Of a stretch of DNA of 64,000 nt, positions 1-64,000 are shown in pieces. The stretch is taken from contig JAEEWM010000017.1 of assembly GCA_016287385.1 (NCBI GenBank), forward strand, positions 1-64,000, read 5' to 3'. This DNA is from Clostridiaceae bacterium. Lineage in GTDB: Bacteria; Bacillota; Clostridia; Oscillospirales; Acutalibacteraceae. How positions within the stretch are numbered: the stretch's first letter is position 1; each line of letters starts with the position of its first letter. The notes under the pieces are model-generated. The model worked only from the letters and a program-made list of their open reading frames with translations. It did no database searches and was not told the origin of the DNA. The translations under genes were made by a program, and so were the position numbers.

Positions 1-981
1 GACGAAATGGTGGTGGATATCAACACGCAGTATTTCGAGGAACACGGCGGTTACGATTACGCCGTTCGCTTCTATGAGGAGGCATACCGTTTCGCCGCAG
101 CCGAGTTCGGTGAGGAGAATATCATCTCCGCCGTTATGCACTCGGACGAACTGAATAAGGCGATGACCGCGCACTACGGCTATCCGGTGTATCACTATCA
201 TATGCACATCGTGGCGATCCCAGTCGTGGAGAAAAAGGTACTGTGGACGAAGCGGTGCAAGGATCCGAAGCTCGTCGGAACGGTAAAGGAGACGATTTGG
301 CAGATCAGCCATTCAAAGAAATGGAAGTCTGCACCAAAGCTCGATGAGCGCGGCGAGCCCGTCAAGAATCCCGACGGTACTCCGGTGCTCGTCACGTCGT
401 ACAGTCTTTTGCAGGACAGATTCTTTGAACACATGAGCGGCGCCGGATTTGAGGATTTCGTGCGGGGCGAGCGCGGCAGTACGACGGAGCATCTTTCCTC
501 TCTCGACTATCAAATCAAAAAGGACACCGAACGGTTGAACGAGATCAAGGCGAAGATCGAAAAAGAGCAGGTCGTATATGATACCATTCACCCGGAGAAC
601 AAGACCTTTATGGAGATCGACGATATGGGCAAGAAAGGCATCACCGGCAAGTACACCGTGGCTAAGGAGGATTACGACACGCTGACGTCGCTTGCCAAAG
701 AGGGCATTTCAAGCCGTGGCAAGATACGCGAGCTTAAAGACGAAAACAAGCGTCTGTGGACAAAGGTGTTCAGCCTTGAAAAGCAGATCGAACGTCTGCA
801 GGACTATATCAAACGGCTTGAAGATTTCTGCCGTCCGTATCTGGAAGCGATGAAGCGTTTCCCGGAGAAGGTAAAAGAATTCTTTACGAACCTGCTGAAT
901 CCAAAGGAAAAGGTAAAAGAACAGGAACCCGAAATACAAATCAAACCGAAAAGAAAGAAAAAGGAGGAAATTGAAAGATGA
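1..981 (+). CDS. MobV/Pre-type plasmid recombination enzyme (relaxase), 5' end missing
   Basis: Relaxase that would nick the element at oriT to start mobilization. The frame is open from the first base, so the N-terminus lies outside the window and the Met at position 7 is internal. A YHYHMHIV segment (visible residues about 62-68 from that Met) gives the clustered metal-binding histidines of the family's third motif, preceded by a conserved MHSDE segment. Two Lys/Glu-rich coiled-coil stretches follow (about residues 165-185 and 235-275), ending in a very basic tail. The stop overlaps the next start by 4 bases (ATGA), so the two are translationally coupled. Known for the family: mobilization of plasmids and integrative elements. 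Inference: it serves the same element as the recombinase downstream. Confidence 0.88.
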   Translation, partial: DEMVVDINTQYFEEHGGYDYAVRFYEEAYRFAAAEFGEENIISAVMHSDELNKAMTAHYGYPVYHYHMHIVAIPVVEKKVLWTKRCKDPKLVGTVKETIWQISHSKKWKSAPKLDERGEPVKNPDGTPVLVTSYSLLQDRFFEHMSGAGFEDFVRGERGSTTEHLSSLDYQIKKDTERLNEIKAKIEKEQVVYDTIHPENKTFMEIDDMGKKGITGKYTVAKEDYDTLTSLAKEGISSRGKIRELKDENKRLWTKVFSLEKQIERLQDYIKRLEDFCRPYLEAMKRFPEKVKEFFTNLLNPKEKVKEQEPEIQIKPKRKKKEEIER

Positions 982-1214
982 AAGAAGACAGATTTATCGT
1001 CGGGATCGGACAGGGAGAACATGAATATACCGTCAACGGAGTGAAATATATCGTTGATTCGGTATTCAGACCCTTCGATTTCAAAAACTTCAAAAATACG
1101 CTTGCGGAAGTGGTCGAAAAGTATATCAAAAACGACCTCGCAGACTGGACAAATGACGAAAAAGGTGGTATAATGATCACGGAATGTGTATCGACTGCCG
1201 GAAAGGAGGACTAA
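978..1214 (+). CDS. Small conserved-type protein of the mobile element, function unknown
   Basis: A 78-residue ORF wedged between relaxase and recombinase, overlapping the relaxase stop by 4 bases and the recombinase start by one (TAATG). It has no signal peptide or membrane segment. The central part reads like a compact alpha/beta fold (GVKYIVDSVFRPF) followed by a helix. Small proteins in this slot are common in clostridial mobilizable elements and usually have no assigned function. The perfect coupling on both sides supports a real gene. I do not recognise it. Confidence 0.65.
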   Translation: MKEDRFIVGIGQGEHEYTVNGVKYIVDSVFRPFDFKNFKNTLAEVVEKYIKNDLADWTNDEKGGIMITECVSTAGKED

Positions 1215-2920
1215 TGCAGTCGAACAAAAAGAAAAACAATGCAGGGATCACTGCGCTGTACTGCCGTCTGTCGCGTGACGACGGCACGGAATGCGAAAGC
1301 AATTCCATCGCCAACCAGAAGAAATACCTCGCTCAAAAGGCAAAGGAATACGGCTTCACCAACACGAAATATTACCTTGACGACGGTTATACGGGAACGA
1401 ATATCAACCGTCCGGGCTTCCAGTCGATGCTCGACGATATCGATATGGGCTTCGTCAGCGTCGTGATGGTCAAAGACCTGTCCCGGCTCGGTCGTGACTA
1501 CGTTGCGGTCGGCTCGTTCCTCGACAGCTATTTTCCAGAACACGGCGTCCGCTTTATCGCCGTAAACGATATGGTGGACAGTGCGGAGGGAGAAAACGAG
1601 ATCGCGCCGTTCAAAAACGTTATGAACGAAATGTACGCAAGGGATATTTCGCAGAAGATCAAGACGTCTCACCGGCTGAGAGGCAATATGGGAGAACCGC
1701 TCGCACCGCCGCCTTACGGCTATATGAAAGACCCGCTGAACAAGAAAAAGTGGGTGATCGATCCGGAAGCGGCAGGGATCGTCCGTGACATCTTCCGTAT
1801 GTGTCTTGAAGGAAAAGGCAACGAGACCATCGCCCGGCTTTTGCAGGAGCGTCAGGTACTTGTCCCGATGGCGTACTGGCAGAGCAAGGGTTTACCGCGC
1901 GGAGGCAAGAAAACGCAGGAAAATCCGTACAAGTGGTGCAAATCCTCGGTCGCCAAGATCCTTGCCCAGCAGGAATACTGCGGAGACGTGATCAACTTCA
2001 AATCCTATTCCAAGTCTTTCAAGAACAAGACGCGCATCCAGAACGACCCGTCCCAGTGGAAGATATTCAAGGACGTCCACGAGCCGATCATCAGCCGCGA
2101 CACCTTTGAGCAGGTGCAGGCGCTTGTCGCCAAAACGAAGCGCCGCGCGCCGAACAAAAAACTGGCGGAAAAGAATATGTTTTGCGATATTCTCTATTGC
2201 GCGGACTGCGGGCATAAGATGTGGTTCAACGTTTGCCATCCGAACACGAGCATCAAGCATTTCAAATGCTCCAACTACAAAAGCGGTCGCGGCACTTGTG
2301 AGGGAACGCATTATATCCGCGCCGATTCGCTTGAGACGGTGGTGCTGATGGAATTGAAAAAGCTCACCAACTTTCTGCGGGACGACGAAGAGGAGTTTGC
2401 AGGCATTCTTGAAGCCAAGACGAACAGCAGCATCGCCGCAAAACAGAAAGCCACACAGGAGGCGCTTCAGAAAGCCATCGTCCGCAGCAAAGACGTGGAT
2501 CGGCTCTACGAAGGACTGTATGAGAATATGGTTAACGGCAAGGTCACGGAGCAGTGGTATATGCACATGTCGCAGAAGTATGAGCTCGAACGCGGAGAAT
2601 TGCAGGACAAGATCAGGAAATACCGGGTGGAGCTCCTCGGTTTAGAGGACATCCGCCACGAAAAAGAGCATTTCCTTGCCGCGATCCGTACCTTTATGCG
2701 TATGCAGACGCTGACGCCCGTGCTTCTGCGGGAGTTGATCGACAAGATCGAAGTCCACAGGATCGAGGGAACCGGTAAAAACCGTACTCAGCAGATCACC
2801 ATTCACTACAAATTCATCGGTGCGCTGGAGATCCCGGCGGGGCCGAAAAACGAACGTCTCAAACTCGATACCCGTCGAGGCGTCGCGGTAGAGTATCTTC
2901 CCAACACCGTGACCGCCTGA
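1214..2920 (+). CDS. Large serine recombinase (TndX/TnpX-like)
   Basis: Site-specific DNA recombinase for excision and integration of the element. The N-terminal resolvase domain carries the catalytic serine in ALYCRLSRDDG (Ser20) and the VKDLSRLGRDY helix. A recombinase domain with APPPYGY follows (about residues 155-165). A zinc ribbon comes next (CADCGHKMWF then CSNYKSGRGTC), then a coiled-coil region and a C-terminal domain ending near residue 568. I chose the ATG at 1214 because GGAAAGGAGGA lies just before it; an ATG at 1184 in the same frame lacks such a site. Length fits the 530-570 residues usual for this family. Members of this family often insert at GA or GG dinucleotides rather than at a fixed tRNA site. 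Confidence 0.92.
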   Translation: MQSNKKKNNAGITALYCRLSRDDGTECESNSIANQKKYLAQKAKEYGFTNTKYYLDDGYTGTNINRPGFQSMLDDIDMGFVSVVMVKDLSRLGRDYVAVGSFLDSYFPEHGVRFIAVNDMVDSAEGENEIAPFKNVMNEMYARDISQKIKTSHRLRGNMGEPLAPPPYGYMKDPLNKKKWVIDPEAAGIVRDIFRMCLEGKGNETIARLLQERQVLVPMAYWQSKGLPRGGKKTQENPYKWCKSSVAKILAQQEYCGDVINFKSYSKSFKNKTRIQNDPSQWKIFKDVHEPIISRDTFEQVQALVAKTKRRAPNKKLAEKNMFCDILYCADCGHKMWFNVCHPNTSIKHFKCSNYKSGRGTCEGTHYIRADSLETVVLMELKKLTNFLRDDEEEFAGILEAKTNSSIAAKQKATQEALQKAIVRSKDVDRLYEGLYENMVNGKVTEQWYMHMSQKYELERGELQDKIRKYRVELLGLEDIRHEKEHFLAAIRTFMRMQTLTPVLLRELIDKIEVHRIEGTGKNRTQQITIHYKFIGALEIPAGPKNERLKLDTRRGVAVEYLPNTVTA

Positions 2921-2921
2921 C

Positions 2922-2951
2922 AAAAAACGAGCAGACTCACCGAGCCTGCTC
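2922..2951 (-). terminator. Hairpin with T-run, minus strand, just past the recombinase
   Basis: Arms 2929-2938 and 2942-2951 form a 10-bp stem (one G-T pair) around a 3-base loop. Read on the minus strand it is followed by six T (2927-2922), as in an intrinsic terminator. It sits directly after the recombinase stop, so it may shield the element from minus-strand transcription coming from the tRNA side. Confidence 0.55.
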
Positions 2952-2987
2952 CCTTACATACGAATATCAGATAAGTTGAATATATAG

Positions 2988-3031
2988 AAAAAACTGAGTG
3001 TTCATAACTCACTTGCGTTATGAACACTCAG
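2988..3031 (-). terminator. Intrinsic terminator of the HPr/tRNA-Pro transcript
   Basis: A perfect 15-bp stem (2994-3008 with 3017-3031) and 8-base loop, followed on the minus strand by TTTTTT. It begins two bases after the CCA end of tRNA-Pro, so it ends the tRNA transcript. Confidence 0.9.
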
Positions 3032-3033
3032 CA

Positions 3034-3109
3034 TGGTCCGAGTGACAAGACTTGAACTTGCGGCCTCTTGACCCCCAGTCAAGCGCGCTACCAGCTGCGC
3101 CACACCCGG
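3034..3109 (-). tRNA. tRNA-Pro (anticodon GGG)
   Basis: A 76-nt cloverleaf on the minus strand. The acceptor stem CCGGGTG pairs with CACTCGG (one G-T pair). The D arm is GCGC/GCGC, the anticodon arm is CTTGA/TCAAG with loop CTGGGGG (anticodon GGG, reading CCC), and the T arm has loop TTCAAGT. The 3' CCA is encoded (3034-3036) after discriminator A. It lies downstream of the HPr gene on the same strand and may be cotranscribed with it. Confidence 0.93.
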
Positions 3110-3155
3110 ATATTTTGCCGTGTGAAAGCACGGCGTTTATTTTTATTCCTATCAA

Positions 3156-3419
3156 TTACTCGGCAAAGCCGGATTCAACCAACGCGACAAGTCCGTTGAT
3201 CGCCTGTTCGGCATCGATACCGTCGGCAATGATCCTTATCGTCGTTCCGCCGACGATACCGAGTGATAAAACACCCAGTAAGCTCTTGGCGTTTACCTTG
3301 CGTTCATCCTTTTCCACCCATATTGAAGATTTATATTCGTTAGCCTTCTGGATGAAGAAAGTCGCGGGGCGGGCATGCAGTCCAACCTGATTATGTATAA
3401 CAACATCTCTAACGCACAT
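3156..3419 (-). CDS. ptsH: HPr phosphocarrier protein
   Basis: An 87-residue HPr. The GLHARPA motif places the phosphorylatable histidine at residue 15, and AKSLLGVLSLG places the regulatory serine at residue 46, as in low-GC Gram-positive HPr. It would carry phosphate from enzyme I to sugar PTS permeases, and after Ser46 phosphorylation act in carbon catabolite repression. A good Shine-Dalgarno (AAAGGAG) precedes the ATG, and a near-perfect promoter lies about 60 bases upstream. No enzyme I or permease is adjacent. The presence of His15 argues against Crh, which has Gln there. Confidence 0.93.
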   Translation of the reverse strand: MCVRDVVIHNQVGLHARPATFFIQKANEYKSSIWVEKDERKVNAKSLLGVLSLGIVGGTTIRIIADGIDAEQAINGLVALVESGFAE

Positions 3420-3478
3420 ATAGCATACTCCTTTAACATACCGAATGCAAAAATACTACATATTCAACTTCTGCGTTT

Positions 3479-3506
3479 ATTATACTATATTAAATGCGAT
3501 TGTCAA
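3479..3506 (-). promoter_or_regulatory. Sigma-A promoter for ptsH
   Basis: On the minus strand TTGACA (3506-3501), a 16-base spacer, and TATAAT (3484-3479) preceded by TAG. The expected start is near 3472, giving a leader of about 50 bases to the HPr ATG. The rest of the 3420-3596 gap shows nothing else clear. Confidence 0.85.
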
Positions 3507-3596
3507 CGATTTGTTAATAAGTTCTAAATTTAATCCAATTTTTTGAGCAAAAACACTGTCGCTTTTGGTCAAAATGATAAGGAAAAATCTGGCAGG

Positions 3597-4328
3597 TTAC
3601 CGCTTTTCCGCGCCGTCCAGCAGTTTTCGATCGTCTTCGGACAGTTTAAGCTTACGGAACATATCCTTACGGCGACGTCCGGTTTCAAGAAGCGACTGAA
3701 GCCTTCGCCATTTTTCTATTTCAGCATGATTGCCGGAAAGCAGAACCTCGGGCACTTCCCTGCCGAGCCACTGCGCCGGTCTTGTGTACTGCGGGTATTC
3801 GAGAAGTCCGGCAAAATGGCTTTCCTCCTCGAAGCAAATATCATCCGCCAGCACGCCTTCAAGCATTCTGCAAACGGCGTCGGTGAGTGTCAGCGCAGGC
3901 AATTCCCCGCCGGTAAGCACGTAATCGCCCACCGAAATCTCTTCATCGACTATTTCGTCTATAACGCGCTGGTCAACGCCTTCATAATGTCCGCAGAGAA
4001 TAACGATTCTGTCAAGCTTTGAAAGCTCGACCACCCGCTTTTGGGTGAGTGTTTTGCCTTTGGGCGACATATATATAAGGTGCGGCTTCGGCTCATCCTC
4101 ACCGTAAAGACTTTTATAGCAGTTATATATAGGCGCCGCCGCCATTATCATACCCATTCCGCCGCCGTAGGGCATATCATCGACCTTGTTATGCTTGTTG
4201 CCGGCGAAATCGCGGATATCGGTAATCACTATACTGACCTTGCCCGCCTTGCGCGCCCTGCCGATTATGCTTTCGGAAACGACCCGTTCGCACATATCGG
4301 GGAAAAGCGTCATTATATCAATCCTCAT
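3597..4328 (-). CDS. trmD: tRNA (guanine37-N1)-methyltransferase
   Basis: A 243-residue SPOUT-class methyltransferase that makes m1G37 in tRNAs reading CNN/GNN-type codons, preventing +1 frameshifts. The N-terminus MRIDIMTLFPDM and the YGGGMGM loop are diagnostic; LCGHYEGVDQRV and SVGDYVLTGGE form the trefoil-knot SAM site. I place the start at the ATG at 4328, because the family begins this way; a TTG two codons upstream is possible. It overlaps the end of rimM by 11 bases. In many Firmicutes rplS follows trmD; here the operon ends and HPr follows instead. Confidence 0.95.
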   Translation of the reverse strand: MRIDIMTLFPDMCERVVSESIIGRARKAGKVSIVITDIRDFAGNKHNKVDDMPYGGGMGMIMAAAPIYNCYKSLYGEDEPKPHLIYMSPKGKTLTQKRVVELSKLDRIVILCGHYEGVDQRVIDEIVDEEISVGDYVLTGGELPALTLTDAVCRMLEGVLADDICFEEESHFAGLLEYPQYTRPAQWLGREVPEVLLSGNHAEIEKWRRLQSLLETGRRRKDMFRKLKLSEDDRKLLDGAEKR

Positions 4329-4830
4329 CGTCAAATATACCTTTCATCGGACATATTTCGATTATCTCTTTTTCTATATCAACGTTCTTTACCACTTCGT
4401 CTATCGCGGGTAAAAGATATTCTTTTTCGCCGTTTTTGATGTGCCACACGTCGTTCGCGCCGGTTTTTGAAACATCGCTTAACACGCCGTATGCGGCGCC
4501 GGTGGCGAAGTCCTTAACCGCACACCCAATAAGTTCGCTTACAAAATAGCGGTCAACGGGTAAACCTGCGTCTTCACGCTTTATATAAAGCACCCGGTTT
4601 CGCAGCTTTTCCGCCTGCTCTATCGTATCAACGCCCTCTATCTTCGCAATAACGACATTGCCGTGCGGCTGTATTTTTTCAATTTTTAACGGCTTCTTTT
4701 CGGTGCCGGTGTAAAGCGTATCAAAGCCGCATAAAAACGCGCCGTCATCCGCCCACGGCATTATTCGCACCATACCGCGCACACCGTGAGTGCCTACAGC
4801 TTTACCGACTTCTATAAACTCTTTTTTCAT
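4318..4830 (-). CDS. rimM: Ribosome maturation factor
   Basis: A 170-residue RimM that assists assembly of the 30S head by binding S19. The N-terminal RimM barrel has VGKAVGTHGVRGMVRI; the C-terminal PRC barrel has YLLPAIDEVVKNVD. It is the upstream partner of trmD, with overlapping ends. The Shine-Dalgarno is weak (AGGCGGTG). An intrinsic-terminator-like hairpin lies between khpA and this gene, so rimM-trmD may be made at a lower level than the ribosomal genes before it. Confidence 0.95.
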   Translation of the reverse strand: MKKEFIEVGKAVGTHGVRGMVRIMPWADDGAFLCGFDTLYTGTEKKPLKIEKIQPHGNVVIAKIEGVDTIEQAEKLRNRVLYIKREDAGLPVDRYFVSELIGCAVKDFATGAAYGVLSDVSKTGANDVWHIKNGEKEYLLPAIDEVVKNVDIEKEIIEICPMKGIFDDED

Positions 4831-4856
4831 AACACACCGCCTAACACCTGAATGGA

Positions 4857-4908
4857 AAAAATACCCCCTCGTATGCGGAGGGGGTCTTCCGGCGGGAATT
4901 TCCGCCGG
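4857..4908 (-). terminator. Internal terminator/attenuator between khpA and rimM
   Basis: Read on the minus strand, a first hairpin (arms 4902-4908 and 4889-4895, CCGGCGG/CCGCCGG) is followed by a second (4878-4885 with 4863-4870, ACCCCCTC/GAGGGGGT, 7-base loop) and then ATTTTTT. The second has the form of an intrinsic terminator within what is otherwise a continuous operon, so partial read-through into rimM-trmD is likely. Confidence 0.75.
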
Positions 4909-4919
4909 GAAATCTTATT

Positions 4920-5156
4920 TTATTCGTCAATGTCAACCGCGATTTTCTGGTCGTTGCGGTTAGCGGCGGCACGCATAACCGTGCGGATAGCCTTGGCTAT
5001 TCTGCCCTGCTTGCCGATAACTCTGCCCATATCGTCCTGCGCCACGCGAAGGTGATATACTATAATACCCTCTTCGTTGGGCTCGTCAACAGTAACGTTT
5101 ACCGCTTCCGGATTCTCAACAAGACCGGACGCGATCGCAATAAGAAGTTCGCTCAT
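4920..5156 (-). CDS. khpA: KH-domain RNA-binding protein KhpA (YlqC)
   Basis: A 78-residue single KH domain with the RNA-gripping loop in VIGKQGRIAKAI (GxxG type). In Firmicutes KhpA pairs with KhpB (Jag/EloR) and affects cell elongation and RNA metabolism. Its position after rpsP and before rimM is the conserved one. The 98-base gap to rpsP holds a GC-rich hairpin (5211-5228) without a T-run. Confidence 0.93.
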   Translation of the reverse strand: MSELLIAIASGLVENPEAVNVTVDEPNEEGIIVYHLRVAQDDMGRVIGKQGRIAKAIRTVMRAAANRNDQKIAVDIDE

Positions 5157-5254
5157 AATAGATTTTCTCCAAACTTAAAACTTTTAATTCTTGCGGCAAC
5201 AGCCGCGTTTTTCCGCGCAAGCGCGGAAGTGCATCTGAATCAGGAACCGCGTTA

Positions 5255-5497
5255 TCAAAGAACGCCGTTCTTTTTGAGAAGCGCTTTTACCGTATCGGTA
5301 GGCTGAGCGCCGTTTTTGATCCACTGCTGAGCTTTTTCGGCGTCGATTTTCACCTGCGCCGGCTCTTTGGTCGGGTCATAGTAACCGATTTCTTCAATGA
5401 AACGTCCGTCACGCGGATATCTCGAATCGGCAACGACAACGCGATAGAAGGGCGCTTTTTTTGCACCAATTCTGCGAAGTCTGATTTTAACCGCCAT
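5255..5497 (-). CDS. rpsP: 30S ribosomal protein S16
   Basis: An 80-residue S16. The start [19 protein letters not shown] and the segment [22 protein letters not shown] are family hallmarks. It lies between ffh and khpA as in other Firmicutes. A GGAGGTG site precedes the ATG. Length is normal. Confidence 0.97.
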
Positions 5498-5546
5498 ACT
5501 CTTGCACCTCCAATTAAAATTTATATGTTCAAGGTAAAATGTTACC

Positions 5547-6887
5547 CTAAAAACCTAAACTGCTCGGGTCAAAGCCGCGAAGCATACGGCGCTTGCCGCC
5601 CTTGCTTCTCATCTGCTTAAACATTTTCTTCATCTGATCGTACTGCCGCATAAGCCGGTTTACGTCTTCCACGGTCTGCCCGCAGCCCGCCGCGATACGC
5701 CTGCGGCGAGAAGCGTTTATTATATCCGGGTGCGTACGCTCCTTCTGCGTCATCGACTTGATTATCGCCTCTACCCTGTCCATCTGGCGTTCATCTATAT
5801 CGGCGTTGCGAAGCTGCTTATCCATACCCGGAAGCATTGAAAGAATATTTTTGATACTGCCCATTTTTTTAAGCTGGGCAAACTGATCGAGCAGGTCGTT
5901 CAGGTCAAACTTGTTCTCCTGAATACGCCTTGCCGCTTCCTCAGCCTTCTTTTCATCAAGCTGGGTTTCCGCTTTTTCAATGAGCGAGAGCATATCGCCC
6001 ATACCGAGTATACGCGACGCCATACGGTCGGGATGGAACTCCTCAAGTCCGTCAAGCTTTTCACCGACGCCGGCGAACATAATGGGTTTGCCCGTTACCG
6101 CGCGTACCGAAAGCGCCGCGCCACCGCGAGTGTCACCGTCAAGCTTGGTGAGGATAACGCCGTCGATTTCAAGCAGGTCGTTAAATTCCTTTGCTACGTT
6201 TACCGCGTCCTGACCTATCATTGCGTCGACCACAAGCAGTATGTCGGTAACCTCGACCGCTTTGGTTATGCGGACGAGTTCCTCCATAAGCTCGGTATCT
6301 ATATGAAGACGTCCCGCGGTATCGAGGATAACGTAATCGTAACCGTAATCCCTCGCGTACGCCACCGCCTCTTTCGCGGTTTTCTCGGGCGGCTGCGTGC
6401 CGCGTTCAAAAACGTAAGCGTCAACCGCGGCGCCTACCACCTTTAACTGCTCGATGGCCGCCGGACGGTATATATCGCAGGCAACGAGCATAGGCCGGTT
6501 GCCCTTCGATTTCAGATATTTTGCAAGCTTCGCGCTGTGAGTGGTTTTACCCGAGCCCTGAAGACCGCACATCATAATGACGGTGGGTATCCTCGGCGCT
6601 ACTTTAAGCCGCGCGTTTTCGCCGCCCATAAGAGCGGTCAGCTCATCGCGCACTATACGAACGACGCTCTGCGCGGCGGTAAGACTTTCAAAAACGTTTT
6701 CGCCTATACATTTTTCGGTGAGAGTATTGGTAAAATCCTTTGCGACCTTATAGTTTACGTCGGCTTCGAGAAGGCTGAGACGCACTTCGCGCATCGCCTC
6801 TCTTACGTCGCTTTCGGTAAGTCTGCCTTTGTTGCGCAGTTTTTTGAAAACACCCGTAAGCTTATCGGAAAGACTTGAAAACGCCAT
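5547..6887 (-). CDS. ffh: Signal recognition particle GTPase Ffh/SRP54
   Basis: A 446-residue SRP protein that binds signal peptides on nascent chains and targets them to FtsY at the membrane. The N domain leads into the G domain (P-loop [15 protein letters not shown], then [20 protein letters not shown]). The methionine-rich M domain ([10 protein letters not shown], then [16 protein letters not shown]) binds 4.5S RNA and signal peptides. I start at the ATG at 6887, because GGAGGTG is correctly spaced from it; a GTG three codons earlier overlaps that site. It follows ylxM by 32 bases. Confidence 0.96.
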
Positions 6888-6919
6888 ACTTCCCACCTCC
6901 CGTCGTCAGTTAAAAACAA

Positions 6920-7225
6920 TCAGATTTCCTCTAAAACAGCGGATATGCGCCTGATTTTTTCGCCGTCCGCAATGTCCGAAGCGCAAATGCTTTTAAGCGC
7001 GGATATTTTCTTCTCGTAGCCGCACTCCGCTTCAAACCTTTTAAGCTGCGCCTCGCCGCGGCGGATAATATCGCTTACCGCCTGGCGCGTAGTACCCTCG
7101 TTTTCGGCAATTTCGGCAAGCGAAAGATCGTCATTATAATAATGCGACATCAACTCACGCTGTTTTTCGCTTAAAAATGCGCCGTATACATCCAGAAGAG
7201 CGCCGACGTATAAATCTTTTGCCAT
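6920..7225 (-). CDS. ylxM: YlxM/p13-like helix-turn-helix SRP accessory protein
   Basis: A 101-residue protein of the UPF0122 family. A sigma70-region-4-like helix-turn-helix is seen in LSLAEIAENEGTTRQAVSDI, followed by a charged helix. The gene nearly always precedes ffh, and the streptococcal homolog modulates the SRP pathway. A consensus promoter lies directly upstream, making this the first gene of the ylxM-to-trmD operon. Confidence 0.92.
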   Translation of the reverse strand: MAKDLYVGALLDVYGAFLSEKQRELMSHYYNDDLSLAEIAENEGTTRQAVSDIIRRGEAQLKRFEAECGYEKKISALKSICASDIADGEKIRRISAVLEEI

Positions 7226-7268
7226 AGCGCGCCCTCCAGCCTGTCAAGTTTTTTTCTTTACATCACGC

Positions 7269-7297
7269 ATTATAACACCGCCGGCGCCGGATGTCAA
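7269..7297 (-). promoter_or_regulatory. Sigma-A promoter of the ylxM-ffh operon
   Basis: On the minus strand TTGACA (7297-7292), 17-base spacer, TATAAT (7274-7269): a full consensus match. The -35 box is one arm of the inverted repeat TGTCAAG-N7-CTTGACA (7292-7312). Confidence 0.88.
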
Positions 7298-7381
7298 GAA
7301 AAAATCTTGACAAGTTGACAGCGAAATTACTGAGCATTTCTATACGGTTACTGTTTTTTTCACAAATATTGCTTTTTCCTC

Positions 7382-7410
7382 TTGAAGTCGCGGAGAAAAA
7401 ATACTATAAT
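7382..7410 (+). promoter_or_regulatory. Sigma-A promoter for the DUF3048 lipoprotein gene
   Basis: TTGAAG (7382-7387), 17-base spacer, TATAAT (7405-7410). The start would be near 7417, leaving a short leader with GGAGG eight bases before the ATG. Confidence 0.75.
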
Positions 7411-7439
7411 GTTTCAAGACAGTTACGGAGGTCCTTTAC

Positions 7440-8531
7440 ATGTTCAAAAAAGTTTTATCAACGGTTTTATGTTTAAGTTTGATTCTCGCCCTTTCGGGCT
7501 GTGATTTATTCAAGAGACCGGGTACGGTTGAAGCCGAACCCGAATCGGAATCCATCTCCGACGCCGAAAGCCGGCCGGAGCCCGAGCCAGTAAAAGAGAT
7601 TACATATATAAACCCGCTGACCGGCACGTCCGGTCCCAAAAAAGAGGTCACAACGCGGCGTCCCGTGGCGGTGATGGTAAACAATATATCGGTGGCTCAG
7701 CCGGTGCAGACCGGGCTTAACGACGCCGATATCATCTATGAAACAGAGGTCGAGGGCGGCGTTACCCGTCTTATGGCGGTATTCAGTGATTTTGAGAGCG
7801 TAGGTCAGATAGGTTCCGTACGTTCGGCGAGATATCCTTATGTTGATCTGGCGCTCGGTCATGACGCGATATACGTTCATTGCGGTCAGGATCCCAACTA
7901 CTGCGCGGCTCACCTTAAAGCCATTGACGATATAAACGTAGATACGGGAAGCCCCGGCACAAAACGCATAAGCAACGGGCTTCCGAGAGAGCACACTCTC
8001 TACGTTTTCGGCAACGAGCTTTGGAGCACGCTTGCGGGCAAATTCAAAAGCGAGCTTACTTCTTCCCCCTGGCAGAATTTTGCCGCGGAGGATGAAACCG
8101 TAACGCTTACCGACGGCGGCGCCGACCGGGTCGAAATACCCTTCCCCGTAATGAAAACGGTTTTCAACTACAATAAAACCACCGGGCTTTATACCAGGTA
8201 TTCATCCGGCGCCCCATTAAAAGACTATGTCACCAAAAATACCGTAAATGTAAAGAACATATTTATCCTGTTTACAACAATCACCACCTATCCCGACGGT
8301 GTACACCGCAAGGTGGCGCTTGAAGGCGGCAACGGTTATTATATCACAAACGGTACTTATCAGCAGATAAAATGGCAAAAGGGCGGCGAAAGGGCGCCTG
8401 TAAAAATCACCGACTTAAACGGCAACGCCGTTAAGGTAAGCGCGGGCAGATCCTGGGTTTGCATACCCAATTCGCGCACCTGCCACCCGGTATTTGAAGC
8501 GGAAACGCCTACAACCGCACAGTCTAATTAA
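7440..8531 (+). CDS. DUF3048 (YerB-like) lipoprotein
   Basis: A 363-residue secreted lipoprotein: signal peptide with lipobox LSGC (lipidated Cys21), then an acidic linker (residues 27-55) and the DUF3048 domains. Recognisable segments are RRPVAVMVNNISVAQPV, EGGVTRLMAVFSD and IGSVRSARYPYVDLA. The Bacillus relative is YerB; the biochemical role is unknown, and an outer-membrane-face or cell-wall role is only inference. It is transcribed alone from its own promoter, divergent from ylxM, and ends at a strong hairpin. Confidence 0.9.
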   Translation: MFKKVLSTVLCLSLILALSGCDLFKRPGTVEAEPESESISDAESRPEPEPVKEITYINPLTGTSGPKKEVTTRRPVAVMVNNISVAQPVQTGLNDADIIYETEVEGGVTRLMAVFSDFESVGQIGSVRSARYPYVDLALGHDAIYVHCGQDPNYCAAHLKAIDDINVDTGSPGTKRISNGLPREHTLYVFGNELWSTLAGKFKSELTSSPWQNFAAEDETVTLTDGGADRVEIPFPVMKTVFNYNKTTGLYTRYSSGAPLKDYVTKNTVNVKNIFILFTTITTYPDGVHRKVALEGGNGYYITNGTYQQIKWQKGGERAPVKITDLNGNAVKVSAGRSWVCIPNSRTCHPVFEAETPTTAQSN

Positions 8532-8534
8532 ACC

Positions 8535-8560
8535 GAAATGCCGCGTCACCGCGGCATTTC
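8535..8560 (+). terminator. Strong hairpin after the DUF3048 gene
   Basis: A perfect 11-bp stem (GAAATGCCGCG/CGCGGCATTTC) with a TCAC loop, four bases after the stop codon. No long T-run follows, so it may terminate weakly or stabilise the 3' end. Confidence 0.6.
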
Positions 8561-8595
8561 TCAAATACATTTATAAATACAATACGGAGAAAGTT

Positions 8596-10080
8596 ATGAT
8601 TGAAAAAAGTATCAGAAAACTAATTTGCTACGGCAAGGAGGCTGGACTCTTTCCCGTCCGCGACGAGGTGTTCGTCACAAATCTTCTGCTTGAAGCACTC
8701 TGCCTTGACGGTATAGAGTGCGACGAAGAGTTTGCCGGCGTCGATCTTAAAGAAACGCTTGACGAAATACTTGATTACGCGGTCGAGCGCGGTATTATCG
8801 ATGACGGTATCACCGCGCGCGATTTATTCGACACAAAGCTTATGGGACTTATGATGCCGCGGCCCTCGGAGGTAACAGACAGGTTTTATGAGCTTTACGA
8901 AAGCTCCGAAAAAGAGGCGACCGATTACTTTTATAAGCTCAGCTGCGACAGCAACTATATCCGCCGCGACCGCATAAAGCGCGACCTTAAATGGAAAGCG
9001 CAAACCGACTTCGGCGAGCTTGATATCACGATAAATCTTTCAAAGCCGGAAAAGGACCCGAAAGCGATAGCCGCGGCGAAGAACGCGCCGCAGTCGGGGT
9101 ATCCGAAATGCCTCTTGTGCCGTGAGTGCGAGGGGTACGCGGGACGCATAAACTTCCCGGCGAGGCAGAATCATCGAGTAATTCCGGTAAGGATAAACGA
9201 CAGCGACTGGTTTTTCCAGTATTCGCCGTACGTTTACTATAACGAACACTGCATAGTGTTCAACGGCAGGCATACGCCCATGGCGATAAACCGCGACGCG
9301 TTTGTTAAGCTCTTCGATTTTGTAAAGCTTTTCCCGCATTATTTTGTGGGTTCAAACGCCGACCTGCCTATTGTGGGCGGTTCGATACTTTCACACGACC
9401 ATTTTCAAGGCGGTCATTACACCTTCCCGATGGAGCGCGCAAAGGTTATAAAGGAGGTTTCCTTCGCCGGATTTGAAGACGTATCCGCAGGCATAGTAAA
9501 CTGGCCTATGTCGGTAATACGCCTTTCGGGCAAGAGTACGGAAAGGATAGTAGACCTCGCGGATAAAATACTGCTTTCGTGGCGGAAATACACCGATAAA
9601 GAAGCTTTCATTTTTGCCGAGACCGACGGCGTACCGCACAACACGATTACGCCGATAGCGAGAAAACGCGGCGAAAACTTTGAGCTTGATCTGGTGCTTC
9701 GCAACAACATAACAACCGAAGAGCACCCCCTCGGCGTTTATCATCCGCACGCAAATCTCCACCACATAAAAAAGGAGAACATCGGTCTTATCGAGGTAAT
9801 GGGGCTTGCGGTTTTGCCCGCAAGACTCAAGGATGAAATGGCGGCGCTTAAAGCGGCGCTCTTATCCGGCGCGGATATAAGAGCCGACGAAGCGCTCGCC
9901 AAGCACGCCGATTGGGCGGACGAACTGAAAGAAAAATACACCTTTACAGAAGAAAACACCGACGGTATTCTTAAAAAAGAAATCGGCGCGGTGTTCTGCA
10001 AGGTGCTTTCCGACGCGGGCGTATATAAGCGCACAAAAGAGGGCGAAGAGGCGCTTATGCGGTTTATTTCGCAGGTTTAA
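8596..10080 (+). CDS. galT: UDP-glucose--hexose-1-phosphate uridylyltransferase (Gram-positive type)
   Basis: A 494-residue Leloir-pathway enzyme exchanging UMP between UDP-glucose and galactose-1-phosphate. It is of the long Firmicutes GalT class, not the 350-residue E. coli class. Key segments: CLLCRECEGYAGRINFPAR, the nucleotide-binding DHFQGGHYTFPM, and HPHANLHHIKKENIGLIE near the C-terminus. I start at the ATG at 8596 with GGAGAAAG just before it. No galK or galE lies nearby. The AEC transporter follows 4 bases after the stop, so the two are cotranscribed. Confidence 0.93.
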   Translation: MIEKSIRKLICYGKEAGLFPVRDEVFVTNLLLEALCLDGIECDEEFAGVDLKETLDEILDYAVERGIIDDGITARDLFDTKLMGLMMPRPSEVTDRFYELYESSEKEATDYFYKLSCDSNYIRRDRIKRDLKWKAQTDFGELDITINLSKPEKDPKAIAAAKNAPQSGYPKCLLCRECEGYAGRINFPARQNHRVIPVRINDSDWFFQYSPYVYYNEHCIVFNGRHTPMAINRDAFVKLFDFVKLFPHYFVGSNADLPIVGGSILSHDHFQGGHYTFPMERAKVIKEVSFAGFEDVSAGIVNWPMSVIRLSGKSTERIVDLADKILLSWRKYTDKEAFIFAETDGVPHNTITPIARKRGENFELDLVLRNNITTEEHPLGVYHPHANLHHIKKENIGLIEVMGLAVLPARLKDEMAALKAALLSGADIRADEALAKHADWADELKEKYTFTEENTDGILKKEIGAVFCKVLSDAGVYKRTKEGEEALMRFISQV

Positions 10081-10084
10081 CAAT

Positions 10085-11002
10085 ATGTTCTTAAACGTAC
10101 TTTCACAGGTTGCCGTTCTGCTTATTTTAATAGCGCTCGGATTTACATTCACAAAGCTTAATATGATAAACGCGGCGGGAGCGAAGGTGCTTACAGACCT
10201 TGTTTTGTACGCCGCCACGCCGTGCGTCATAATAACATCCTTTATGCGCCCGTTTGAAAAAAGCGCCGCAAGAGGGTTGCTTATTGCCACCGTCGCCGCG
10301 GTACTCGCGCACGCGGCGTTTATTGTTTTAAGTCTGCTTATTATAAAAAGCGGTAATGTTAAGCGGGAGAGGGTGCTGCGATTTGCGGCGATTTTCGGCA
10401 ACTGCGGATTTATGGCGCTGCCTCTCCAGCAGGCGCTTCTCGGCAGCGAGGGCGTTTTTTACGGTTCTTCGGTTGTCGCGGTATTCAACATATTTGTATG
10501 GAGCTTCGGTATTTATCTTATGAGCGGTGATAAATCCTACGTCAAACCGAAAGCTCTTGCGCTGAGTCCGAGCATTATAGCGATCTTGCTCGGTATAGTC
10601 ATTTTCCTGCTTTCGCTCCCCGTACCCGAAATAATTAAAAGCCCGGCAAACTTTATGGCGGGGCTTAATACGCCGCTTCCGATGATAGTAATAGGATACC
10701 ACCTCGCTAAAAGTGATATCCTTAAAGGTCTTCGTGATAAAGGCGCCGTATTCGCCTCGTTTTTGAAGCTCGTTGCATACCCGGCACTGGCGCTTGCGGT
10801 AATGTATATCTGCGGAATACGCGGCAATATTTTAATATCGCTTACTATCGCTTTATCGTCACCCATCGCCGCCATGACGGCGATGTTCTCCGCAAAATTC
10901 GGCAATGATACCCCGCTTGCCGCAACCATGGTCAGTACGAGCCATATCATAAGCATTCTTACAATGCCGCTGATAATCTATATTGCGCAGTTACTTGCCT
11001 GA
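10085..11002 (+). CDS. AEC-family (auxin efflux carrier-like) permease
   Basis: A 305-residue, roughly ten-helix inner-membrane protein. The start (LGFTFTKLNMINAAGAKVLT) and FGNCGFMALPLQQALLG are typical of bacterial AEC transporters. Family members move malate, malonate and other small organic acids; the substrate here cannot be told. It begins 4 bases after galT. Its last 12 bases overlap the end of the convergent EamA gene. Confidence 0.88.
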   Translation: MFLNVLSQVAVLLILIALGFTFTKLNMINAAGAKVLTDLVLYAATPCVIITSFMRPFEKSAARGLLIATVAAVLAHAAFIVLSLLIIKSGNVKRERVLRFAAIFGNCGFMALPLQQALLGSEGVFYGSSVVAVFNIFVWSFGIYLMSGDKSYVKPKALALSPSIIAILLGIVIFLLSLPVPEIIKSPANFMAGLNTPLPMIVIGYHLAKSDILKGLRDKGAVFASFLKLVAYPALALAVMYICGIRGNILISLTIALSSPIAAMTAMFSAKFGNDTPLAATMVSTSHIISILTMPLIIYIAQLLA

Positions 11003-11911
11003 TTTTTTGAACTGTGGCAGCTGTGCCAGAATTATCGCGGCAAAGACAAGAAGACAGCCGATTATCTCATGCAAAGAAAGCGAGTGTGAAAGTATCAGCC
11101 AGCCGCCTATCGCGGCAAACACGCTTTCAAGACTCATTGCTATCGAGGCGACCGATGCTTCGGCGTACTTCTGCCCCACTATTTGAAGCGTATACCCTAC
11201 TCCGCCGGACATAACGCCTAAGAAAAGTATACTCCATATCGCCGATTTTACGTCGGCGATATTTGTTTTTCCCGACTCAAATATCAGCGCCGCTATGAGT
11301 GAAAAGAGCGAACAGAACGCGAATTCAAGGAAAGAAAGGCGAAGTCCGCCCACGGCGTCACAGTATTTTTCAACACAAAGTATCTGCACGCTGAATCCGA
11401 GCGCACAGGCAAAGAGAAGCGCGTCGCTTATGTATATTCCTTCAAATCCGCCCCGGGTACAAAGCATATACACGCCCGCCGTGGCGAGAAGCACCGCAAA
11501 CCACACAAAAATATGTATCCGTTTCCCGAATATTGATGATATTATAGGCACGAGTATAACGTAAAGCGCGGTTAAAAATCCGGCGCGTGCCTCGCGCGAG
11601 ACGCCTTCCGGATAGAGGGCGATGCCCGCCTGCTGTAAATTTGCCGAAAGCGCGAGCATGAAGCCGCACACCGCGCCGGCGACAAGGGCGGTTTTCAACT
11701 TCTCCTTTTGCTTCGGAAATATCGGCTCATGTGTTTTGACGCCGAAGATTTTAAGCACCGCGGCAAGCACAACGGCGCTTACTGCAAAGCGGAGGAAATT
11801 GAGCGTCATCGGCGATACCGACCGCGCCGCCGACTGCGCTACAAAGGCGAACCCCCATATAAGCGCGCCCAGCGATAAAATCAAACTGCCTTTCAAATTG
11901 TTCTTAACCAT
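10991..11911 (-). CDS. EamA-family (DMT) transporter
   Basis: A 306-residue membrane protein with two tandem EamA domains and about ten helices. The first domain begins LILSLGALIWGFAFVAQSAA. The second contains LGVMSGGVGYTLQIVGQKYA and SLESVFAAIGGWLIL. Family members export amino acids or other metabolites; the substrate is not evident. I choose the ATG at 11911, preceded by GGTGATAAT, over an upstream start lacking a site. It converges on, and overlaps, the AEC gene. Confidence 0.9.
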   Translation of the reverse strand: MVKNNLKGSLILSLGALIWGFAFVAQSAARSVSPMTLNFLRFAVSAVVLAAVLKIFGVKTHEPIFPKQKEKLKTALVAGAVCGFMLALSANLQQAGIALYPEGVSREARAGFLTALYVILVPIISSIFGKRIHIFVWFAVLLATAGVYMLCTRGGFEGIYISDALLFACALGFSVQILCVEKYCDAVGGLRLSFLEFAFCSLFSLIAALIFESGKTNIADVKSAIWSILFLGVMSGGVGYTLQIVGQKYAEASVASIAMSLESVFAAIGGWLILSHSLSLHEIIGCLLVFAAIILAQLPQFKKSGK

Positions 11912-11940
11912 ATTATCACCGCAAAACTGATATAGGTGAA

Positions 11941-11969
11941 AGTATATCATAAATATCCGGTTTTTGCAA
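11941..11969 (-). promoter_or_regulatory. Promoter for the EamA transporter
   Basis: On the minus strand TTGCAA (11969-11964), 17-base spacer, TATACT (11946-11941), about 30 bases before the chosen ATG. Confidence 0.7.
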
Positions 11970-11981
11970 ATAATTTATTGG

Positions 11982-12010
11982 TTGATTTTTTCACGCTTTG
12001 TATGTATAAT
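11982..12010 (+). promoter_or_regulatory. Promoter for sufCB
   Basis: TTGATT (11982-11987), 17-base spacer, TATAAT (12005-12010); the Shine-Dalgarno AAAAGGAAAAGG follows before the sufC ATG. Confidence 0.78.
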
Positions 12011-12042
12011 CAATTTGATAACAAAAAAGGAAAAGGTATTTC

Positions 12043-12783
12043 ATGCTTGAACTTAAAAACATATCATTCGGCGCCTTAACAGACGACGGAAAAAAAGAGA
12101 TAATCAAGGATATTTCGATAAAATTCGACGGAGGTTTTATAGCTATTACCGGTCCTAACGGCGGTGGCAAATCCACGCTTGCGAAGATTATCGCGGGTAT
12201 TGAAAAGCCGACTTGCGGCAAAATATATCTTGACGGTGAGGATATAACCGGGCTGTCGGTAACCGAACGCGCAAGGCGCGGCATCAGTTTTGCGTTTCAA
12301 CAGCCGGTACGCTTCAAAGGCATTACGGTAAACGACCTTATACGCCTTGCCGCCGGCAGAGATATAACCGTTTCCGAGGCGTGCGATTATCTTTCGCAGG
12401 TCGGTCTTTGCGCAAGAGACTATATAAACCGCGAAGTAAACGCTTCGCTTTCGGGCGGCGAATTAAAGCGTATAGAAATAGCCACCGTTTTAGCACGCGG
12501 TACCGCTGTTTCGATTTTTGACGAACCGGAGGCGGGCATCGACCTTTGGAGTTTTTCAAATCTCATAAACGTCTTTGAACGCATGAGGGAGCGTCTGGGC
12601 GGTACAATTATCATTATTTCCCACCAGGAAAGAATTCTTAATATCGCGGATAAAGTGGCGGTCCTCGCCGCGGGCGAGCTTACCGCCTACGGTGAAAAAG
12701 AAGCTGTACTTCCCGGACTGCTCGACGATTCGTTTGACGCCTGCAAAGTGCTTAAAGACAGTATGAAGGAGGCGTCAGTATGA
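12043..12783 (+). CDS. sufC: Fe-S cluster assembly ATPase SufC-like
   Basis: A 246-residue soluble ABC ATPase. Walker A is GPNGGGKST, the Q-loop region is FAFQQPVRFKGITV, the signature is SGGELKRIEIA (the SufC form of LSGGE) and Walker B ends IFDEPEAGIDLW. SufC powers the SufB scaffold during Fe-S cluster assembly. It overlaps the SufB-like gene by 4 bases. No SufS, SufU or separate SufD is present, matching the reduced two-gene SUF-like layout described in anaerobes and archaea. Confidence 0.9.
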   Translation: MLELKNISFGALTDDGKKEIIKDISIKFDGGFIAITGPNGGGKSTLAKIIAGIEKPTCGKIYLDGEDITGLSVTERARRGISFAFQQPVRFKGITVNDLIRLAAGRDITVSEACDYLSQVGLCARDYINREVNASLSGGELKRIEIATVLARGTAVSIFDEPEAGIDLWSFSNLINVFERMRERLGGTIIIISHQERILNIADKVAVLAAGELTAYGEKEAVLPGLLDDSFDACKVLKDSMKEASV

Positions 12784-13697
12784 ACGATACCGAAAAAGAA
12801 CTTCTTAAAATCATAGCCGATATGGACGGTACGCCCGCGGGCGCCTACAATATCCGCGCAAACGGCTCGCTTGCCGGCAGGGCAACTACCGAGAATATCG
12901 ACATCCGCACTAAAACGGACAAGCCGGGCATCGACATAATCATTAAGCCGGGCACCAAGGGCGAAACGGTGCATATTCCGGTAATAATCGACGCTTCGGG
13001 GCTAAACGACCTTGTGTACAATGATTTTTATATCGGCGACAACGCCGACGTTACAATTATGGCGGGGTGCGGAATACACAACTGCGGCGAAAGCGAGTCA
13101 AGGCACGACGGCGTGCATACCTTTTATGTAGGTAAGGGCGCGCACGTCAAATACGTTGAACGGCACTACGGCGAGGGCGACGGCACCGGCGGCAGAAATA
13201 TGAATCCGACCACCGTCGTAAACATCAGCGATGACGGTTATATGGAAATGGAAACTTCACAGATAAAGGGAATTGACAGCACCTACCGAAAGACCCGCGC
13301 CACGGTATCGGACGGCGGCACGCTCATTATCCACGAAAAGATAATGACCCACGGCACACAAACCGCCGACACTGATTTCTCGGTCGACTTAAACGGCAAA
13401 AACTCCTCGGCAAACGTTATTTCGCGGTCGGTGGCAAGGGATAAATCGCACCAGAGATTTTTATCGAACATAAACGGAAACAACGTATGCAACGGTCACA
13501 CCGAATGCGACGCGATAATAATGGACGAGGCAAACGTCAAGGCGAGTCCGACGCTCGGCGCTAATCACATCGACGCCGCGCTTATCCACGAGGCGGCGAT
13601 AGGCAAAATAGCCGGCGACCAGCTGACAAAGCTTATGACACTCGGTCTTACGGAGCAACAGGCGGAAGAAGAAATTATAAACGGATTCTTAAAATAA
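12780..13697 (+). CDS. sufB: SufB/SufD-family Fe-S scaffold, short form
   Basis: A 305-residue SufB/D protein, well short of the 420-480 residues of classical SufB. The beta-helix core holds NGHTECDAIIM, and the conserved C-terminus reads ALIHEAAIGKIAGDQL then MTLGLTEQQAEEEIINGFL. A Cys and a Glu characteristic of the SufB active region are both present. It is coupled to sufC (ATGA overlap) and followed by a strong terminator, so the operon is just these two genes. The likely complex is SufC2-SufB2 acting as the minimal cluster scaffold. Confidence 0.9.
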   Translation: MNDTEKELLKIIADMDGTPAGAYNIRANGSLAGRATTENIDIRTKTDKPGIDIIIKPGTKGETVHIPVIIDASGLNDLVYNDFYIGDNADVTIMAGCGIHNCGESESRHDGVHTFYVGKGAHVKYVERHYGEGDGTGGRNMNPTTVVNISDDGYMEMETSQIKGIDSTYRKTRATVSDGGTLIIHEKIMTHGTQTADTDFSVDLNGKNSSANVISRSVARDKSHQRFLSNINGNNVCNGHTECDAIIMDEANVKASPTLGANHIDAALIHEAAIGKIAGDQLTKLMTLGLTEQQAEEEIINGFLK

Positions 13698-13701
13698 ACG
13701 C

Positions 13702-13739
13702 GTAAATCCCGGCAGTAAAAACTGCCGGGATTTACTTTT
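13702..13739 (+). terminator. Intrinsic terminator of sufCB
   Basis: A 14-bp perfect stem (13702-13715 with 13722-13735) with a 6-base loop and TTTT after it, 4 bases past the stop. It may also serve the convergent htrA gene. Confidence 0.9.
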
Positions 13740-13761
13740 GGAGAATATAAAACTTGCTTGT

Positions 13762-14997
13762 TTATCTGCTTGAGCTATCCGCCGCAACGGTTATGGTAAC
13801 CTCATAAGTCTTGCCGCTGCGGTAAATCTTTGCCTTGACCTTATCGCCGGGACTGCATTCCTTAAGGTAATCATAGTAAAGATCATATTCGCTTATTTCT
13901 TTGCCGTTAAACTCGGTTATAATATCGCCGCGGCGTATGCCTGCCTCCTGTGCGGGGCTGTCGTCATATACGCTTAAGACCACCGCGCCCGCGGGATATC
14001 CGTAGTATTTAAGCACCTGCGCCGTATACTTTTCACTTATCGAAACGCCGATATACGGGTCGGGTTCGTTTTCCTTTGAAATAATCCTCTTTACAACCTC
14101 TACCACCTTGTTTGAAGGTATCGCAAAGCCCATTCCCTCAAACTCTTCGGCAACGATTTTCGAGCTGTTTATTCCTATAAGCTTGCCCGTTGTATCAAGG
14201 AGCGCGCCACCCGAATTACCGGGATTTATCGCGGCGTCGGTCTGAATAAGGGATACCTTGGAGCTTGCCGATACAACGCGGTCAAGTCCGCTGATAACGC
14301 CGTAGGTAACACTGCCCATAAACTCAAGTCCGCCCGGCGCGCCGATAGTCACAGCCGACTGACCGACTTTAAGCTTGGAAGAATCGGCGATTTCAATGGG
14401 CTTAAGATTTTTTGCGCTTATTTTCAATACGGCAAGGTCGGAGGAAATGCTGTAACCGACGACGCTCGCCTCATAAGACTTTGAATTGATATTTCCGATA
14501 AACACTTCTATCTTCGAGCCGTTGGCGGATTTCACCGCGCTCTCGATAACGTGATAGTTGGTGATTATATATCCGTCCTCGCTGTAAACCACGCCCGAAC
14601 CCTCGCCGGTAGCCTCCTGACTGCCGCCGAAAAAGTTTATGACCGAAGTGGTGGTGCGAATACCCACAACGCTTTGACTCGCTTTTTCCGATACCGCCTC
14701 GGCGATACTGTCCGCCGTTTCATTTACGGTTATATTGACGTTTTTATTCTCGACGGCGGAGGTGCTTTCTTTTTCAGCGGCCGACGAGCCGGAGCCGTCT
14801 TTGATTTTCAAATAGGAAAGAACTCCCGTGACGCCTGCCGAAGCGCCTATTATTGCCGCAAGTATCACCGATAATATCACTACCCCCGCGCCGTAGCGGC
14901 GTTTAACCTGCGGTTGCGGGGTATAGGAATAACTGCCGTAGCCGGGCGTATTGTACTGATTGTTGTTATCGTTGTTGTTATTGTAATATTCATTCAT
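13762..14997 (-). CDS. htrA: HtrA/DegP-type membrane-anchored serine protease
   Basis: A 411-residue trypsin-like protease with one PDZ domain. A low-complexity Asn/Tyr-rich cytoplasmic tail (residues 1-35) is followed by a single membrane helix (about 38-65), then the protease domain facing outward. The catalytic triad is His in NYHVIES, Asp in SSDLAVLKI and Ser in INPGNSGGALLD. The C-terminal PDZ contains PAGAVVLSVYDDSPAQEAG. It degrades or refolds damaged exported proteins. The ATG at 14997 is chosen because AAAGGAG is 8 bases before it; a TTG two codons upstream is too close to that site. Confidence 0.94.
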   Translation of the reverse strand: MNEYYNNNNDNNNQYNTPGYGSYSYTPQPQVKRRYGAGVVILSVILAAIIGASAGVTGVLSYLKIKDGSGSSAAEKESTSAVENKNVNITVNETADSIAEAVSEKASQSVVGIRTTTSVINFFGGSQEATGEGSGVVYSEDGYIITNYHVIESAVKSANGSKIEVFIGNINSKSYEASVVGYSISSDLAVLKISAKNLKPIEIADSSKLKVGQSAVTIGAPGGLEFMGSVTYGVISGLDRVVSASSKVSLIQTDAAINPGNSGGALLDTTGKLIGINSSKIVAEEFEGMGFAIPSNKVVEVVKRIISKENEPDPYIGVSISEKYTAQVLKYYGYPAGAVVLSVYDDSPAQEAGIRRGDIITEFNGKEISEYDLYYDYLKECSPGDKVKAKIYRSGKTYEVTITVAADSSSR

Positions 14998-15090
14998 ATC
15001 CAAATCTCCTTTAATAACATATTACCTCGGCTTTGTTACCGATTTTTGCCGAAAATGTTAACTTATTATTAAATTTGAAAAATAAAAAAC

Positions 15091-15119
15091 TTTACTTTTT
15101 GAATTGTTTATGCTATAAT
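15091..15119 (+). promoter_or_regulatory. Promoter and structured leader of rpsO
   Basis: TTTACT (15091-15096), 17-base spacer, TATAAT (15114-15119). The leader of about 105 bases is GC-richer and can form several small hairpins (for example CCGC/GCGG near 15160) before the AAAGGAG site. S15 commonly binds its own leader in other bacteria; whether this one does is inference. I see no convincing htrA promoter on the other strand of the 14998-15230 gap. Confidence 0.65.
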
Positions 15120-15230
15120 ACTTTGGCTACCGTATACTGTGCGTATGGCGACTGCCGCGTTTATTGCGGAAACACTTTGACCTTGCGCTCGGTTTGCGGC
15201 GGACAATATTTTGTAAAGGAGTGTAAAAAA

Positions 15231-15494
15231 ATGACCAACGAAGAGAAACAGCAGATAATGGCTGAAAATGCTATTCACGAGGGCGATACCGGTTCTCCGG
15301 AAGTGCAGATAGCGGTTCTTACGGCGCGTATTAACGAGCTTAACGCTCACCTTGACGTGCATAAGAAGGACCACCACTCACGCCGCGGTCTTCTTAAAAT
15401 GGTAGGTCACAGAAGAAATCTTCTCGCCTATCTTCAGAAGAAGGATATTGAAAGATACCGTGCTATCGTTAAGAAACTCGGTCTGCGTAAGTAA
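15231..15494 (+). CDS. rpsO: 30S ribosomal protein S15
   Basis: An 87-residue S15 of normal length. [34 protein letters not shown] and [13 protein letters not shown] are diagnostic. It binds 16S rRNA at the central-domain junction early in 30S assembly. The start ATG follows AAAGGAG; a longer frame upstream is not coding. It is followed by a terminator-like hairpin and then pnp, a conserved order. Confidence 0.97.
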
Positions 15495-15505
15495 CCGTGA
15501 ATTCA

Positions 15506-15540
15506 GCCTGCCGGGCATTTTGCCCGGTCGGCTTTATTCT
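15506..15540 (+). terminator. Terminator between rpsO and pnp
   Basis: An interrupted stem (GCC-CCGGGC / GCCCGG-GGC) followed by TTTATTCTTAT. The rest of the 153-base gap to pnp holds a perfect 11-base repeat of the pnp Shine-Dalgarno context, AGGAGGTTTTC, at 15544-15554 and 15634-15644. Confidence 0.75.
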
Positions 15541-15647
15541 TATAGGAGGTTTTCGCGTTTAGCGGTAAATCGAGTATCCGAAAAGTCGGGTATTGGATTT
15601 ATTGCTAACGGAAAATCTCCGAAAAAACAAAAAAGGAGGTTTTCATT

Positions 15648-17834
15648 ATGTTTGAAAACTACAAGGTTTACGAAACCACAATAGCAGGCCGCCCTTTCAA
15701 GCTTGAAACAGGCAAAATGGCAGGTCTTGCAAACGCCGCGTTTATGGCGACGTACGGCGAAACCAACGTACTTTGCACGGTAACCGCTTCGGATAAGCCG
15801 CGCGAGGGTGTTGATTTCTTCCCGCTTTCAGTTGACTATGAAGAGAAGATGTACTCGGTAGGCCGCTTCCCCGGCTCTTTCCAGCGCCGCGAGGGCAGAG
15901 CTACCGAAAAAGCGATTCTCGCTTCACGCTGCATTGACAGACCGATTCGTCCGCTTTTCCCGAAGGATATGCGCAACGATTGCTCGGTAGTGGCTACGGT
16001 TATGTCGGTTGACCCCGACTGCTCACCCGAAATCGCCGCGGCAATAGGCGTTTCGGCGGCGATAGCGGTATCGGACATTCCGTGGGACGGCCCGATTTCG
16101 AGCACAAGCGTAGGTCTTATAGATGACGAAATAATCATCAACCCGACCCTTGAACAGCGCGAGAAGTCCGATCTTAACCTCACCGTTTCATCAACCGCCG
16201 ACCTTGTCGCAATGATAGAAGCCGGTGCGAATGAAATCTCGGATGAAAAGATGTTCGAGTGCATTATGGCGGGTCACGAAGTAAACAAAGAAATCGTTAA
16301 ATTCATTAACGGTATCGTTGCCGAAATAGGCAAAGAAAAGTTCACCTTTGAATCGAGCAACCCCGATCCCGAAATAATGGCGGAAATCGAGGCGTTCTGC
16401 ATCGAGGACGTTAAGCGCGCCCTTGATACCGATGATAAAAACGTGCGCGACGCCGCGCTCTTACCGATATACAACGCGGTACACGAAAAGTTTGACGAGC
16501 GCTTTGAAGGCTGTGAGGCAAAGCTTGACGAGATAATGTATCTTGTACAGAAACACGTTGTACGCGCATGGCTTAAAGACGAGCACAAACGCGTAGACGG
16601 CAGAGGCATAGATGAAATCCGCCCCCTGAACGCGCAGATAGATCTTCTTGCACGCGCTCACGGCTCCGGTATGTTCACCCGCGGTCAGACGCAGGTTTTA
16701 TCGGTTGCCACTCTGGCTCCCGTAAGCGAAGCGCAGAAACTCGACGGACTTGACGAAGAAACACAGAAGAGATATATCCACCACTACAACTTCCCCTCTT
16801 TCTCGGTTGGTGAAACCAAGCCGTCAAGAGGCCCCGGCAGACGTGAAATAGGTCACGGCGCTCTCGCGGAGCGCGCGCTCATCCCGGTAATTCCGAGCGT
16901 TGACGAGTTCCCCTACGCCATCCGTGTGGTATCCGAGGTCCTTTCCTCTAACGGTTCAACCTCACAGGGCTCAATATGCGGTTCCACCCTCGCGCTTATG
17001 GCGGCGGGCGTACCGATCAAGGCGCCGGTTGCCGGCATCTCCTGCGGACTTATAACCGGTGACGAAGGCGTTTACGGCGACTTTATGACGATGGTCGATA
17101 TCCAAGGCCTGGAGGATTTTTACGGTGATATGGACTTTAAGGTTGCGGGTACTCATAAGGGTATCACCGCAATACAGATGGACCTGAAGGTTCACGGCCT
17201 TACACCCGAAATAATCAAAGAGGCGTTTGCCAAGACTCACAAGGCGAGAGATTATATACTTGACGAGGTAATGCTCAAATGTATCGCCGAGCCGCGCAAG
17301 GAACTTTCAAAATACGCTCCCAAGATGCTCACCACCACTATCCCGACCGATAAGATCGGCGACGTTATCGGCAAGCAGGGCAAGGTTATCCAGTCGATAC
17401 AGGAGCAGTGCGAATGCACTATCAACATCGAGGAAGACGGTCACGTTTACGTTTCCGCGCTTGATATTGAAAAAGCGAAGCAGGCTATCGGCATAGTTGA
17501 GCTTATCGCCAACGATCCCGAAATAGGCGCTATATACAGCGGCAAGGTAACACGCCTTATGACGTTCGGCGCATTCGTTGAGATAGCCCCCGGCAAAGAG
17601 GGACTCGTTCACATTTCCAAGCTCGACGTTAAGCGCGTTGAAAAGGTTGAGGATGTTGTAAACGTAGGCGATCAGGTGCTCGTAAAAGTGACCGAGATAG
17701 ACGATCAGGGCAGGATAAATCTTTCCCGCCGCGACGCGCTGGTTGAGGTAAACGGCGCGGTCGTTGAGGAAGGCGCGGATGAAGAACCGCAAAGAAAACC
17801 CCACGGCGGTCACCGCAGAAACTTCAAAAAGTAA
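15648..17834 (+). CDS. pnp: Polyribonucleotide nucleotidyltransferase (PNPase)
   Basis: A 728-residue 3'-5' phosphorolytic exoribonuclease of RNA turnover. Two RNase PH domains (about 1-140 and 310-460) flank a helical linker. The second, active core contains GSICGSTLALMAAGVPI and the DFYGDMDFKVAGT segment with its catalytic aspartates. A KH domain (DVIGKQGKVIQSI) and an S1 domain (TFGAFVEIAPGKEGLVHIS) follow. The C-terminal tail is basic. A strong AAAAGGAGG precedes the ATG. The rpsO-pnp order is conserved and the gene ends in a strong terminator. Confidence 0.97.
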   Translation: MFENYKVYETTIAGRPFKLETGKMAGLANAAFMATYGETNVLCTVTASDKPREGVDFFPLSVDYEEKMYSVGRFPGSFQRREGRATEKAILASRCIDRPIRPLFPKDMRNDCSVVATVMSVDPDCSPEIAAAIGVSAAIAVSDIPWDGPISSTSVGLIDDEIIINPTLEQREKSDLNLTVSSTADLVAMIEAGANEISDEKMFECIMAGHEVNKEIVKFINGIVAEIGKEKFTFESSNPDPEIMAEIEAFCIEDVKRALDTDDKNVRDAALLPIYNAVHEKFDERFEGCEAKLDEIMYLVQKHVVRAWLKDEHKRVDGRGIDEIRPLNAQIDLLARAHGSGMFTRGQTQVLSVATLAPVSEAQKLDGLDEETQKRYIHHYNFPSFSVGETKPSRGPGRREIGHGALAERALIPVIPSVDEFPYAIRVVSEVLSSNGSTSQGSICGSTLALMAAGVPIKAPVAGISCGLITGDEGVYGDFMTMVDIQGLEDFYGDMDFKVAGTHKGITAIQMDLKVHGLTPEIIKEAFAKTHKARDYILDEVMLKCIAEPRKELSKYAPKMLTTTIPTDKIGDVIGKQGKVIQSIQEQCECTINIEEDGHVYVSALDIEKAKQAIGIVELIANDPEIGAIYSGKVTRLMTFGAFVEIAPGKEGLVHISKLDVKRVEKVEDVVNVGDQVLVKVTEIDDQGRINLSRRDALVEVNGAVVEEGADEEPQRKPHGGHRRNFKK

Positions 17835-17850
17835 ACTTATGTAAAACTTA

Positions 17851-17885
17851 TGACCCGATGGAAAACCATCGGGTCATTTCTTTTG
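17851..17885 (+). terminator. Intrinsic terminator of pnp
   Basis: An 11-bp stem TGACCCGATGG/CCATCGGGTCA with an AAAA loop and TTTCTTTT tail. Confidence 0.92.
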
Positions 17886-17918
17886 CCGGTTTGCGGCATA
17901 CATTTACCTTTGTGACAA

Positions 17919-17946
17919 GATACCGCGGTGAAAACACCGCGGTATC
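17919..17946. terminator. Hairpin at the 3' end of the large secreted-protein gene
   Basis: A 12-bp perfect stem (GATACCGCGGTG/CACCGCGGTATC) with a 4-base loop. TTTT follows on the + strand and TTGT on the minus strand. It lies 11 bases past the secreted protein's stop and probably ends transcription from that side as well. Confidence 0.75.
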
Positions 17947-17957
17947 TTTTGCATGAT

Positions 17958-20900
17958 TTATTCCGCCGGATTGGCTACCCAAGCCTGTTTTGCGTGCACA
18001 TAGTCTTTTACGTCGCCCCAGACGTCGTCGCCGTTCGGGTTGTAATGCGGGTCAAAATCGTCTGTCGCTTCGGTTCCGAGGATGACCTTCTGCATGAGGT
18101 CAAGAAGCTGACTGCGCGACATATAGTTGAAGAATCCTGCCGGAACCTTTACGAGTTTTACGTTTTCAAAAACGGGATCGCCTGCTTTTGTGTACTTTGA
18201 ACCAAACCAGCCGTTTAACAGATCGCGGGATATAGCGTCTTCGCCGTCCTGATTAATGGTTACATCTATTTCGTCTCTGTCGTTTACAAGCTCGCTGTAA
18301 ACGCTGTCGTCATAAACCGCGTTGAGGTTACCCATAAGGTTTACGCCTACAATGTTGCCGCCGGTGCCGTCAAGCTTATAAAACTCTACGTGGTTGATAT
18401 AAAGAGTGCGCGTATTTGTCTTTTCTTTGAACCTGAATCTGACTCTTGTGTTGGGATCCTTATCGCTGTTTCTGGTAACCGAGGAGTTGGCGTAAATCTC
18501 ATAGGTCATTTTATATTCGCCGTTCTCGTTGCTTGAAATCTTTGTAGCGGTAACGTTTGAATTGCTGAGTTCAAGGTCGGGCATACTGTGCATCTCTCTG
18601 TAATTGAAAGACAAACGGTAATAGGTATCGGCCTCAAGCTCGGTTTTGAACTGAAGCTCGGTCCAGTCGGTGTTGTCAATCCTTATGGCTATATCGTCTC
18701 TGCCTGTTATGGCGGCGTCGGCGCTGTCAAAGAAGCCGGTCGGGATAGCCATGATCTTAACGTCGTAATGCTTCGTAAGATTGCTCAAACCGTTCCAGTA
18801 GAGCATCTGTGAAGCCACGTTATCCGCCGTTACCGCGCCTACGGTGCTGTAAGAGAAGTCGCCGTTTTGCAGGACGTTTTCGCCAAAGGTTGTGGAATCG
18901 ATAACCTTGCGAACCTGAACGTTTGCAATATACATTGAGGACATATTGCGCGCGTTCCACGCAAGACCTATCTGCAGTCTGAAATTGTTGCCGCTCGCAA
19001 GATTTGCGCGGGTGGTAAACTGCAATGTGTAGTGGTAGCCGTTAAAGCTTTCGTCAAGGTCGCCGCCCGAAACGGTAGTATAACTGCCGCCTTCTACCTT
19101 ATCCTGAACGATAATGCGCGGGATATACGTTCCGCCGAAAGCGCGGCAGTCCATATCGAACTGATACGTTGTTGAAGAATCAAGCACGGTGTCGTTGATT
19201 ATCGCCTGAGCGGACGAGGAGGAGTTGAAACCCGCGATTTTAAGCATCTTGGGCTCGGTTTGCGTCGGAGGCTCGGGAGGTGTTTCGCCGTCGAAGAAGC
19301 CGTTCGGTATATCTGAAAGTGAAACTACTGAAGAGGGATCGTTCTTGCTCCAAGTTTTAACGGGTGCGTTCATAATAGTGCCGTTAGCGCGGTCGGTCCA
19401 CTCACCGGCACCGTTTAGCTGTGTACAACCGGAATACTTGTAATTGTGCGAAAAATCAACCGTTTTATCGGTGATCGGAGCGCAAAGGTTATCGCCGGTG
19501 TATGTTCCCGCCGCCGCGTCTACCGCCTCATAAATTTCAGGGTCGGTAAAGGCAAACCCGGTTGTATAGCAGTTCGAGGTAACGCCCGGATTCTGTCCGG
19601 AGGTCGGGATGTAGTTGCCTATCATAATGGCGGTGTGGGCGCCGTTGGTTGAATTGTAATACTTAAACTGATTATACGATTTCGGATCCGCGCGGAACAT
19701 ATAGAACGCCGCGGTATAGGTGCAGGTCGTGGGGTCGTAGTCTACCCATTTTGTTTTTACTCCGTCTTTTGCGTCCTGACTCGTTCTGTCGCCCGGATAG
19801 AAGGTGCCTATGCCGCCCCAGTAACCTGCGCGGTAGCCGATAATAAACGGAATGTCGCTGCCCTCTGTCAGCTTTAATTTACATTTGAAAATGAAGTATT
19901 TGTCGCCTGTCCAGCCATCGTTATCCATCGGGATAAACGCGCCGGCAATTGTGCCGTCCGAAACGCCTACAGTGATCATCTTCTTTGCTGCGGAAATACT
20001 GTCAATTTCTTTTGAAGCAAATTCATCGCTGTAGTTTTTGTTGTGGGTGTCGCAGGACCAGTATTCACACGTTGTATCGGTAGCCGCGTGATGTGTAAGC
20101 TCACAACCGCTGCTGTTACAAACATTATTGTTTATAAGGAAAACATTTTGGATAGCGCCGTCAACCGAATACTTATTTAACGGGGCGTGACGCACGCCGA
20201 CATTTATAGTGCCGTTAACCTTTTCGTTGTAGTCCCAAAGCTGTGTATACTGATAGGGCGTCTCTGTGTCACAGTTTGCCTTGCACATCTTGGGCGCCTG
20301 ATTCGCGCCGCCGAACAACGGAGTGTCGCTGTTGTTTAACGCGTAAGCCGTAAACTTGATATCGCTGATAACAAAGGTGGAATCGGTATTAAGAGATTCA
20401 AGAGAGCTGTTAAGATGCTCCGCGAGACCTATCGAAATATATGCCGCTTTACCGTCGCGCGACATCTGCTTATAATAACCCGATTCGGTTGAAAGAAGGG
20501 CTGTGAATTCGCCTGTCGCGGGGTCATATGATGACGAAACCCAATCCGACTGTTTTGTGCGGGAGCCGCTCTTTTCAAGACCGTTGTTATAAGACCTATC
20601 CTTACCGTATTCACGCGGAGCGCCGAATTCAGCGTCCTTATAACTGCTGCCGCTCGCACCGTTGGCGTTACCGTCGGCATAAGCAACACCTACTACCGGC
20701 TGACCCGTGCCTGAAACGCGCCTTGCCTTAAACGAAACGCCGAATCTGACTGCCGTACCGTCTTCTCTGAGGTCTGCCTCGCCGCAGGTGTCAGCGCTGT
20801 AAGCGGAATAGAATTTATGGTTGTTTATAGGTATAAAGATATTTGCAACCGTAGATGATCCCTGGTTGCTGGTGAGCTCTTTACTGTCACCCGCGTGGGA

Positions 20901-21950
20901 CTTGATTATAAACGCCTTTTTAGCTACATCATCATCAAGATAACGGCTATAGCAGTTGCCGATTCTTTCGAATTTAACATCGTCGCCGAAATCAGCGCAG
21001 GTGTAATATTCAAACTCGTTATCTGTCTCCGCGTGAGCTGTATAGGTATGAGTGCCGCCGTCAAATATATCGTCGGCTACCGTTACCTGCCTTACGGTAT
21101 CTTCATCGGGAGTGCAGATGTTCCACTGATCGAGCCTGCCGTTAAGCGGGTGGTTTTTAGCGTCGGGTCTGTTGCCCATTTTCGAATCGCCGACAAAGAA
21201 ATACCTTGCGCCTGTATTAAGCGTGGTCTCGGACGGAGCAAGATCGTCGCCTACCTGCGCCGTACCGTCGCCGCCGGTAACGGACGTAAGCGTTATATGG
21301 ATGTCCGAAATAATGAACTCCATTGACAAATCGTTATGTGCGGCATAAACACTTATATCATCGTTAAGAACAGCGTTGCCGATATACACGCCGCAACCGA
21401 TAGGTGTGCCTCTGCCGTCAATGTTGGTTTTACGGTATTCTGTGCCGCCGTCCCAAACGCTCGAATAGAAGCAGTTGCTTTCTCCCGGAATATCTTTTAA
21501 GTTAATATCACAATGGAAAATACCGTTACTGTCAATACCGGAAGTGCTGTTATCATGCCAGTTACTGCTGACACCGTCTCCCTGATAGAAAACTACCGAG
21601 CCTGCGCTGGAAGAAACAGTACCGGTACTGCTCGAGGTAGCTGTTCTCATCATCTGAACAAACGGTTTGTTACTGGTACCGCTTAGCATCTTTACCTTTG
21701 CGGTAATTGTAGCTTTCGTACCGTCACCGTATTTACCGGTCCTCGGAATAGGTAAAAATATACCCGACGGAACGCTGTTCGGATATCTTGTAGAAGGTCC
21801 TACATAGATAGCTTTCGTAGTCGCCGTGGCGGTGCCATCCGCGCTCGCCGTAATGGGCGCGGTAGTGTTTACCACCAACGTCATCGCGAAGAACATAGTG
21901 AATATCATCACTATGGACATCACGCCTGACAAAAGTCTCTTTGTTTTCAT
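17958..21950 (-). CDS. Large secreted modular protein with repeats and a dockerin-like C-terminus
   Basis: A 1330-residue exported protein of no family I can name. The start is the ATG at 21950, after GAGGTG. Signal peptide is about residues 1-37 (cleavage near ITASA-DG). Residues below are counted from a GTG three codons earlier. About 50-890 consists of three diverged copies of one module, each opening with an IF/AFxP motif (VPSGIFLPI near 63, VANIFIPIN near 371, IAGAFIPMD near 671). The first two close with a Cys-containing segment (EFEYYTCADFGDD near 316, TCEYWSCDTHNKN near 630). Two beta-sandwich, carbohydrate-binding-like regions follow (about 903-1018 and 1089-1197). A PxGFF motif recurs at about 886, 1073 and 1273. 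The last 50 residues (helix then DPHYNPNGDDVWGDVKDYV) look like a single, degenerate dockerin/EF-hand repeat. No LPXTG or catalytic domain is seen. It is transcribed alone. Confidence 0.75.
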   Translation of the reverse strand: MKTKRLLSGVMSIVMIFTMFFAMTLVVNTTAPITASADGTATATTKAIYVGPSTRYPNSVPSGIFLPIPRTGKYGDGTKATITAKVKMLSGTSNKPFVQMMRTATSSSTGTVSSSAGSVVFYQGDGVSSNWHDNSTSGIDSNGIFHCDINLKDIPGESNCFYSSVWDGGTEYRKTNIDGRGTPIGCGVYIGNAVLNDDISVYAAHNDLSMEFIISDIHITLTSVTGGDGTAQVGDDLAPSETTLNTGARYFFVGDSKMGNRPDAKNHPLNGRLDQWNICTPDEDTVRQVTVADDIFDGGTHTYTAHAETDNEFEYYTCADFGDDVKFERIGNCYSRYLDDDVAKKAFIIKSHAGDSKELTSNQGSSTVANIFIPINNHKFYSAYSADTCGEADLREDGTAVRFGVSFKARRVSGTGQPVVGVAYADGNANGASGSSYKDAEFGAPREYGKDRSYNNGLEKSGSRTKQSDWVSSSYDPATGEFTALLSTESGYYKQMSRDGKAAYISIGLAEHLNSSLESLNTDSTFVISDIKFTAYALNNSDTPLFGGANQAPKMCKANCDTETPYQYTQLWDYNEKVNGTINVGVRHAPLNKYSVDGAIQNVFLINNNVCNSSGCELTHHAATDTTCEYWSCDTHNKNYSDEFASKEIDSISAAKKMITVGVSDGTIAGAFIPMDNDGWTGDKYFIFKCKLKLTEGSDIPFIIGYRAGYWGGIGTFYPGDRTSQDAKDGVKTKWVDYDPTTCTYTAAFYMFRADPKSYNQFKYYNSTNGAHTAIMIGNYIPTSGQNPGVTSNCYTTGFAFTDPEIYEAVDAAAGTYTGDNLCAPITDKTVDFSHNYKYSGCTQLNGAGEWTDRANGTIMNAPVKTWSKNDPSSVVSLSDIPNGFFDGETPPEPPTQTEPKMLKIAGFNSSSSAQAIINDTVLDSSTTYQFDMDCRAFGGTYIPRIIVQDKVEGGSYTTVSGGDLDESFNGYHYTLQFTTRANLASGNNFRLQIGLAWNARNMSSMYIANVQVRKVIDSTTFGENVLQNGDFSYSTVGAVTADNVASQMLYWNGLSNLTKHYDVKIMAIPTGFFDSADAAITGRDDIAIRIDNTDWTELQFKTELEADTYYRLSFNYREMHSMPDLELSNSNVTATKISSNENGEYKMTYEIYANSSVTRNSDKDPNTRVRFRFKEKTNTRTLYINHVEFYKLDGTGGNIVGVNLMGNLNAVYDDSVYSELVNDRDEIDVTINQDGEDAISRDLLNGWFGSKYTKAGDPVFENVKLVKVPAGFFNYMSRSQLLDLMQKVILGTEATDDFDPHYNPNGDDVWGDVKDYVHAKQAWVANPAE

Positions 21951-21987
21951 TCTTGACACCTCATTTAATGGATTTGTTTAACTGCTA

Positions 21988-22012
21988 TGTACAGTTGTAC
22001 AGATACATTATA
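21988..22012 (-). promoter_or_regulatory. Possible -10 box and TGTACA double palindrome upstream of the secreted protein
   Basis: On the minus strand TATAAT (22012-22007) has no good -35 at 16-18 bases. Immediately downstream, TGTACA-N2-TGTACA (21988-22001) spans the expected start site and could be an operator. The remaining A/T-rich gap shows nothing else clear before the terminator at 22095-22130. Confidence 0.4.
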
Positions 22013-22094
22013 TAACATGCACAAGCAAAAGTATATCAAAATTTTGTCCATTTTTATCAAATTTTTGCGGTTTTAAGTTTTGTCCCACAGGGTG

Positions 22095-22130
22095 CAAAAA
22101 AGCCGGGCGGCTTTTATTACCGCCCGGCTT
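22095..22130 (-). terminator. Terminator of the DUF5685/J-protein/membrane-protein operon
   Basis: Stem AAGCCGGGCGG/CCGCCCGGCTT (22100-22110 with 22120-22130) followed on the minus strand by TTTTTT. Confidence 0.92.
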
Positions 22131-22143
22131 TAACCGCACATAT

Positions 22144-22662
22144 TCAAACGTTTTTATTCAAAACAGCAGATATTTTTTTATGAAGACGAAGGTAGTAGAA
22201 CGCCGCCACCCTTGATACCGCGATATCGTAGAGCACAAACACCGCGTTGCCCGCCGCGAATATCAACGCGAGCCACCACTTGCCTACCGAAATGTTAAAG
22301 ACAAGCAATTCAACAAAGTAAAGCACGATCGCCGCCGCGTTAAAGACAAGAAATTTAAGCGCCCATCTGACCGCTGTTCTTTTAACTTTTTCGATAAGCG
22401 GCTTCAATACCGGATAGTAACCGAAAAAGGCAAGAAACAAAAGCCACGACGTTTTATCGCCGATAAAAAACGAAAGTACCGAACTTGAAACAAAACAGGC
22501 AAACGCCGCGGGCGCGCCCGCGCTTGCGAATACCGGAATGAACATAAGCCCTGCCACCGCGGGCACCGCGAACGTGAGGTCCGGAAAAAGACTCGCCGTC
22601 ATAATGACGCACACAAGCGCCGACACAATGCCGCAAAACGCTATTTTTAAACTCTTTTTCAT
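22144..22662 (-). CDS. Multi-pass membrane protein, ECF S-component-like
   Basis: A 172-residue protein with about five or six hydrophobic helices and short basic loops. The opening (MKKSLKIAFCGIVSALVCVI) and the PAVAGLMFIPVFASAGAPAA segment resemble small substrate-binding subunits of ECF vitamin transporters, but I cannot name a family or substrate. It is the last gene of a three-gene operon, one base after the J-protein gene. No ECF ATPase or T component is nearby. Confidence 0.6.
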   Translation of the reverse strand: MKKSLKIAFCGIVSALVCVIMTASLFPDLTFAVPAVAGLMFIPVFASAGAPAAFACFVSSSVLSFFIGDKTSWLLFLAFFGYYPVLKPLIEKVKRTAVRWALKFLVFNAAAIVLYFVELLVFNISVGKWWLALIFAAGNAVFVLYDIAVSRVAAFYYLRLHKKISAVLNKNV

Positions 22663-22663
22663 C

Positions 22664-23272
22664 TCAGCAACAGCCTATCAGATCGCCGCCCATACATTCA
22701 CAGCAGCAATCGGCGCATATAAGTCCCTGGCAGACGTCGCATGCGCTGCACTCCCTGCCGCCTCCGCCGTAATATCCGTAGGGGTTGTTTACCTTGCCTG
22801 CCTGCCGCCTTGCACTGTTTACGGCAGACTGATACTCCGCGTTCGACGGGTCCATTTGCGCAGCGCGAACAAAGCTTGTAAACGCCTCGTCAAACCAGCC
22901 GCGCCGGTAAAGCACCGTACCGTTAAGAAAATACCATTCGGCGTTTCTGCCGGAAGGCGGTACGCCGTCAAGCAGTTCCTGCGCCTGTTCAAGACGACCG
23001 GAATTTATAAGACTGCGTATTTCCGGAAAATCCGAAGGCGCGTTCTTATTATAGCCGGAGCCCTTAGCGCCCGAGGATGAGCCGCGGCGGCTGTTCATGA
23101 TACTGTCATACGCTTCGTTTATCTCTTTCATCTTATCCGCCGCCAGGTCGGAAAGCGGGTTATCGGCGTAGTTATCGGGGTGATATTTACGCGCAAGCTC
23201 TTTATACGCCGCCTTTATCTGTTCATCGCTTGCGTCGCGTGACACGCCTAAGACTGCATACGGATCGTTCAT
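22664..23272 (-). CDS. J-domain protein with TPR-like middle and Cys-rich tail
   Basis: A 202-residue protein. An N-terminal J domain carries the HPD tripeptide (residues 31-33), so it should stimulate a DnaK. A Gly/Ser linker leads to a TPR-like helical region (about 84-150, ending FVRAAQMDPSNAEYQSA). The last 28 residues hold ten cysteines (ECSACDVCQGLICADCCCEC then GGDLIGCC), suggesting metal binding or palmitoylation-like anchoring; which is unknown. It lacks the DnaJ zinc-finger and substrate domains, so it is not DnaJ itself. It overlaps the DUF5685 gene by 4 bases (ATGA). Confidence 0.85.
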   Translation of the reverse strand: MNDPYAVLGVSRDASDEQIKAAYKELARKYHPDNYADNPLSDLAADKMKEINEAYDSIMNSRRGSSSGAKGSGYNKNAPSDFPEIRSLINSGRLEQAQELLDGVPPSGRNAEWYFLNGTVLYRRGWFDEAFTSFVRAAQMDPSNAEYQSAVNSARRQAGKVNNPYGYYGGGGRECSACDVCQGLICADCCCECMGGDLIGCC

Positions 23273-24096
23273 TTGCTTAACTCCTTTTTGAAGGTCTGTT
23301 CAAGTCCCATGTATATGATATTCGAAATAATCGGTTTGAATTTTTTGACGTCCAAAACCTCAAACGCCTTTGCCGCTTCGTTTATTGAAATATAGAGCTG
23401 TGATACAACGTATTCTTTTCTGTCGCCCTCTGCGTACTTCAAAACATTGTACGAGCCGCTTTTTATGTCGCCCTCATAATCGCAGGCGGCGTCAAGCAGA
23501 TATATATACCGCCCGAGGCAGTAGCCGAGGCGCGAAAGCGCTCTTTTCGCGTTTTCACTTTCACCAAGCAGCGCAAAAGTATTCGCCATGACCTTTGCGG
23601 TCGGCTCCGCCGCCATATCAATGCTTTTACAGTCATCCGCTTCAAGAGCGTTCTGGCTTTTAATATACTCACTGACGTAGTTTTCTATTTCGGGGAAAGC
23701 TTTCGCCGCTTTTTTATGAGCACGTGAAAAAAGCGGTTTTAAGAGCACAGCCGAAAGCTTTTTTACGCCTTTTTCATCCTTTATATCGTCAACGATTTTA
23801 TAATACAGCATTATCATTGCCGCGGCTGATGAAAGAGAGAGCGAATCGCCGTCTTTAAGATAATTACACTTTTTTGCCGGGTTAAACGGACATCTGCCCG
23901 GCTTGAACTCGGTGCAACCGTCTTTAAGCGACATATCAAGCAAAGCGAGAAAGGTGAAATCGTAGCTTAACGTCAGCCGGGAAAGCACGCCGTAGCTTTT
24001 ACCGAGACGGCGGCAAAGCGAACAGTAAACGCCGCGGTATACTTCATATTCGCGCATTTTAAGCTCTGCCTTATCGGCGCGGATATAACCAAACAC
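23269..24096 (-). CDS. DUF5685 protein, isoprenoid-synthase-like motifs
   Basis: A 275-residue, all-alpha soluble protein. The start is taken as the GTG at 24096 (MFGYIRADKAELK), with AGAAAGG 9 bases upstream; another GTG three codons earlier overlaps that site. Five cysteines occur early (CSLC at 25-28, then 61, 69, 77). Two Asp-rich motifs lie about 100 residues apart: VDDIKDE (Asp103, 104, 107) and LLDAACDYEGDIKSGSYN (Asp202, 206, 210). Their spacing and context resemble the two metal-binding motifs of squalene/phytoene-synthase-type enzymes. The family has no known function. It heads an operon with a J-protein and a membrane protein. Confidence 0.8.
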   Translation of the reverse strand: MFGYIRADKAELKMREYEVYRGVYCSLCRRLGKSYGVLSRLTLSYDFTFLALLDMSLKDGCTEFKPGRCPFNPAKKCNYLKDGDSLSLSSAAAMIMLYYKIVDDIKDEKGVKKLSAVLLKPLFSRAHKKAAKAFPEIENYVSEYIKSQNALEADDCKSIDMAAEPTAKVMANTFALLGESENAKRALSRLGYCLGRYIYLLDAACDYEGDIKSGSYNVLKYAEGDRKEYVVSQLYISINEAAKAFEVLDVKKFKPIISNIIYMGLEQTFKKELSK

Positions 24097-24175
24097 AGCG
24101 TCCACCCTTTCTTTGTTTATTGCATTTTAATACCAAAGGCAAATAAAATGGTGAATAATGTGTAAATTATAAAAA

Positions 24176-27016
24176 TCAGAGTATTTTTTTGAGAAATTTG
24201 CCGGTATAGGACGAAGCGCACTTTGCGACCTGCTCGGGCGTACCCTCGCATACTATTTCACCGCCGCGATTACCGCCCTCGGGTCCTAAATCTATGATAT
24301 GGTCGGCGACCTTTATGACGTCGAGGTTGTGCTCTATCACAAGCACGGTATTTCCGGCGTCAACAAGGCGTTCAAGCACCTCCACAAGGCGGTGAACATC
24401 GGCGGTGTGAAGCCCCGTCGTAGGTTCATCGAGTATATAAACAGTCCTGCCGGTCGGTCTCTTTGAAAGCTCGGTGGCAAGCTTTACACGCTGTGCCTCG
24501 CCGCCCGAAAGAGTTGTCGCCGGCTGACCGATTTTTATATAACCGAGTCCCACCTCAAAAAGCGTTTTAAGCTTGCGGTGTATCTTCGGGTGGCTTTCAA
24601 AGAAGTACATTCCCTCTTCCACTGTCATTTCAAGGACATCGTAAATGTTTTTGCCCTTATACTGTACGGCAAGAGTCTCGCGGTTATAGCGACTGCCGCC
24701 GCAGACCTCGCAGGGTACGTAAATATCGGGCAGAAAGTGCATTTCAATTTTTATAATGCCGTCGCCCTGGCACGCCTCACAGCGACCGCCTTTTACGTTA
24801 AAGGAAAACCTGCCGGCGCCGTAGCCCTTGGCTTTGGCGTCCTTCGTGCTTGCGAAAAGGTCGCGGATATCGCCGAAAACACCGGTATAGGTTGCGGGGT
24901 TGCTGCGGGGTGTTCTGCCTATCGGCGACTGATCGATGTTTATGACTTTATCGAGGTTTTCCATACCCTCAACCGATTTATATTTGCCGGGTATGGTTTT
25001 AGCACGGTTAAGTCTGTTTGCGAGCACCTTATAAATAATATCGTTTACAAGCGAAGACTTACCGCTTCCGGAAACGCCCGTAACGCAGATAAACTTGCCG
25101 AGCGGAAGCGTAACGGTAAGGTCTTTAAGGTTGTTTTCAGCCGCGCCGGTAACCGTGAGCGTTTTGCCGTTGCCCTTACGCCGCACCGCCGGCACGGGAA
25201 TCTTTTTTCTGCCGGTGAGATAATCGGCGGTTATGGAGTTTTCACACTTATAGAGCTCATCGGGCGTTCCGCTGAACACCACCTCACCGCCGTGAATACC
25301 CGCGCCGGGGCCTATGTCGATAATATGGTCAGCCGCACGCATAGTATCCTCATCGTGTTCGACGACTATCAGAGTATTGCCGAGATCGCGAAGTCCTTTA
25401 AGGGTGGAAAGCAGACGTTCGTTATCACGCTGATGAAGACCGATACTCGGCTCATCGAGAATATAAAGAACGCCGCAAAGCGCCGAGCCGATCTGCGTGG
25501 CAAGGCGTATTCTCTGCGCCTCGCCGCCCGAAAGCGTACCGGCGGAGCGCGAAAGCGAAAGATATTCGAGCCCCACGCTGGAGAGGAAACTAAGCCGCGC
25601 GTTCAGTTCCTTGATTATCGGCTTTGCTATCATTTCTTCCATTTTCGAGAAAGTCAGTCCCCCGATAAATTCAAGCGCCTCGGTTATGGACATATCGGAA
25701 AAATCTTTAATGCTTTTGCCGCCTACCGTGACCGCGAGAAACTCCGGCTTAAGGCGCGCGCCGTGACAGTCCGGGCAGTCGCTTTCGGTCATATAGCTTT
25801 CTATTTCGGCACGCGAATAATCACTTTTTGTGTTTTCGTAACGCCTTTGCAGGTTGTTGACGACGCCCTCGAACGGCGCGAAATAGGTGCCCTTGCCAAA
25901 CACCGAGCTGTTGCGGTGCAGTTCGAGTTTTTCGTCGCCGGTACCGTAAAGAACGGTATTCTTCATTTCCTCGGGCAGACTTTTCCAGGGGGTGTTTATA
26001 TCAACGCCGAACTTATCCGCTATCGCTCTGTAATACATCTCGGCAATAGCGCCCGAATCGGGGTTAAACCACGAGTTCACGCCCCAGCCCGAGGCGCGTA
26101 TGCAGCCGTCAAGCAGTGATTTATCCTCATCGTTGATTATCAGCCGCGGGTCGACCTTCATAAACACGCCGATACCCGTACAGGTCGGGCAGGCGCCCAT
26201 CGGGCTGTTGAAGGAAAACATTGTGGGGGTGAGCTTCGGTATGCTGATACCGTGTTCGTCGCAGGCGTAGCTCTCGGAAAACTGCAGCTCCTCACCGCCT
26301 ATCACATCTATTGCGACAAGCCCGCCCGAAAGAGAAACGGCGGTCTCGATACTGTCGGTAAGGCGGGAATGAATTTCGGGCTTTATAACAAGGCGGTCGA
26401 CCACCACCTCTATCATATGTTTTTTGTTTTTATCGAGCTTGATTTCTTCCGAAAGGTCGTAAATACTTCCGTCGATACGGACGCGCACATAACCCGATTT
26501 TCTCGCGTTATCAAGTTCCTTTGTATGCTCGCCCTTGCGGTTTTTAACAACAGGAGACAGCACCTGAATTCTGGCGCCCTCGTCAAGGCGCATTACGGTA
26601 TCGACTATCTGGTCGGTAGTCTGACTTGATATCTCCTTGCCGCAAACGGGACAGTGCGGCACGCCGACGCGCGCGTAAAGCAGGCGCAGATAATCGTATA
26701 TCTCGGTTACTGTGCCTACGGTTGAACGCGGGTTTTTGGATGTGGTTTTCTGGTCTATTGAAATAGCGGGAGAAAGTCCCTCTATCGTTTCAACGTCCGG
26801 CTTTTCCATTTGTCCTAAAAACTGGCGGGCGTAAGAGGAGAGCGACTCAACGTACCGTCTTTGCCCCTCGGCGTAAATGGTATCAAAGGCAAGCGACGAT
26901 TTGCCGCTTCCCGAAAGTCCGGTAAATACCACGAGCTTATCCCGCGGTATCTCCACATTGATATTTTTAAGGTTGTGTTCGTTAGCGCCCTTTATGATTA
27001 TTTTATCCTTTGACAT
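24176..27016 (-). CDS. uvrA: Excinuclease ABC subunit A
   Basis: A 946-residue UvrA, the damage-recognition ATPase of nucleotide excision repair. Two ABC modules are seen: P-loops [14 protein letters not shown] and [13 protein letters not shown], signatures [12 protein letters not shown] and [12 protein letters not shown]. The conserved zinc module near residue 730 reads [15 protein letters not shown] with CEVCGG. Length is normal. It normally follows uvrB directly; here a transposase gene sits between them. The 24097-24175 gap downstream shows no clear terminator. Confidence 0.97.
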
Positions 27017-27094
27017 TACATCTGCCCCACAATTCAGTTTACTCTCTATTTTACCCTAAAAGTTTTAATTTGTAAATGAATATAATGTAAACAA

Positions 27095-27120
27095 TTAAAA
27101 AAGCGCCTTGCGGCGCTTTT
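27095..27120 (-). terminator. Terminator overlapping the 3' end of the transposase gene
   Basis: Stem AAAAGCGCC/GGCGCTTTT (27099-27107 with 27112-27120), loop TTGC, with further T on the minus strand. It includes the transposase stop codon and would separate uvrB-transposase from uvrA, so uvrA may need read-through or a promoter in 27017-27090. Confidence 0.8.
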
Positions 27121-27571
27121 ATTTTTCCTTTTCCGGGTTGTGCTCAATATATTCCCATATTTCATTATAGTCTTTCTGGTTGCGGATGATATGGTCGTAA
27201 TATGATTTTTGCCAAATTGAAACACCGCATTTCTTTGAAACATATCTTTTCATACCGGCTATAACCGTAGGGGCGGATACCATCCGCCCGCCATTATTCG
27301 TGATCCGCAAAATCATATGCACATGGTCAGGCATTATAACGTATTTATCGACCGATATATTTTCGTAAATATTCGCAATATTATTTATTGCCTTATCAAC
27401 AATTTTTCCGTATTGTGATAATATGATTTCATACGGGCGGATGGTATCCGCCCCTACGATTTCGGATAATATTTTTTTGCGGTCGCGGGTGCATATTGTG
27501 ATAAAATACGCGCCGCCCGATGAATAATCGAAATTCTCCAAACGGTTTTTCTTTCTGTCCGGCAAAATCAT
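27119..27571 (-). CDS. REP-associated tyrosine transposase (IS200/Y1-like, RAYT)
   Basis: A 150-residue single-domain HUH transposase. [11 protein letters not shown] supplies the two metal-binding histidines, and the conserved [17 protein letters not shown] supplies the helix with the catalytic tyrosine. The C-terminus EYIEHNPEK is typical. The start [20 protein letters not shown] is also diagnostic. Its ATG overlaps the uvrB stop by 4 bases, so it rides on the uvrB transcript. Two copies of a 25-base palindromic sequence in opposite orientation lie inside the coding sequence, translated as parts of [11 protein letters not shown] and [10 protein letters not shown]. Length is a little short for the family. 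The reading frame is intact. Confidence 0.92.
27266..27290 (+). repeat. REP-like palindrome, copy 1, inside the transposase gene
   Basis: A 25-base element whose core GGGCGGAT-ACC-ATCCGCCC is a perfect 8-bp hairpin with a 3-base loop, flanked by CGTAG. It is the exact reverse complement of the copy at 27434-27458 and is read through in frame by the transposase gene. Confidence 0.9.
27434..27458 (-). repeat. REP-like palindrome, copy 2, opposite orientation
   Basis: Identical over 25 bases to copy 1 when reverse-complemented; sequence similarity stops right outside these 25 bases. The two copies lie 143 bases apart and could pair with each other in RNA or single-stranded DNA. Confidence 0.9.
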
Positions 27572-29529
27572 TTTGAGCCACGCAGTTTGTTTATGCGGTC
27601 GCGCAGGTAGGCGGCGTGCTCAAATTCGAGTATCTTCGCCGCCTGCTGCATTTCACTCGTCAGACGCTTGATAAGCGCCTGCTTTTCGGCGCGGGATAAT
27701 TTACTGTCGGGCTTATCGTTTTCCGCCTTCTGCCCTATTTCGATTATATCTCTTACATCTTTAACGATCGTCTTCGGCGTAATGCCGTGTTCCTTATTGT
27801 AACGCTCCTGTATTTCGCGGCGGCGGTTGGTTTCGGTTATGGCGTATTCCATAGAGGGCGTTACGGTATCGGCGTACATAATCACGCTGCCTCCGGCGTT
27901 TCGGGCGGCTCTGCCCACCGTCTGGATAAGCGAGGTGCCACTGCGCAGGAAGCCCTCTTTATCGGCGTCGAGAATCGCGACGAGCGACACTTCCGGTATA
28001 TCGAGACCCTCCCGAAGCAGGTTGATACCCACAAGCACGTCGAACTCGCCGAGCCGCAGGTCACGGATAATCTCCATACGCTCTATCGTGTCTATATCAT
28101 AGTGCATATAGCGCACTTTTATGCCGAGATTTTCAAGATATTCCGTAAGGTCTTCCGCCATTTTTTTGGTGAGCGTGGTGATAAGAACGCGCTCGTGCCG
28201 TTCGGCGCGTATGTTTATTTCGGAAACGATATCGTCTATCTGACCCTCGCTCGGCTTTACTGTGATAAGCGGGTCTAAAAGTCCCGTCGGACGGATGACC
28301 TGCTCAACCACCTGCGCCGCGTGCTCGCGCTCAAAATCGCCGGGCGTCGCTGAAACGAATATCGCCTGATTTATGTGACTGTAAAACTCGCTGAAATTAA
28401 GCGGACGGTTATCGTAAGCCGAGGGCAGACGGAAGCCGTATTCTATAAGATTATCCTTTCTGCCCCTGTCGCCGCCGTACATACCGCGCACCTGCGGAAG
28501 AGTCACGTGCGACTCATCGACAAAAAGCAGAAAATCATCGGGGAAATAATCGAGAAGCGTAAACGGCGTAGATCCCGGCGCGCGTCTCGAAAGCACGCGG
28601 GAATAGTTTTCTATTCCCTTGCATACGCCGATTTCCCGCAGCATTTCGATATCGTATTCTGTGCGCTGACGTATCCGCTGCGCTTCTATAAGCTTGCCGC
28701 CGTCGGTAAAAAACTTTACGCGCTCTTCCATTTCCAGCCTTATATCTTCAAGCGCCTCTTCAAGCTTATCGCGCGGCACAATATAGTGCGAAGCGGGATA
28801 AATGGCGGTATGGGTCAGGAACTGCTTTGCCTGACCCGTCACAACGTTAATTTCGCTGATTCTCTCGACCTCGTCGCCGAAAAATTCAACGCGAATCGCG
28901 TTTTCGTAAGCGTACGCGGGATAAATCTCGACCGTATCGCCGCGCACGCGGAACTTGTTGCGCACAAAGTTGATATCGTTTCGCTCATACTGTAAATCGA
29001 CCAGCTTTCTTATCAGCTCGTCGCGACTTTTTGTCATACCGGTGCGAAGCGATATGACCATATTGCGGTAATCTATCGGGTTACCGAGAGTGTATATGCA
29101 GGAAACCGAGGCGACGATTATAACGTCTCTGCGCTCGGACAGCGCACAGGTGGCGCTGTGACGAAGCTTATCGATTTCGTCGTTGATGGCGGAATCTTTT
29201 TCGATATAGGTATCGGTGCCGGGAATATACGCCTCCGGCTGATAATAGTCGTAATAGGAAACAAAATACTCAACCGCGTTTTCGGGGAAGAATTCACGAA
29301 ACTCGGTGCAAAGTTGCGCGGCGAGGGTTTTGTTATGGGCGAGCACCAGCGTCGGGCGGTTTACCCGCTCGATAATATTCGCCATTGTAAAGGTCTTTCC
29401 CGAACCGGTAACTCCGAGTAAAACCTGCTCTTTATCGCCTCGGTTTAAGCCCTCTACTAACTTTTCTATCGCCTCGGGCTGGTCGCCGGTGGGCTTGTAA
29501 TTGGAATGTAAAACAAACTTGTCCGCCAC
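27568..29529 (-). CDS. uvrB: Excinuclease ABC subunit B
   Basis: A 653-residue UvrB helicase-like protein of nucleotide excision repair. Walker A lies in [18 protein letters not shown]. The damage-clamping beta-hairpin region includes [19 protein letters not shown], and helicase motif VI is [11 protein letters not shown]-terminal UVR domain ([20 protein letters not shown]) contacts UvrC. It starts with GTG at 29529, preceded by AAGGTG. The transposase gene begins inside its stop codon. Confidence 0.97.
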
Positions 29530-29552
29530 ACTTACACCTTCTTTACCCTGTT

Positions 29553-29581
29553 AGTATACAACAAAAATCCAAATAAGTAAA
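29553..29581 (-). promoter_or_regulatory. Promoter for uvrB
   Basis: On the minus strand TTTACT (29581-29576), 17-base spacer, TATACT (29558-29553). No SOS-box consensus is evident. Confidence 0.7.
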
Positions 29582-29614
29582 CAAAGGAACAGAAGTTTTT
29601 TATCTGTTCCTTTG
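29582..29614 (-). terminator. Terminator of the deacetylase/serine dehydratase operon
   Basis: An 11-bp stem CAAAGGAACAG/CTGTTCCTTTG with an 11-base loop. On the minus strand TTTACTTATTT follows. The tail doubles as the -35 region of the uvrB promoter. Confidence 0.7.
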
Positions 29615-29643
29615 TATTTATGCTTTTTGTCGGGCTTACGCAG

Positions 29644-30270
29644 TTAAGTCAGAAAGTCGTTTATATTGTGTATCGGAACTCCAACGGGCGGCGTAATGCC
29701 TTTCCGCTTAAAGAGTTCTTCGGGTGTAACAACACAAAAACCTCTGTCTTTAAGTTCCGGCAGAATAACATCAAGCGCTTTGCAGGTATTTGTACGAACA
29801 TGAAGACAACCTACGGCTCCGTCGCATACCGTATCGAGCACGGCTTCGGTGATCATCTCGGGAGTTACGGAAGGATCCCAGTCTTTTCCGTTTTCCATTC
29901 CCCATCCCAAGACGGGCAAACCAAGATCCTTTGCAACCTGTAAAGCCCCGGTGTTTTCGGACAAATACGGCAGTCGGGTCATGGTCATTTGATAATTCAG
30001 TTTTTCTTTTATAGTTTTTATCGGAAGATATATTTCTTCTTCTATCTCTTCCCTTGTCGGGATTTTTTCCATATGAAGGTGCTTCTGCCCGTGAGAAACG
30101 AGCTGAAAGCCATTGTCGATAACATATCGAAGCATTGGCAAAGTCTCATCATTTATATTTTGCCCGATAACCGCAAAGCCCGACCTCCAGCCAAATTTTT
30201 TTATTTTATCCGCCATTTCACAAATAGGGTCTTGAGGTCCGTCGTCAAAAACCAAAGTTATACACTTCAT
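29644..30270 (-). CDS. Polysaccharide deacetylase-family (NodB-like) hydrolase, cytoplasmic
   Basis: A 208-residue NodB-fold protein. The metal-binding TLVFDDGPQDP and the SHGQKHLHM histidines are present; the later motifs (RLPYLSENTG, then LGWGMENGKDWDP) are also recognisable. No signal peptide is present, which is unusual for peptidoglycan or chitin deacetylases, so the substrate may be intracellular. The ATG at 30270 follows GGGAGTG. It sits 30 bases after the serine dehydratase gene, in the same operon, but no functional link is obvious. Confidence 0.85.
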   Translation of the reverse strand: MKCITLVFDDGPQDPICEMADKIKKFGWRSGFAVIGQNINDETLPMLRYVIDNGFQLVSHGQKHLHMEKIPTREEIEEEIYLPIKTIKEKLNYQMTMTRLPYLSENTGALQVAKDLGLPVLGWGMENGKDWDPSVTPEMITEAVLDTVCDGAVGCLHVRTNTCKALDVILPELKDRGFCVVTPEELFKRKGITPPVGVPIHNINDFLT

Positions 30271-30300
30271 AATCACCACTCCCGATCATTTATCGTCAAA

Positions 30301-31503
30301 TTATTCTTTAACATATTTTTTAGCCATTCCGCCTTCCGCGGTTTCCCGGTATATAACCTTTAAGTCTTTTCCGGTTTCATACATTGTATCTACTATCATA
30401 TCAAAACTGATTTTCCTTGAATCAGCCAAAAAATCAGCGAGGTTAACCGCGTTTAACGCCCTCATCGCGGCTATGGCGTTTCGCTCTATGCAGGGTATTT
30501 GAACAAGACCTAAAATCGGATCACAAGTCAGTCCCAAATGATGTTCAACAGACATTTCTGCCGCATACTCTATTTGGTCAAGGTCGAGTTCAAAAAGCTC
30601 CGCCGCCGCGGCGGCAGCCATTGCACAGGCGGTACCTATCTCCGCCTGACAGCCGCATTCCGCACCGCTTATAGACGCGTTTGTTTTTATTAAGTTCCCT
30701 ATTATGCCCGCGGTGGCAAGAGAATGTATTATTTCTTCGTCCGAAAATTTACGCTTTTGCTGAAGGTATTTTAATACTGCCGGAACAACACCGCAGGAGC
30801 CGCAGGTCGGCGCGGTAACTATCTCACCGCCCGAAGCGTTTTCTTCGCTTACCGCATAAGCATACGCGCAAATCAAACGGTTGGTTTTCGTTTCTTCGGT
30901 TTCGTCGATATGCCTTTGTCTGAACAGATATTTCGCCTTTCTTTGAAGTCCTATTCCTCCATGCAGCACACCCTCGGTCTCAAGGCCCCTTTCAACCGCT
31001 TTTTGCATCGTTTCCCAAATAGTTTCAAGATATTCCCAGATATCTTTGCCTTCGCATTCTTCAACATATTGCCAAATACGGATATTATTGTTTCTGCAAT
31101 ACTTTGAGATTTGTGAAAAGGAGTTCAGATTATATATTTCCGGATGCTCATGCCTTGCTTCGCCTTCGGCGATTATCTCTCCCCCGCCGATGCTGTAATA
31201 TCGCTTTTTTGTGACGATTTTACCGTCGTTCAAAGCAATTAAATCCAACATATTCGGGTGATATTCGGTAATTGTTGATTCGTCGAATTCAACCGAAAAC
31301 TTTTTACCGTTAAACGTCTCGCGTAAAACGGTATCGGTCATATGTCCCCTGCCGGTCTTTGCCAAAGAGCCGTATAGAATCGCTTTATACTCTTTTTGAT
31401 TCGGATTTTCCGCCAGGAATCGCTTTGCCGCGGAAAGAGGTCCCATAGTGTGTGAAGACGACGGTCCTCTGCCTATTTTATATAAATATTTGAGTGATTG
31501 CAT
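30301..31503 (-). CDS. sdaA: L-serine dehydratase, iron-sulfur type, fused single chain
   Basis: A 400-residue enzyme converting L-serine to pyruvate and ammonia with a [4Fe-4S] cluster. The beta-type domain opens with [15 protein letters not shown]. The alpha-type domain follows with [40 protein letters not shown] and a C-terminal [18 protein letters not shown]. Many clostridia make two subunits; here both are in one chain, though at 400 residues it is shorter than the E. coli form (about 454). The start at 31503 follows AAAGGGC. The 139-base gap upstream shows no clear promoter or terminator. Confidence 0.92.
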
Positions 31504-31642
31504 TTTTGCCCTTTCTATCACAATGAATATTTATGCGGGAAACAAATACACAAATCGTCTGATTTTTTATATTTTACTGCACCGTTAAGCTTATTCCGCC
31601 TGCCCGCACCTGATTTATCCTTTTTTTACACAGGAATAATCA

Positions 31643-33241
31643 TCAAAGCCGCTCAAACAGCTTCACTCCCTTTGTGTTTATAAAACGGTAAAGCAGGTAA
31701 GCGAGTGCCGCCGTCAATGCGAGTGCAAGTGAAAGGTAGAGATACGCGCCCATTATTTTGTTTGCCAAAAACCAGAGCGCGCCTATAGCCACGCAGTAGC
31801 CGAAGCCGCCGAACAGCGCGAGCATAACGTCTATTCCCTGCTTTATCGCAAATATTTCATTAGTCCAGTTGAGGTTAGGCTTTATAAGCCCGCAAAACAG
31901 GCAAAAGAGCGCGTGGAACACCACGAAAACCGCACAGAACAGCAGCAGCAATACGCCCGTAAAAAAGTCCGGACGAAGCGCCGCGATTATACAACATCCG
32001 CAGAACAGAGTCGGAATAATATTTACGCATATTTGCAGAGTGTATTTAGCTTTAAGCACCGTTTTGGTCGGTACCGGCAAAGACCGTATCTGCCAAAGGG
32101 TTCTGCCTTCAAGCGATACAGAAGGCGCCGCCACATCGTTGGTTGAAGCCATAAGGCAAACCGCAGGTGCGGCGATGACCGAAATCGCGTCCTTGAACAC
32201 CGGCGGGAACATGGAGATAATCTCCCCGGCGTTTTTGCCTTTTATTAGCAAAAATACGCCCGCCGCGACTAAAAACAGTATGCCGAAGCCGCAGTTAAGC
32301 AAATAATTGGGACTTGAAGTAAACCGCTTTGCCTCTTTCGCGAGCAACGCGCCGAAAGCCGAGCGGCAGTGCGAATTTTTCTGCTTATACTGCGCTTTTT
32401 TAACGCTCGCCGTACTCGTTGCAATTTTAATAAAACTCCTTGAAATTACAAGCATCGATACGGCAAGCAATACAAAGCAGGCGCCGGTAACCGCGAGCGT
32501 CGGCAACGCGTCCGGTTCAGCCGCTCTGCCTATGATATATATGACGTGAGCGCGGTCTTTGATTTTTTCGCCGTAAATCGCAATATTTGCGAGAAGCTTG
32601 TTTATAAACGTAGAAGCGTTGAAGTACAAATAATAGTAGAGCGCGATAAATACCAGCGACAGGATGACCGTAACGTAGCTTTTGTTTTTGAGCTTAACGC
32701 TTATTCGCGCCACTAAATAGCCCAAAACACAGGAAAGCACCATTACAAACACCGATACGTTGATTATCTGCAAAATCGCGCCGGCAACGGCACCGAAGGT
32801 CAGCGGCGCTTTTATCAGGTGAACCACCACGGCCGGTATCATTACCGTTGCCGAGTACATAAGTCCCATAAGATAAACACCCAGCAGGCGCGCCGCAATT
32901 ATTACGCGCACGGGTATCGGCATTGATAAAAGCAGGTCGTTATCCCTTGAAAGGTAGAGACCCGAGTAGGTAGTAAACACACTGCCGAAAGTGCCGAACA
33001 AAACCGCCATCAGTGAAAAGATGGCATAATATATCCACCGAAACTCCTCATATGCCGCTATATCGCCGAGCGCATAAGCCATTGCGCCGAACACGGCGCC
33101 GGATACAAATGCCATAAGCAGCACAAACAACACAAAAAGAGAAACCGTTTTCGCATTTGAGCGCGGCTTATTCTTTTTGAAATCGAAAAAGTATCCCTTG
33201 AATATTTCGGCGAGTTGTTTTTTAAGAAGCGTCTTAACCAT
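31643..33241 (-). CDS. ABC-2-type exporter permease
   Basis: A 532-residue membrane protein with about twelve hydrophobic segments and a Lys-rich N-terminal loop. The segment YSGLYLSRDNDLLLSMPIPV is typical of large EcsB-like or putative ABC exporter permeases. It begins one base after the ATPase gene, its obvious partner. The substrate cannot be told from sequence; the operon suggests a product of the racemase/ATP-grasp/AsnB enzymes or an unrelated envelope job. Confidence 0.85.
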   Translation of the reverse strand: MVKTLLKKQLAEIFKGYFFDFKKNKPRSNAKTVSLFVLFVLLMAFVSGAVFGAMAYALGDIAAYEEFRWIYYAIFSLMAVLFGTFGSVFTTYSGLYLSRDNDLLLSMPIPVRVIIAARLLGVYLMGLMYSATVMIPAVVVHLIKAPLTFGAVAGAILQIINVSVFVMVLSCVLGYLVARISVKLKNKSYVTVILSLVFIALYYYLYFNASTFINKLLANIAIYGEKIKDRAHVIYIIGRAAEPDALPTLAVTGACFVLLAVSMLVISRSFIKIATSTASVKKAQYKQKNSHCRSAFGALLAKEAKRFTSSPNYLLNCGFGILFLVAAGVFLLIKGKNAGEIISMFPPVFKDAISVIAAPAVCLMASTNDVAAPSVSLEGRTLWQIRSLPVPTKTVLKAKYTLQICVNIIPTLFCGCCIIAALRPDFFTGVLLLLFCAVFVVFHALFCLFCGLIKPNLNWTNEIFAIKQGIDVMLALFGGFGYCVAIGALWFLANKIMGAYLYLSLALALTAALAYLLYRFINTKGVKLFERL

Positions 33242-33242
33242 A

Positions 33243-33947
33243 TTACTCCTCCAACTCCAAAAACGCCGCTTCGAGGCTGGCGTCGCCCTTGACCTCTTCC
33301 ATGGTTCCCGATTTAATCAGTTTGCCTTCTTTAATTATCGCGACCTTATCGCAAAGCTTTTCGGCGACGTCGAGAACGTGGGTGGAAAAGAATATCGCGC
33401 CGCCCGCGTCGCAAACCTCGCGCATCATCTCTTTCAGCTTATGGGACGCCACCGGGTCGAGACCGACGAACGGCTCATCCATTATTATCATTCGCGGCTC
33501 GTGTATCCACGCCGAAATAAGCGCGAGTTTCTGCTTCATACCGTGAGAATACGCGCCGACAGGCTGAGCGAGGTCGGCGGTAAGTCCGAAGATATCGGCG
33601 TATTTTTCGATACGTTCCCGACGCTCTTTTTCTCCCACGCCGAATATATCGGCTATAAAATTAAGGTACTTTATACCGGTCATAAAATCGTATAAATCGG
33701 GGTTATCGGGAATGTAGGCGATTTGCTTTTTGAAGGTCAGCGGGTCGGCGGTGACCGAAACGCCGTCAAGCGTTATTTCGCCGCTGTCAAAGCTCTGTAT
33801 ACCGCAAACCGATTTAAGCGTGGTTGTTTTGCCGGCGCCGTTATGTCCGATAAAACCGTAAATCTCACCGCTTTTGATTTCAATGGATAAATCGTCCACC
33901 GCTTTCTTTTCGCCGAAAGTTTTTGTCAAATGTTTGATTTCCAACAT
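33243..33947 (-). CDS. ABC transporter ATP-binding protein (EcsA-like)
   Basis: A 234-residue ABC ATPase. Walker A is GHNGAGKTT, the signature is the variant YSHGMKQKLAL and Walker B is IIMDEPFVGLDP. The SHGM signature is common in EcsA/CcmA-like drug and bacteriocin exporters. It lies between asnB (3 bases upstream) and the permease (1 base downstream). Confidence 0.92.
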   Translation of the reverse strand: MLEIKHLTKTFGEKKAVDDLSIEIKSGEIYGFIGHNGAGKTTTLKSVCGIQSFDSGEITLDGVSVTADPLTFKKQIAYIPDNPDLYDFMTGIKYLNFIADIFGVGEKERRERIEKYADIFGLTADLAQPVGAYSHGMKQKLALISAWIHEPRMIIMDEPFVGLDPVASHKLKEMMREVCDAGGAIFFSTHVLDVAEKLCDKVAIIKEGKLIKSGTMEEVKGDASLEAAFLELEE

Positions 33948-33950
33948 AAT

Positions 33951-35792
33951 TTACACCTCATTTTCAGTTATGAAAAACCTTTTGTACCAAATCAGAAAAG
34001 AATAGATAACATATATTTTTTTGCCGTTTTTAGCCGTGCCGTTATGATGCTCGTCAAGCATACGGTTTATTTTTGCCGTATCAAAGAACTCCGCGGCAAA
34101 ATCACTTGTAAACATTTCTTTTACCATACCGTAATATTTATCCTCTTTTATCCAGTTGCCGAACGGCACCGGGAAGCCGAGTTTTCTGCGCTTCGCCCAC
34201 TCCTGCGGTATGCATTTTTCGGCGACGCGCCTGAAAATATACTTGGTCTGATTATCGCGGACAAGATACTTTGAAGGTATTTTTCTTACAAGCGAGAAAA
34301 CTTCTTTATCGAGGAACGGAACGCGAAGCTCAACACTGTTTGCCATCGACATTTTATCCGCTTTAAGCAAAATATCGTGAGGAAGCCAGAAATTTAAGTC
34401 GATATACATCTTGCGTAATACATCGTCCTTCCCCTTTACCTCGTTATAGTATGGCGTGCAGAGGTCAAACGGGCTTACCGTCGGCTTATAGGCGTCTTTC
34501 AGTACATCACCCGCCTCTCCTGGCAGGAACATTTCGGTTTTGTTATAATAACGCTTTGAAAGCTCCTTGCCGTACTTTTCTATAAAGTGCTTACCCTTAA
34601 AATAAGGAAGCGGACGTACGAGAGCGGCGACGCCCTTGCGCAAAAACAGCGGCAGCCTCAGATAATGCTTTGCGGCGCCCTGAACGTTATACTCGTTATA
34701 TCCGCCGAACATTTCGTCCGCGCCCTCGCCTGAAAGCACGACCTTTACCTTTGTGCGCGCAAGGCGGCTCAAAAAGTAAAGCGGCACGGCGCTGACGTTT
34801 GCGCTCGGCTCGTCAAGATGATACTGAACGGTGGGCAGTATATCGAAAAACTCGTCGCCGGAAATGGTCTTCGAGAAGTGCTCTACGCCGAAGTGGTCGG
34901 AAAGTCCTTTTGCGTACTCTATTTCGCTGAATCCCTTGCCCTCAAAACCGACGGTAAAGGTTTTATTCGGCTTTGCCACGCTGACGACGTATGAAGAATC
35001 GACGCCGCCCGAAAGATACGAGCCGACCTCAACGTCGCTTATCTTATGGTATTCAACCGATGATTCAAGCGTTTCTTTCACAAGCTTTTCATAATATTCG
35101 TACGGTTTTTCCTGCTTTTCGTAATCAAGTTTACTGTACCGCGTTATTTTCAGTTCGCCGCCCTTAAAGGTCAGATAATGACCCGGCAGAAGCTTCCTTG
35201 TATTCTCAAAAAAAGTCTCTTCCATATGGTTGGTGCCGTAACACAGATACATACTGAGGACCTTTTTATTAAGCGCTTTTTTGAAGTTCGGATGGCTTAA
35301 AAAGCTCTTTATCTCACTGCCCGCCATAAAGGTTTCGCCGTCAAAGTAGTAATAAACCGGCTTTATACCGAAAAAGTCGCGGGCGCAGACAAGCGTTTCG
35401 CTTTTCTTATCGTAAATAAGTATACCGAACATACCGCGCAAATGCGAAAACACGCCGGTCCCGTACTGCTCGTAGCCGTGAACTATCACCTCGGTATCGC
35501 TGTTTGTGGCGAAAGTGTGTCCCGCCGCCTTTAATTCCTCACGCAGTTCGCGGTAGTTATATATTTCGCCGTTAAACATAACCACCACGCTTTTGTCCTC
35601 GTTCATAATCGGCTGGTCGCCGCCGGCAAGGTCAATGATGGAAAGACGGCGAAATCCCATTGCCACGCCGCTGTCGGTATAATAACCCTCGCTGTCGGGT
35701 CCGCGGTGGATTATCCTGTCCGCCATACCCTTTATTACTCTCTTTTTTTCGCTTTCATCAAGTTTATCAGCAAATCCGCAAAATCCGCACAT
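33951..35792 (-). CDS. asnB: Asparagine synthetase B-type glutamine amidotransferase
   Basis: A 613-residue class II amidotransferase. Cys2 (MCGFCGF) is the glutaminase nucleophile. The synthetase domain contains the pyrophosphate loop YLSGGVDSSYVV and LSGEGADEMFGGYNEY. It amidates a carboxylate using glutamine and ATP, usually free aspartate. Some paralogs amidate other aspartyl groups; for example, lactococcal AsnH amidates D-Asp in the peptidoglycan cross-bridge. The position directly after a D-aspartate-ligase-like ATP-grasp enzyme makes such a role worth considering. Confidence 0.93.
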   Translation of the reverse strand: MCGFCGFADKLDESEKKRVIKGMADRIIHRGPDSEGYYTDSGVAMGFRRLSIIDLAGGDQPIMNEDKSVVVMFNGEIYNYRELREELKAAGHTFATNSDTEVIVHGYEQYGTGVFSHLRGMFGILIYDKKSETLVCARDFFGIKPVYYYFDGETFMAGSEIKSFLSHPNFKKALNKKVLSMYLCYGTNHMEETFFENTRKLLPGHYLTFKGGELKITRYSKLDYEKQEKPYEYYEKLVKETLESSVEYHKISDVEVGSYLSGGVDSSYVVSVAKPNKTFTVGFEGKGFSEIEYAKGLSDHFGVEHFSKTISGDEFFDILPTVQYHLDEPSANVSAVPLYFLSRLARTKVKVVLSGEGADEMFGGYNEYNVQGAAKHYLRLPLFLRKGVAALVRPLPYFKGKHFIEKYGKELSKRYYNKTEMFLPGEAGDVLKDAYKPTVSPFDLCTPYYNEVKGKDDVLRKMYIDLNFWLPHDILLKADKMSMANSVELRVPFLDKEVFSLVRKIPSKYLVRDNQTKYIFRRVAEKCIPQEWAKRRKLGFPVPFGNWIKEDKYYGMVKEMFTSDFAAEFFDTAKINRMLDEHHNGTAKNGKKIYVIYSFLIWYKRFFITENEV

Positions 35793-35817
35793 ACCGTCAG
35801 GTTCTCCTCAACTAATT

Positions 35818-37050
35818 TTAATCCCAGTTCCAGGTGAAGTTTTTATACGCTTTTTTATAGTTAAGCCCTATTTTGAAAAGCAACAGTTTTCGTATTAAAC
35901 CGTTATCCTTTTTATAGCGCAGCGGCTCTACGCGTTCACTCCAGAGCGAAAGCGCTTTTTCCCTGAATTCTTCGTTCGCGATATACTTTTTTGCAACCGA
36001 CTTCGGAACAAAGGCTTCAAGCTGTACCTTGTCCACCTTGCAAAACGTCATGTCCTCGTTTGCTATAAGGTCGCGGTAAAGCACCTCTATAAGATTATAC
36101 CCGCAGGGCGTTATATAGTACGAGCACCTTCCCTGCCGCGCGTTTATCTCCATAACCTTGTATTTTTGCTCGCGCGCGTCGTATTTCATATCAAATTCCG
36201 CAAAGCCCTGATAGCCGATATTCTCCATAAATTCGACTATCTTTGCTATTTGCTCATCTACGCCTTCAAACTGGCAGTAGCCGTTTATAAGCACCGCGGC
36301 GTTGCCTATCATGCGGGGACTGTGCTCTTGGAGCCCTATCTGCGCAAAGGAGCAAAGCTTTGCCTTTTTATCCTTTCCCATATAAATGACCGCGTCAAAC
36401 AAATGCGAATCATCGCCGGGAATATACTCCTGAATAATAAGGGTGTCGTCATACTCGCTGTTTTTGAAAAAACCTATGACCTCTTCGAGCTGTTCTTTAC
36501 TGTTAAGTCTGTATATTTTACGCTTGCCCTTAAAGGTTATGTGTTTGAACAAAATGACGTTCGCCGGCTTGACGATTATCGGATAAGTCAAGCCTTCGGG
36601 TGCTTCGGTATCGTTTTTGCAATCGAAGTAAACCGTTTTGGGCAGGTCGAGTACGCTGTCGGCATAGGTTTTATAGAAAATTTCCTTGTTAACAAGCGTT
36701 CTTTGAAGCTCTGCCGACGGATAGTTGAAGTAAAATTTATCTTTAAGGTCATCCTGGTTTTTTGCGATATACTCGCCGTATGTCTCGTTGCTGCTGACAA
36801 GCAGTATTTTTTCACCCTTATGCGCTTCATAATAAGCGTTTATCTCGCCTAAAAAGGTCTGTTCCTCCCAAAAGTTCTCAATATATTTGATGTTGAGAAT
36901 TTTGGTATACCTCGTATACGCAAACGGCTTTTCATCATGCACCGCAAGCGCCAGCATATCCGCTTTTTCGCCTGTAAGCTCGTGATAACACCTCGCAAGA
37001 TAATATGCGTTGATATCACTGCCTATAATAAGCGCTTTGAATTTTTCCAT
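35818..37050 (-). CDS. ATP-grasp carboxylate-amine ligase, D-aspartate-ligase-like
   Basis: A 410-residue ATP-grasp enzyme. The N-terminus (ALIIGSDINAYYLARCYHE) resembles the D-aspartate ligase group (AslFm of Enterococcus faecium). The ATP-grasp core contains PIIVKPANV and the metal-binding VMEINARQGRCSYY. These ligases join an amino acid to a carboxylate or amine with ATP. In the middle of a racemase-to-asnB operon, a role in attaching a D-amino acid is plausible but unproven. Spacing is 16 bases from the racemase and 25 bases to asnB. Confidence 0.8.
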   Translation of the reverse strand: MEKFKALIIGSDINAYYLARCYHELTGEKADMLALAVHDEKPFAYTRYTKILNIKYIENFWEEQTFLGEINAYYEAHKGEKILLVSSNETYGEYIAKNQDDLKDKFYFNYPSAELQRTLVNKEIFYKTYADSVLDLPKTVYFDCKNDTEAPEGLTYPIIVKPANVILFKHITFKGKRKIYRLNSKEQLEEVIGFFKNSEYDDTLIIQEYIPGDDSHLFDAVIYMGKDKKAKLCSFAQIGLQEHSPRMIGNAAVLINGYCQFEGVDEQIAKIVEFMENIGYQGFAEFDMKYDAREQKYKVMEINARQGRCSYYITPCGYNLIEVLYRDLIANEDMTFCKVDKVQLEAFVPKSVAKKYIANEEFREKALSLWSERVEPLRYKKDNGLIRKLLLFKIGLNYKKAYKNFTWNWD

Positions 37051-37066
37051 ACTCTTCTCCTGCTTT

Positions 37067-38203
37067 TCAGTATTTGACTTCCACTGTTTTGCCGCCGTCC
37101 CTATAAACCCTCGGCACGCGGTTTGTAACGCTTGTAAGCAGCTTATACACGTTTACGCCCGCAAGTCTGCTCGCCCGGTAGACGGTAAGATTTTCGCCGA
37201 ATATTTCAACCTTGTCGCCCGGCTTTACCGTGCCGTCGACCGTCGCGGAGGTCACATCCATATAGTTTACCACAATATCACGCTTTTTACCGCCTATATA
37301 AACGCACGTTTTACCGATAAGTGAAAAGTCCGCAAAACCGTAAGGTATTACCGCCACGCGTGTTTTTGTGCCGCTGTCGAACATACCGCCGTAGCCCACG
37401 CTCTCGCCGGGCTTTATATCTTTGATTTCGAGCACCTCACTGTAAAACGAAAAAACGTTTTTAAGGCTTAGCACCGACGGCTCGGGCGGCTTTTTGCCGG
37501 CAAGCTTATTCAGAAGTTTGCGCTTTAACGAAAGTACCGGCGCCGTTTTCGGAAAACCGTACATCACTATTCCGAGCCGCACGCCGTTGGCAAAATTGAG
37601 CTTTTCGTGCTGCTCCATGGTGAGCGACCTGTCGACATGGACTATACTGACCGCCGATAAATCGATAAGCGACGTGCGCTCCTTAAAAAGCTTTATCTGC
37701 TTTTCAAAGCGTTCGCCCGAGCCGCTCGAAAGCTGGGTGAACACGCCCTCCAAATACTGGTTTTCGTTGGCGGTTTCAAATATATGCCTTACGTCGTTTT
37801 TATCGGTAAGACCGAAGCGGTTCATACCGCAGTCTATCTTGATATGAAACTTTATTCTTTTACCGGCGGCGACCATTTTATCAAAGTATCCGGCGTTATC
37901 GACTGTTACCGTTATATCATTTTCCGCCGCGGTATCAAGCCCCTCGAAGCATATCGGCTCCATAACGAGAACGGGCACGGATTTATTGATTTTGCGCACG
38001 CCGAGCGCCTCTTCAAGCGAGGATACCGCGAAGTAGTTTACGCCCGCCTCGGCCATTGCGTTTACACAGTAAATTCCCGCGCCGTAGGCGTTTGCTTTTA
38101 CCACGCCGAAATAATACCCGTAACCGGGGAATTTTTCTTTTACCTCGGATATATTGTGCCTTAACGCTTCAAGGTCGATTTCAAGGTATGTTTTTCTGAA
38201 CAT
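37067..38203 (-). CDS. alr: Alanine racemase-family PLP enzyme, divergent active site
   Basis: A 378-residue fold-type III PLP enzyme. The PLP lysine is in VVKANAYGAG (Lys36), an arginine is in GMNRFG (Arg129), and the second catalytic tyrosine is in SVGYGGMF (Tyr271). The C-terminal domain ends TNRVPRVYR as in Alr. By my reading several usual residues are replaced: the His of the THF motif is Gln157, the Asn of the ANS motif is Arg192, and the Tyr of GYADG is Phe290. It may racemize a different amino acid. It heads the five-gene operon behind a perfect promoter. Confidence 0.85.
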   Translation of the reverse strand: MFRKTYLEIDLEALRHNISEVKEKFPGYGYYFGVVKANAYGAGIYCVNAMAEAGVNYFAVSSLEEALGVRKINKSVPVLVMEPICFEGLDTAAENDITVTVDNAGYFDKMVAAGKRIKFHIKIDCGMNRFGLTDKNDVRHIFETANENQYLEGVFTQLSSGSGERFEKQIKLFKERTSLIDLSAVSIVHVDRSLTMEQHEKLNFANGVRLGIVMYGFPKTAPVLSLKRKLLNKLAGKKPPEPSVLSLKNVFSFYSEVLEIKDIKPGESVGYGGMFDSGTKTRVAVIPYGFADFSLIGKTCVYIGGKKRDIVVNYMDVTSATVDGTVKPGDKVEIFGENLTVYRASRLAGVNVYKLLTSVTNRVPRVYRDGGKTVEVKY

Positions 38204-38238
38204 TTACGCCTCCGAATACGGTAATACTTTAATAAAAT

Positions 38239-38267
38239 ATTATAATATATACTATTTGTTTTGTCAA
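38239..38267 (-). promoter_or_regulatory. Sigma-A promoter of the alr-ATP-grasp-asnB-ABC operon
   Basis: On the minus strand TTGACA (38267-38262), exactly 17 bases, TATAAT (38244-38239): full consensus, about 36 bases before the racemase ATG. Confidence 0.93.
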
Positions 38268-38302
38268 CAGGAGTTTTAACCACAAGATGATGTGTTTACG
38301 GC

Positions 38303-38328
38303 AAAAAAAATGCGCGGTCAGCCGCGCA
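38303..38328 (-). terminator. Intrinsic terminator of radC
   Basis: Stem TGCGCGG/CCGCGCA with a 4-base loop, followed on the minus strand by eight T. Confidence 0.92.
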
Positions 38329-38337
38329 AACAACATA

Positions 38338-39036
38338 TTATTTTGTAAAAATGTGCGCATATTCCTTGCTTTGCGCCATTGAAACGAAATCTCCCGCGCC
38401 GACTATGATGTGGTCGACAAGATAAATACCCACGGTGTTAAGAGCGCCCGCAAGGTTTTCGGTAATCTCCCTGTCGTTCTGACTCGGAAGCGCAAAGCCG
38501 CTCGGATGATTATGCACCAGAATCGCCGCCACCGCGTTCCGTTTTATAAGCAGGGCTATCACGTCACGAACTGAAAGTCCCACGGAAGAAATATCGCCGT
38601 CCGAAAGGAAGTCAAAACCGAGAAGTTTGCCCTTACCGTCAAGCGAGATAACGCCCGCGCGTTCGGTTTGTATACCGAAATACCGTTCTTCGGCGAATTT
38701 TCCGATATCGTCAAGAGAGGTAAATGTGGGTTTCTCGTTGGTCTTGGAGGCCTTGCAGACCCGTGCGATGGGCAAAATCGATTTAATAAGCAACGCCGAA
38801 CGCTCGCTCATACCCGGCACCTCGGCTATTTGCTCTATCGGCGCCTCAAAAACGCCCGAAAGCGAACCGAAGCGGTTGATGAGCGCGTGCGCAATGGGGT
38901 TCGTATCCTTACGGCTTATGCAGTAAAAGAGCAAAAATTCAAGAATTTTATGCGGCGGAGTGCTTTCGTCAATGCCGTGATTCATAATTTCTCTGCGCAT
39001 ACGTTCACGGTGACCGTCATGAATCAAATCAGACAT
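38338..39036 (-). CDS. radC: RadC/MPN-type JAMM protein
   Basis: A 232-residue RadC-family protein. An N-terminal helix-hairpin-helix region contains IAEVPGMSERSALLIKSIL, and the C-terminal MPN/JAMM domain has ILVHNHPSGFALPSQND with the HxH...D metal site. Despite the name, RadC has no confirmed DNA-repair role. The start at 39036 follows AAAGGGGG at good spacing; a longer upstream frame has none and overlaps the promoter. Confidence 0.93.
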   Translation of the reverse strand: MSDLIHDGHRERMRREIMNHGIDESTPPHKILEFLLFYCISRKDTNPIAHALINRFGSLSGVFEAPIEQIAEVPGMSERSALLIKSILPIARVCKASKTNEKPTFTSLDDIGKFAEERYFGIQTERAGVISLDGKGKLLGFDFLSDGDISSVGLSVRDVIALLIKRNAVAAILVHNHPSGFALPSQNDREITENLAGALNTVGIYLVDHIIVGAGDFVSMAQSKEYAHIFTK

Positions 39037-39106
39037 AAAAAGCCCCCTTTCAGCAATTCCGGATTTGCCCGGCAAAGCGCAAAACGCGACATACCGCACA
39101 GGGATA

Positions 39107-39135
39107 ATTATAGTGTCGGACGCGGGTTTTGTCAA
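39107..39135 (-). promoter_or_regulatory. Sigma-A promoter of radC
   Basis: On the minus strand TTGACA (39135-39130), 17-base spacer, TATAAT (39112-39107). The rest of the 39037-39239 gap holds two TATAAT boxes on the + strand (39205-39210, 39215-39220) probably serving rlmB. Confidence 0.9.
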
Positions 39136-39239
39136 TAAATGTTTTTTCTGAAACGCTTATATCTTTTTTATAAAATAGTACTTTATTTTTTGCGCGCGGT
39201 GTGTTATAATTTTGTATAATCGTGTATCGGGTGAAGGAA

Positions 39240-40001
39240 ATGCTTGAAAGCAAAGAAACGCAAAACAACATAATATGCGGCAGAAATCCCGTGCTTGAAG
39301 CGCTGCGCTCCGGTCGGGAGATAGACCGTCTGCTTATTGCTCACGGCGTAAGCGGCGGCAGTATCAGCGAAATTGTCGCCAAATGCTCGAAAAGGGGCAT
39401 CCTCATTAAGGAAGTCAGTCCGCAAAAACTTGATTACTACTGCGGCGGCGCAAATCACCAGGGCGTCGCGGTGACTTTTGCTTTCAGGGAATACTGCACG
39501 GTAGACGATATACTCGATTTTGCGAAAGAAAGCGGCGAGGAGCCTTTTATTCTGGTTTGCGATGAAATAGAGGATCCGCACAACCTCGGCGCCATTATAC
39601 GCACGGCGGAAGTTTGCGGCGTACACGGTGTGATAATTCCGAAACGCCGCTCCGCTTCGCTTAACGCGACTGTGGCAAAGACAAGCGCCGGCGCACTCGA
39701 ATACATGAGAGTGGCGAGGGTCACAAACATCGCCGCGACCCTTGATTTGCTGAAAGATAAAGGCGTGTGGATATTCGGCGCCGATATGGACGGCGAAAAT
39801 TATTCGCTGACCGATTACCGGATACCTTGCGCGCTGGTTATCGGCAACGAGGGCAAGGGCATAGGACCGCTTGTGGCAAAAAAATGCGATAAAATCATCA
39901 GTCTTCCGATGAGGGGAAGGATAAACTCGCTGAACGCATCAGTCGCGGCGGGCGTTCTGATGTACAGGGTTATGGAGTCAAGGATTATACAGAGAGATTA
40001 G
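39240..40001 (+). CDS. rlmB: 23S rRNA (guanosine-2'-O)-methyltransferase RlmB/TrmH-type
   Basis: A 253-residue SpoU-family 2'-O-methyltransferase. An N-terminal L30e-like substrate-binding domain opens IICGRNPVLEALRSGREID. The SPOUT domain contains DEIEDPHNLGAIIRTAEV, LVIGNEGKGIGPLV and LNASVAAGVLMYRV, the three family motifs. The ATG at 39240 gives the usual start; a GTG at 39222 is in frame but lacks a site. It leads an operon with the pseudo-ATPase, metG and tatD. Confidence 0.93.
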   Translation: MLESKETQNNIICGRNPVLEALRSGREIDRLLIAHGVSGGSISEIVAKCSKRGILIKEVSPQKLDYYCGGANHQGVAVTFAFREYCTVDDILDFAKESGEEPFILVCDEIEDPHNLGAIIRTAEVCGVHGVIIPKRRSASLNATVAKTSAGALEYMRVARVTNIAATLDLLKDKGVWIFGADMDGENYSLTDYRIPCALVIGNEGKGIGPLVAKKCDKIISLPMRGRINSLNASVAAGVLMYRVMESRIIQRD

Positions 40002-40015
40002 AGGTACGTTTTATT

Positions 40016-42775
40016 ATGGCAAAAAAGGCAAAATACGACGCCGACGAATTTATACTCGATGTTGAAAGCGGCGATTCAAATGAGCAGGAGCAGGGACAGG
40101 ATCTGCTTGCCGAAAAGAATAAAAAAGTTCTTTCACGCTTCGGTCGCAGAGCAATGAGCGAAGATTCGCCCATACTCGAAATGATTTCCGCAAAAAAGAA
40201 ATCTTCGCCGCTTGACCAGCTGAAAAAGCGCATGGGTGTAGAAGCGGACTCAGCGGCAAAAAGCGCGAATACCGATACAGATAATACCGCCGGGGAACCT
40301 GAAAGGTTCGAAACAGAAGCCGCAAATCAGGGTGAAACTTCTGTCGGTAAAGCTGACGTATCAACCGAAAAGCGGGATATTACCGCCGACGCACCCGAGG
40401 CACACAAGCCGGAGGTTGAGGCACCCGCCGATGACGGCAGCGGTCGGGAAGGCGAAATGTCGCTTCTCGAAAAACTCAAAAGATACACTACCGACGAGAC
40501 CGGCCATAACGTAACCGATGACAAGGCACCGCTTTACAAGCTTCAAAGCGTTGCGGAAATCATCAAAAAGGATAACGACGCGCTGCTCAGCAAGCTTTCG
40601 GAGAAATACGACGTCACGGTAGATACGCTCGGCAAACCGCAAAAGAGCGATTTTCTGCTTGACGGTATCGATGAGCCGAAAGAACCGGCAAAGCCGGAAC
40701 CCGGCAGGCACACCCCCACTCCCGCTTTTGAAGAGATGGCGACCGAGTCAAAAAAACGCTTTGAAAAGAATCTGTTTGACGATTTGTTTGACGATGCAAA
40801 GCCGAAAGCTCCCGTAAAGGATGAAGGCGTACCGGACATATCGGACATCGACAATTTACACGTTTCCGGCGAAAAGGCGGTTTCCGAGCCGCCAGTTTCC
40901 AACGCCGCGACAATACGCTTTACCCCGGTAACCGATGAAAAAGGCAACACGGGGCGAATCAATATCAGCAGTACCACAAAACCCATCGACATACGTCAGG
41001 AATTGACAAACGCGGAGGAAACGGAAGAAACCTACGCCGATATACCGCTTGAAATGGGTGATTTTGATTTATTCGTACCGAAAAGCGAGGTTACGGACAT
41101 TTCATCCGCCAAAAGCACGGCAAAAAGGTTCGCGCTTAAAAAGCGCCGCAGCTTTTTGTCCTGCGCCGCCTGCGTAATCTGTATGCTGGCGCTTTTGCTG
41201 TTCCTTACGCCCGCACTTTCAAACTCACTTATAAGCTCTCCGAAATCCTCCGTCACGGTTTGCAGTATATTTCTGCTTTTAACGGTTGCCGTAAACGCCG
41301 ATATGTTCACGGACATTCCAAACCTTATGAAACGCCGCGCCTCACACGATTCGGTAATAAGTCTTTGTGCGCTTACCTGTTTACCGCTTTGCATATCCGC
41401 AATAGCGACAGGCGAGAATATATACCATCTTATCCTGCTTGCCGCGTTTTTGATGACCGTGCGGTCGGTTATAACCTTTATGGAAACCTCCGCCCTGCTT
41501 TCAAATCTGCGGCAGATTTCGGGCAAATCTCAAAAATACGCTCTGTCTTTTATCAAGGATAAATCTACGGCTCTCGCCATGGCAAAAGACGCCATTGACG
41601 GCGAGGTCCTTATAGCCGCGCCGAGAAAAACCGAATTTGTGAGCGACTATATGAAGTTTTCCTCTTACAAAAAGAAATTCTCGGGCAAAATAACCGTCGT
41701 GTTCGCGGTCACCTGTATTCTTTGCCTGCTCGGCGGCGTGATATCGCTTCTTCTCTATAAAAGCGCGTTTGCCGCGTTTTACAGCGCGGCGGTTACCGCG
41801 ATGCTCGCCTGCTCACCGGCACTTTTCTTCGTTGACGTACTTCCGGTTTTTTATACGGCGAAAAAGCTTAACCGCAAAGGCGCAATGATAACCGGAACCT
41901 TCGGCGCGGACAGCGTTGAGCTTTCAAACGCCGCCGTTGTAAACTCTTCGGATATATTCCCGAAGGGAACCATAACGCTTCAAAGTCTTAAGGTTTTATC
42001 CGACAACGATATAGACAAAACCATCGTAAAAGCCGCCGCGCTCACCGAGGCGATAGACAGTCCCCTCTTCCCCGTATTTAACCAGATAGCCGGTACGAAC
42101 GCTTCATACGAAAAGCCGGATTCCGATACCATAAAGTACGAGGAAACGCTCGGTGTTTCGGGCTGGGTAGACGACGAGCTGCTGTTTATCGGAAATCGCA
42201 GTCTGCTTGAAGGACACGGAATTGAAGTGCCGAGCATTGAGGTTGACAGAAACATTCTGCGCAACGGCTGCTTCCCGGTGTACGTCGCCGTCGCAGACAG
42301 GGCGTGCGCTTTGCTTGTCGTGCGCTATGAAGTCAAGCCCGACGTACGCAAGATTTTGAGGAAGGTATCGCGGCTCGGCGTAACCATGCTCGTAGCCAAC
42401 AGCGACCCGAACATAAACGAAAGCATGATCTGCGATTATTTCGGGCTTTATGACGATTCGGTCAAGGTGATGACAAATGTGGGAGCGTACATGTGCAAAA
42501 ACGCCACCGCCGAAACAAGCGTTGTCTCCGCGCCCGCGGCATTCAGAGGCAGTAAACTGAACGTATTACGCATTATTGCCTGTGCTTCGGATATGAGAAT
42601 ATCAAACAATATACTGTCGGTATTTTACGTACTTTCGGCGGTGCTCGGCGTATGGTATTTTGCCTTCACGTCGTTTGCGCAGTCAAAGGCACTGCTTGCC
42701 GGTACGTCGGTTCTTTTGTTTGAACTGCTTGCCGCAGTTTTCGCGTATATCGCGTTTTTATTCAGAAAACCGTAA
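40016..42775 (+). CDS. P-type-ATPase-like membrane protein lacking catalytic residues
   Basis: A 919-residue protein, read intact. Residues 1-370 are an acidic, Lys/Glu/Pro-rich, probably disordered cytoplasmic region. Hydrophobic helices follow near 378-400, 410-430, 445-463, 470-490, 558-580 and 585-610, with two more at 858-880 and 893-915. This 4+2+2 layout, with ACSPALFFVDVLPVF in the helix where P1B ATPases have CPC, and KLNRKGAMITGTFGADSVE after it, matches P-type ATPases. Where DKTGTLT is expected the text is FPKGTIT (648-654), so the phosphorylated Asp is lost. The actuator loop (about 495-555) is short and has no TGE. GDN and GDGxND are absent. The N/P-domain skeleton is still legible (GVSGWVDDELLFIGNRSLL at 713-731, then VYVAVADRACALLVV at 755-769). 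AGAGGT precedes the ATG. Confidence 0.75.
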   Translation: MAKKAKYDADEFILDVESGDSNEQEQGQDLLAEKNKKVLSRFGRRAMSEDSPILEMISAKKKSSPLDQLKKRMGVEADSAAKSANTDTDNTAGEPERFETEAANQGETSVGKADVSTEKRDITADAPEAHKPEVEAPADDGSGREGEMSLLEKLKRYTTDETGHNVTDDKAPLYKLQSVAEIIKKDNDALLSKLSEKYDVTVDTLGKPQKSDFLLDGIDEPKEPAKPEPGRHTPTPAFEEMATESKKRFEKNLFDDLFDDAKPKAPVKDEGVPDISDIDNLHVSGEKAVSEPPVSNAATIRFTPVTDEKGNTGRINISSTTKPIDIRQELTNAEETEETYADIPLEMGDFDLFVPKSEVTDISSAKSTAKRFALKKRRSFLSCAACVICMLALLLFLTPALSNSLISSPKSSVTVCSIFLLLTVAVNADMFTDIPNLMKRRASHDSVISLCALTCLPLCISAIATGENIYHLILLAAFLMTVRSVITFMETSALLSNLRQISGKSQKYALSFIKDKSTALAMAKDAIDGEVLIAAPRKTEFVSDYMKFSSYKKKFSGKITVVFAVTCILCLLGGVISLLLYKSAFAAFYSAAVTAMLACSPALFFVDVLPVFYTAKKLNRKGAMITGTFGADSVELSNAAVVNSSDIFPKGTITLQSLKVLSDNDIDKTIVKAAALTEAIDSPLFPVFNQIAGTNASYEKPDSDTIKYEETLGVSGWVDDELLFIGNRSLLEGHGIEVPSIEVDRNILRNGCFPVYVAVADRACALLVVRYEVKPDVRKILRKVSRLGVTMLVANSDPNINESMICDYFGLYDDSVKVMTNVGAYMCKNATAETSVVSAPAAFRGSKLNVLRIIACASDMRISNNILSVFYVLSAVLGVWYFAFTSFAQSKALLAGTSVLLFELLAAVFAYIAFLFRKP

Positions 42776-42790
42776 AAAGAGGGTCAGGAA

Positions 42791-44707
42791 ATGTCAGAAA
42801 AGAAAAAATTTTACATCACTACCGCTATCGCCTACACCTCGCGTAAGCCGCACATAGGCAACGCTTATGACGTGGTGCTCGCGGATATGATAGCGAGATA
42901 CAAGCGCCGTAACGGATATGACGTTTTCTTCATGACCGGTTCGGATGAGCACGGGCAGAAAATAGAAGAATACGCGCATAAAGCCGGTATGACACCAAAA
43001 GAATACGTAGACGGCGTATCAGGCGAAATCAAGAAGGTATGGAAAAGCCTCAACACAAGTTACGACAAGTTTATCCGTACGACCGACGCCGATCACGAAA
43101 AAGCCGTTCAGCACATTTTCAAAAAGCTTTACGACAAAGGCGATATTTACAAGGGCGCTTACGAGGGCAAATACTGTGTTCCCTGCGAATCGTTCTTTAC
43201 ATCCTCACAGCTTGTTGACGGCAAGTGTCCCGACTGCGGCAGCGAGGTTATAGACGCGAAAGAAGAAGCGTACTTCCTCAGACTTTCAAAGTATCAGGAC
43301 GCCCTTGTAAAATACTACGAGGAAAACCCCGATTTTATCAAGCCGGATTCCCGCAAGAACGAGATGATAAACAACTTTATAAAGCCCGGTCTTGCGGATC
43401 TGTGCGTTTCACGTTCGAGCTTCAAGTGGGGTATCCCCGTAACCTTTGACGAAGGTCACGTTATATACGTATGGATAGACGCGCTTTCAAACTATATCAC
43501 CGGTATCGGCTTCGATACCGACGGCAACGCCACAGAGCAGTACAAAAAACTGTGGCCGGCGGACCTGCACGTTATCGGCAAGGACATCGTGCGTTTCCAT
43601 ACTATTTACTGGCCTATTATCCTGCTTGCGCTCGGCGAGCCGCTGCCTAAACAGGTGCTCGGTCATCCGTGGGTGCTCGTAGGCGAAGACAAGATGTCCA
43701 AATCAAAAGGCAACGTGATTTACGCCGACGAATTGGCTGATATGTTCGGCGCGGATTCGGTAAGGTACTATCTGCTAAGCGAAATACCCTTTGCGCAGGA
43801 CGGCACTATCACTTACGAATCGTTTATAAACAAATACAACACCGACCTTGCAAATACGCTCGGAAATCTCGTAAACCGCACCGTAGCCATGGCGGGAAAA
43901 TATTTCGGCGGTACGGTTGATTCTCTCGGCAAAAGCGACGCGCTTGACAGCGAGCTTATATCCTTTGCCGCCGACACGGTAAAGAAATACACTGATAATA
44001 TGGAAACCTACCACAACGCGGACGCCGTGGCGGCGCTGATGTCGCTCGGCAGGCGTTCAAATAAGTATATTGACGAGACGGCGCCGTGGGTGCTTGCAAA
44101 AGACGACGCGGACCGTGACAGACTTAAAGCCGTGCTTTATAATCTGCTCGAATGTATCCGTATACTCGGCTCAGCGATTTACCCGATCATGCCCGAGTGT
44201 TCGGATAAGATTAAAGCGTTGCTCGGCACCGATAAAACGTCGCTCGAATTCGGCGCGGTAAAAACCTACACCGTGGGCGAGGCAACACCGCTCTTTGCAA
44301 GAATCGATACCGAAAAAGTGCTTGCCCAAATAGCCGAAAAGCAAAAAGCGCAGAGCGAGACCGCCCAAAACACGGTTAAACTCGAAGAAATATCAATAGA
44401 CGAATTTGCAAAGGTCGAGCTTCGCGCGGCGAAGGTCGTTGCCTGTGAGCCGATACCGAAAGCGAAAAAGCTGCTTAAACTTACCCTTGACGACGGAAGC
44501 GAAAAACCGCGCGTGGTAGCTTCGGGAATTGCCAAATTCTACTCACCGGAGGACCTTATAGGCAAAACCGTCATAGTTGTGGCGAATCTTAAACCCGCCA
44601 CACTTTGCGGCGTGGAGTCGAACGGTATGATACTTGCCGCCGACAGCGGCGACGAGGTAAAGGTCGTGTTTCTTGACGGCGTAGAGCCGGGCAGTAAAAT
44701 AAGATGA
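42791..44707 (+). CDS. metG: Methionyl-tRNA synthetase
   Basis: A 638-residue class I synthetase charging tRNA-Met. The HIGH-type motif is KPHIGNAYD, the zinc knuckle is CVPCESF with CPDCGSE, and the KMSKS motif is GEDKMSKSKGN. A C-terminal tRNA-binding (EMAP/Trbp111-like) domain begins near residue 540 (FAKVELRAAKVVACEPI), which helps dimer formation and tRNA binding. It overlaps tatD by 4 bases. Length is normal for the Firmicutes form. Confidence 0.97.
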   Translation: MSEKKKFYITTAIAYTSRKPHIGNAYDVVLADMIARYKRRNGYDVFFMTGSDEHGQKIEEYAHKAGMTPKEYVDGVSGEIKKVWKSLNTSYDKFIRTTDADHEKAVQHIFKKLYDKGDIYKGAYEGKYCVPCESFFTSSQLVDGKCPDCGSEVIDAKEEAYFLRLSKYQDALVKYYEENPDFIKPDSRKNEMINNFIKPGLADLCVSRSSFKWGIPVTFDEGHVIYVWIDALSNYITGIGFDTDGNATEQYKKLWPADLHVIGKDIVRFHTIYWPIILLALGEPLPKQVLGHPWVLVGEDKMSKSKGNVIYADELADMFGADSVRYYLLSEIPFAQDGTITYESFINKYNTDLANTLGNLVNRTVAMAGKYFGGTVDSLGKSDALDSELISFAADTVKKYTDNMETYHNADAVAALMSLGRRSNKYIDETAPWVLAKDDADRDRLKAVLYNLLECIRILGSAIYPIMPECSDKIKALLGTDKTSLEFGAVKTYTVGEATPLFARIDTEKVLAQIAEKQKAQSETAQNTVKLEEISIDEFAKVELRAAKVVACEPIPKAKKLLKLTLDDGSEKPRVVASGIAKFYSPEDLIGKTVIVVANLKPATLCGVESNGMILAADSGDEVKVVFLDGVEPGSKIR

Positions 44708-45489
44708 TATACCCGAAAGAGTTAAAGCTCGAAAAGAATCTTATAATCGACACTCACGCGCATTATGACGATAAGAAATTTGACGGTATAAGGGATGAAC
44801 TGCTCTTATCGCTTCACGAAAACGGAGTTAAAAAAATAATCACCTGCGCGGTAGACGGCGCCTCGGCAAAGGACGCGCTCGCGCTCGCCGATAAGTTTGA
44901 TTTCATTTACGCCGCGGTGGGAATACACCCCGAAAACCTCGAAAGCAAAACACCGCTTGACGAAATAAGAAAACTTGCCTCCCACAAAAAATGCGTGGCA
45001 ATCGGTGAAATCGGTCTGGATTATTACTACACCTCCGATAATAAAGATGAGCAGAAAAGGGTCTTCGAGAGTCAAATCATTTTGGCAAACGAGCTCGGTC
45101 TGCCGGTGATAGTGCATGACCGCGAGGCACATTCGGATACGCTCGAAATAATAAAAAAACACAGACCGAAGGGCGTGCTCCACTGCTTTTCGGGCAGTGC
45201 CGAAATGGCGGCTCAAATCGTTAAATACAGTATGTATATAGGTGTGGGCGGCGTTATCACCTTCAAAAACGCAAAAAAAATGCCTGCTGTGATAAGAGCC
45301 GTGCCGGAAGACCGGTTACTGCTTGAAACCGACTGTCCGTATTTGGCGCCCGAGCCGTACAGAGGAGCGCTTTGCCATTCCGGTTTTATAAAGCTTACGG
45401 CGGAGAAGACGGCGCAGATACTCGACACAACGCTTGAAGACGTGCTCACTTTTACCGCGCAAAACGCCGAAAAATTATTTGCCTTTTAG
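44704..45489 (+). CDS. tatD: TatD-family metal-dependent DNase
   Basis: A 261-residue TIM-barrel hydrolase. Metal ligands are in IIDTHAHYDD, GEIGLDYYY, VIVHDREAHSD, HCFSGS and LETDCPYLAP. TatD proteins are 3'-5' exonucleases linked to DNA repair and fragmentation. The metG-tatD pairing is conserved in Firmicutes. A terminator follows 7 bases after the stop. Confidence 0.94.
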   Translation: MIYPKELKLEKNLIIDTHAHYDDKKFDGIRDELLLSLHENGVKKIITCAVDGASAKDALALADKFDFIYAAVGIHPENLESKTPLDEIRKLASHKKCVAIGEIGLDYYYTSDNKDEQKRVFESQIILANELGLPVIVHDREAHSDTLEIIKKHRPKGVLHCFSGSAEMAAQIVKYSMYIGVGGVITFKNAKKMPAVIRAVPEDRLLLETDCPYLAPEPYRGALCHSGFIKLTAEKTAQILDTTLEDVLTFTAQNAEKLFAF

Positions 45490-45496
45490 AATATTA

Positions 45497-45539
45497 CCCC
45501 GCTTTTCACAGATAATACCTGTGAAAGCGGGGTGATTTT
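45497..45539 (+). terminator. Terminator of the rlmB-to-tatD operon
   Basis: A 14-bp stem with one bulged T (arms 45497-45511 and 45519-45532, 7-base loop) followed by TGATTTTT. The right arm (GGGG) and TGA after it also form the ribosome-binding site of the small ORF that follows. Confidence 0.88.
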
Positions 45540-45540
45540 T

Positions 45541-45639
45541 GTGGAAGATAAGAACAAGAAGAATAATGCCTCAAACAAAAAGGAAACAAACGAGCAGAAT
45601 AAAAACAGCAACAAGAAATCAGACATGGACTGCGACTAA
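45541..45639 (+). CDS. Possible 32-residue Lys/Asn-rich small protein
   Basis: GTG-started ORF of 32 codons, preceded by GGGGTGA at good distance and closed by TAA. The peptide is almost all Lys, Asn, Glu, Ser and Thr, ending SDMDCD. No membrane segment or signal is present. Its ribosome-binding site is the right arm of the terminator hairpin, so it could be expressed only from read-through transcripts or not at all. A strong hairpin follows 6 bases downstream. Similar tiny basic ORFs occur in clostridia, but I do not recognise this one. Confidence 0.4.
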   Translation: MEDKNKKNNASNKKETNEQNKNSNKKSDMDCD

Positions 45640-45645
45640 AAAGTG

Positions 45646-45676
45646 ACCGGTGCAATTCGTAATGAATTGCACCGGT
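45646..45676. terminator. Bidirectional terminator between the small ORF and the DtxR gene
   Basis: A perfect 13-bp stem (ACCGGTGCAATTC/GAATTGCACCGGT), 5-base loop. TATTTC follows on the + strand and CACTTTTT on the minus strand. Confidence 0.85.
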
Positions 45677-45681
45677 TATTT

Positions 45682-46053
45682 CTAATTGCTGTGTTCCTTC
45701 AAATGTTTCTTTATCGCACGAAAGGTTTTTTCACTTATATAGTGCTCTATCCTGCAAGCGTCGTCGCTGGCGGTTTTTTCATCAACGCCGAGGCTGATGA
45801 GCACCGCCGTAAGCGTGGTATGGCGCTCGTAAATATTTTTTGCGGACTTCGCGCCCTTTTCGGTAAGTTCAATATTGCCGGACGGATCAATGGTGATTAA
45901 CCCTTCCTCTTTAAGCAGTCCCATCGCCCTGCTTACAGAAGGCTTCGAAAAGCCCATATAAGCGCCTACGTCAATAGCTCTGACGCCGGACATTTTTTTT
46001 GAAAGAATATAAATTGTTTCAAGATACATTTCGCCTGATTCTTTTACTGCCAT
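45682..46053 (-). CDS. DtxR/MntR-family metal-dependent repressor
   Basis: A 123-residue regulator: winged helix-turn-helix (VRAIDVGAYMGFSKPSVSRAM, about 25-45) and the short metal-binding dimerization domain (DDACRIEHYIS). It lacks the SH3-like third domain, as MntR does. It faces the feo operon, whose promoter holds three GTTAG/CTAAC-type palindromes of the DtxR kind. An iron-sensing repressor of feoAB is therefore likely; a manganese role cannot be excluded. Confidence 0.88.
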   Translation of the reverse strand: MAVKESGEMYLETIYILSKKMSGVRAIDVGAYMGFSKPSVSRAMGLLKEEGLITIDPSGNIELTEKGAKSAKNIYERHTTLTAVLISLGVDEKTASDDACRIEHYISEKTFRAIKKHLKEHSN

Positions 46054-46130
46054 ACTCTCACCTCTATATAGTTAAGATTATCACATACCGCGATTTTTTG
46101 CAACATAAAAAAATTTTTTCAAAAAAATAC

Positions 46131-46224
46131 TTGACAAGTTAGCGCGCGCTAACTATAATATCATCAGGTAGGTTAGTTTCGGCTAACCGATTATTCGGAA
46201 GTTTCGGTTAGCACAGGGTAACCG
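46131..46224 (+). promoter_or_regulatory. feo promoter with three DtxR-type operator palindromes
   Basis: TTGACA (46131-46136), 17-base spacer, TATAAT (46154-46159). The spacer contains GTTAGCGCGCGCTAAC (46138-46153), a perfect 16-bp palindrome. Downstream lie GGTTAG-N6-CTAACC (46171-46188) and CGGTTA-N8-TAACCG (46205-46224). All resemble the DtxR/IdeR operator core. Metal-loaded repressor bound here would block RNA polymerase and then the early transcript. The upstream part of the gap (46054-46130) is A/T-rich and should hold the regulator's own promoter. Confidence 0.85.
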
Positions 46225-46239
46225 TATGGAGGTGATATT

Positions 46240-46452
46240 ATGATTCCCATTACGTTAGCCCCAATCGGTACTGAAATCATAATACGGCAAATAAGAGGAA
46301 ACGAGGAGGTGAAGCGTCACCTTGAAAGTCTCGGATTTGCCGTTGGCGGCAGAGTAACAATTATCAGTACGCTTGCCGGAAGTATTATCTTAAAGGTAAA
46401 AGAATCCAGAGTTGCCATAGGCAAAGATATGGCAATGAAGATTTTTGTATAA
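46240..46452 (+). CDS. feoA: FeoA-family SH3-like protein, copy 1
   Basis: A 70-residue FeoA: VKRHLESLGFAVGGRVTII is the typical core. FeoA-type SH3 proteins bind FeoB and aid ferrous iron uptake. The ATG follows GGAGGTGATATT. First gene of the operon behind the DtxR-type operators. Confidence 0.92.
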   Translation: MIPITLAPIGTEIIIRQIRGNEEVKRHLESLGFAVGGRVTIISTLAGSIILKVKESRVAIGKDMAMKIFV

Positions 46453-46467
46453 AAGGAGTTGAAGTAA

Positions 46468-46689
46468 GTGAACACGTTAAGACAGGCGAAAATAGGTCAG
46501 ACCGTGAAGGTTAAAAAACTGCACGGCGAAGGAGCGGTTAAACGCAGGATTATGGATATGGGTATCACCAAGGGCGTTGATATCTATATCCGCAAGGTGG
46601 CGCCGCTCGGCGACCCCGTGGAAATCACGGTAAGAAACTATGAATTGTCAATCAGAAAAGCCGACGCCGAAATGATTGAAATCGAGTGA
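46468..46689 (+). CDS. feoA: FeoA-family SH3-like protein, copy 2
   Basis: A 73-residue paralog starting with GTG after AAAGGAG. VKRRIMDMGITKGVDIYI and PLGDPVEITVRNYELSIR are the classical FeoA signature, closer to consensus than copy 1. Tandem feoA genes before feoB are common in clostridia and may form a heteromeric complex with FeoB. Confidence 0.94.
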   Translation: MNTLRQAKIGQTVKVKKLHGEGAVKRRIMDMGITKGVDIYIRKVAPLGDPVEITVRNYELSIRKADAEMIEIE

Positions 46690-46699
46690 GGTATCAAAA

Positions 46700-49198
46700 A
46701 TGGACAAAAAAATCAAAATAGCCCTCGCGGGCAACCCGAACAGCGGTAAAACAACTCTGTTTAACGCGCTTACCGGCTCAAATCAGTTTGTGGGCAACTG
46801 GCCGGGCGTTACGGTCGAGAAAAAAGAAGGAAAGCTCAAAAAGCGAAGCGATGTTACGGTAACCGATTTGCCGGGCATATACTCCCTCTCCCCCTATACT
46901 CTTGAAGAAGTCGTTGCGAGAAACTATCTGATAAACGAATGCCCCGACGTAATACTCAATATTGTTGACGGCACCAATCTTGAAAGAAACCTTTATCTTA
47001 CAACACAGCTGACCGAGCTCGGGATACCGGTCGTAGTCGCCGTTAATATGATAGATATCGTGCGTAAAAACGGCGATAAAATCGATATCGCGGAATTATC
47101 GCACAGACTCGGGTGCAAGGTGCTTGAGATATCCGCGCTTAAGGGCACCGGCGTAAATGAAGCGGCAAACGCGGCTGTCGAGGCGGCACACGGCGGAGCT
47201 GCTACTTTGCAGCACACCTTCTGCGGAACCGTTGAGCACGCGCTCGCGCATATTGAAGAAGCGCTCTTACACGATATGCCGGAGCAAAAACAGCGCTGGT
47301 ATTCAATAAAGATTTTCGAGCGCGACGAAAAGGTGCTTGAAAGTCTGAACGTACCCGCCGATAAACTGGCGCACATCGAGGACGACATCAAAGCGGCGGA
47401 AAAAGAGCTTGACGACGATTCCGAAAGCATTATCACAAACGAAAGATATCTGTACATAGCCACGGTCATCAAGGCGTGCTATAAAAAGAAAAACGCCGGC
47501 AAGCTTTCACGGTCTGATAAAATCGATAAGGTGGTAACCAACCGCTGGCTCGGGCTTCCGATATTTGCGGCGGTCATATTCCTTGTTTACTTCATAGCTA
47601 TGGTATGGATAGGTACTCCGATGACCGATTGGACAAACGATAATCTTTTCGGCGACGGTTTTCACCTTTTCGGCATAGGTTCGGCACAGGCACAAGAGGA
47701 CGCCGACGATTACGCGGCGGCGACAAACGCGCTGTCTGCTTACGGCTTTGAGTTTGACGCCGAGGAAGAAAACTTTGACGCCGACGCGCTGAGCGCCGAG
47801 ATAAAAAATTACGAAACCGATAAATCATCGGCACAAGTCGAAGTTACCGACGAAGAAACACTCGAGGTGTCGGAGTTAACGGTATACTATGATAAGATAC
47901 CCGACAACGCGGATGAAGAAGAAACCAACGCCATGACCTTCAAAGACGCGGCAAAATACTTCGCCGAAAACGGCTTTGAAGAACCCGACCCCGCAAGTCA
48001 CGGCGTTTTTGTACCGAGTATTCCCGATTTGGTCGGAAAAGGTCTTGAAAAAGCGGGCGCGGCAGACTGGCTTTCCGGTCTTATAAACGACGGCATTGTC
48101 GCCGGAGTAGGCGCCGTACTCGGTTTTGTTCCGCAAATGCTCGTACTTTTCTTACTGCTCGCCTTCCTTGAAGCGTGCGGCTATATGGCGAGAATCGCAT
48201 TCGTGCTTGACCGCGTTTTCAGGAAATTCGGACTTTCGGGCAAATCCTTCATACCCATGCTCGTCGGAGTAGGCTGCGGCGTTCCCGGCATTATGGCGAG
48301 CCGCACCATTGAAAACGAGCGTGACCGGCGTATGACTATAATGACTACCACCTTTATCCCCTGCGGCGCCAAGGTTCCGTTTATTTCAATGATAGCGGGC
48401 GCTATATTCGGCGGCTCGGCACTGGTGGCGACAAGCGCGTACTTCATAGGCATGGCGGCAATTATAGTTTCTGGCGTTATGCTTAAAAAGACAAAGATGT
48501 TCTCCGGCGACCCCGCACCGTTTGTTATGGAGCTTCCCGCGTATCATATGCCGACTCTCGGCAACGTTTTACGCTCAATGTGGGAGCGCGGCTGGTCATT
48601 TATTAAAAAGGCGGGCACAATAATACTTCTCTCGACAATAGTTGTATGGTTCACATCAAACTTCGGCTTTGCAAACGGCGGCTTCGGTATGCTCGGCGAG
48701 GATGAGCTGGAATATTCAATACTTGCAAAAATCGGCTCATGTATCGCCTGGATATTTACACCTCTCGGCTGGGGCAACTGGCAGGCGACCGTCGCTTCCA
48801 TAACCGGCCTTGTGGCGAAGGAAAACATCGTCGGCACCATGGGTATACTTTACAGCAGCGAGGGTTCCACCGTATGGCAGGCGTTAGGCGACGCGTTTAC
48901 CGGCGTAACCGGATTCTCGTTCCTTGTGTTCAACCTGCTGTGCGCCCCCTGCTTCGCGGCTATCGGCGCTATCAAGCGCGAGATGAACAGCGCAAAGTGG
49001 ACCTGGTTCGCAATAGGATATCAATGCGGTTTTGCCTATGTAATCGCGCTTATGATAAATCAGTTCGGCAATATATTCGTAGGCAAGACAAACGCTGTCG
49101 GACTCATCTTTGCGGCAGCGCTGCTTGCGGGCATGATATATATGCTCTTCTTCAAAAAATACAGTGAATCCGTAAGATTGAGCAAAAAAATCCGTTGA
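46700..49198 (+). CDS. feoB: Ferrous iron transporter FeoB
   Basis: An 832-residue inner-membrane Fe(II) transporter. The G domain has P-loop AGNPNSGKTTLFN, DLPGIYSLSPYT and VNMIDI. Membrane helices begin near residue 285; GVGCGVPGIMASR and FIPCGAKVPF are the Gate motifs with the conserved cysteines. Between the first helix and the next membrane region lies an acidic stretch of about 120 residues (322-442) rich in Asp, Glu and Ala, unlike the short loop of E. coli FeoB. The ATG at 46700 follows GAGG; an upstream in-frame start has no site. The start lies 10 bases after the second feoA stop. Confidence 0.96.
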   Translation: MDKKIKIALAGNPNSGKTTLFNALTGSNQFVGNWPGVTVEKKEGKLKKRSDVTVTDLPGIYSLSPYTLEEVVARNYLINECPDVILNIVDGTNLERNLYLTTQLTELGIPVVVAVNMIDIVRKNGDKIDIAELSHRLGCKVLEISALKGTGVNEAANAAVEAAHGGAATLQHTFCGTVEHALAHIEEALLHDMPEQKQRWYSIKIFERDEKVLESLNVPADKLAHIEDDIKAAEKELDDDSESIITNERYLYIATVIKACYKKKNAGKLSRSDKIDKVVTNRWLGLPIFAAVIFLVYFIAMVWIGTPMTDWTNDNLFGDGFHLFGIGSAQAQEDADDYAAATNALSAYGFEFDAEEENFDADALSAEIKNYETDKSSAQVEVTDEETLEVSELTVYYDKIPDNADEEETNAMTFKDAAKYFAENGFEEPDPASHGVFVPSIPDLVGKGLEKAGAADWLSGLINDGIVAGVGAVLGFVPQMLVLFLLLAFLEACGYMARIAFVLDRVFRKFGLSGKSFIPMLVGVGCGVPGIMASRTIENERDRRMTIMTTTFIPCGAKVPFISMIAGAIFGGSALVATSAYFIGMAAIIVSGVMLKKTKMFSGDPAPFVMELPAYHMPTLGNVLRSMWERGWSFIKKAGTIILLSTIVVWFTSNFGFANGGFGMLGEDELEYSILAKIGSCIAWIFTPLGWGNWQATVASITGLVAKENIVGTMGILYSSEGSTVWQALGDAFTGVTGFSFLVFNLLCAPCFAAIGAIKREMNSAKWTWFAIGYQCGFAYVIALMINQFGNIFVGKTNAVGLIFAAALLAGMIYMLFFKKYSESVRLSKKIR

Positions 49199-49208
49199 GG
49201 CGATATAT

Positions 49209-49379
49209 ATGTTTGAATGGCTGATAAACAATATAGGTTCTATCCTTATCATCATCCTGCTTGCAGCGGTCATAGCCGCCGTAATATTCAAAATGGTATC
49301 CGACAAAAAAAGCGGCAAATCAGGCTGCGGCTGCGGTTGTGAACACTGCGCGATGAAGGGCGAATGCCACAGGAAATGA
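49209..49379 (+). CDS. FeoB-associated Cys-rich membrane protein
   Basis: A 56-residue protein 10 bases after feoB. An N-terminal membrane helix (residues 4-28) is followed by SDKKSGKSGCGCGCEHCAMK and GECHRK, with five cysteines and two histidines. This matches the small Cys-rich membrane proteins found after feoB in clostridia (sometimes grouped with FeoC). GAGGCG precedes the ATG. A role in FeoB stability or iron handling is inferred from position only. Confidence 0.88.
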   Translation: MFEWLINNIGSILIIILLAAVIAAVIFKMVSDKKSGKSGCGCGCEHCAMKGECHRK

Positions 49380-49394
49380 TACATAAGACGGCAC

Positions 49395-49432
49395 AAAAAA
49401 GCCGGAGACTTTCAGGAGCCTCCGGCTTTTTT
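49395..49432. terminator. Bidirectional terminator between feo and the acyltransferase operon
   Basis: Stem AAAAAAGCCGGAG/CTCCGGCTTTTTT with a 12-base loop, U-rich on both strands; it overlaps the 3' end of the convergent acyltransferase gene. Confidence 0.92.
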
Positions 49433-50173
49433 ATATTCAATATAATCGTAATTGCTCGTCTTTGCGGCGGCAAGCATGGCGTTATATACCTTTTCGTGGA
49501 GATAACCCGCTTTTTGCCTAACCGTTTCACCCTCGGGATAAAACGGCCCGTCTATCACCGCTTCCATGACCGGTCTTTTGAAAAACTTTGATTTTTTATA
49601 GGTCGTCGTCATCGAAAAAACCGGCATATTGAGCTTTGCGGGAAATTTGAACGAGGTATCGGGAAACGGTCTGATACCCGTATAATAGTCCCAGACGTGC
49701 GCCTCGGGAAAAATAACTATCGGATGGTTTGCTTGCGCCCGCGTCTTTATCGCCGCTTCAAGATTTTTCATACCCGAAAGCGAAGGTATTATCGGAAGCG
49801 CGCCCAGCGGTCTTAAAATCCTGCCTATCACGGGTATTCCGTAATTAGCCGTGGACGCTATCGTATAAATACGGCGCGGCGACGCGGCAAGCGCCGGGGC
49901 GAAGACATCGCCGAAGCTTTGCGTATGGTTGCCGTAAATAAAAAAGCCGCCTTTTACACTTTTGAATTTGCTCCTGCCGCGAAAGCGCAAATGCAGAAAC
50001 AATCGGAGATATATCCCCGCCGCCGTTACAAGGGTACCGTAAACAACTGCGGACCAGATTCTGAACAAAAAGCCGGTTTTAATATACTTATATGAATCCG
50101 GCAGTGTGAAATCCTGCTTTTTACTGACCGAAAAATCATCGGTAAATCCGTTATAATATCTTACCTTTTTCAT
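49412..50173 (-). CDS. PlsC-like acyltransferase, membrane-associated
   Basis: A 253-residue protein with a membrane helix near 33-55 and the acyltransferase block YGNHTQSFGDVF. The usual HX4D motif appears here as H-X5-D (H..SFGD). FPEAHVWDYYTG replaces the EGTRS block, and GVPVIGR-like elements (YGIPVIGRILRPLGALPI) follow the family pattern. It probably acylates a lipid or glycolipid. It is the last gene of the GT8-GT8-PlsC-PlsC operon, directly abutting the other acyltransferase. Confidence 0.8.
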   Translation of the reverse strand: MKKVRYYNGFTDDFSVSKKQDFTLPDSYKYIKTGFLFRIWSAVVYGTLVTAAGIYLRLFLHLRFRGRSKFKSVKGGFFIYGNHTQSFGDVFAPALAASPRRIYTIASTANYGIPVIGRILRPLGALPIIPSLSGMKNLEAAIKTRAQANHPIVIFPEAHVWDYYTGIRPFPDTSFKFPAKLNMPVFSMTTTYKKSKFFKRPVMEAVIDGPFYPEGETVRQKAGYLHEKVYNAMLAAAKTSNYDYIEYKKAGGS

Positions 50174-51040
50174 TTATTCCGCCTTTAAGCCCGCTATATC
50201 GTCGGGGGTAAACGTATAAGTAAGCTTTTTGCCGTAAACCGATTCGTAACATTCTTTTTTAAGGCGGTAATCCTCGTTTGCCATTGCCTCGGTGTTATCC
50301 TTCGGCGTTTTTTTTGCGTCGGGATAAAGCACGCCGAGAACGTGAAGCTTAAAGCGTACCTTGTTGAATTTTCCGCTTTTGCCGTCGGAAACCCCGGTAT
50401 CGATCATCTGGACAAAGCAGGATATTACCGGCACGCCGAGCTTTGAGGCATAAAAGTATGCACCCGCCTTGGGCGGACGCGGTTTACGGTAATTGAACCA
50501 CATTTCCTGCTCCGGATAAAGCAGTACGGTCTCCCCTTTAAGAATAAGCTTTTCTTTTAGTATAGAGAGAAAATCACGCGCAAGATACCTCGGCTGTATG
50601 CTTATCGGTATAGTGTCGGCGTAGTTCATAAGAAAGCCGATAGGTCCGCTCATCGCAAAATTTGAATCCTGACAGATTATATTCAGTTTTTTTCTGCCGA
50701 TTTTACGGTTAAGATATCTTATTATCGTATTTTCAAGCGGGGAAAAATGATTGCTCGTTATTATAGCGCCGCCTAAATTCTTCGGTATTTTCTCAATGCC
50801 CGTTATCTCGGTATCCCTGTTTATGGCGCGCATGGCGATGTCGGCAAAGCCGCACGCCAGCCGCGCCTTTACCCTGAAACCGATTTTAAGACGGTTTTCA
50901 ATATATGCGTCGGTTATTGCGCGGCTCTCCTCGGGCGTCAGCACCGGGTCGTTTACTTCTACCTTGTTATAAAATTCTCCGCTTTCGGCGGAATGCTTTA
51001 TATTCTCAATTACCTGCAATCGTGTCTCTTCTGAAATCAT
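50174..51040 (-). CDS. Lysophospholipid acyltransferase-family protein
   Basis: A 288-residue acyltransferase. SNHFSPLENTII gives an HX4E catalytic motif, and YPEQEMWFNYRKPRPPK and LGVPVISCFVQM mark the later blocks. No obvious membrane helix is present, so it may be peripheral. It overlaps the upstream GT8 gene by 4 bases. With the adjacent acyltransferase and two glycosyltransferases it probably makes or decorates a glycolipid or surface polymer. Confidence 0.82.
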   Translation of the reverse strand: MISEETRLQVIENIKHSAESGEFYNKVEVNDPVLTPEESRAITDAYIENRLKIGFRVKARLACGFADIAMRAINRDTEITGIEKIPKNLGGAIITSNHFSPLENTIIRYLNRKIGRKKLNIICQDSNFAMSGPIGFLMNYADTIPISIQPRYLARDFLSILKEKLILKGETVLLYPEQEMWFNYRKPRPPKAGAYFYASKLGVPVISCFVQMIDTGVSDGKSGKFNKVRFKLHVLGVLYPDAKKTPKDNTEAMANEDYRLKKECYESVYGKKLTYTFTPDDIAGLKAE

Positions 51041-51990
51041 AATCTGATTTTTACTCCGCTTTCATAAAGATTTTTGAACGTAACCTTTTTTTTGCAAATC
51101 TTAACAGCGTTGCTTACGAGCAAATCGAGGCAGTCTTTGTCCGCCTTGCGCTGTTCATCGGTATAGCTTTCCTTATGCGCCTTTATTTCATCAATAAAAC
51201 CGCAGTCCTCGGCGTAACGCCAAAACTCCTTTTCATACTGTATATTATCGTAACACCACGGTTTTTCAAAAAGATTATAATGGATGATTACCGGATTATC
51301 GCATACCGGACGGGCGTTGTTGGGCATAGCGTCGAACGCCTTGTCAAGATAGTGTATCTTTCCGTTGCAAATGGCGTTTATGTAATCCTGGTCGGGTGCC
51401 ACCGAGTCAAAATGATACGTGTTGAGCAGGTGCAAAAAATGCTCCTCAAATCCCTCCTCACGCAGCTTTTTAAGATTCATAAGCAATACGCCTGAGTTTA
51501 TGTACTCGTTTCCTTTTACGCCTATCGCGTTTTCGGTGTACGCCACCAGCGGAGGAACGTCGGCAATCGATAAATCGTTGCACGCGCCGATCAAATTATC
51601 GCCGATATCTATATCGAAAAGCTTCGCGATATCGTCCGCTATAACGACGTCGCTGTCAATGTAAATCGCCTTATCGTACTCCGGAAACATCGCGGGTATA
51701 AAGAGGCGGAAATAAATCGTAAGCGTGAAATAATCACAGCGAAGCCGGTTGCTCATTCTATCGTCAAGCATATCGAAATTTTGCTTCATAGACATAATAT
51801 CTATTTTGAAATTATCGCTTGAAAGAGACAGCAGTTTGCGGCGGTTTTCCTCTGTTATACCGTCCTGCAAAACTACGGCGCGATAGGCGCGACCGCGGTT
51901 TGAATTCTTAACGGCGGAATTGAGAGCCACCGCCAAAAGCGGCGCGTAGCAATCGTCCGCGGCAAAAAAAACAGGTATTTCCTTACTCAT
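51037..51990 (-). CDS. Family 8 glycosyltransferase, first copy
   Basis: A 317-residue GT8 enzyme. IPVFFAADDCYAPLLAVALNS opens the nucleotide-sugar fold, the DXD metal site is in YIDSDVVIADDI and MPNNARPVC lies in the later substrate region. Retaining glycosyltransferases of this family add glucose or galactose to lipopolysaccharide, teichoic acid or glycogenin-like acceptors. The start at 51990 follows GAGGAGAAAT. It overlaps the next GT8 gene upstream by 8 bases. Confidence 0.88.
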   Translation of the reverse strand: MSKEIPVFFAADDCYAPLLAVALNSAVKNSNRGRAYRAVVLQDGITEENRRKLLSLSSDNFKIDIMSMKQNFDMLDDRMSNRLRCDYFTLTIYFRLFIPAMFPEYDKAIYIDSDVVIADDIAKLFDIDIGDNLIGACNDLSIADVPPLVAYTENAIGVKGNEYINSGVLLMNLKKLREEGFEEHFLHLLNTYHFDSVAPDQDYINAICNGKIHYLDKAFDAMPNNARPVCDNPVIIHYNLFEKPWCYDNIQYEKEFWRYAEDCGFIDEIKAHKESYTDEQRKADKDCLDLLVSNAVKICKKKVTFKNLYESGVKIRL

Positions 51991-52777
51991 AATATTTCTC
52001 CTCAAATAAATAATCAAATTCGTAAATTCCGAGTATTTCGTGAGTCCGTTCACTGTCCCACGGCTTTACCGTTACGGGGTGAATTCTCGGAAAAATTTTG
52101 AAAAAGGTCGTAAAATGCTTGAACACGGTATCCTCTCTGATGTTTGCCTGCTCGTTATAACGCCTCGGCAGTTTGCGTTTTACCGCCAGCTTGTTAAGCG
52201 AGCTTTGATCCGGCAAAAGCATTTTCTTATCGCGGCACATGACGCGGCATTTCCGGAAGAGTCCGCTCGCCCTGATATTTACCATATTCATAAGCAGTAC
52301 GCCGGAATTAAGATAGTTATGCGCGAAAATGTTGCCGAAAAACCACTTGCCGTACCTATCGGGTACGCCCGCGATTTCAATGTCCGAAATATCGGTATCA
52401 TAAAAATCCCCGAAGCTTTTACGGCAGAGTACGTCGGTATCAAGATATAAAATCTTATCCGGAATCCCGGGTATCAAATCGGCAAAAAGGCGAAGCATAC
52501 AGGCGGGCGTAAAGCGCGTTGACATATTCGCCTCGGGCAGAAAAGAATTGAATGTGGCGCTTATGTCAAGAAGAGTCACTCTGTTTTCGGGGTTTCCTTT
52601 TTTTGCGGTTACATTCATTTTAGCGACAAAGTCATCCGGTATGCCCTCTGTTTTACCGGGTATACTTGCGGTAAGCACAAAAAAGTTTATCGGCGCTTTT
52701 TCGTGTCGACATATTGCCGCAATACAAAAAAGAATGCCCTGCACGGCATTCTTATCGCCGCAAAACATAATGTTCAA
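51983..52777 (-). CDS. Family 8 glycosyltransferase, second copy
   Basis: About 264 residues. NIMFCGDKNAVQGILFCIAA begins the fold, the DXD site is YLDTDVLCRKS, and LNSGVLLMNM and PDQSSLNKL are GT8 landmarks. The start is uncertain: a TTG at 52777 has GGGAG eight bases upstream, an ATG at 52768 and a GTG at 52786 are alternatives. It is the first gene of the four-gene operon, whose promoter must lie in 52778-52836; I could not see a convincing one. Confidence 0.85.
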   Translation of the reverse strand: MNIMFCGDKNAVQGILFCIAAICRHEKAPINFFVLTASIPGKTEGIPDDFVAKMNVTAKKGNPENRVTLLDISATFNSFLPEANMSTRFTPACMLRLFADLIPGIPDKILYLDTDVLCRKSFGDFYDTDISDIEIAGVPDRYGKWFFGNIFAHNYLNSGVLLMNMVNIRASGLFRKCRVMCRDKKMLLPDQSSLNKLAVKRKLPRRYNEQANIREDTVFKHFTTFFKIFPRIHPVTVKPWDSERTHEILGIYEFDYLFEEKYYE

Positions 52778-52836
52778 GCCCTTCACTCTCCCTTTGTCCT
52801 TTATTATAAAATAAAGTCCCGAAAGGTGCAAACTAC

Positions 52837-52870
52837 CAAAAAGAGAACGACTCTCCGTTTCGGAGAGTCG
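52837..52870 (-). terminator. Intrinsic terminator of the XRE regulator gene
   Basis: A 10-bp stem CGACTCTCCG/CGGAGAGTCG with a TTT loop (52848-52870); TTCTCTTTTT follows on the minus strand. Confidence 0.88.
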
Positions 52871-52922
52871 CGGTTTTCCGCAAAAAAAGCATCCTGTTTT
52901 TGCGTATTCGGAAAGAGTCGAA

Positions 52923-53549
52923 TCATTTGCCGTTCTTTCGTATCCGTATTCTTTTGAACGGCCGGCTCAAAAATGAGCATACGATTATAATAATCTGTCC
53001 CGCGATACCGAGCAGGTATATCGGAACGACGCTTATGTTAAAATACATAAAAGAAATATGTATCGCCGCGAGTATCGACCACATAAGCGCGGATACTATG
53101 TAGTAGTTGCGGCGCGGATTTATCCATACGGAATTGAGTATCAGTTCTATAATAAACACGAGCGGCACGGCATATACGAAATAAAGCATCTGAAACGCGG
53201 AACGCCTGATTATAAGCGAAGTAATGACAAACGCCAGCAGCGCCGCAAACATAATTGACGCTTCTATCATGAGCATTATGGCGCGGTGATTGTAGCTGCG
53301 CTGTTTCTTTTGGTTTACATCGGTCTTATCGGCTATACCGTCCTGACGGACAAGCGAATCGAGGGTAACGCCGAACAAATCCGAAAGCATGACTAGCACC
53401 TCAATATCCGGCGTGGACTCGCCGCGCTCCCATTTGGAAACCGTCTTATCGGAATAATTGAGTTTTTCGCCGAGCTCCGCCTGAGTCATACCGCCGAGCA
53501 AGCGCAGTTCGGTTATATTCTGGGCGATAACTTTTTTTACATCGGGCAT
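52923..53549 (-). CDS. XRE-family regulator with C-terminal membrane domain
   Basis: A 208-residue protein: N-terminal helix-turn-helix (MTQAELGEKLNYSDKTVSKW, about 21-40) and about four membrane helices in the C-terminal half (about 90-195). Such membrane-tethered XRE proteins are common in clostridia and may sense envelope or membrane signals. GGAGG precedes the ATG. Divergent from potABCD; two 14-base direct repeats lie in the shared upstream region. Confidence 0.85.
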   Translation of the reverse strand: MPDVKKVIAQNITELRLLGGMTQAELGEKLNYSDKTVSKWERGESTPDIEVLVMLSDLFGVTLDSLVRQDGIADKTDVNQKKQRSYNHRAIMLMIEASIMFAALLAFVITSLIIRRSAFQMLYFVYAVPLVFIIELILNSVWINPRRNYYIVSALMWSILAAIHISFMYFNISVVPIYLLGIAGQIIIIVCSFLSRPFKRIRIRKNGK

Positions 53550-53576
53550 AATTTACCTCCAAAGGTCAATACCGAT

Positions 53577-53605
53577 ATTATACAGCATTCCGTCAAAAAA
53601 ATCAA
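53577..53605 (-). promoter_or_regulatory. Promoter of the XRE regulator gene
   Basis: On the minus strand TTGATT (53605-53600), 17-base spacer, TATAAT (53582-53577), 28 bases before the start codon. Confidence 0.75.
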
Positions 53606-53628
53606 CTTTTTGTGCATATTAAAAAAAC

Positions 53629-53672
53629 CGAGAAAAAACGAGCAAACAGGAGTAAACACGAGAAAAAACGAG
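53629..53672 (+). repeat. Two 14-base direct repeats between the divergent promoters
   Basis: CGAGAAAAAACGAG occurs at 53629-53642 and again at 53659-53672, exactly 30 bases apart (about three helical turns). They lie just upstream of both promoters and could be binding sites, perhaps for the XRE protein. The rest of 53606-53730 is A-rich without genes. Confidence 0.7.
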
Positions 53673-53730
53673 ATTTCAAAAAACGTCTTGAAAAATGTGC
53701 GGAAAATATCGGTTTTTTTGCAAAATTCAC

Positions 53731-53759
53731 TTGACATTTCGGGCGTTTTGGCGTATATT
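53731..53759 (+). promoter_or_regulatory. Promoter of potABCD-cysK
   Basis: TTGACA (53731-53736), 17-base spacer, TATATT (53754-53759). The start would be near 53766, giving a leader of about 195 bases. Confidence 0.85.
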
Positions 53760-53765
53760 CATACA

Positions 53766-53961
53766 CATCGAATAGCGACAGTTTAATATTCGGCATTTTT
53801 TAGAAAATGCGGTCCGATACTAATGTATGCCGCAGTTTAACAACAAACTGTGAAAAACCCTTTGTCAGGGCATACAAACCGGCGGCCGCAGGTATCGTGC
53901 GGGGTAAGCGGCAAAAGCCGTATCCTGCCGACACTCAAATGTGACAAAGGGGGATGCTTAA
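53766..53961 (+). promoter_or_regulatory. Structured potABCD leader that can sequester its Shine-Dalgarno
   Basis: The leader contains CCCTTTGTCA (53858-53867), a perfect 10-base complement of TGACAAAGGG (53942-53951), which covers the ribosome-binding site AAAGGGGG before the potA ATG. An alternative fold uses GTATGCC (53825-53831) with GGCATAC (53869-53875), enclosing the hairpin CAGTTT/AAACTG and a CCC/GGG hairpin that would occupy the anti-SD. Further hairpins occur at GCATTTT/AAAATGC (53793-53810) and in the GC-rich 53880-53930. Two exclusive structures suggest translational control, perhaps a riboswitch. It fits no class I know. Confidence 0.6.
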
Positions 53962-55083
53962 ATGGCAAACGAAAATATTGTGGAACTCAAAGGTGTTTGC
54001 GTGTCTTTTGACGGGGAAAAGGTTTTAGACGGTCTCGACCTCGAAATCAAGGACAAGGAATTTATCACGCTGCTCGGCGCCTCGGGTTGCGGCAAGACCA
54101 CAACTCTGCGCCTTATAGCCGGCTTTTTGGATCCGGACAGCGGCGAGGTCATCTTCGAGGGTAAAAAGTTTAATGGTGTTCCCGCCTACAAAAGGCAGGT
54201 AAACACCATTTTTCAGCGTTACGCGCTTTTTGAACACCTGAACGTTTTTGAAAACGTGGCGTTCGGTCTGCGCGTAAAAAAGCTGCCTGAAGCGGAAATC
54301 AAAAAGACCGTTTCGGATATGCTTTCGCTCGTAAATCTCGAGGGCTTTGAAAAGCGCAGAATAACCACGCTTTCAGGCGGTCAGCAGCAGCGCGTCGCGA
54401 TAGCGCGCGCCATCGCCAACAAGCCGAGAGTTCTGCTGCTTGACGAGCCGCTCGCGGCGCTTGACTTAAAACTGCGCAAGGATATGCAAAAAGAGCTTCG
54501 CAACATTCAACAGCAGCTCGGTATCACTTTTGTATTCGTAACGCACGACCAGGAAGAGGCGCTTACCATGTCCGACAGGGTCGTTGTTATGGACAAAGGC
54601 AAGATTCAGCAGGTAGGCACTCCGAAGGATATATACAACGAGCCGAAGAACGCCTTTGTAGCCGATTTTATCGGCGAGTCCAATATAGTAGACGGTGTTA
54701 TGGACAAAGACTTCACCGCAACTTTTTCGGGGCATACGTTCGAGTGTCTTGACAAGGGCTTTGAACCGGGCGAAGCGGTAGACGTTGTCGTTCGTCCCGA
54801 GGACGTTGATATCGTTTCAAAGGAAAAAGGTATGCTGACGGGCACCGTTACTTCGGTCGCCTTCCTCGGCGTTCATTATGAAATAATAGTGGATATCGGC
54901 GGCTTTAAGTGGATGATACAAACCACCGATGAGTGCGCCGTAGGCGACCGGGTGGGTCTTTACATCGAGCCGGACGCCATTCACATAATGAAGAAATCGG
55001 AATACTCCGGACTTTACGGCGATTACAGTTCTTACAGTGAAGAGATGGACCACCTCTCCGAAAACAGCGAAGAGGAGGAATAA
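53962..55083 (+). CDS. potA: Spermidine/putrescine ABC transporter ATPase
   Basis: A 373-residue importer ATPase. Walker A is GASGCGKTT, the signature [15 protein letters not shown] and Walker [13 protein letters not shown]-terminal TOBE domain ([11 protein letters not shown]) follows. It powers uptake through PotBC with PotD as the binding protein. The substrate could be spermidine or putrescine. The ATG is 8 bases after AAAGGGGG. Confidence 0.95.
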
Positions 55084-55087
55084 CGCC

Positions 55088-55915
55088 GTGAACAAGAAAA
55101 GCTTCGGCAGTCGCCTTGTAGCGGCGCCATACCTTGTTTGGGCGGCGATATTTGTTATCGTTCCGCTTCTTATGATGGCTTATTTTGCCTTTACGAACGA
55201 GTCGGGCGCGTTTACGCTCGCCAACATTTCCGAAATCGGCAGATACAAAAAAGCTTTCGGCGTATCGATTCTTTACGCGATCATAGCAACCGCCATTACG
55301 CTCGTTATTTCCTACCCTATGGCTTATTTCATGACCAAAATGAAGGTAAGCTCTCAGCGCATGATAATGATAATCGTAATGCTCCCGATGTGGATGAACT
55401 TTCTTATCCGCACTTATTCGTGGATATCGATACTTGCCAATACCGGTCTTATAAACACGTTTTTACAGTCGGTAGGGCTTCCGAAATTGAAGCTTATCAA
55501 CACGCCCGGCGCGGTTATACTCGGTATGGTTTACGATTTTATACCCTATATGATACTGCCGATTTACTCGGTAATGTCTAAAATCGATAATTCCCTGCTC
55601 GAAGCGGCGCAGGACCTCGGCTCAAACGGTCCGTCGCGTCTTCGCAGAGTTATTATCCCGCTTTCAATGCCGGGTGTGATATCGGGAATCACAATGGTTT
55701 TCGTTCCCTCGGTCAGCACTTTTTACATCTCTCAGAAGCTCGGCGGCAACAAAAACTGGCTTATCGGCGACGCCATCGAATATCTCTTCGGTATGGGTCC
55801 CGATTACTACAACGTCGCCTCGGCGCTTTCGCTTGTGCTGATGGTAATGATACTGCTCTGCCTTGCCGTTATGAGCAGATTTACCGACGATGATGAAGGA
55901 GGCGTTATCGTATGA
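55088..55915 (+). CDS. potB: Polyamine ABC transporter permease PotB
   Basis: A 275-residue six-helix permease of the binding-protein-dependent type, with EAAxDLG loop EAAQDLGSNGPSRLRRVIIP contacting PotA. It starts with GTG at 55088, 9 bases after GGAGG. The stop overlaps potC by 4 bases. Confidence 0.93.
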   Translation: MNKKSFGSRLVAAPYLVWAAIFVIVPLLMMAYFAFTNESGAFTLANISEIGRYKKAFGVSILYAIIATAITLVISYPMAYFMTKMKVSSQRMIMIIVMLPMWMNFLIRTYSWISILANTGLINTFLQSVGLPKLKLINTPGAVILGMVYDFIPYMILPIYSVMSKIDNSLLEAAQDLGSNGPSRLRRVIIPLSMPGVISGITMVFVPSVSTFYISQKLGGNKNWLIGDAIEYLFGMGPDYYNVASALSLVLMVMILLCLAVMSRFTDDDEGGVIV

Positions 55916-56715
55916 AAACGTTTTCAAGGATTTACGTTGCCCTCATTATCCTTTTCCTTTACGCGCCCGTAGCGGTCATGGTGTTTTTCTCTTTCAACTC
56001 CGGCTCAAGCGTATGGATATTTGATAAGTTTTCGGTAGACTGGTACAAAAACATTCTTTTTGATACCGCTATGATGGACGGACTCAAGCACACCCTTACG
56101 GTGGCAATTCTCTCCGCAAGCATCGCGACGGTGCTCGGCACCGCGGCGGCGGTCGGCATCACGGCGCTTCGCAAAAAGGTGACCCGCAGTTTTGTCACGA
56201 CAGTCACCAATGTGCCGATGATGAACGCCGATATCGTAACCGGCATATCTCTTATGCTTCTGTTTGTATTCTTCGGCAGAATGTTAGGACTTTCCGAATC
56301 GCTCGGTTTTATAACCGTGCTTATAGCGCATATAACCTTTAATCTTCCCTACGTTATTCTTTCGGTCATACCGAAGCTTCGCCAGACTGACAAGAACCTG
56401 CACGAAGCGGCGCTCGACCTCGGCTGTACGCCGGTACAGGCGTTTTTCAAGGTGGTAATACCTTCTATACAGACGGGTATTTTTACGGGCTTTATTATGT
56501 CGTTCACGCTTTCACTCGACGATTTCGTGATAAGCTATTTCACCTGCGGTCATTACCAGACTTTGCCGGTTGTCATATACAACATGACAAAGAAAACCGT
56601 AAAGCCGGACGTTTACGCCCTTTCCACCATTGTTTTCTTAACGATATTCGTTCTTCTCATACTTTATAATATCGTACAAACGAAAAGTGAGCAAAGGAGG
56701 AATTCGCGTGGCTAA
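55912..56715 (+). CDS. potC: Polyamine ABC transporter permease PotC
   Basis: A 267-residue six-helix permease; the coupling loop is EAALDLGCTPVQAFFKVVIP. The segment SFTLSLDDFVISYFTCG is characteristic of PotC-type proteins. It overlaps potB by 4 bases and potD by 8 bases. Confidence 0.93.
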   Translation: MKTFSRIYVALIILFLYAPVAVMVFFSFNSGSSVWIFDKFSVDWYKNILFDTAMMDGLKHTLTVAILSASIATVLGTAAAVGITALRKKVTRSFVTTVTNVPMMNADIVTGISLMLLFVFFGRMLGLSESLGFITVLIAHITFNLPYVILSVIPKLRQTDKNLHEAALDLGCTPVQAFFKVVIPSIQTGIFTGFIMSFTLSLDDFVISYFTCGHYQTLPVVIYNMTKKTVKPDVYALSTIVFLTIFVLLILYNIVQTKSEQRRNSRG

Positions 56716-57823
56716 AAAGTTTATCGCCTTAACGCTTTCGGCGGTCCTCATGCTTACTCTTTTATCAGGGTGCGGTTATAAGTACGCGGAAGACCTCGAC
56801 GGAGAGCTTCGCGGCACGTATACAAAAGAGCTTTCGGGCACGGTGCTTAACGTTTATAACTGGGGCGAGTATATATCCGACGGCTCGGATGAATCAATAG
56901 ACGTGAACCGCGAATTTGAAAAGCTGACCGGAATACACGTCAACTACACAACCTTTGAGAGCAATGAAAGTCTTTATTCCCAGCTGAAAAGCGGCGGTGT
57001 ATCGTACGACATAGTCATTCCCTCCGATTATATGATAGAACGCCTCAAAAACGAAGATATGCTCGAAAAAATCGACGTCAGCCGGCTTAAAAACTACGAC
57101 CTTATTTACGACAAGTACAAAAACCTTTTCTACGACAAAAACAACGAATACTCGGTACCGTACAGCGTGGGCATGGTCGGCATCATTTACAATTCCGCGC
57201 TTATAGACGAGCCGGAGCATTCATGGAAAGCTCTCTGGGATGAAAAATACCGCGATATGTCGCTTAATTTCAGCAACCCGCGCGACGCGTTTATGACGGC
57301 GCAGATGATTCTGGGGCAGGACCTGAACTCCACAAGCAAGAAAGACTGGGACGACGCGGCTCAAAAGCTCAAAGAGGGAAAAGGCGTTTTGCAGTCCTAC
57401 GTTATGGATGAAATATACGGCAAACTGGAGACCGGCGAAGCGTCGATAGGTCCGTATTACGCGGGCGATTATTACACAATGGTCGAAAACAATGAAAATC
57501 TCGAATTCTTCTATCCCGAAGAGGGCACAAACATTTTTGTTGACGCCGTATGCATACCGAAGGGCGTTAAAAACTACGACGCGGCAATGCTCTATATCGA
57601 TTTTCTCCTTGACCCGCCGATAGCCCTCGCAAACGCCGAATATATCTGCTATGCCTCGCCGAATAAAGCGGTCGTTGAAAATGAAGAATACAGTTTTTAC
57701 GAGGATGAAATACTTTATCCCGGCGACGAATATGAAATAGAAAGGGCTCAGTATTATCACGATATTGACCCGAAAATCAGGAAATACTACGAAAACCTCT
57801 GGATAGACCTTAAGCTTTACTAA
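56708..57823 (+). CDS. potD: Polyamine-binding lipoprotein PotD
   Basis: A 371-residue solute-binding lipoprotein. The signal peptide ends at LLSGC, so it is lipid-anchored. LNVYNWGEYIS is the strong PotD/PotF hallmark, as are FENNNY-like and VPYSVGMVGIIYN segments. It captures polyamine for PotABC. It starts with GTG 7 bases after AAAGGAGG and overlaps the end of potC. Confidence 0.94.
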   Translation: MAKKFIALTLSAVLMLTLLSGCGYKYAEDLDGELRGTYTKELSGTVLNVYNWGEYISDGSDESIDVNREFEKLTGIHVNYTTFESNESLYSQLKSGGVSYDIVIPSDYMIERLKNEDMLEKIDVSRLKNYDLIYDKYKNLFYDKNNEYSVPYSVGMVGIIYNSALIDEPEHSWKALWDEKYRDMSLNFSNPRDAFMTAQMILGQDLNSTSKKDWDDAAQKLKEGKGVLQSYVMDEIYGKLETGEASIGPYYAGDYYTMVENNENLEFFYPEEGTNIFVDAVCIPKGVKNYDAAMLYIDFLLDPPIALANAEYICYASPNKAVVENEEYSFYEDEILYPGDEYEIERAQYYHDIDPKIRKYYENLWIDLKLY

Positions 57824-57844
57824 GCTGTACCGGGAGGCGAAAGA

Positions 57845-58777
57845 ATGTCAAAAATATATAAATCGGCGGATGAGCTTATCGGTAACACTCCCCTGCTCGA
57901 GCTTACAAACATCGAAAAAGAGCTTTCGCTTAAAGCGAAAGTTCTCGCAAAGCTTGAATACCTCAATCCGGCGGGCTCGGTAAAAGACCGCGTAGCGAAA
58001 GCAATGATAGATGAAGCCGAGAAAAGCGGGAAACTCAAAAAGGGTTCGGTCATCATTGAGCCGACCTCGGGTAATACCGGTATAGGACTCGCGCTTGTAG
58101 CCGCGGCAAGAGGTTATGAAACTGTTATCGTAATGCCGGACAGTATGTCGGTAGAACGGCAGAAAATAATGAAGGCATACGGAGCAAGACTTGTACTGAC
58201 CGACGGCGCGCTCGGCATGACGGGCGCCATGGAAAAAGCGGAGCAGTTGCTGAAAGAAATACCCGGCTCCGTAATAGCGGGTCAGTTTACAAACCCGGCA
58301 AATCCAAAAGCCCATTTTGATACAACAGGTCCCGAAATATTTGCGGATACCGACGGTAAGGTTGATATTTTCGTCGCGGGAGTGGGTACCGGCGGCACAA
58401 TTACGGGTACCGGCGAATATCTCAAATCAAAAAACCCGAACATAAAGATAGTGGCGGTAGAGCCGAAGGGCTCACCTGTACTTTCGGGCGGTAAGGCTGG
58501 CCGGCACGCACTCCAGGGCATAGGCGCGGGCTTTGTGCCGGATGTCCTCAACACCGGGATTTACGATGAAGTATTCCCCGTGTCCGATGAGGACGCGATG
58601 ATGAGCGGCAGACTTCTGGGCAGAACCGAAGGCGTGCTTGCGGGCATTTCCTCCGGGGCGGCGCTGTTCGCGGCGACGGAGCTTGCAAAACGAAATGAAA
58701 ACGCGGGCAAAAACATAGTGGTTCTCTTGCCCGATACGGGCGACAGATATCTTTCAACCGAGCTGTTCGCCGAATAA
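57845..58777 (+). CDS. cysK: Cysteine synthase (O-acetylserine sulfhydrylase)
   Basis: A 310-residue fold-II PLP enzyme making cysteine from O-acetylserine and sulfide. The PLP lysine is in NPAGSVKDRVA; the phosphate cradle is VGTGGTITGTG and the substrate loop PTSGNTGIGLA. It follows potD by 21 bases with its own GGGAGG site, and the pair ends at a strong terminator, so it is probably cotranscribed with potABCD. The link between polyamine uptake and cysteine synthesis is unclear. Confidence 0.95.
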   Translation: MSKIYKSADELIGNTPLLELTNIEKELSLKAKVLAKLEYLNPAGSVKDRVAKAMIDEAEKSGKLKKGSVIIEPTSGNTGIGLALVAAARGYETVIVMPDSMSVERQKIMKAYGARLVLTDGALGMTGAMEKAEQLLKEIPGSVIAGQFTNPANPKAHFDTTGPEIFADTDGKVDIFVAGVGTGGTITGTGEYLKSKNPNIKIVAVEPKGSPVLSGGKAGRHALQGIGAGFVPDVLNTGIYDEVFPVSDEDAMMSGRLLGRTEGVLAGISSGAALFAATELAKRNENAGKNIVVLLPDTGDRYLSTELFAE

Positions 58778-58784
58778 GACAGAC

Positions 58785-58819
58785 AAAGACCTCTTGAATT
58801 TTCAAGAGGTCTTTTTTTA
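58785..58819 (+). terminator. Intrinsic terminator of cysK
   Basis: A 13-bp stem AAAGACCTCTTGA/TCAAGAGGTCTTT, 4-base loop, followed by TTTT. Confidence 0.95.
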
Positions 58820-58838
58820 TTCCCGGTTTTACCGGAGT

Positions 58839-59381
58839 TCAGTTAATAAGCGCGTCCTTTAACTGGCAGTATTTTTTGCCATCTTCAAAATAGGTTTCAA
58901 ATTCACCTATCACGGTGATTTCGGTATCCATGGCGGGATACTCGCCGGGATATTTGCGCTCGTTTTTAAGCAAAAACTCAACCGACGGCGAGCAACATCC
59001 GGTGGGGTCGGTCATGACGCACAGGTAGTAATTGCGCCCGGGCATTTCGTAAACGCCGAAGGTTCCATGCGCTTTTATTATTTTACCAATGTAGTTTTCG
59101 GGATTGATATAAAAATCGTTGACCGTTGCAGTTACCATATTTGATTCCATTTTGGTAAGATCGATATCGCACTTTATATCCGCAATGCTCTTTTCTCCGT
59201 CCCCCACAAATTCTCCCTCAGAGTTGTCGGTCTTTCCCGAATCGCCGCTTTGGGCTTCGTTTAGCACGTCGTTTACGGTTTTCGCCCCGCTTCGCGACGC
59301 TTTTCCGTTATCGACGGCAGAGCATGAACACAAAGCGACAACCAGCGCCGCCGCTGCCGATAAGCACAGTATTCTTTTCAT
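58839..59381 (-). CDS. Zinc-operon lipoprotein with OB-like, CC-motif domain
   Basis: A 180-residue lipoprotein: lipobox LCSC (Cys20), acidic linker to about 60, then a small beta domain (about 83-178). That domain reads IGKIIKAHGTFGVYEMP, then DPTGCCSPSVEFLL, then TEITVIGEFETYFEDGK. The GCC motif and the strand order resemble the DUF1980/YcgQ family, which occurs with zinc-handling GTPases. It is the last gene of the znu operon, overlapping znuB by 4 bases. Function unknown; a zinc-related role is inferred. Confidence 0.7.
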   Translation of the reverse strand: MKRILCLSAAAALVVALCSCSAVDNGKASRSGAKTVNDVLNEAQSGDSGKTDNSEGEFVGDGEKSIADIKCDIDLTKMESNMVTATVNDFYINPENYIGKIIKAHGTFGVYEMPGRNYYLCVMTDPTGCCSPSVEFLLKNERKYPGEYPAMDTEITVIGEFETYFEDGKKYCQLKDALIN

Positions 59382-60232
59382 TTTTTAACACCTTCTTTCA
59401 GTAATCCGATAAGATAGAATATTAAAAATGAAAAGATATCAACAACTACTATTGTGGAGCCGACCGGCGTACCCGTTACTATCGAAACAAGCATACCGAG
59501 CAGTGCGCAAATAACCGAAAGCACGGCTGAACAAACCGTTACCGATCTGAAGGTCTTGAACACCCGCATTGAGGAGAGCGCCGGGAATATCACAAGCGCG
59601 GAGATAAGAAGCGAACCCACAAGATTCATAGCGAGCACTATAACCGCCGCCACTATCATGGCTATTAAAAGGTTATATGCCGAAGTCCGCGTTCCGGTCG
59701 CACGGGCAAAGTCCTCATCAAAGGTAAGCGCAAAAACCTTGTTATAAAACAGAACAAAGACCGCCATCACAACCGCGGAAAGTATAATGCAAAGCAATAC
59801 TTCTTTTTTTGAAAGCGTAAGTATTGAGGTTGAGCCGAAAAGCGTTGTGCAGACGTCGCCCGAAACGTTTCCCGATTTCGGAAACACGTTCATAAGCAGA
59901 TATCCGACCGCGAGCGCGCCGACCGAAATCATGGCGACCGCCGCGTCTCCTTTGATTCTGGTATTGGTGCCGGTGCGAAGCAGGAGTATGGCGCTTATCG
60001 CCGTGACGGCGAGCACCAAAGGCATATTATTCGTAAGTCCGACGACCGCCGCGACCGCCATGGCGCCGAAAGCGACGTGAGAAAGCCCGTCGCCTATAAA
60101 AGAAAACCTTTTAAGTACCAGCGTAACGCCGAGAAGTGACGAGCAAAGGGCAATAAGCACGCCAACTATCAGCGCTTTTCTTACCATGGGAAACTGAATG
60201 TAAAAATAAAGCTTTTCCATTATTTCACTCAT
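59378..60232 (-). CDS. znuB: Zinc ABC transporter permease
   Basis: A 284-residue ABC-3-family permease with about eight or nine helices. LLGVTLVLKRFSFIGDGLSH is the diagnostic opening. It overlaps both neighbours (8 bases with znuC, 4 bases with the lipoprotein gene). Metal-type ABC permeases move Zn or Mn; the Zur-type regulator of the operon argues for zinc. Confidence 0.93.
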   Translation of the reverse strand: MSEIMEKLYFYIQFPMVRKALIVGVLIALCSSLLGVTLVLKRFSFIGDGLSHVAFGAMAVAAVVGLTNNMPLVLAVTAISAILLLRTGTNTRIKGDAAVAMISVGALAVGYLLMNVFPKSGNVSGDVCTTLFGSTSILTLSKKEVLLCIILSAVVMAVFVLFYNKVFALTFDEDFARATGTRTSAYNLLIAMIVAAVIVLAMNLVGSLLISALVIFPALSSMRVFKTFRSVTVCSAVLSVICALLGMLVSIVTGTPVGSTIVVVDIFSFLIFYLIGLLKEGVKK

Positions 60233-60920
60233 TATCCGTCACCTCCGCTTTTTTAAGCGAGATGTACTCCTCGCGCCTGCCGAAAAAGCAGTCCGCGCCT
60301 ATATGAAGAATATGCGTGGCATATTTAAGCGCGGCAGATATGTCGTGCGAAATCATTATCACGGTGATTTTTTCCTCTTTATTCAGTTTTTCGATTATGG
60401 AATACATACCCTCGGTCGCCCTTGCGTCAAGCCCGGAGACCGGCTCGTCAAGCAATATAAGTTTGCTTGTGGCGCAAAGCGCACGGGCGAGAAGCACCCT
60501 TTGCTGCTGACCGCCGGAAAGCTCGCGGTAACAGCGGCCTTTAAGGTCGAAGATACCCATTTTCCGGATGTTTTCGAGGGCTTCCTTTTTCTGCGCCGCA
60601 GTATAGAACGGAGCTATACCGGATTTGCCGCAAAAGCCGGAAAGCACTATCTCGTACACGCTCGCCGGAAAATCGCGCTGAACCGCCGTTTGCTGCGGCA
60701 GATATCCGATTTCGTTTCTTTTAAGTCCGTCCCCCAAAACTATACCGCCGGAAATTGCGGGAGTAAGCCCTAAAAGCGTTTTCATCAGGGTTGTTTTACC
60801 GGAGCCGTTTTCGCCTACTATGCAAAGATAATTTCCGGTGTTTACCGCAAAATTCAGGTCTTTGACTATCACACGCCCGCCGTAGCCGAGCGTTAAGTTT
60901 TTACAAGCAATAAGAGCCAT
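60225..60920 (-). CDS. znuC: Zinc ABC transporter ATPase
   Basis: A 231-residue ABC ATPase: Walker A GENGSGKTTLM, signature [15 protein letters not shown], Walker B LILLDEPVSGLD. GAAGGA precedes the ATG. Operates with znuB and znuA. Confidence 0.93.
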   Translation of the reverse strand: MALIACKNLTLGYGGRVIVKDLNFAVNTGNYLCIVGENGSGKTTLMKTLLGLTPAISGGIVLGDGLKRNEIGYLPQQTAVQRDFPASVYEIVLSGFCGKSGIAPFYTAAQKKEALENIRKMGIFDLKGRCYRELSGGQQQRVLLARALCATSKLILLDEPVSGLDARATEGMYSIIEKLNKEEKITVIMISHDISAALKYATHILHIGADCFFGRREEYISLKKAEVTDNE

Positions 60921-60933
60921 ACTTTTTCCTTCT

Positions 60934-61890
60934 TTAATTCAATGCTTTTTTAAGAACTTCAAGATTCTTTTTGCAAATACTAAGGTAAGTCGCGCCGTCC
61001 TTCACCTGCTCTGCCGTCACCGACTGCATGGAATCAAGAGTCAGTATACCGGCGTTTTTAGATTTGCTGTTTTCTATTACCGAGCTTGCGATATCATTCA
61101 TCGAGCCCTCGGTTTTCATGATATATTTAAGCTGCAGTGAATCTAACTTGCCCGATAAAAAGATAACCGTCTTGAAGCTCGCCTCACTTTCAGCGGAGCA
61201 GCCGGCAAAAGCGGCGTAATAATCGATACCGTAATCGTCGGTCAAATAGCGGAACGGAAAACGGTCGCCGAAAACGAGAGTTTTATTCTTGGCGGCGCTT
61301 ACCGCCTGTTCGTACTCACTGTCAAGCCCGGCAAGCTTTTCGATGTAAGCGTCGGCGTTTTTTCTGTAACTGTCGGCGTTCTTCTTATCCGCTTTTGATA
61401 ATCCGTCGCATATAGCGCCGCATAAAAGCTTTGCGTTTTTAAGAGAAAGCCATATGTGCTCGTCATATTCCGGCTCGTCATCGCCTTCTTCGCCCTCTTC
61501 TTCCGACTCCATACCCTCTTTTATTTCCTCTTCTTTTTTACCGTCTTCGAGAGCGTCCATAAGGTTTATTATCACCATGTCGTCGTTCTGCTTTTCTTTG
61601 AGAGCGTCCTTTGCCCATTCATCCGACTCGCCGCCCACGTATACAAACACGTCGCAGGTCGTAAGGTTTATAATATCGTCGGTAGTCGGCTGAAAACTGT
61701 GAAGATCCGCGCCGCTGTTTATAAGCATCGTGATTTCAACGTTTTCGTTATCGCCGGCTATTTCGCGCACCCAGTCATAAACCGGGAAAATAGTGGTAAC
61801 TATATTTATTTTCGATTTGTTTTTTGCGCCGCATGCGGTCGCCGTGAACATAAGAATCACGCAAAACAAAATCGCTGTTATTCTTTTCAT
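60934..61890 (-). CDS. znuA: Zinc-binding lipoprotein ZnuA-like
   Basis: A 318-residue cluster A-I metal-binding protein. Lipobox TATAC (Cys20). Conserved elements: NIVTTIFPVYDWVREIAG, GADLHSFQPT and DEHIWLSLKNA with two candidate metal histidines. An acidic loop (about 117-145, Glu/Asp-rich) stands where Gram-negative ZnuA has a His-rich loop. The third histidine expected near FGDRFPFRYL is absent, replaced by Asp/Arg, so the metal site differs from E. coli ZnuA. GGAGG precedes the ATG. Confidence 0.9.
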   Translation of the reverse strand: MKRITAILFCVILMFTATACGAKNKSKINIVTTIFPVYDWVREIAGDNENVEITMLINSGADLHSFQPTTDDIINLTTCDVFVYVGGESDEWAKDALKEKQNDDMVIINLMDALEDGKKEEEIKEGMESEEEGEEGDDEPEYDEHIWLSLKNAKLLCGAICDGLSKADKKNADSYRKNADAYIEKLAGLDSEYEQAVSAAKNKTLVFGDRFPFRYLTDDYGIDYYAAFAGCSAESEASFKTVIFLSGKLDSLQLKYIMKTEGSMNDIASSVIENSKSKNAGILTLDSMQSVTAEQVKDGATYLSICKKNLEVLKKALN

Positions 61891-61937
61891 TGTAATCCTC
61901 CGAATCTAAAATTTAGCTGTATACATTAAAAAATTCT

Positions 61938-62228
61938 TTAATCGGTCATTTTCACTTTAAGCATAACGGGTGTGTCGCCCGAAATAAGTATTGATTTAAG
62001 TGAAAGTTTTAAGGCAATCAAACAGAGCGGAACCGCCGACAGTGCCGTAAAAGCAACATAAAGCGCCTTGAAAAACGTTCTGCAAAGCGCGCTTGCCGCG
62101 CACAGCGGGCAATTTTCCCCGACGCATGAGTGCGTGTGCTCATGCAAGGCAAAAAAAGCGGCGGAAAATGATACCGTCAGTATAAGCGCCGCCAAAATCA
62201 CGGCTGTATAGCGACTGCGTTTAGACAT
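61938..62228 (-). CDS. Small His/Cys-rich membrane protein of the zinc operon
   Basis: A 96-residue protein with two membrane helices (about 8-28 and 50-75). The extracytoplasmic loop between them reads HEHTHSCVGENCPLCA, holding three His and three Cys, a likely metal-binding patch, then ALC. It lies between the Zur-type gene and znuA with good ribosome-binding site (GGGAGG). Similar proteins occur in clostridial zinc clusters, function unknown. It might gather zinc for ZnuA. Confidence 0.75.
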   Translation of the reverse strand: MSKRSRYTAVILAALILTVSFSAAFFALHEHTHSCVGENCPLCAASALCRTFFKALYVAFTALSAVPLCLIALKLSLKSILISGDTPVMLKVKMTD

Positions 62229-62260
62229 ACCGCCGCCTCCCTTCTGTTAATATCACCTGT

Positions 62261-62653
62261 TTATTTTCTGCACTTTGCGCAGGTGCCGTAAAGCACGGTA
62301 TTCGCGCTGTCTATCTTAAAATCGGAATCATTAAGTACCGCTCTGATCACGGAATCGGTATCCGGCACGTCGAGGTGAAAAGTTTTTCCGCATTTAGAGC
62401 AGGACATATGCAAATGCTTTTCGCAGTTCTTGGCGCAGGTATAACGGTAATAAACCTTTTTACTGCCGCTTTGCGTTATTCGCTGCACTTTTCCCTCATC
62501 CTGCAAATCCGAAAGGTTACGGTAAATCGCGCTGACGCTGACGCCCTCGGCTTTGAGAGCCGAAGCCATCTCGCTCACGGTAAGCGGCTTATGAACGTTA
62601 TCACAAAGAAATTTCAAAATCGCTTTTCTCTGTCTGGTTTCGTACTTTTGCAT
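62261..62653 (-). CDS. zur: Fur-family zinc-type repressor (Zur)
   Basis: A 130-residue Fur-family regulator. The winged helix holds LTVSEMASALKAEGVSVSAIYRNL; the metal and dimerization half has CEKHLHMSCSKCGKTFHL, and the C-terminal CAKCRK completes the structural zinc site. Location upstream of znuACB identifies it as Zur-type, although a Fur or PerR role cannot be excluded by sequence. It is the first gene of the operon and is likely autoregulated through a 23-bp palindrome at the start site. Confidence 0.88.
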   Translation of the reverse strand: MQKYETRQRKAILKFLCDNVHKPLTVSEMASALKAEGVSVSAIYRNLSDLQDEGKVQRITQSGSKKVYYRYTCAKNCEKHLHMSCSKCGKTFHLDVPDTDSVIRAVLNDSDFKIDSANTVLYGTCAKCRK

Positions 62654-62664
62654 TTTTGCACCTC

Positions 62665-62716
62665 AATTTGCGAATGTTTCGCAAATTATTATAGCATTAC
62701 GGATACGGTATGTCAA
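62665..62716 (-). promoter_or_regulatory. zur-znu promoter and Zur-box-like palindrome
   Basis: On the minus strand TTGACA (62716-62711), 17-base spacer, TATAAT (62693-62688). Directly downstream, AATTTGCGAA-TGT-TTCGCAAATT (62665-62687) is a perfect 10-3-10 palindrome covering the transcription start. The length and A/T-rich ends are typical of Fur-family operators. Confidence 0.9.
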
Positions 62717-62718
62717 GC

Positions 62719-62753
62719 AAAAAAACGGCCGGTCGGGCTAATGCCCGACCGGC
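62719..62753 (-). terminator. Intrinsic terminator of the lipoprotein gene at 62777
   Basis: An 11-bp stem GCCGGTCGGGC/GCCCGACCGGC with a 4-base loop, followed on the minus strand by CG and seven T. Confidence 0.93.
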
Positions 62754-62776
62754 TTAAAAAATGCACTTTATTAAAC

Positions 62777-63307
62777 TTATTTTGCGGTAAAACCTTTGAA
62801 GAAATACCCGTCAACAACCGTAAAGCCCTTCTGCGAATCGTAAGCGGAAAGCTCAACGGTATCGTCGGCAACGAGCACGCCGTCCATAAAAGCGAAAACC
62901 TCCGCGGCGCCGTCCGAATACGTATATGTAACCGATACGGTTTTATCGCCGAACTTATACTCGTAACTGCTTACCATGCCGTCATTAAAAGCAAAATGTA
63001 TATTCTCGGTAGACGGGTCGCTTTTCGACATATCGATATCGATAACATCCCCGGGCTTTTTATAGGAAGTAAGGTCGACTTCGTCATCGTAATTCGGAGC
63101 ATTCGCGTCATCAGGCTTTGAGGTTTTATCCTTAACGTCCTCACCGGAATTTATGTGGGTGGTGCCGTCCTGCACACCGGTAACGTCACTGGTTTTATCC
63201 TTATCCTCCACCGGTTTGTTGGCAAGCTCGCGGTCCCGCGCCTTACATCCGCATAAAGCAAAAGCGGCAATTAAAACGCATAGCAAAACTCCAACGGTTT
63301 TCTTCAT
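62777..63307 (-). CDS. Lipoprotein of unknown function
   Basis: A 176-residue lipoprotein: signal peptide with lipobox LCGC (Cys21), then an Asp/Lys/Thr-rich linker to about 90, then a small beta-rich domain (about 97-176) without recognised motifs. GGGGG precedes the ATG. It has its own promoter and terminator, hence a single-gene unit. I cannot name a family. Confidence 0.75.
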   Translation of the reverse strand: MKKTVGVLLCVLIAAFALCGCKARDRELANKPVEDKDKTSDVTGVQDGTTHINSGEDVKDKTSKPDDANAPNYDDEVDLTSYKKPGDVIDIDMSKSDPSTENIHFAFNDGMVSSYEYKFGDKTVSVTYTYSDGAAEVFAFMDGVLVADDTVELSAYDSQKGFTVVDGYFFKGFTAK

Positions 63308-63410
63308 TTTAATTCCCCCATTTCAGGAACATAACTGTGTTTTTTGTTTCAAAAAAACACACCGGGCCGTCAGATGAAAACACAAAAGCAATACTAACGC
63401 GACCTATGAG

Positions 63411-63439
63411 ATTATAATACAAATAAGACGATATGTCAA
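63411..63439 (-). promoter_or_regulatory. Promoter of the 176-residue lipoprotein gene
   Basis: On the minus strand TTGACA (63439-63434), 17-base spacer, TATAAT (63416-63411). The leader of about 97 bases contains the A/T-rich hairpin GTGTTTTTT/AAAAAACAC (near 63330-63355). Confidence 0.88.
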
Positions 63440-63473
63440 GTCGTCAGCAGACTTAAAATCAACCCGGCGGCAT

Positions 63474-63501
63474 AAAAAAACCGGTCACGCAAGGTGACCG
63501 G
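63474..63501 (-). terminator. Terminator of the last gene
   Basis: Stem CCGGTCAC/GTGACCGG, 5-base loop, then seven T on the minus strand, 14 bases past the stop of the partial membrane-protein gene. Confidence 0.92.
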
Positions 63502-63515
63502 CAAAAATTTGATGA

Positions 63516-64000
63516 TTATTGAATGTTACCAAAGTTAGAACCCTGATACATAATCGGCCGCATAGCGTTTTTGTACTTGAAAATAAGCACGCCGAAACAT
63601 ATGGACGAAGCGATGCCGCAAAGCGCGCCGAGCACATGCAGCGCACCGTCACCCGAAAATAAGGAAATGATGTTGGCAAAAGCACCTATAAATGCCATAA
63701 CGGCAACAAAGCCCGAAACTTTATCGCTTGCGACCCCGGTCGCTATGGTACGCTTAGCGGTATTTATTGAAGATATGATCTGCGCAAGATAGACAACCAT
63801 AAGTACGAATACGGCAGCAAGAACAATAGCGCCCACGACGAGCAACCCGCCTGCAAGACCGGCAAGCGTTTTCCCGTCCGCGCTGCTTGTGTCGTTCTTA
63901 ACAATCGAAACGCCCACCATTCCGGCAATAAGCACGATTTCAACGATGGCAAAAGCTATACACATAAATACAAGTTCAATAATATTTATAACTTTGATCA
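63516..64000 (-). CDS. Multi-pass membrane protein, 5' end beyond the window
   Basis: The frame stays open from the Met at 63965 to the window edge, reading further hydrophobic residues (IKVINIIELVF), so the true start is outside. The visible 160 residues hold about four membrane helices. A short polar loop lies near KNDTSSADGKT and the tail ends MYQGSNFGNIQ. No family is recognisable. Confidence 0.65.
   Translation of the reverse strand, partial: IKVINIIELVFMCIAFAIVEIVLIAGMVGVSIVKNDTSSADGKTLAGLAGGLLVVGAIVLAAVFVLMVVYLAQIISSINTAKRTIATGVASDKVSGFVAVMAFIGAFANIISLFSGDGALHVLGALCGIASSICFGVLIFKYKNAMRPIMYQGSNFGNIQ

Follow-up and report, generated by a model that had tools for sequence, protein, structure and literature searches.

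A P1B-like ATPase family without the pump motifs, kept beside rlmB across a bacterial order

What does a protein do that is built like a heavy-metal pump, lacks the motifs by which such pumps are recognized and is encoded among genes of translation? This question is raised by the window, the whole 64,000-nucleotide stretch of a Clostridiaceae bacterium contig (JAEEWM010000017.1) that we analysed, in which an intact open reading frame at 40016–42775 of the forward strand encodes 919 amino acids with no internal stops. An earlier note, made from the sequence, had placed this frame between rlmB and metG, and profile matches above their cut-offs confirm both neighbours: the upstream protein is RlmB (TIGR00186, 239.8 bits against a cut-off of 160.15) and the downstream protein is methionyl-tRNA synthetase (PRK12267, 885 bits against a cut-off of 598). 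By their coordinates, rlmB and the pseudo-ATPase gene are separated by 14 nt, the pseudo-ATPase gene and metG by 15 nt, and metG and tatD overlap by 4 nt. The genes of the locus are:

39222–40001, forward strand: rlmB, 23S rRNA (guanosine-2251-2'-O)-methyltransferase, the constant upstream partner (TIGR00186 match)
40016–42775, forward strand: P1B-type pseudo-ATPase gene, 919 amino acids (open reading frame, profile and structure-library matches)
42791–44707, forward strand: metG, methionyl-tRNA synthetase, the downstream neighbour in the genus of the window (PRK12267 match)
44704–45489, forward strand: TatD-family nuclease gene, after metG in the genus of the window (gene neighbourhood)

Around this group, we also observed a FeoB ferrous iron transporter at 46676–49198 on the forward strand (TIGR00437, with a match above cut-off that falls into two stretches), which has a long acidic insert at about residues 335–455, after the first helices and before the remainder of the protein. 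Between tatD and feoB, the opposite strand encodes a short metal regulator resembling MntR (NCBIfam match below threshold, 1.6e-25; 45682–46053, reverse), and a perfect sigma-70 consensus (TTGACA, 17, TATAAT; 39135–39107, reverse strand) is found at the start of a radC-like gene.

The family of the window protein is unnamed in the profile libraries searched (NCBIfam and Pfam). Searched whole, the protein matches the NCBIfam models CopA (3.5e-11) and ATPase-IB_hvy (6.3e-9), both far under the curated cut-offs, and CopA in the PDB (3rfu, 9.2e-9); the Pfam search gave a HAD match only, below threshold. A profile built from 34 relatives raises the match to the solved CopA structure 3rfu to 1.3e-32, the CopA model is matched individually by 26 of 34 family members (best, 1.7e-15), and HHalign aligns the family profile with three true pumps over 440 columns (99.6%, E = 4.2e-24). 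When hydropathy is averaged over 149 relatives, eight main peaks stand out as helices arranged as in P1B pumps (four, A domain, two, P/N, two), and two further tiny peaks flank them; the same averaged analysis revealed no strongly conserved charged residues within the helices. Profile matches and helix order together bear out the P1B-like core that had been proposed, and show that the family descends from P1B heavy-metal pumps of the CopA type.

Predicted structures, which the earlier note had suggested comparing with known folds by Foldseek, agree with this in part. A model of the P/N region, made from three sequences only (pLDDT 45.7), returned 50 matches with E ≤ 0.001, which are P-type ATPases or fragments thereof; Foldseek scoring also draws on sequence, so these matches add little independent support. 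The full-core model (pLDDT 40, likewise from three sequences only) had no Foldseek match below 0.001. Similarity to P-type ATPases, the absence of which at the level of the fold the note had named as evidence against its own reading, is thus present in the profiles and, weakly, in the low-confidence P/N model. In a tree of 50 of the 149 relatives (every third) and 24 pumps, the relatives form one clade (support, 0.70); the tree is rooted on the pumps and therefore says little about the sister group. The parts of the window protein are as follows:

40016–41113, forward strand: N-terminal acidic tail, residues 1–366, presumed disordered (composition, purifying selection)
41114–42772, forward strand: membrane core, residues 367–919, with eight predicted helices, a cytosolic A-domain remnant and a P/N head (profile coverage, averaged hydropathy, alignment)
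41477–41683, forward strand: A-domain remnant, residues ~488–556, without the TGE loop (read by eye from the alignment)
41942–41968, forward strand: remodelled P-domain site NSSDIFPKG, residues 643–651, replacing DKTGTLTxG (alignment)
42131–42226, forward strand: N-domain core, residues 706–737, in which G713 and G726 are conserved (alignment of relatives)
42326–42328, forward strand: Tyr771, a column with Tyr in 144/149 relatives and Asp in 24/24 pumps
42404–42412, forward strand: D797-P798-N799 at the place of the GDN motif (Asp in 147, Pro in 87 and Asn in 134 of 149)

We compared the motifs of 149 distinct relatives with those of 24 true pumps. Neither DKTGT, the retention of which in orthologues was to count against the earlier reading, nor TGES nor GDGxxND is in place in any relative (0/149 each); all three are in place in 24/24 pumps, a count that holds by construction for DKTGT, by which these controls were picked, and not for TGES and GDGxxND. 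Chance occurrences anywhere among the 149 relatives are few (DKTG twice, in N-terminal tails; TGE four times; GDGxxND once) and never in place. The window protein contains neither DKTGT nor GDGxxND anywhere, and its sole TGE (residues 465–467) lies, according to the alignment, between two early membrane helices and outside the A domain. When 34 relatives are aligned jointly with pumps, gaps fall at the A-domain TGE region and at the GDGxxND region, the latter in all 34. The A-domain loop between the helices has a median of 71 residues (range, 58–88) in the 149 relatives versus 136 (12–137) in the 24 pumps, among which the short loops, from 12 residues, are read as cut alignments. The TGE loop and GDGxND are therefore missing as had been claimed, and two other claims of the earlier note hold with corrections. 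DKTGT is lost, but its counterpart is not FPKGT: DKTGTLTxG corresponds to NSSDIFPKG, such that FPKG replaces LTxG and Asn643 occupies the catalytic column. Similarly, GDN is lost as a motif but its Asp survives, as D797 within SDPN.

The nucleotide pocket is eroded unevenly. Its Glu and His (SEHPL) are found in 0 and 0 of the 149 relatives versus 22 and 24 of the 24 pumps. The N-domain glycines are kept (G713 in 145/149 relatives and G726 in 149/149), and half of the Gly and Asn positions of the ATP pocket are kept in part (G353 in 43, G355 in 145 and N369 in 68 of 149). With the pocket Asn present in 68/149 and one pocket glycine in 43/149, some ATP binding by the family would still be conceivable.

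At the CPC metal site of helix M4, the first Cys is present in 5/149 relatives and the Pro column is kept in 91/149. This bears on the idea that the family uses the P-type scaffold to pass or carry cations without ATP, as has been claimed for Mg2+ and human ERMA (TMEM94). Such a path could draw on the full helix set, which is kept, and has a precedent in ERMA (PMC13322241). The scarcity of the first Cys and the lack of strongly conserved charge within the helices speak against it, however, as does ERMA itself, which, according to that paper, retains and needs its Asp (PMC13322241). We consider a cation path unlikely.

The site that takes the place of DKTGT has a pattern of its own. There, [DE] is found in 136/149 relatives, [FY] in 144/149 and Pro in 130/149, with all three in 117/149; Tyr771, D797 and the Asn two places on occur jointly in 134/149, the Asp of D797 being shared with pumps. 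Three elements, [DE]-x-[FY]-P, Tyr and D-x-N, thus make up a conserved signature that is new to the P-domain pocket. Random decay does not describe the dead site, because it has this signature and because purifying selection acts on core and tail. We infer that the remodelled site may be a rebuilt binding pocket rather than an active site.

An acidic signature could also belong to a divergent, still active phosphotransferase, in which the acids of D-x-[DE]-x-F-P and D797 form a phosphorylated HAD-like site. Consistent with this, an Asp is found in the catalytic column in 31/149 relatives and one place later in 84/149 (either place, 106/149; neither, 43/149), and D797 is kept in 147/149. In the set from the genus of the window (36 genes), however, the same two places hold an Asp in 1/36 and 0/36, such that the Asp nucleophile of HAD motif I (DxD) is not a feature of that genus, for all its frequency in the whole family (31 and 84 of 149). 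The GDGxxND and TGE segments are also absent in the aligned relatives, and no relative has the pocket Glu or His (0/149). An active phosphotransferase seems to us quite improbable. An Asp acting in catalysis from the canonical position or the one after it (106/149 relatives have an Asp at either) had been a candidate in its own right; we demoted it to a rival on the counts of 1 and 0 of 36 in the genus of the window and on the loss of the other motifs. The Asp in the catalytic column (31/149) or one place later (84/149) and the partly kept Gly and Asn positions of the ATP pocket nonetheless count against a fully dead site. The orthologue comparison that the earlier note had proposed is thus clear for DKTGT (0/149) and less so for the lone Asp of the catalytic column.

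In front of the core, the claimed acidic region of about 370 residues is found in the window protein as a tail of 366 residues, with a net charge of −29 and 36% charged residues. Compared with the relative L032, the core has a dN of 0.13 and a dS of 1.02, and the tail a dN of 0.24 and a dS of 2.01, the latter near saturation; compared with L031, dS is saturated. Both core and tail of the window protein are under purifying selection. Conservation, selection and gene order bear out the statement that this is not a decayed gene, and rule out a pseudogene reading. Two relatives, L033 (G058; 4164–6560) and G449:C2:17006–18667, contain one in-frame stop each (TGA and TAA) and are either broken copies or assembly errors in an otherwise kept gene.

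Tails vary between genera (median length, 286 residues). A strict motif, [FY][STN][LIV][DE][DE]IL, is found in 30/147 tails versus an average of 0.01 in 200 shuffles, and a looser form in 55 tails versus 0.9 in shuffles; both were picked after inspecting the tails, and the tail of the window protein has neither. A loose pattern that spans the helical motif of the tails and a helix of RlmB matches 22/101 family proteins, 28/90 RlmB proteins and 1/614 other neighbour genes. This apparent resemblance, a pattern drawn after the fact and one that the window tail does not share, is only a lead. We rejected the tail motif as a docking motif common to other proteins: a 20-column profile, run against 30 genomes of the order, gave matches at E ≤ 1 in 16 of them, for the most part to the family. 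The sole non-family match below E = 0.01 is a short and presumably HTH-like frame, and a weaker one is a frame that we take to be MazG-like; both are regarded as chance.

At a threshold of 1e-45, the family occurs in 228 of the 245 genomes of its order, which we take to be the Oscillospirales of GTDB, and in 180 of the 185 near-complete ones, with one match per genome except for G337, which has two. Being present in all but five of the near-complete genomes, the family is probably important. In a class sample, all nine order genomes have full-length matches (291–708 bits), and the best match among 236 non-order genomes covers part of the profile and scores 125.7 bits, the level given by true pumps. 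In a phylum sample at the same threshold (1e-45), 5 of 348 genomes match, all five of them from the order, as against 0 of the other 343, of which 20 listed genomes were checked to lie outside the order. We found no relatives in viral contigs. Five near-complete order genomes gave no match. In one of them, G303, the family gene begins after rlmB close to a contig end; the other four (G364, G335, G362 and G405) have no rlmB match either at 1e-20. In these four, the whole rlmB/pseudo-ATPase locus is absent from the assembly or lost, and joint loss and a shared assembly gap would look alike. In two cultured species, the locus lies on a plasmid-labelled record: NZ_AP023416.1 (L198; 860,917 bases) and OY725837.1 (L199; 116,409 bases).

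Gene order is constant on one side and variable on the other. At 162/172 loci, the same strand carries an rlmB gene upstream (at −300 to 1500 nt); these loci correspond to 144/149 distinct genes, and in 132 of these 144 the distance is at most 60 nt. Four of the five genes without rlmB have less than 100 nt of upstream sequence, and one (G037, L052) is truly different. Downstream genes vary, with an EF-G-like factor in 24/102 loci examined (one example identified), and metG and tatD in the genus of the window. The translation operon of the earlier note therefore fits that genus, but across the order only rlmB is a constant neighbour. Such an arrangement is relevant to the suggestion that the protein serves as a dead regulatory subunit, paired with one of the true P1B pumps of its own cell. 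Motif-complete pumps (L060, L061 and L062) do occur in genomes G048, G039 and G006, which also carry the dead copy, but the gene is tied to rlmB rather than to a pump, and we know of no P1B pump that needs a dead-subunit partner. A dead subunit is, in our estimation, improbable.

We think that the family is probably, although by no means certainly, a non-enzymatic membrane scaffold or receptor that evolved from a P1B pump and possibly serves ribosome biogenesis. The sequences show that DKTGT, TGES, GDGxxND, CPC and both pocket residues, Glu and His, were lost from a pump ancestor, whereas selection has kept a membrane core of eight helices with its N/P head and a long tail. The protein would no longer pump; its pocket and tail may bind a ligand or partners, such that it would act at the membrane as an anchor or receptor. 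Its constant pairing with rlmB points to a possible job in ribosome biogenesis or translation at the membrane, and it may also be mere shared expression, as other neighbours vary. The description of the window gene product as a ‘sensor or structural protein’ in the earlier note would seem a sound inference from its sequence. A far more specific version, that the scaffold is a membrane receptor for ribosome biogenesis in which the remodelled acidic pocket acts as a sensor of a ligand or cation and the tail as a docking place, at the membrane, for RlmB or ribosome precursors, is a long shot.

P-type ATPases are a textbook superfamily, and the family described here is a branch that lacks the catalytic motifs and is fixed throughout one bacterial order. 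A literature search (open-licence PMC papers only) and the libraries searched yielded no description of it. Enzymes that have lost their activity are familiar as such; a P-type pump that is fixed in this state across a bacterial order appears to be new, as far as this weak evidence of absence goes. As a natural experiment, the family can show what remains possible for the P-type scaffold when ATP is not used, and the link that it suggests between a membrane protein and rRNA modification is open to test.

Compared with P1B-type ATPases (CopA and ZntA; PRK10671, TIGR01525; PDB 3rfu), the family shares the profile over most of the core, the helix order and the N/P head, but has no DKTGT, TGES, GDGxxND, CPC or pocket Glu and His in place and has the new D/E-F-P, Tyr and D-x-N signature instead. 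Among the literature consulted, the nearest precedent seems to be ERMA/TMEM94, a eukaryotic P-type ATPase-like protein that is described as having DKQGI where pumps have DKTGT and GSSANL in place of GDGVND, as lacking TGES, as having its nucleotide pocket occluded on a P-type fold and as needing its Asp (PMC13322241). The likeness, going by that description, lies in the loss of TGES and GDGVND from a P-type protein; ERMA keeps its Asp (DKQGI; PMC13322241), whereas the window protein, with Asn643, goes further.

Within the order, two members of the NCBI Oscillospiraceae, Vescimonas fastidiosa (280 bits to the family profile) and Subdoligranulum variabile (363 bits), have rlmB on the same strand at the same locus. 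The V. fastidiosa protein (WP_212820792.1) differs from the window protein in being shorter (718 amino acids by its annotated span) and in that the DPN triplet was not found in its frame. Like the window protein, it has rlmB upstream, at 10 nt, none of the three pump motifs and the signature, as D-L-F-P-S-G. A cultured member of the order thus carries the gene, annotated only as a ‘hypothetical protein’.
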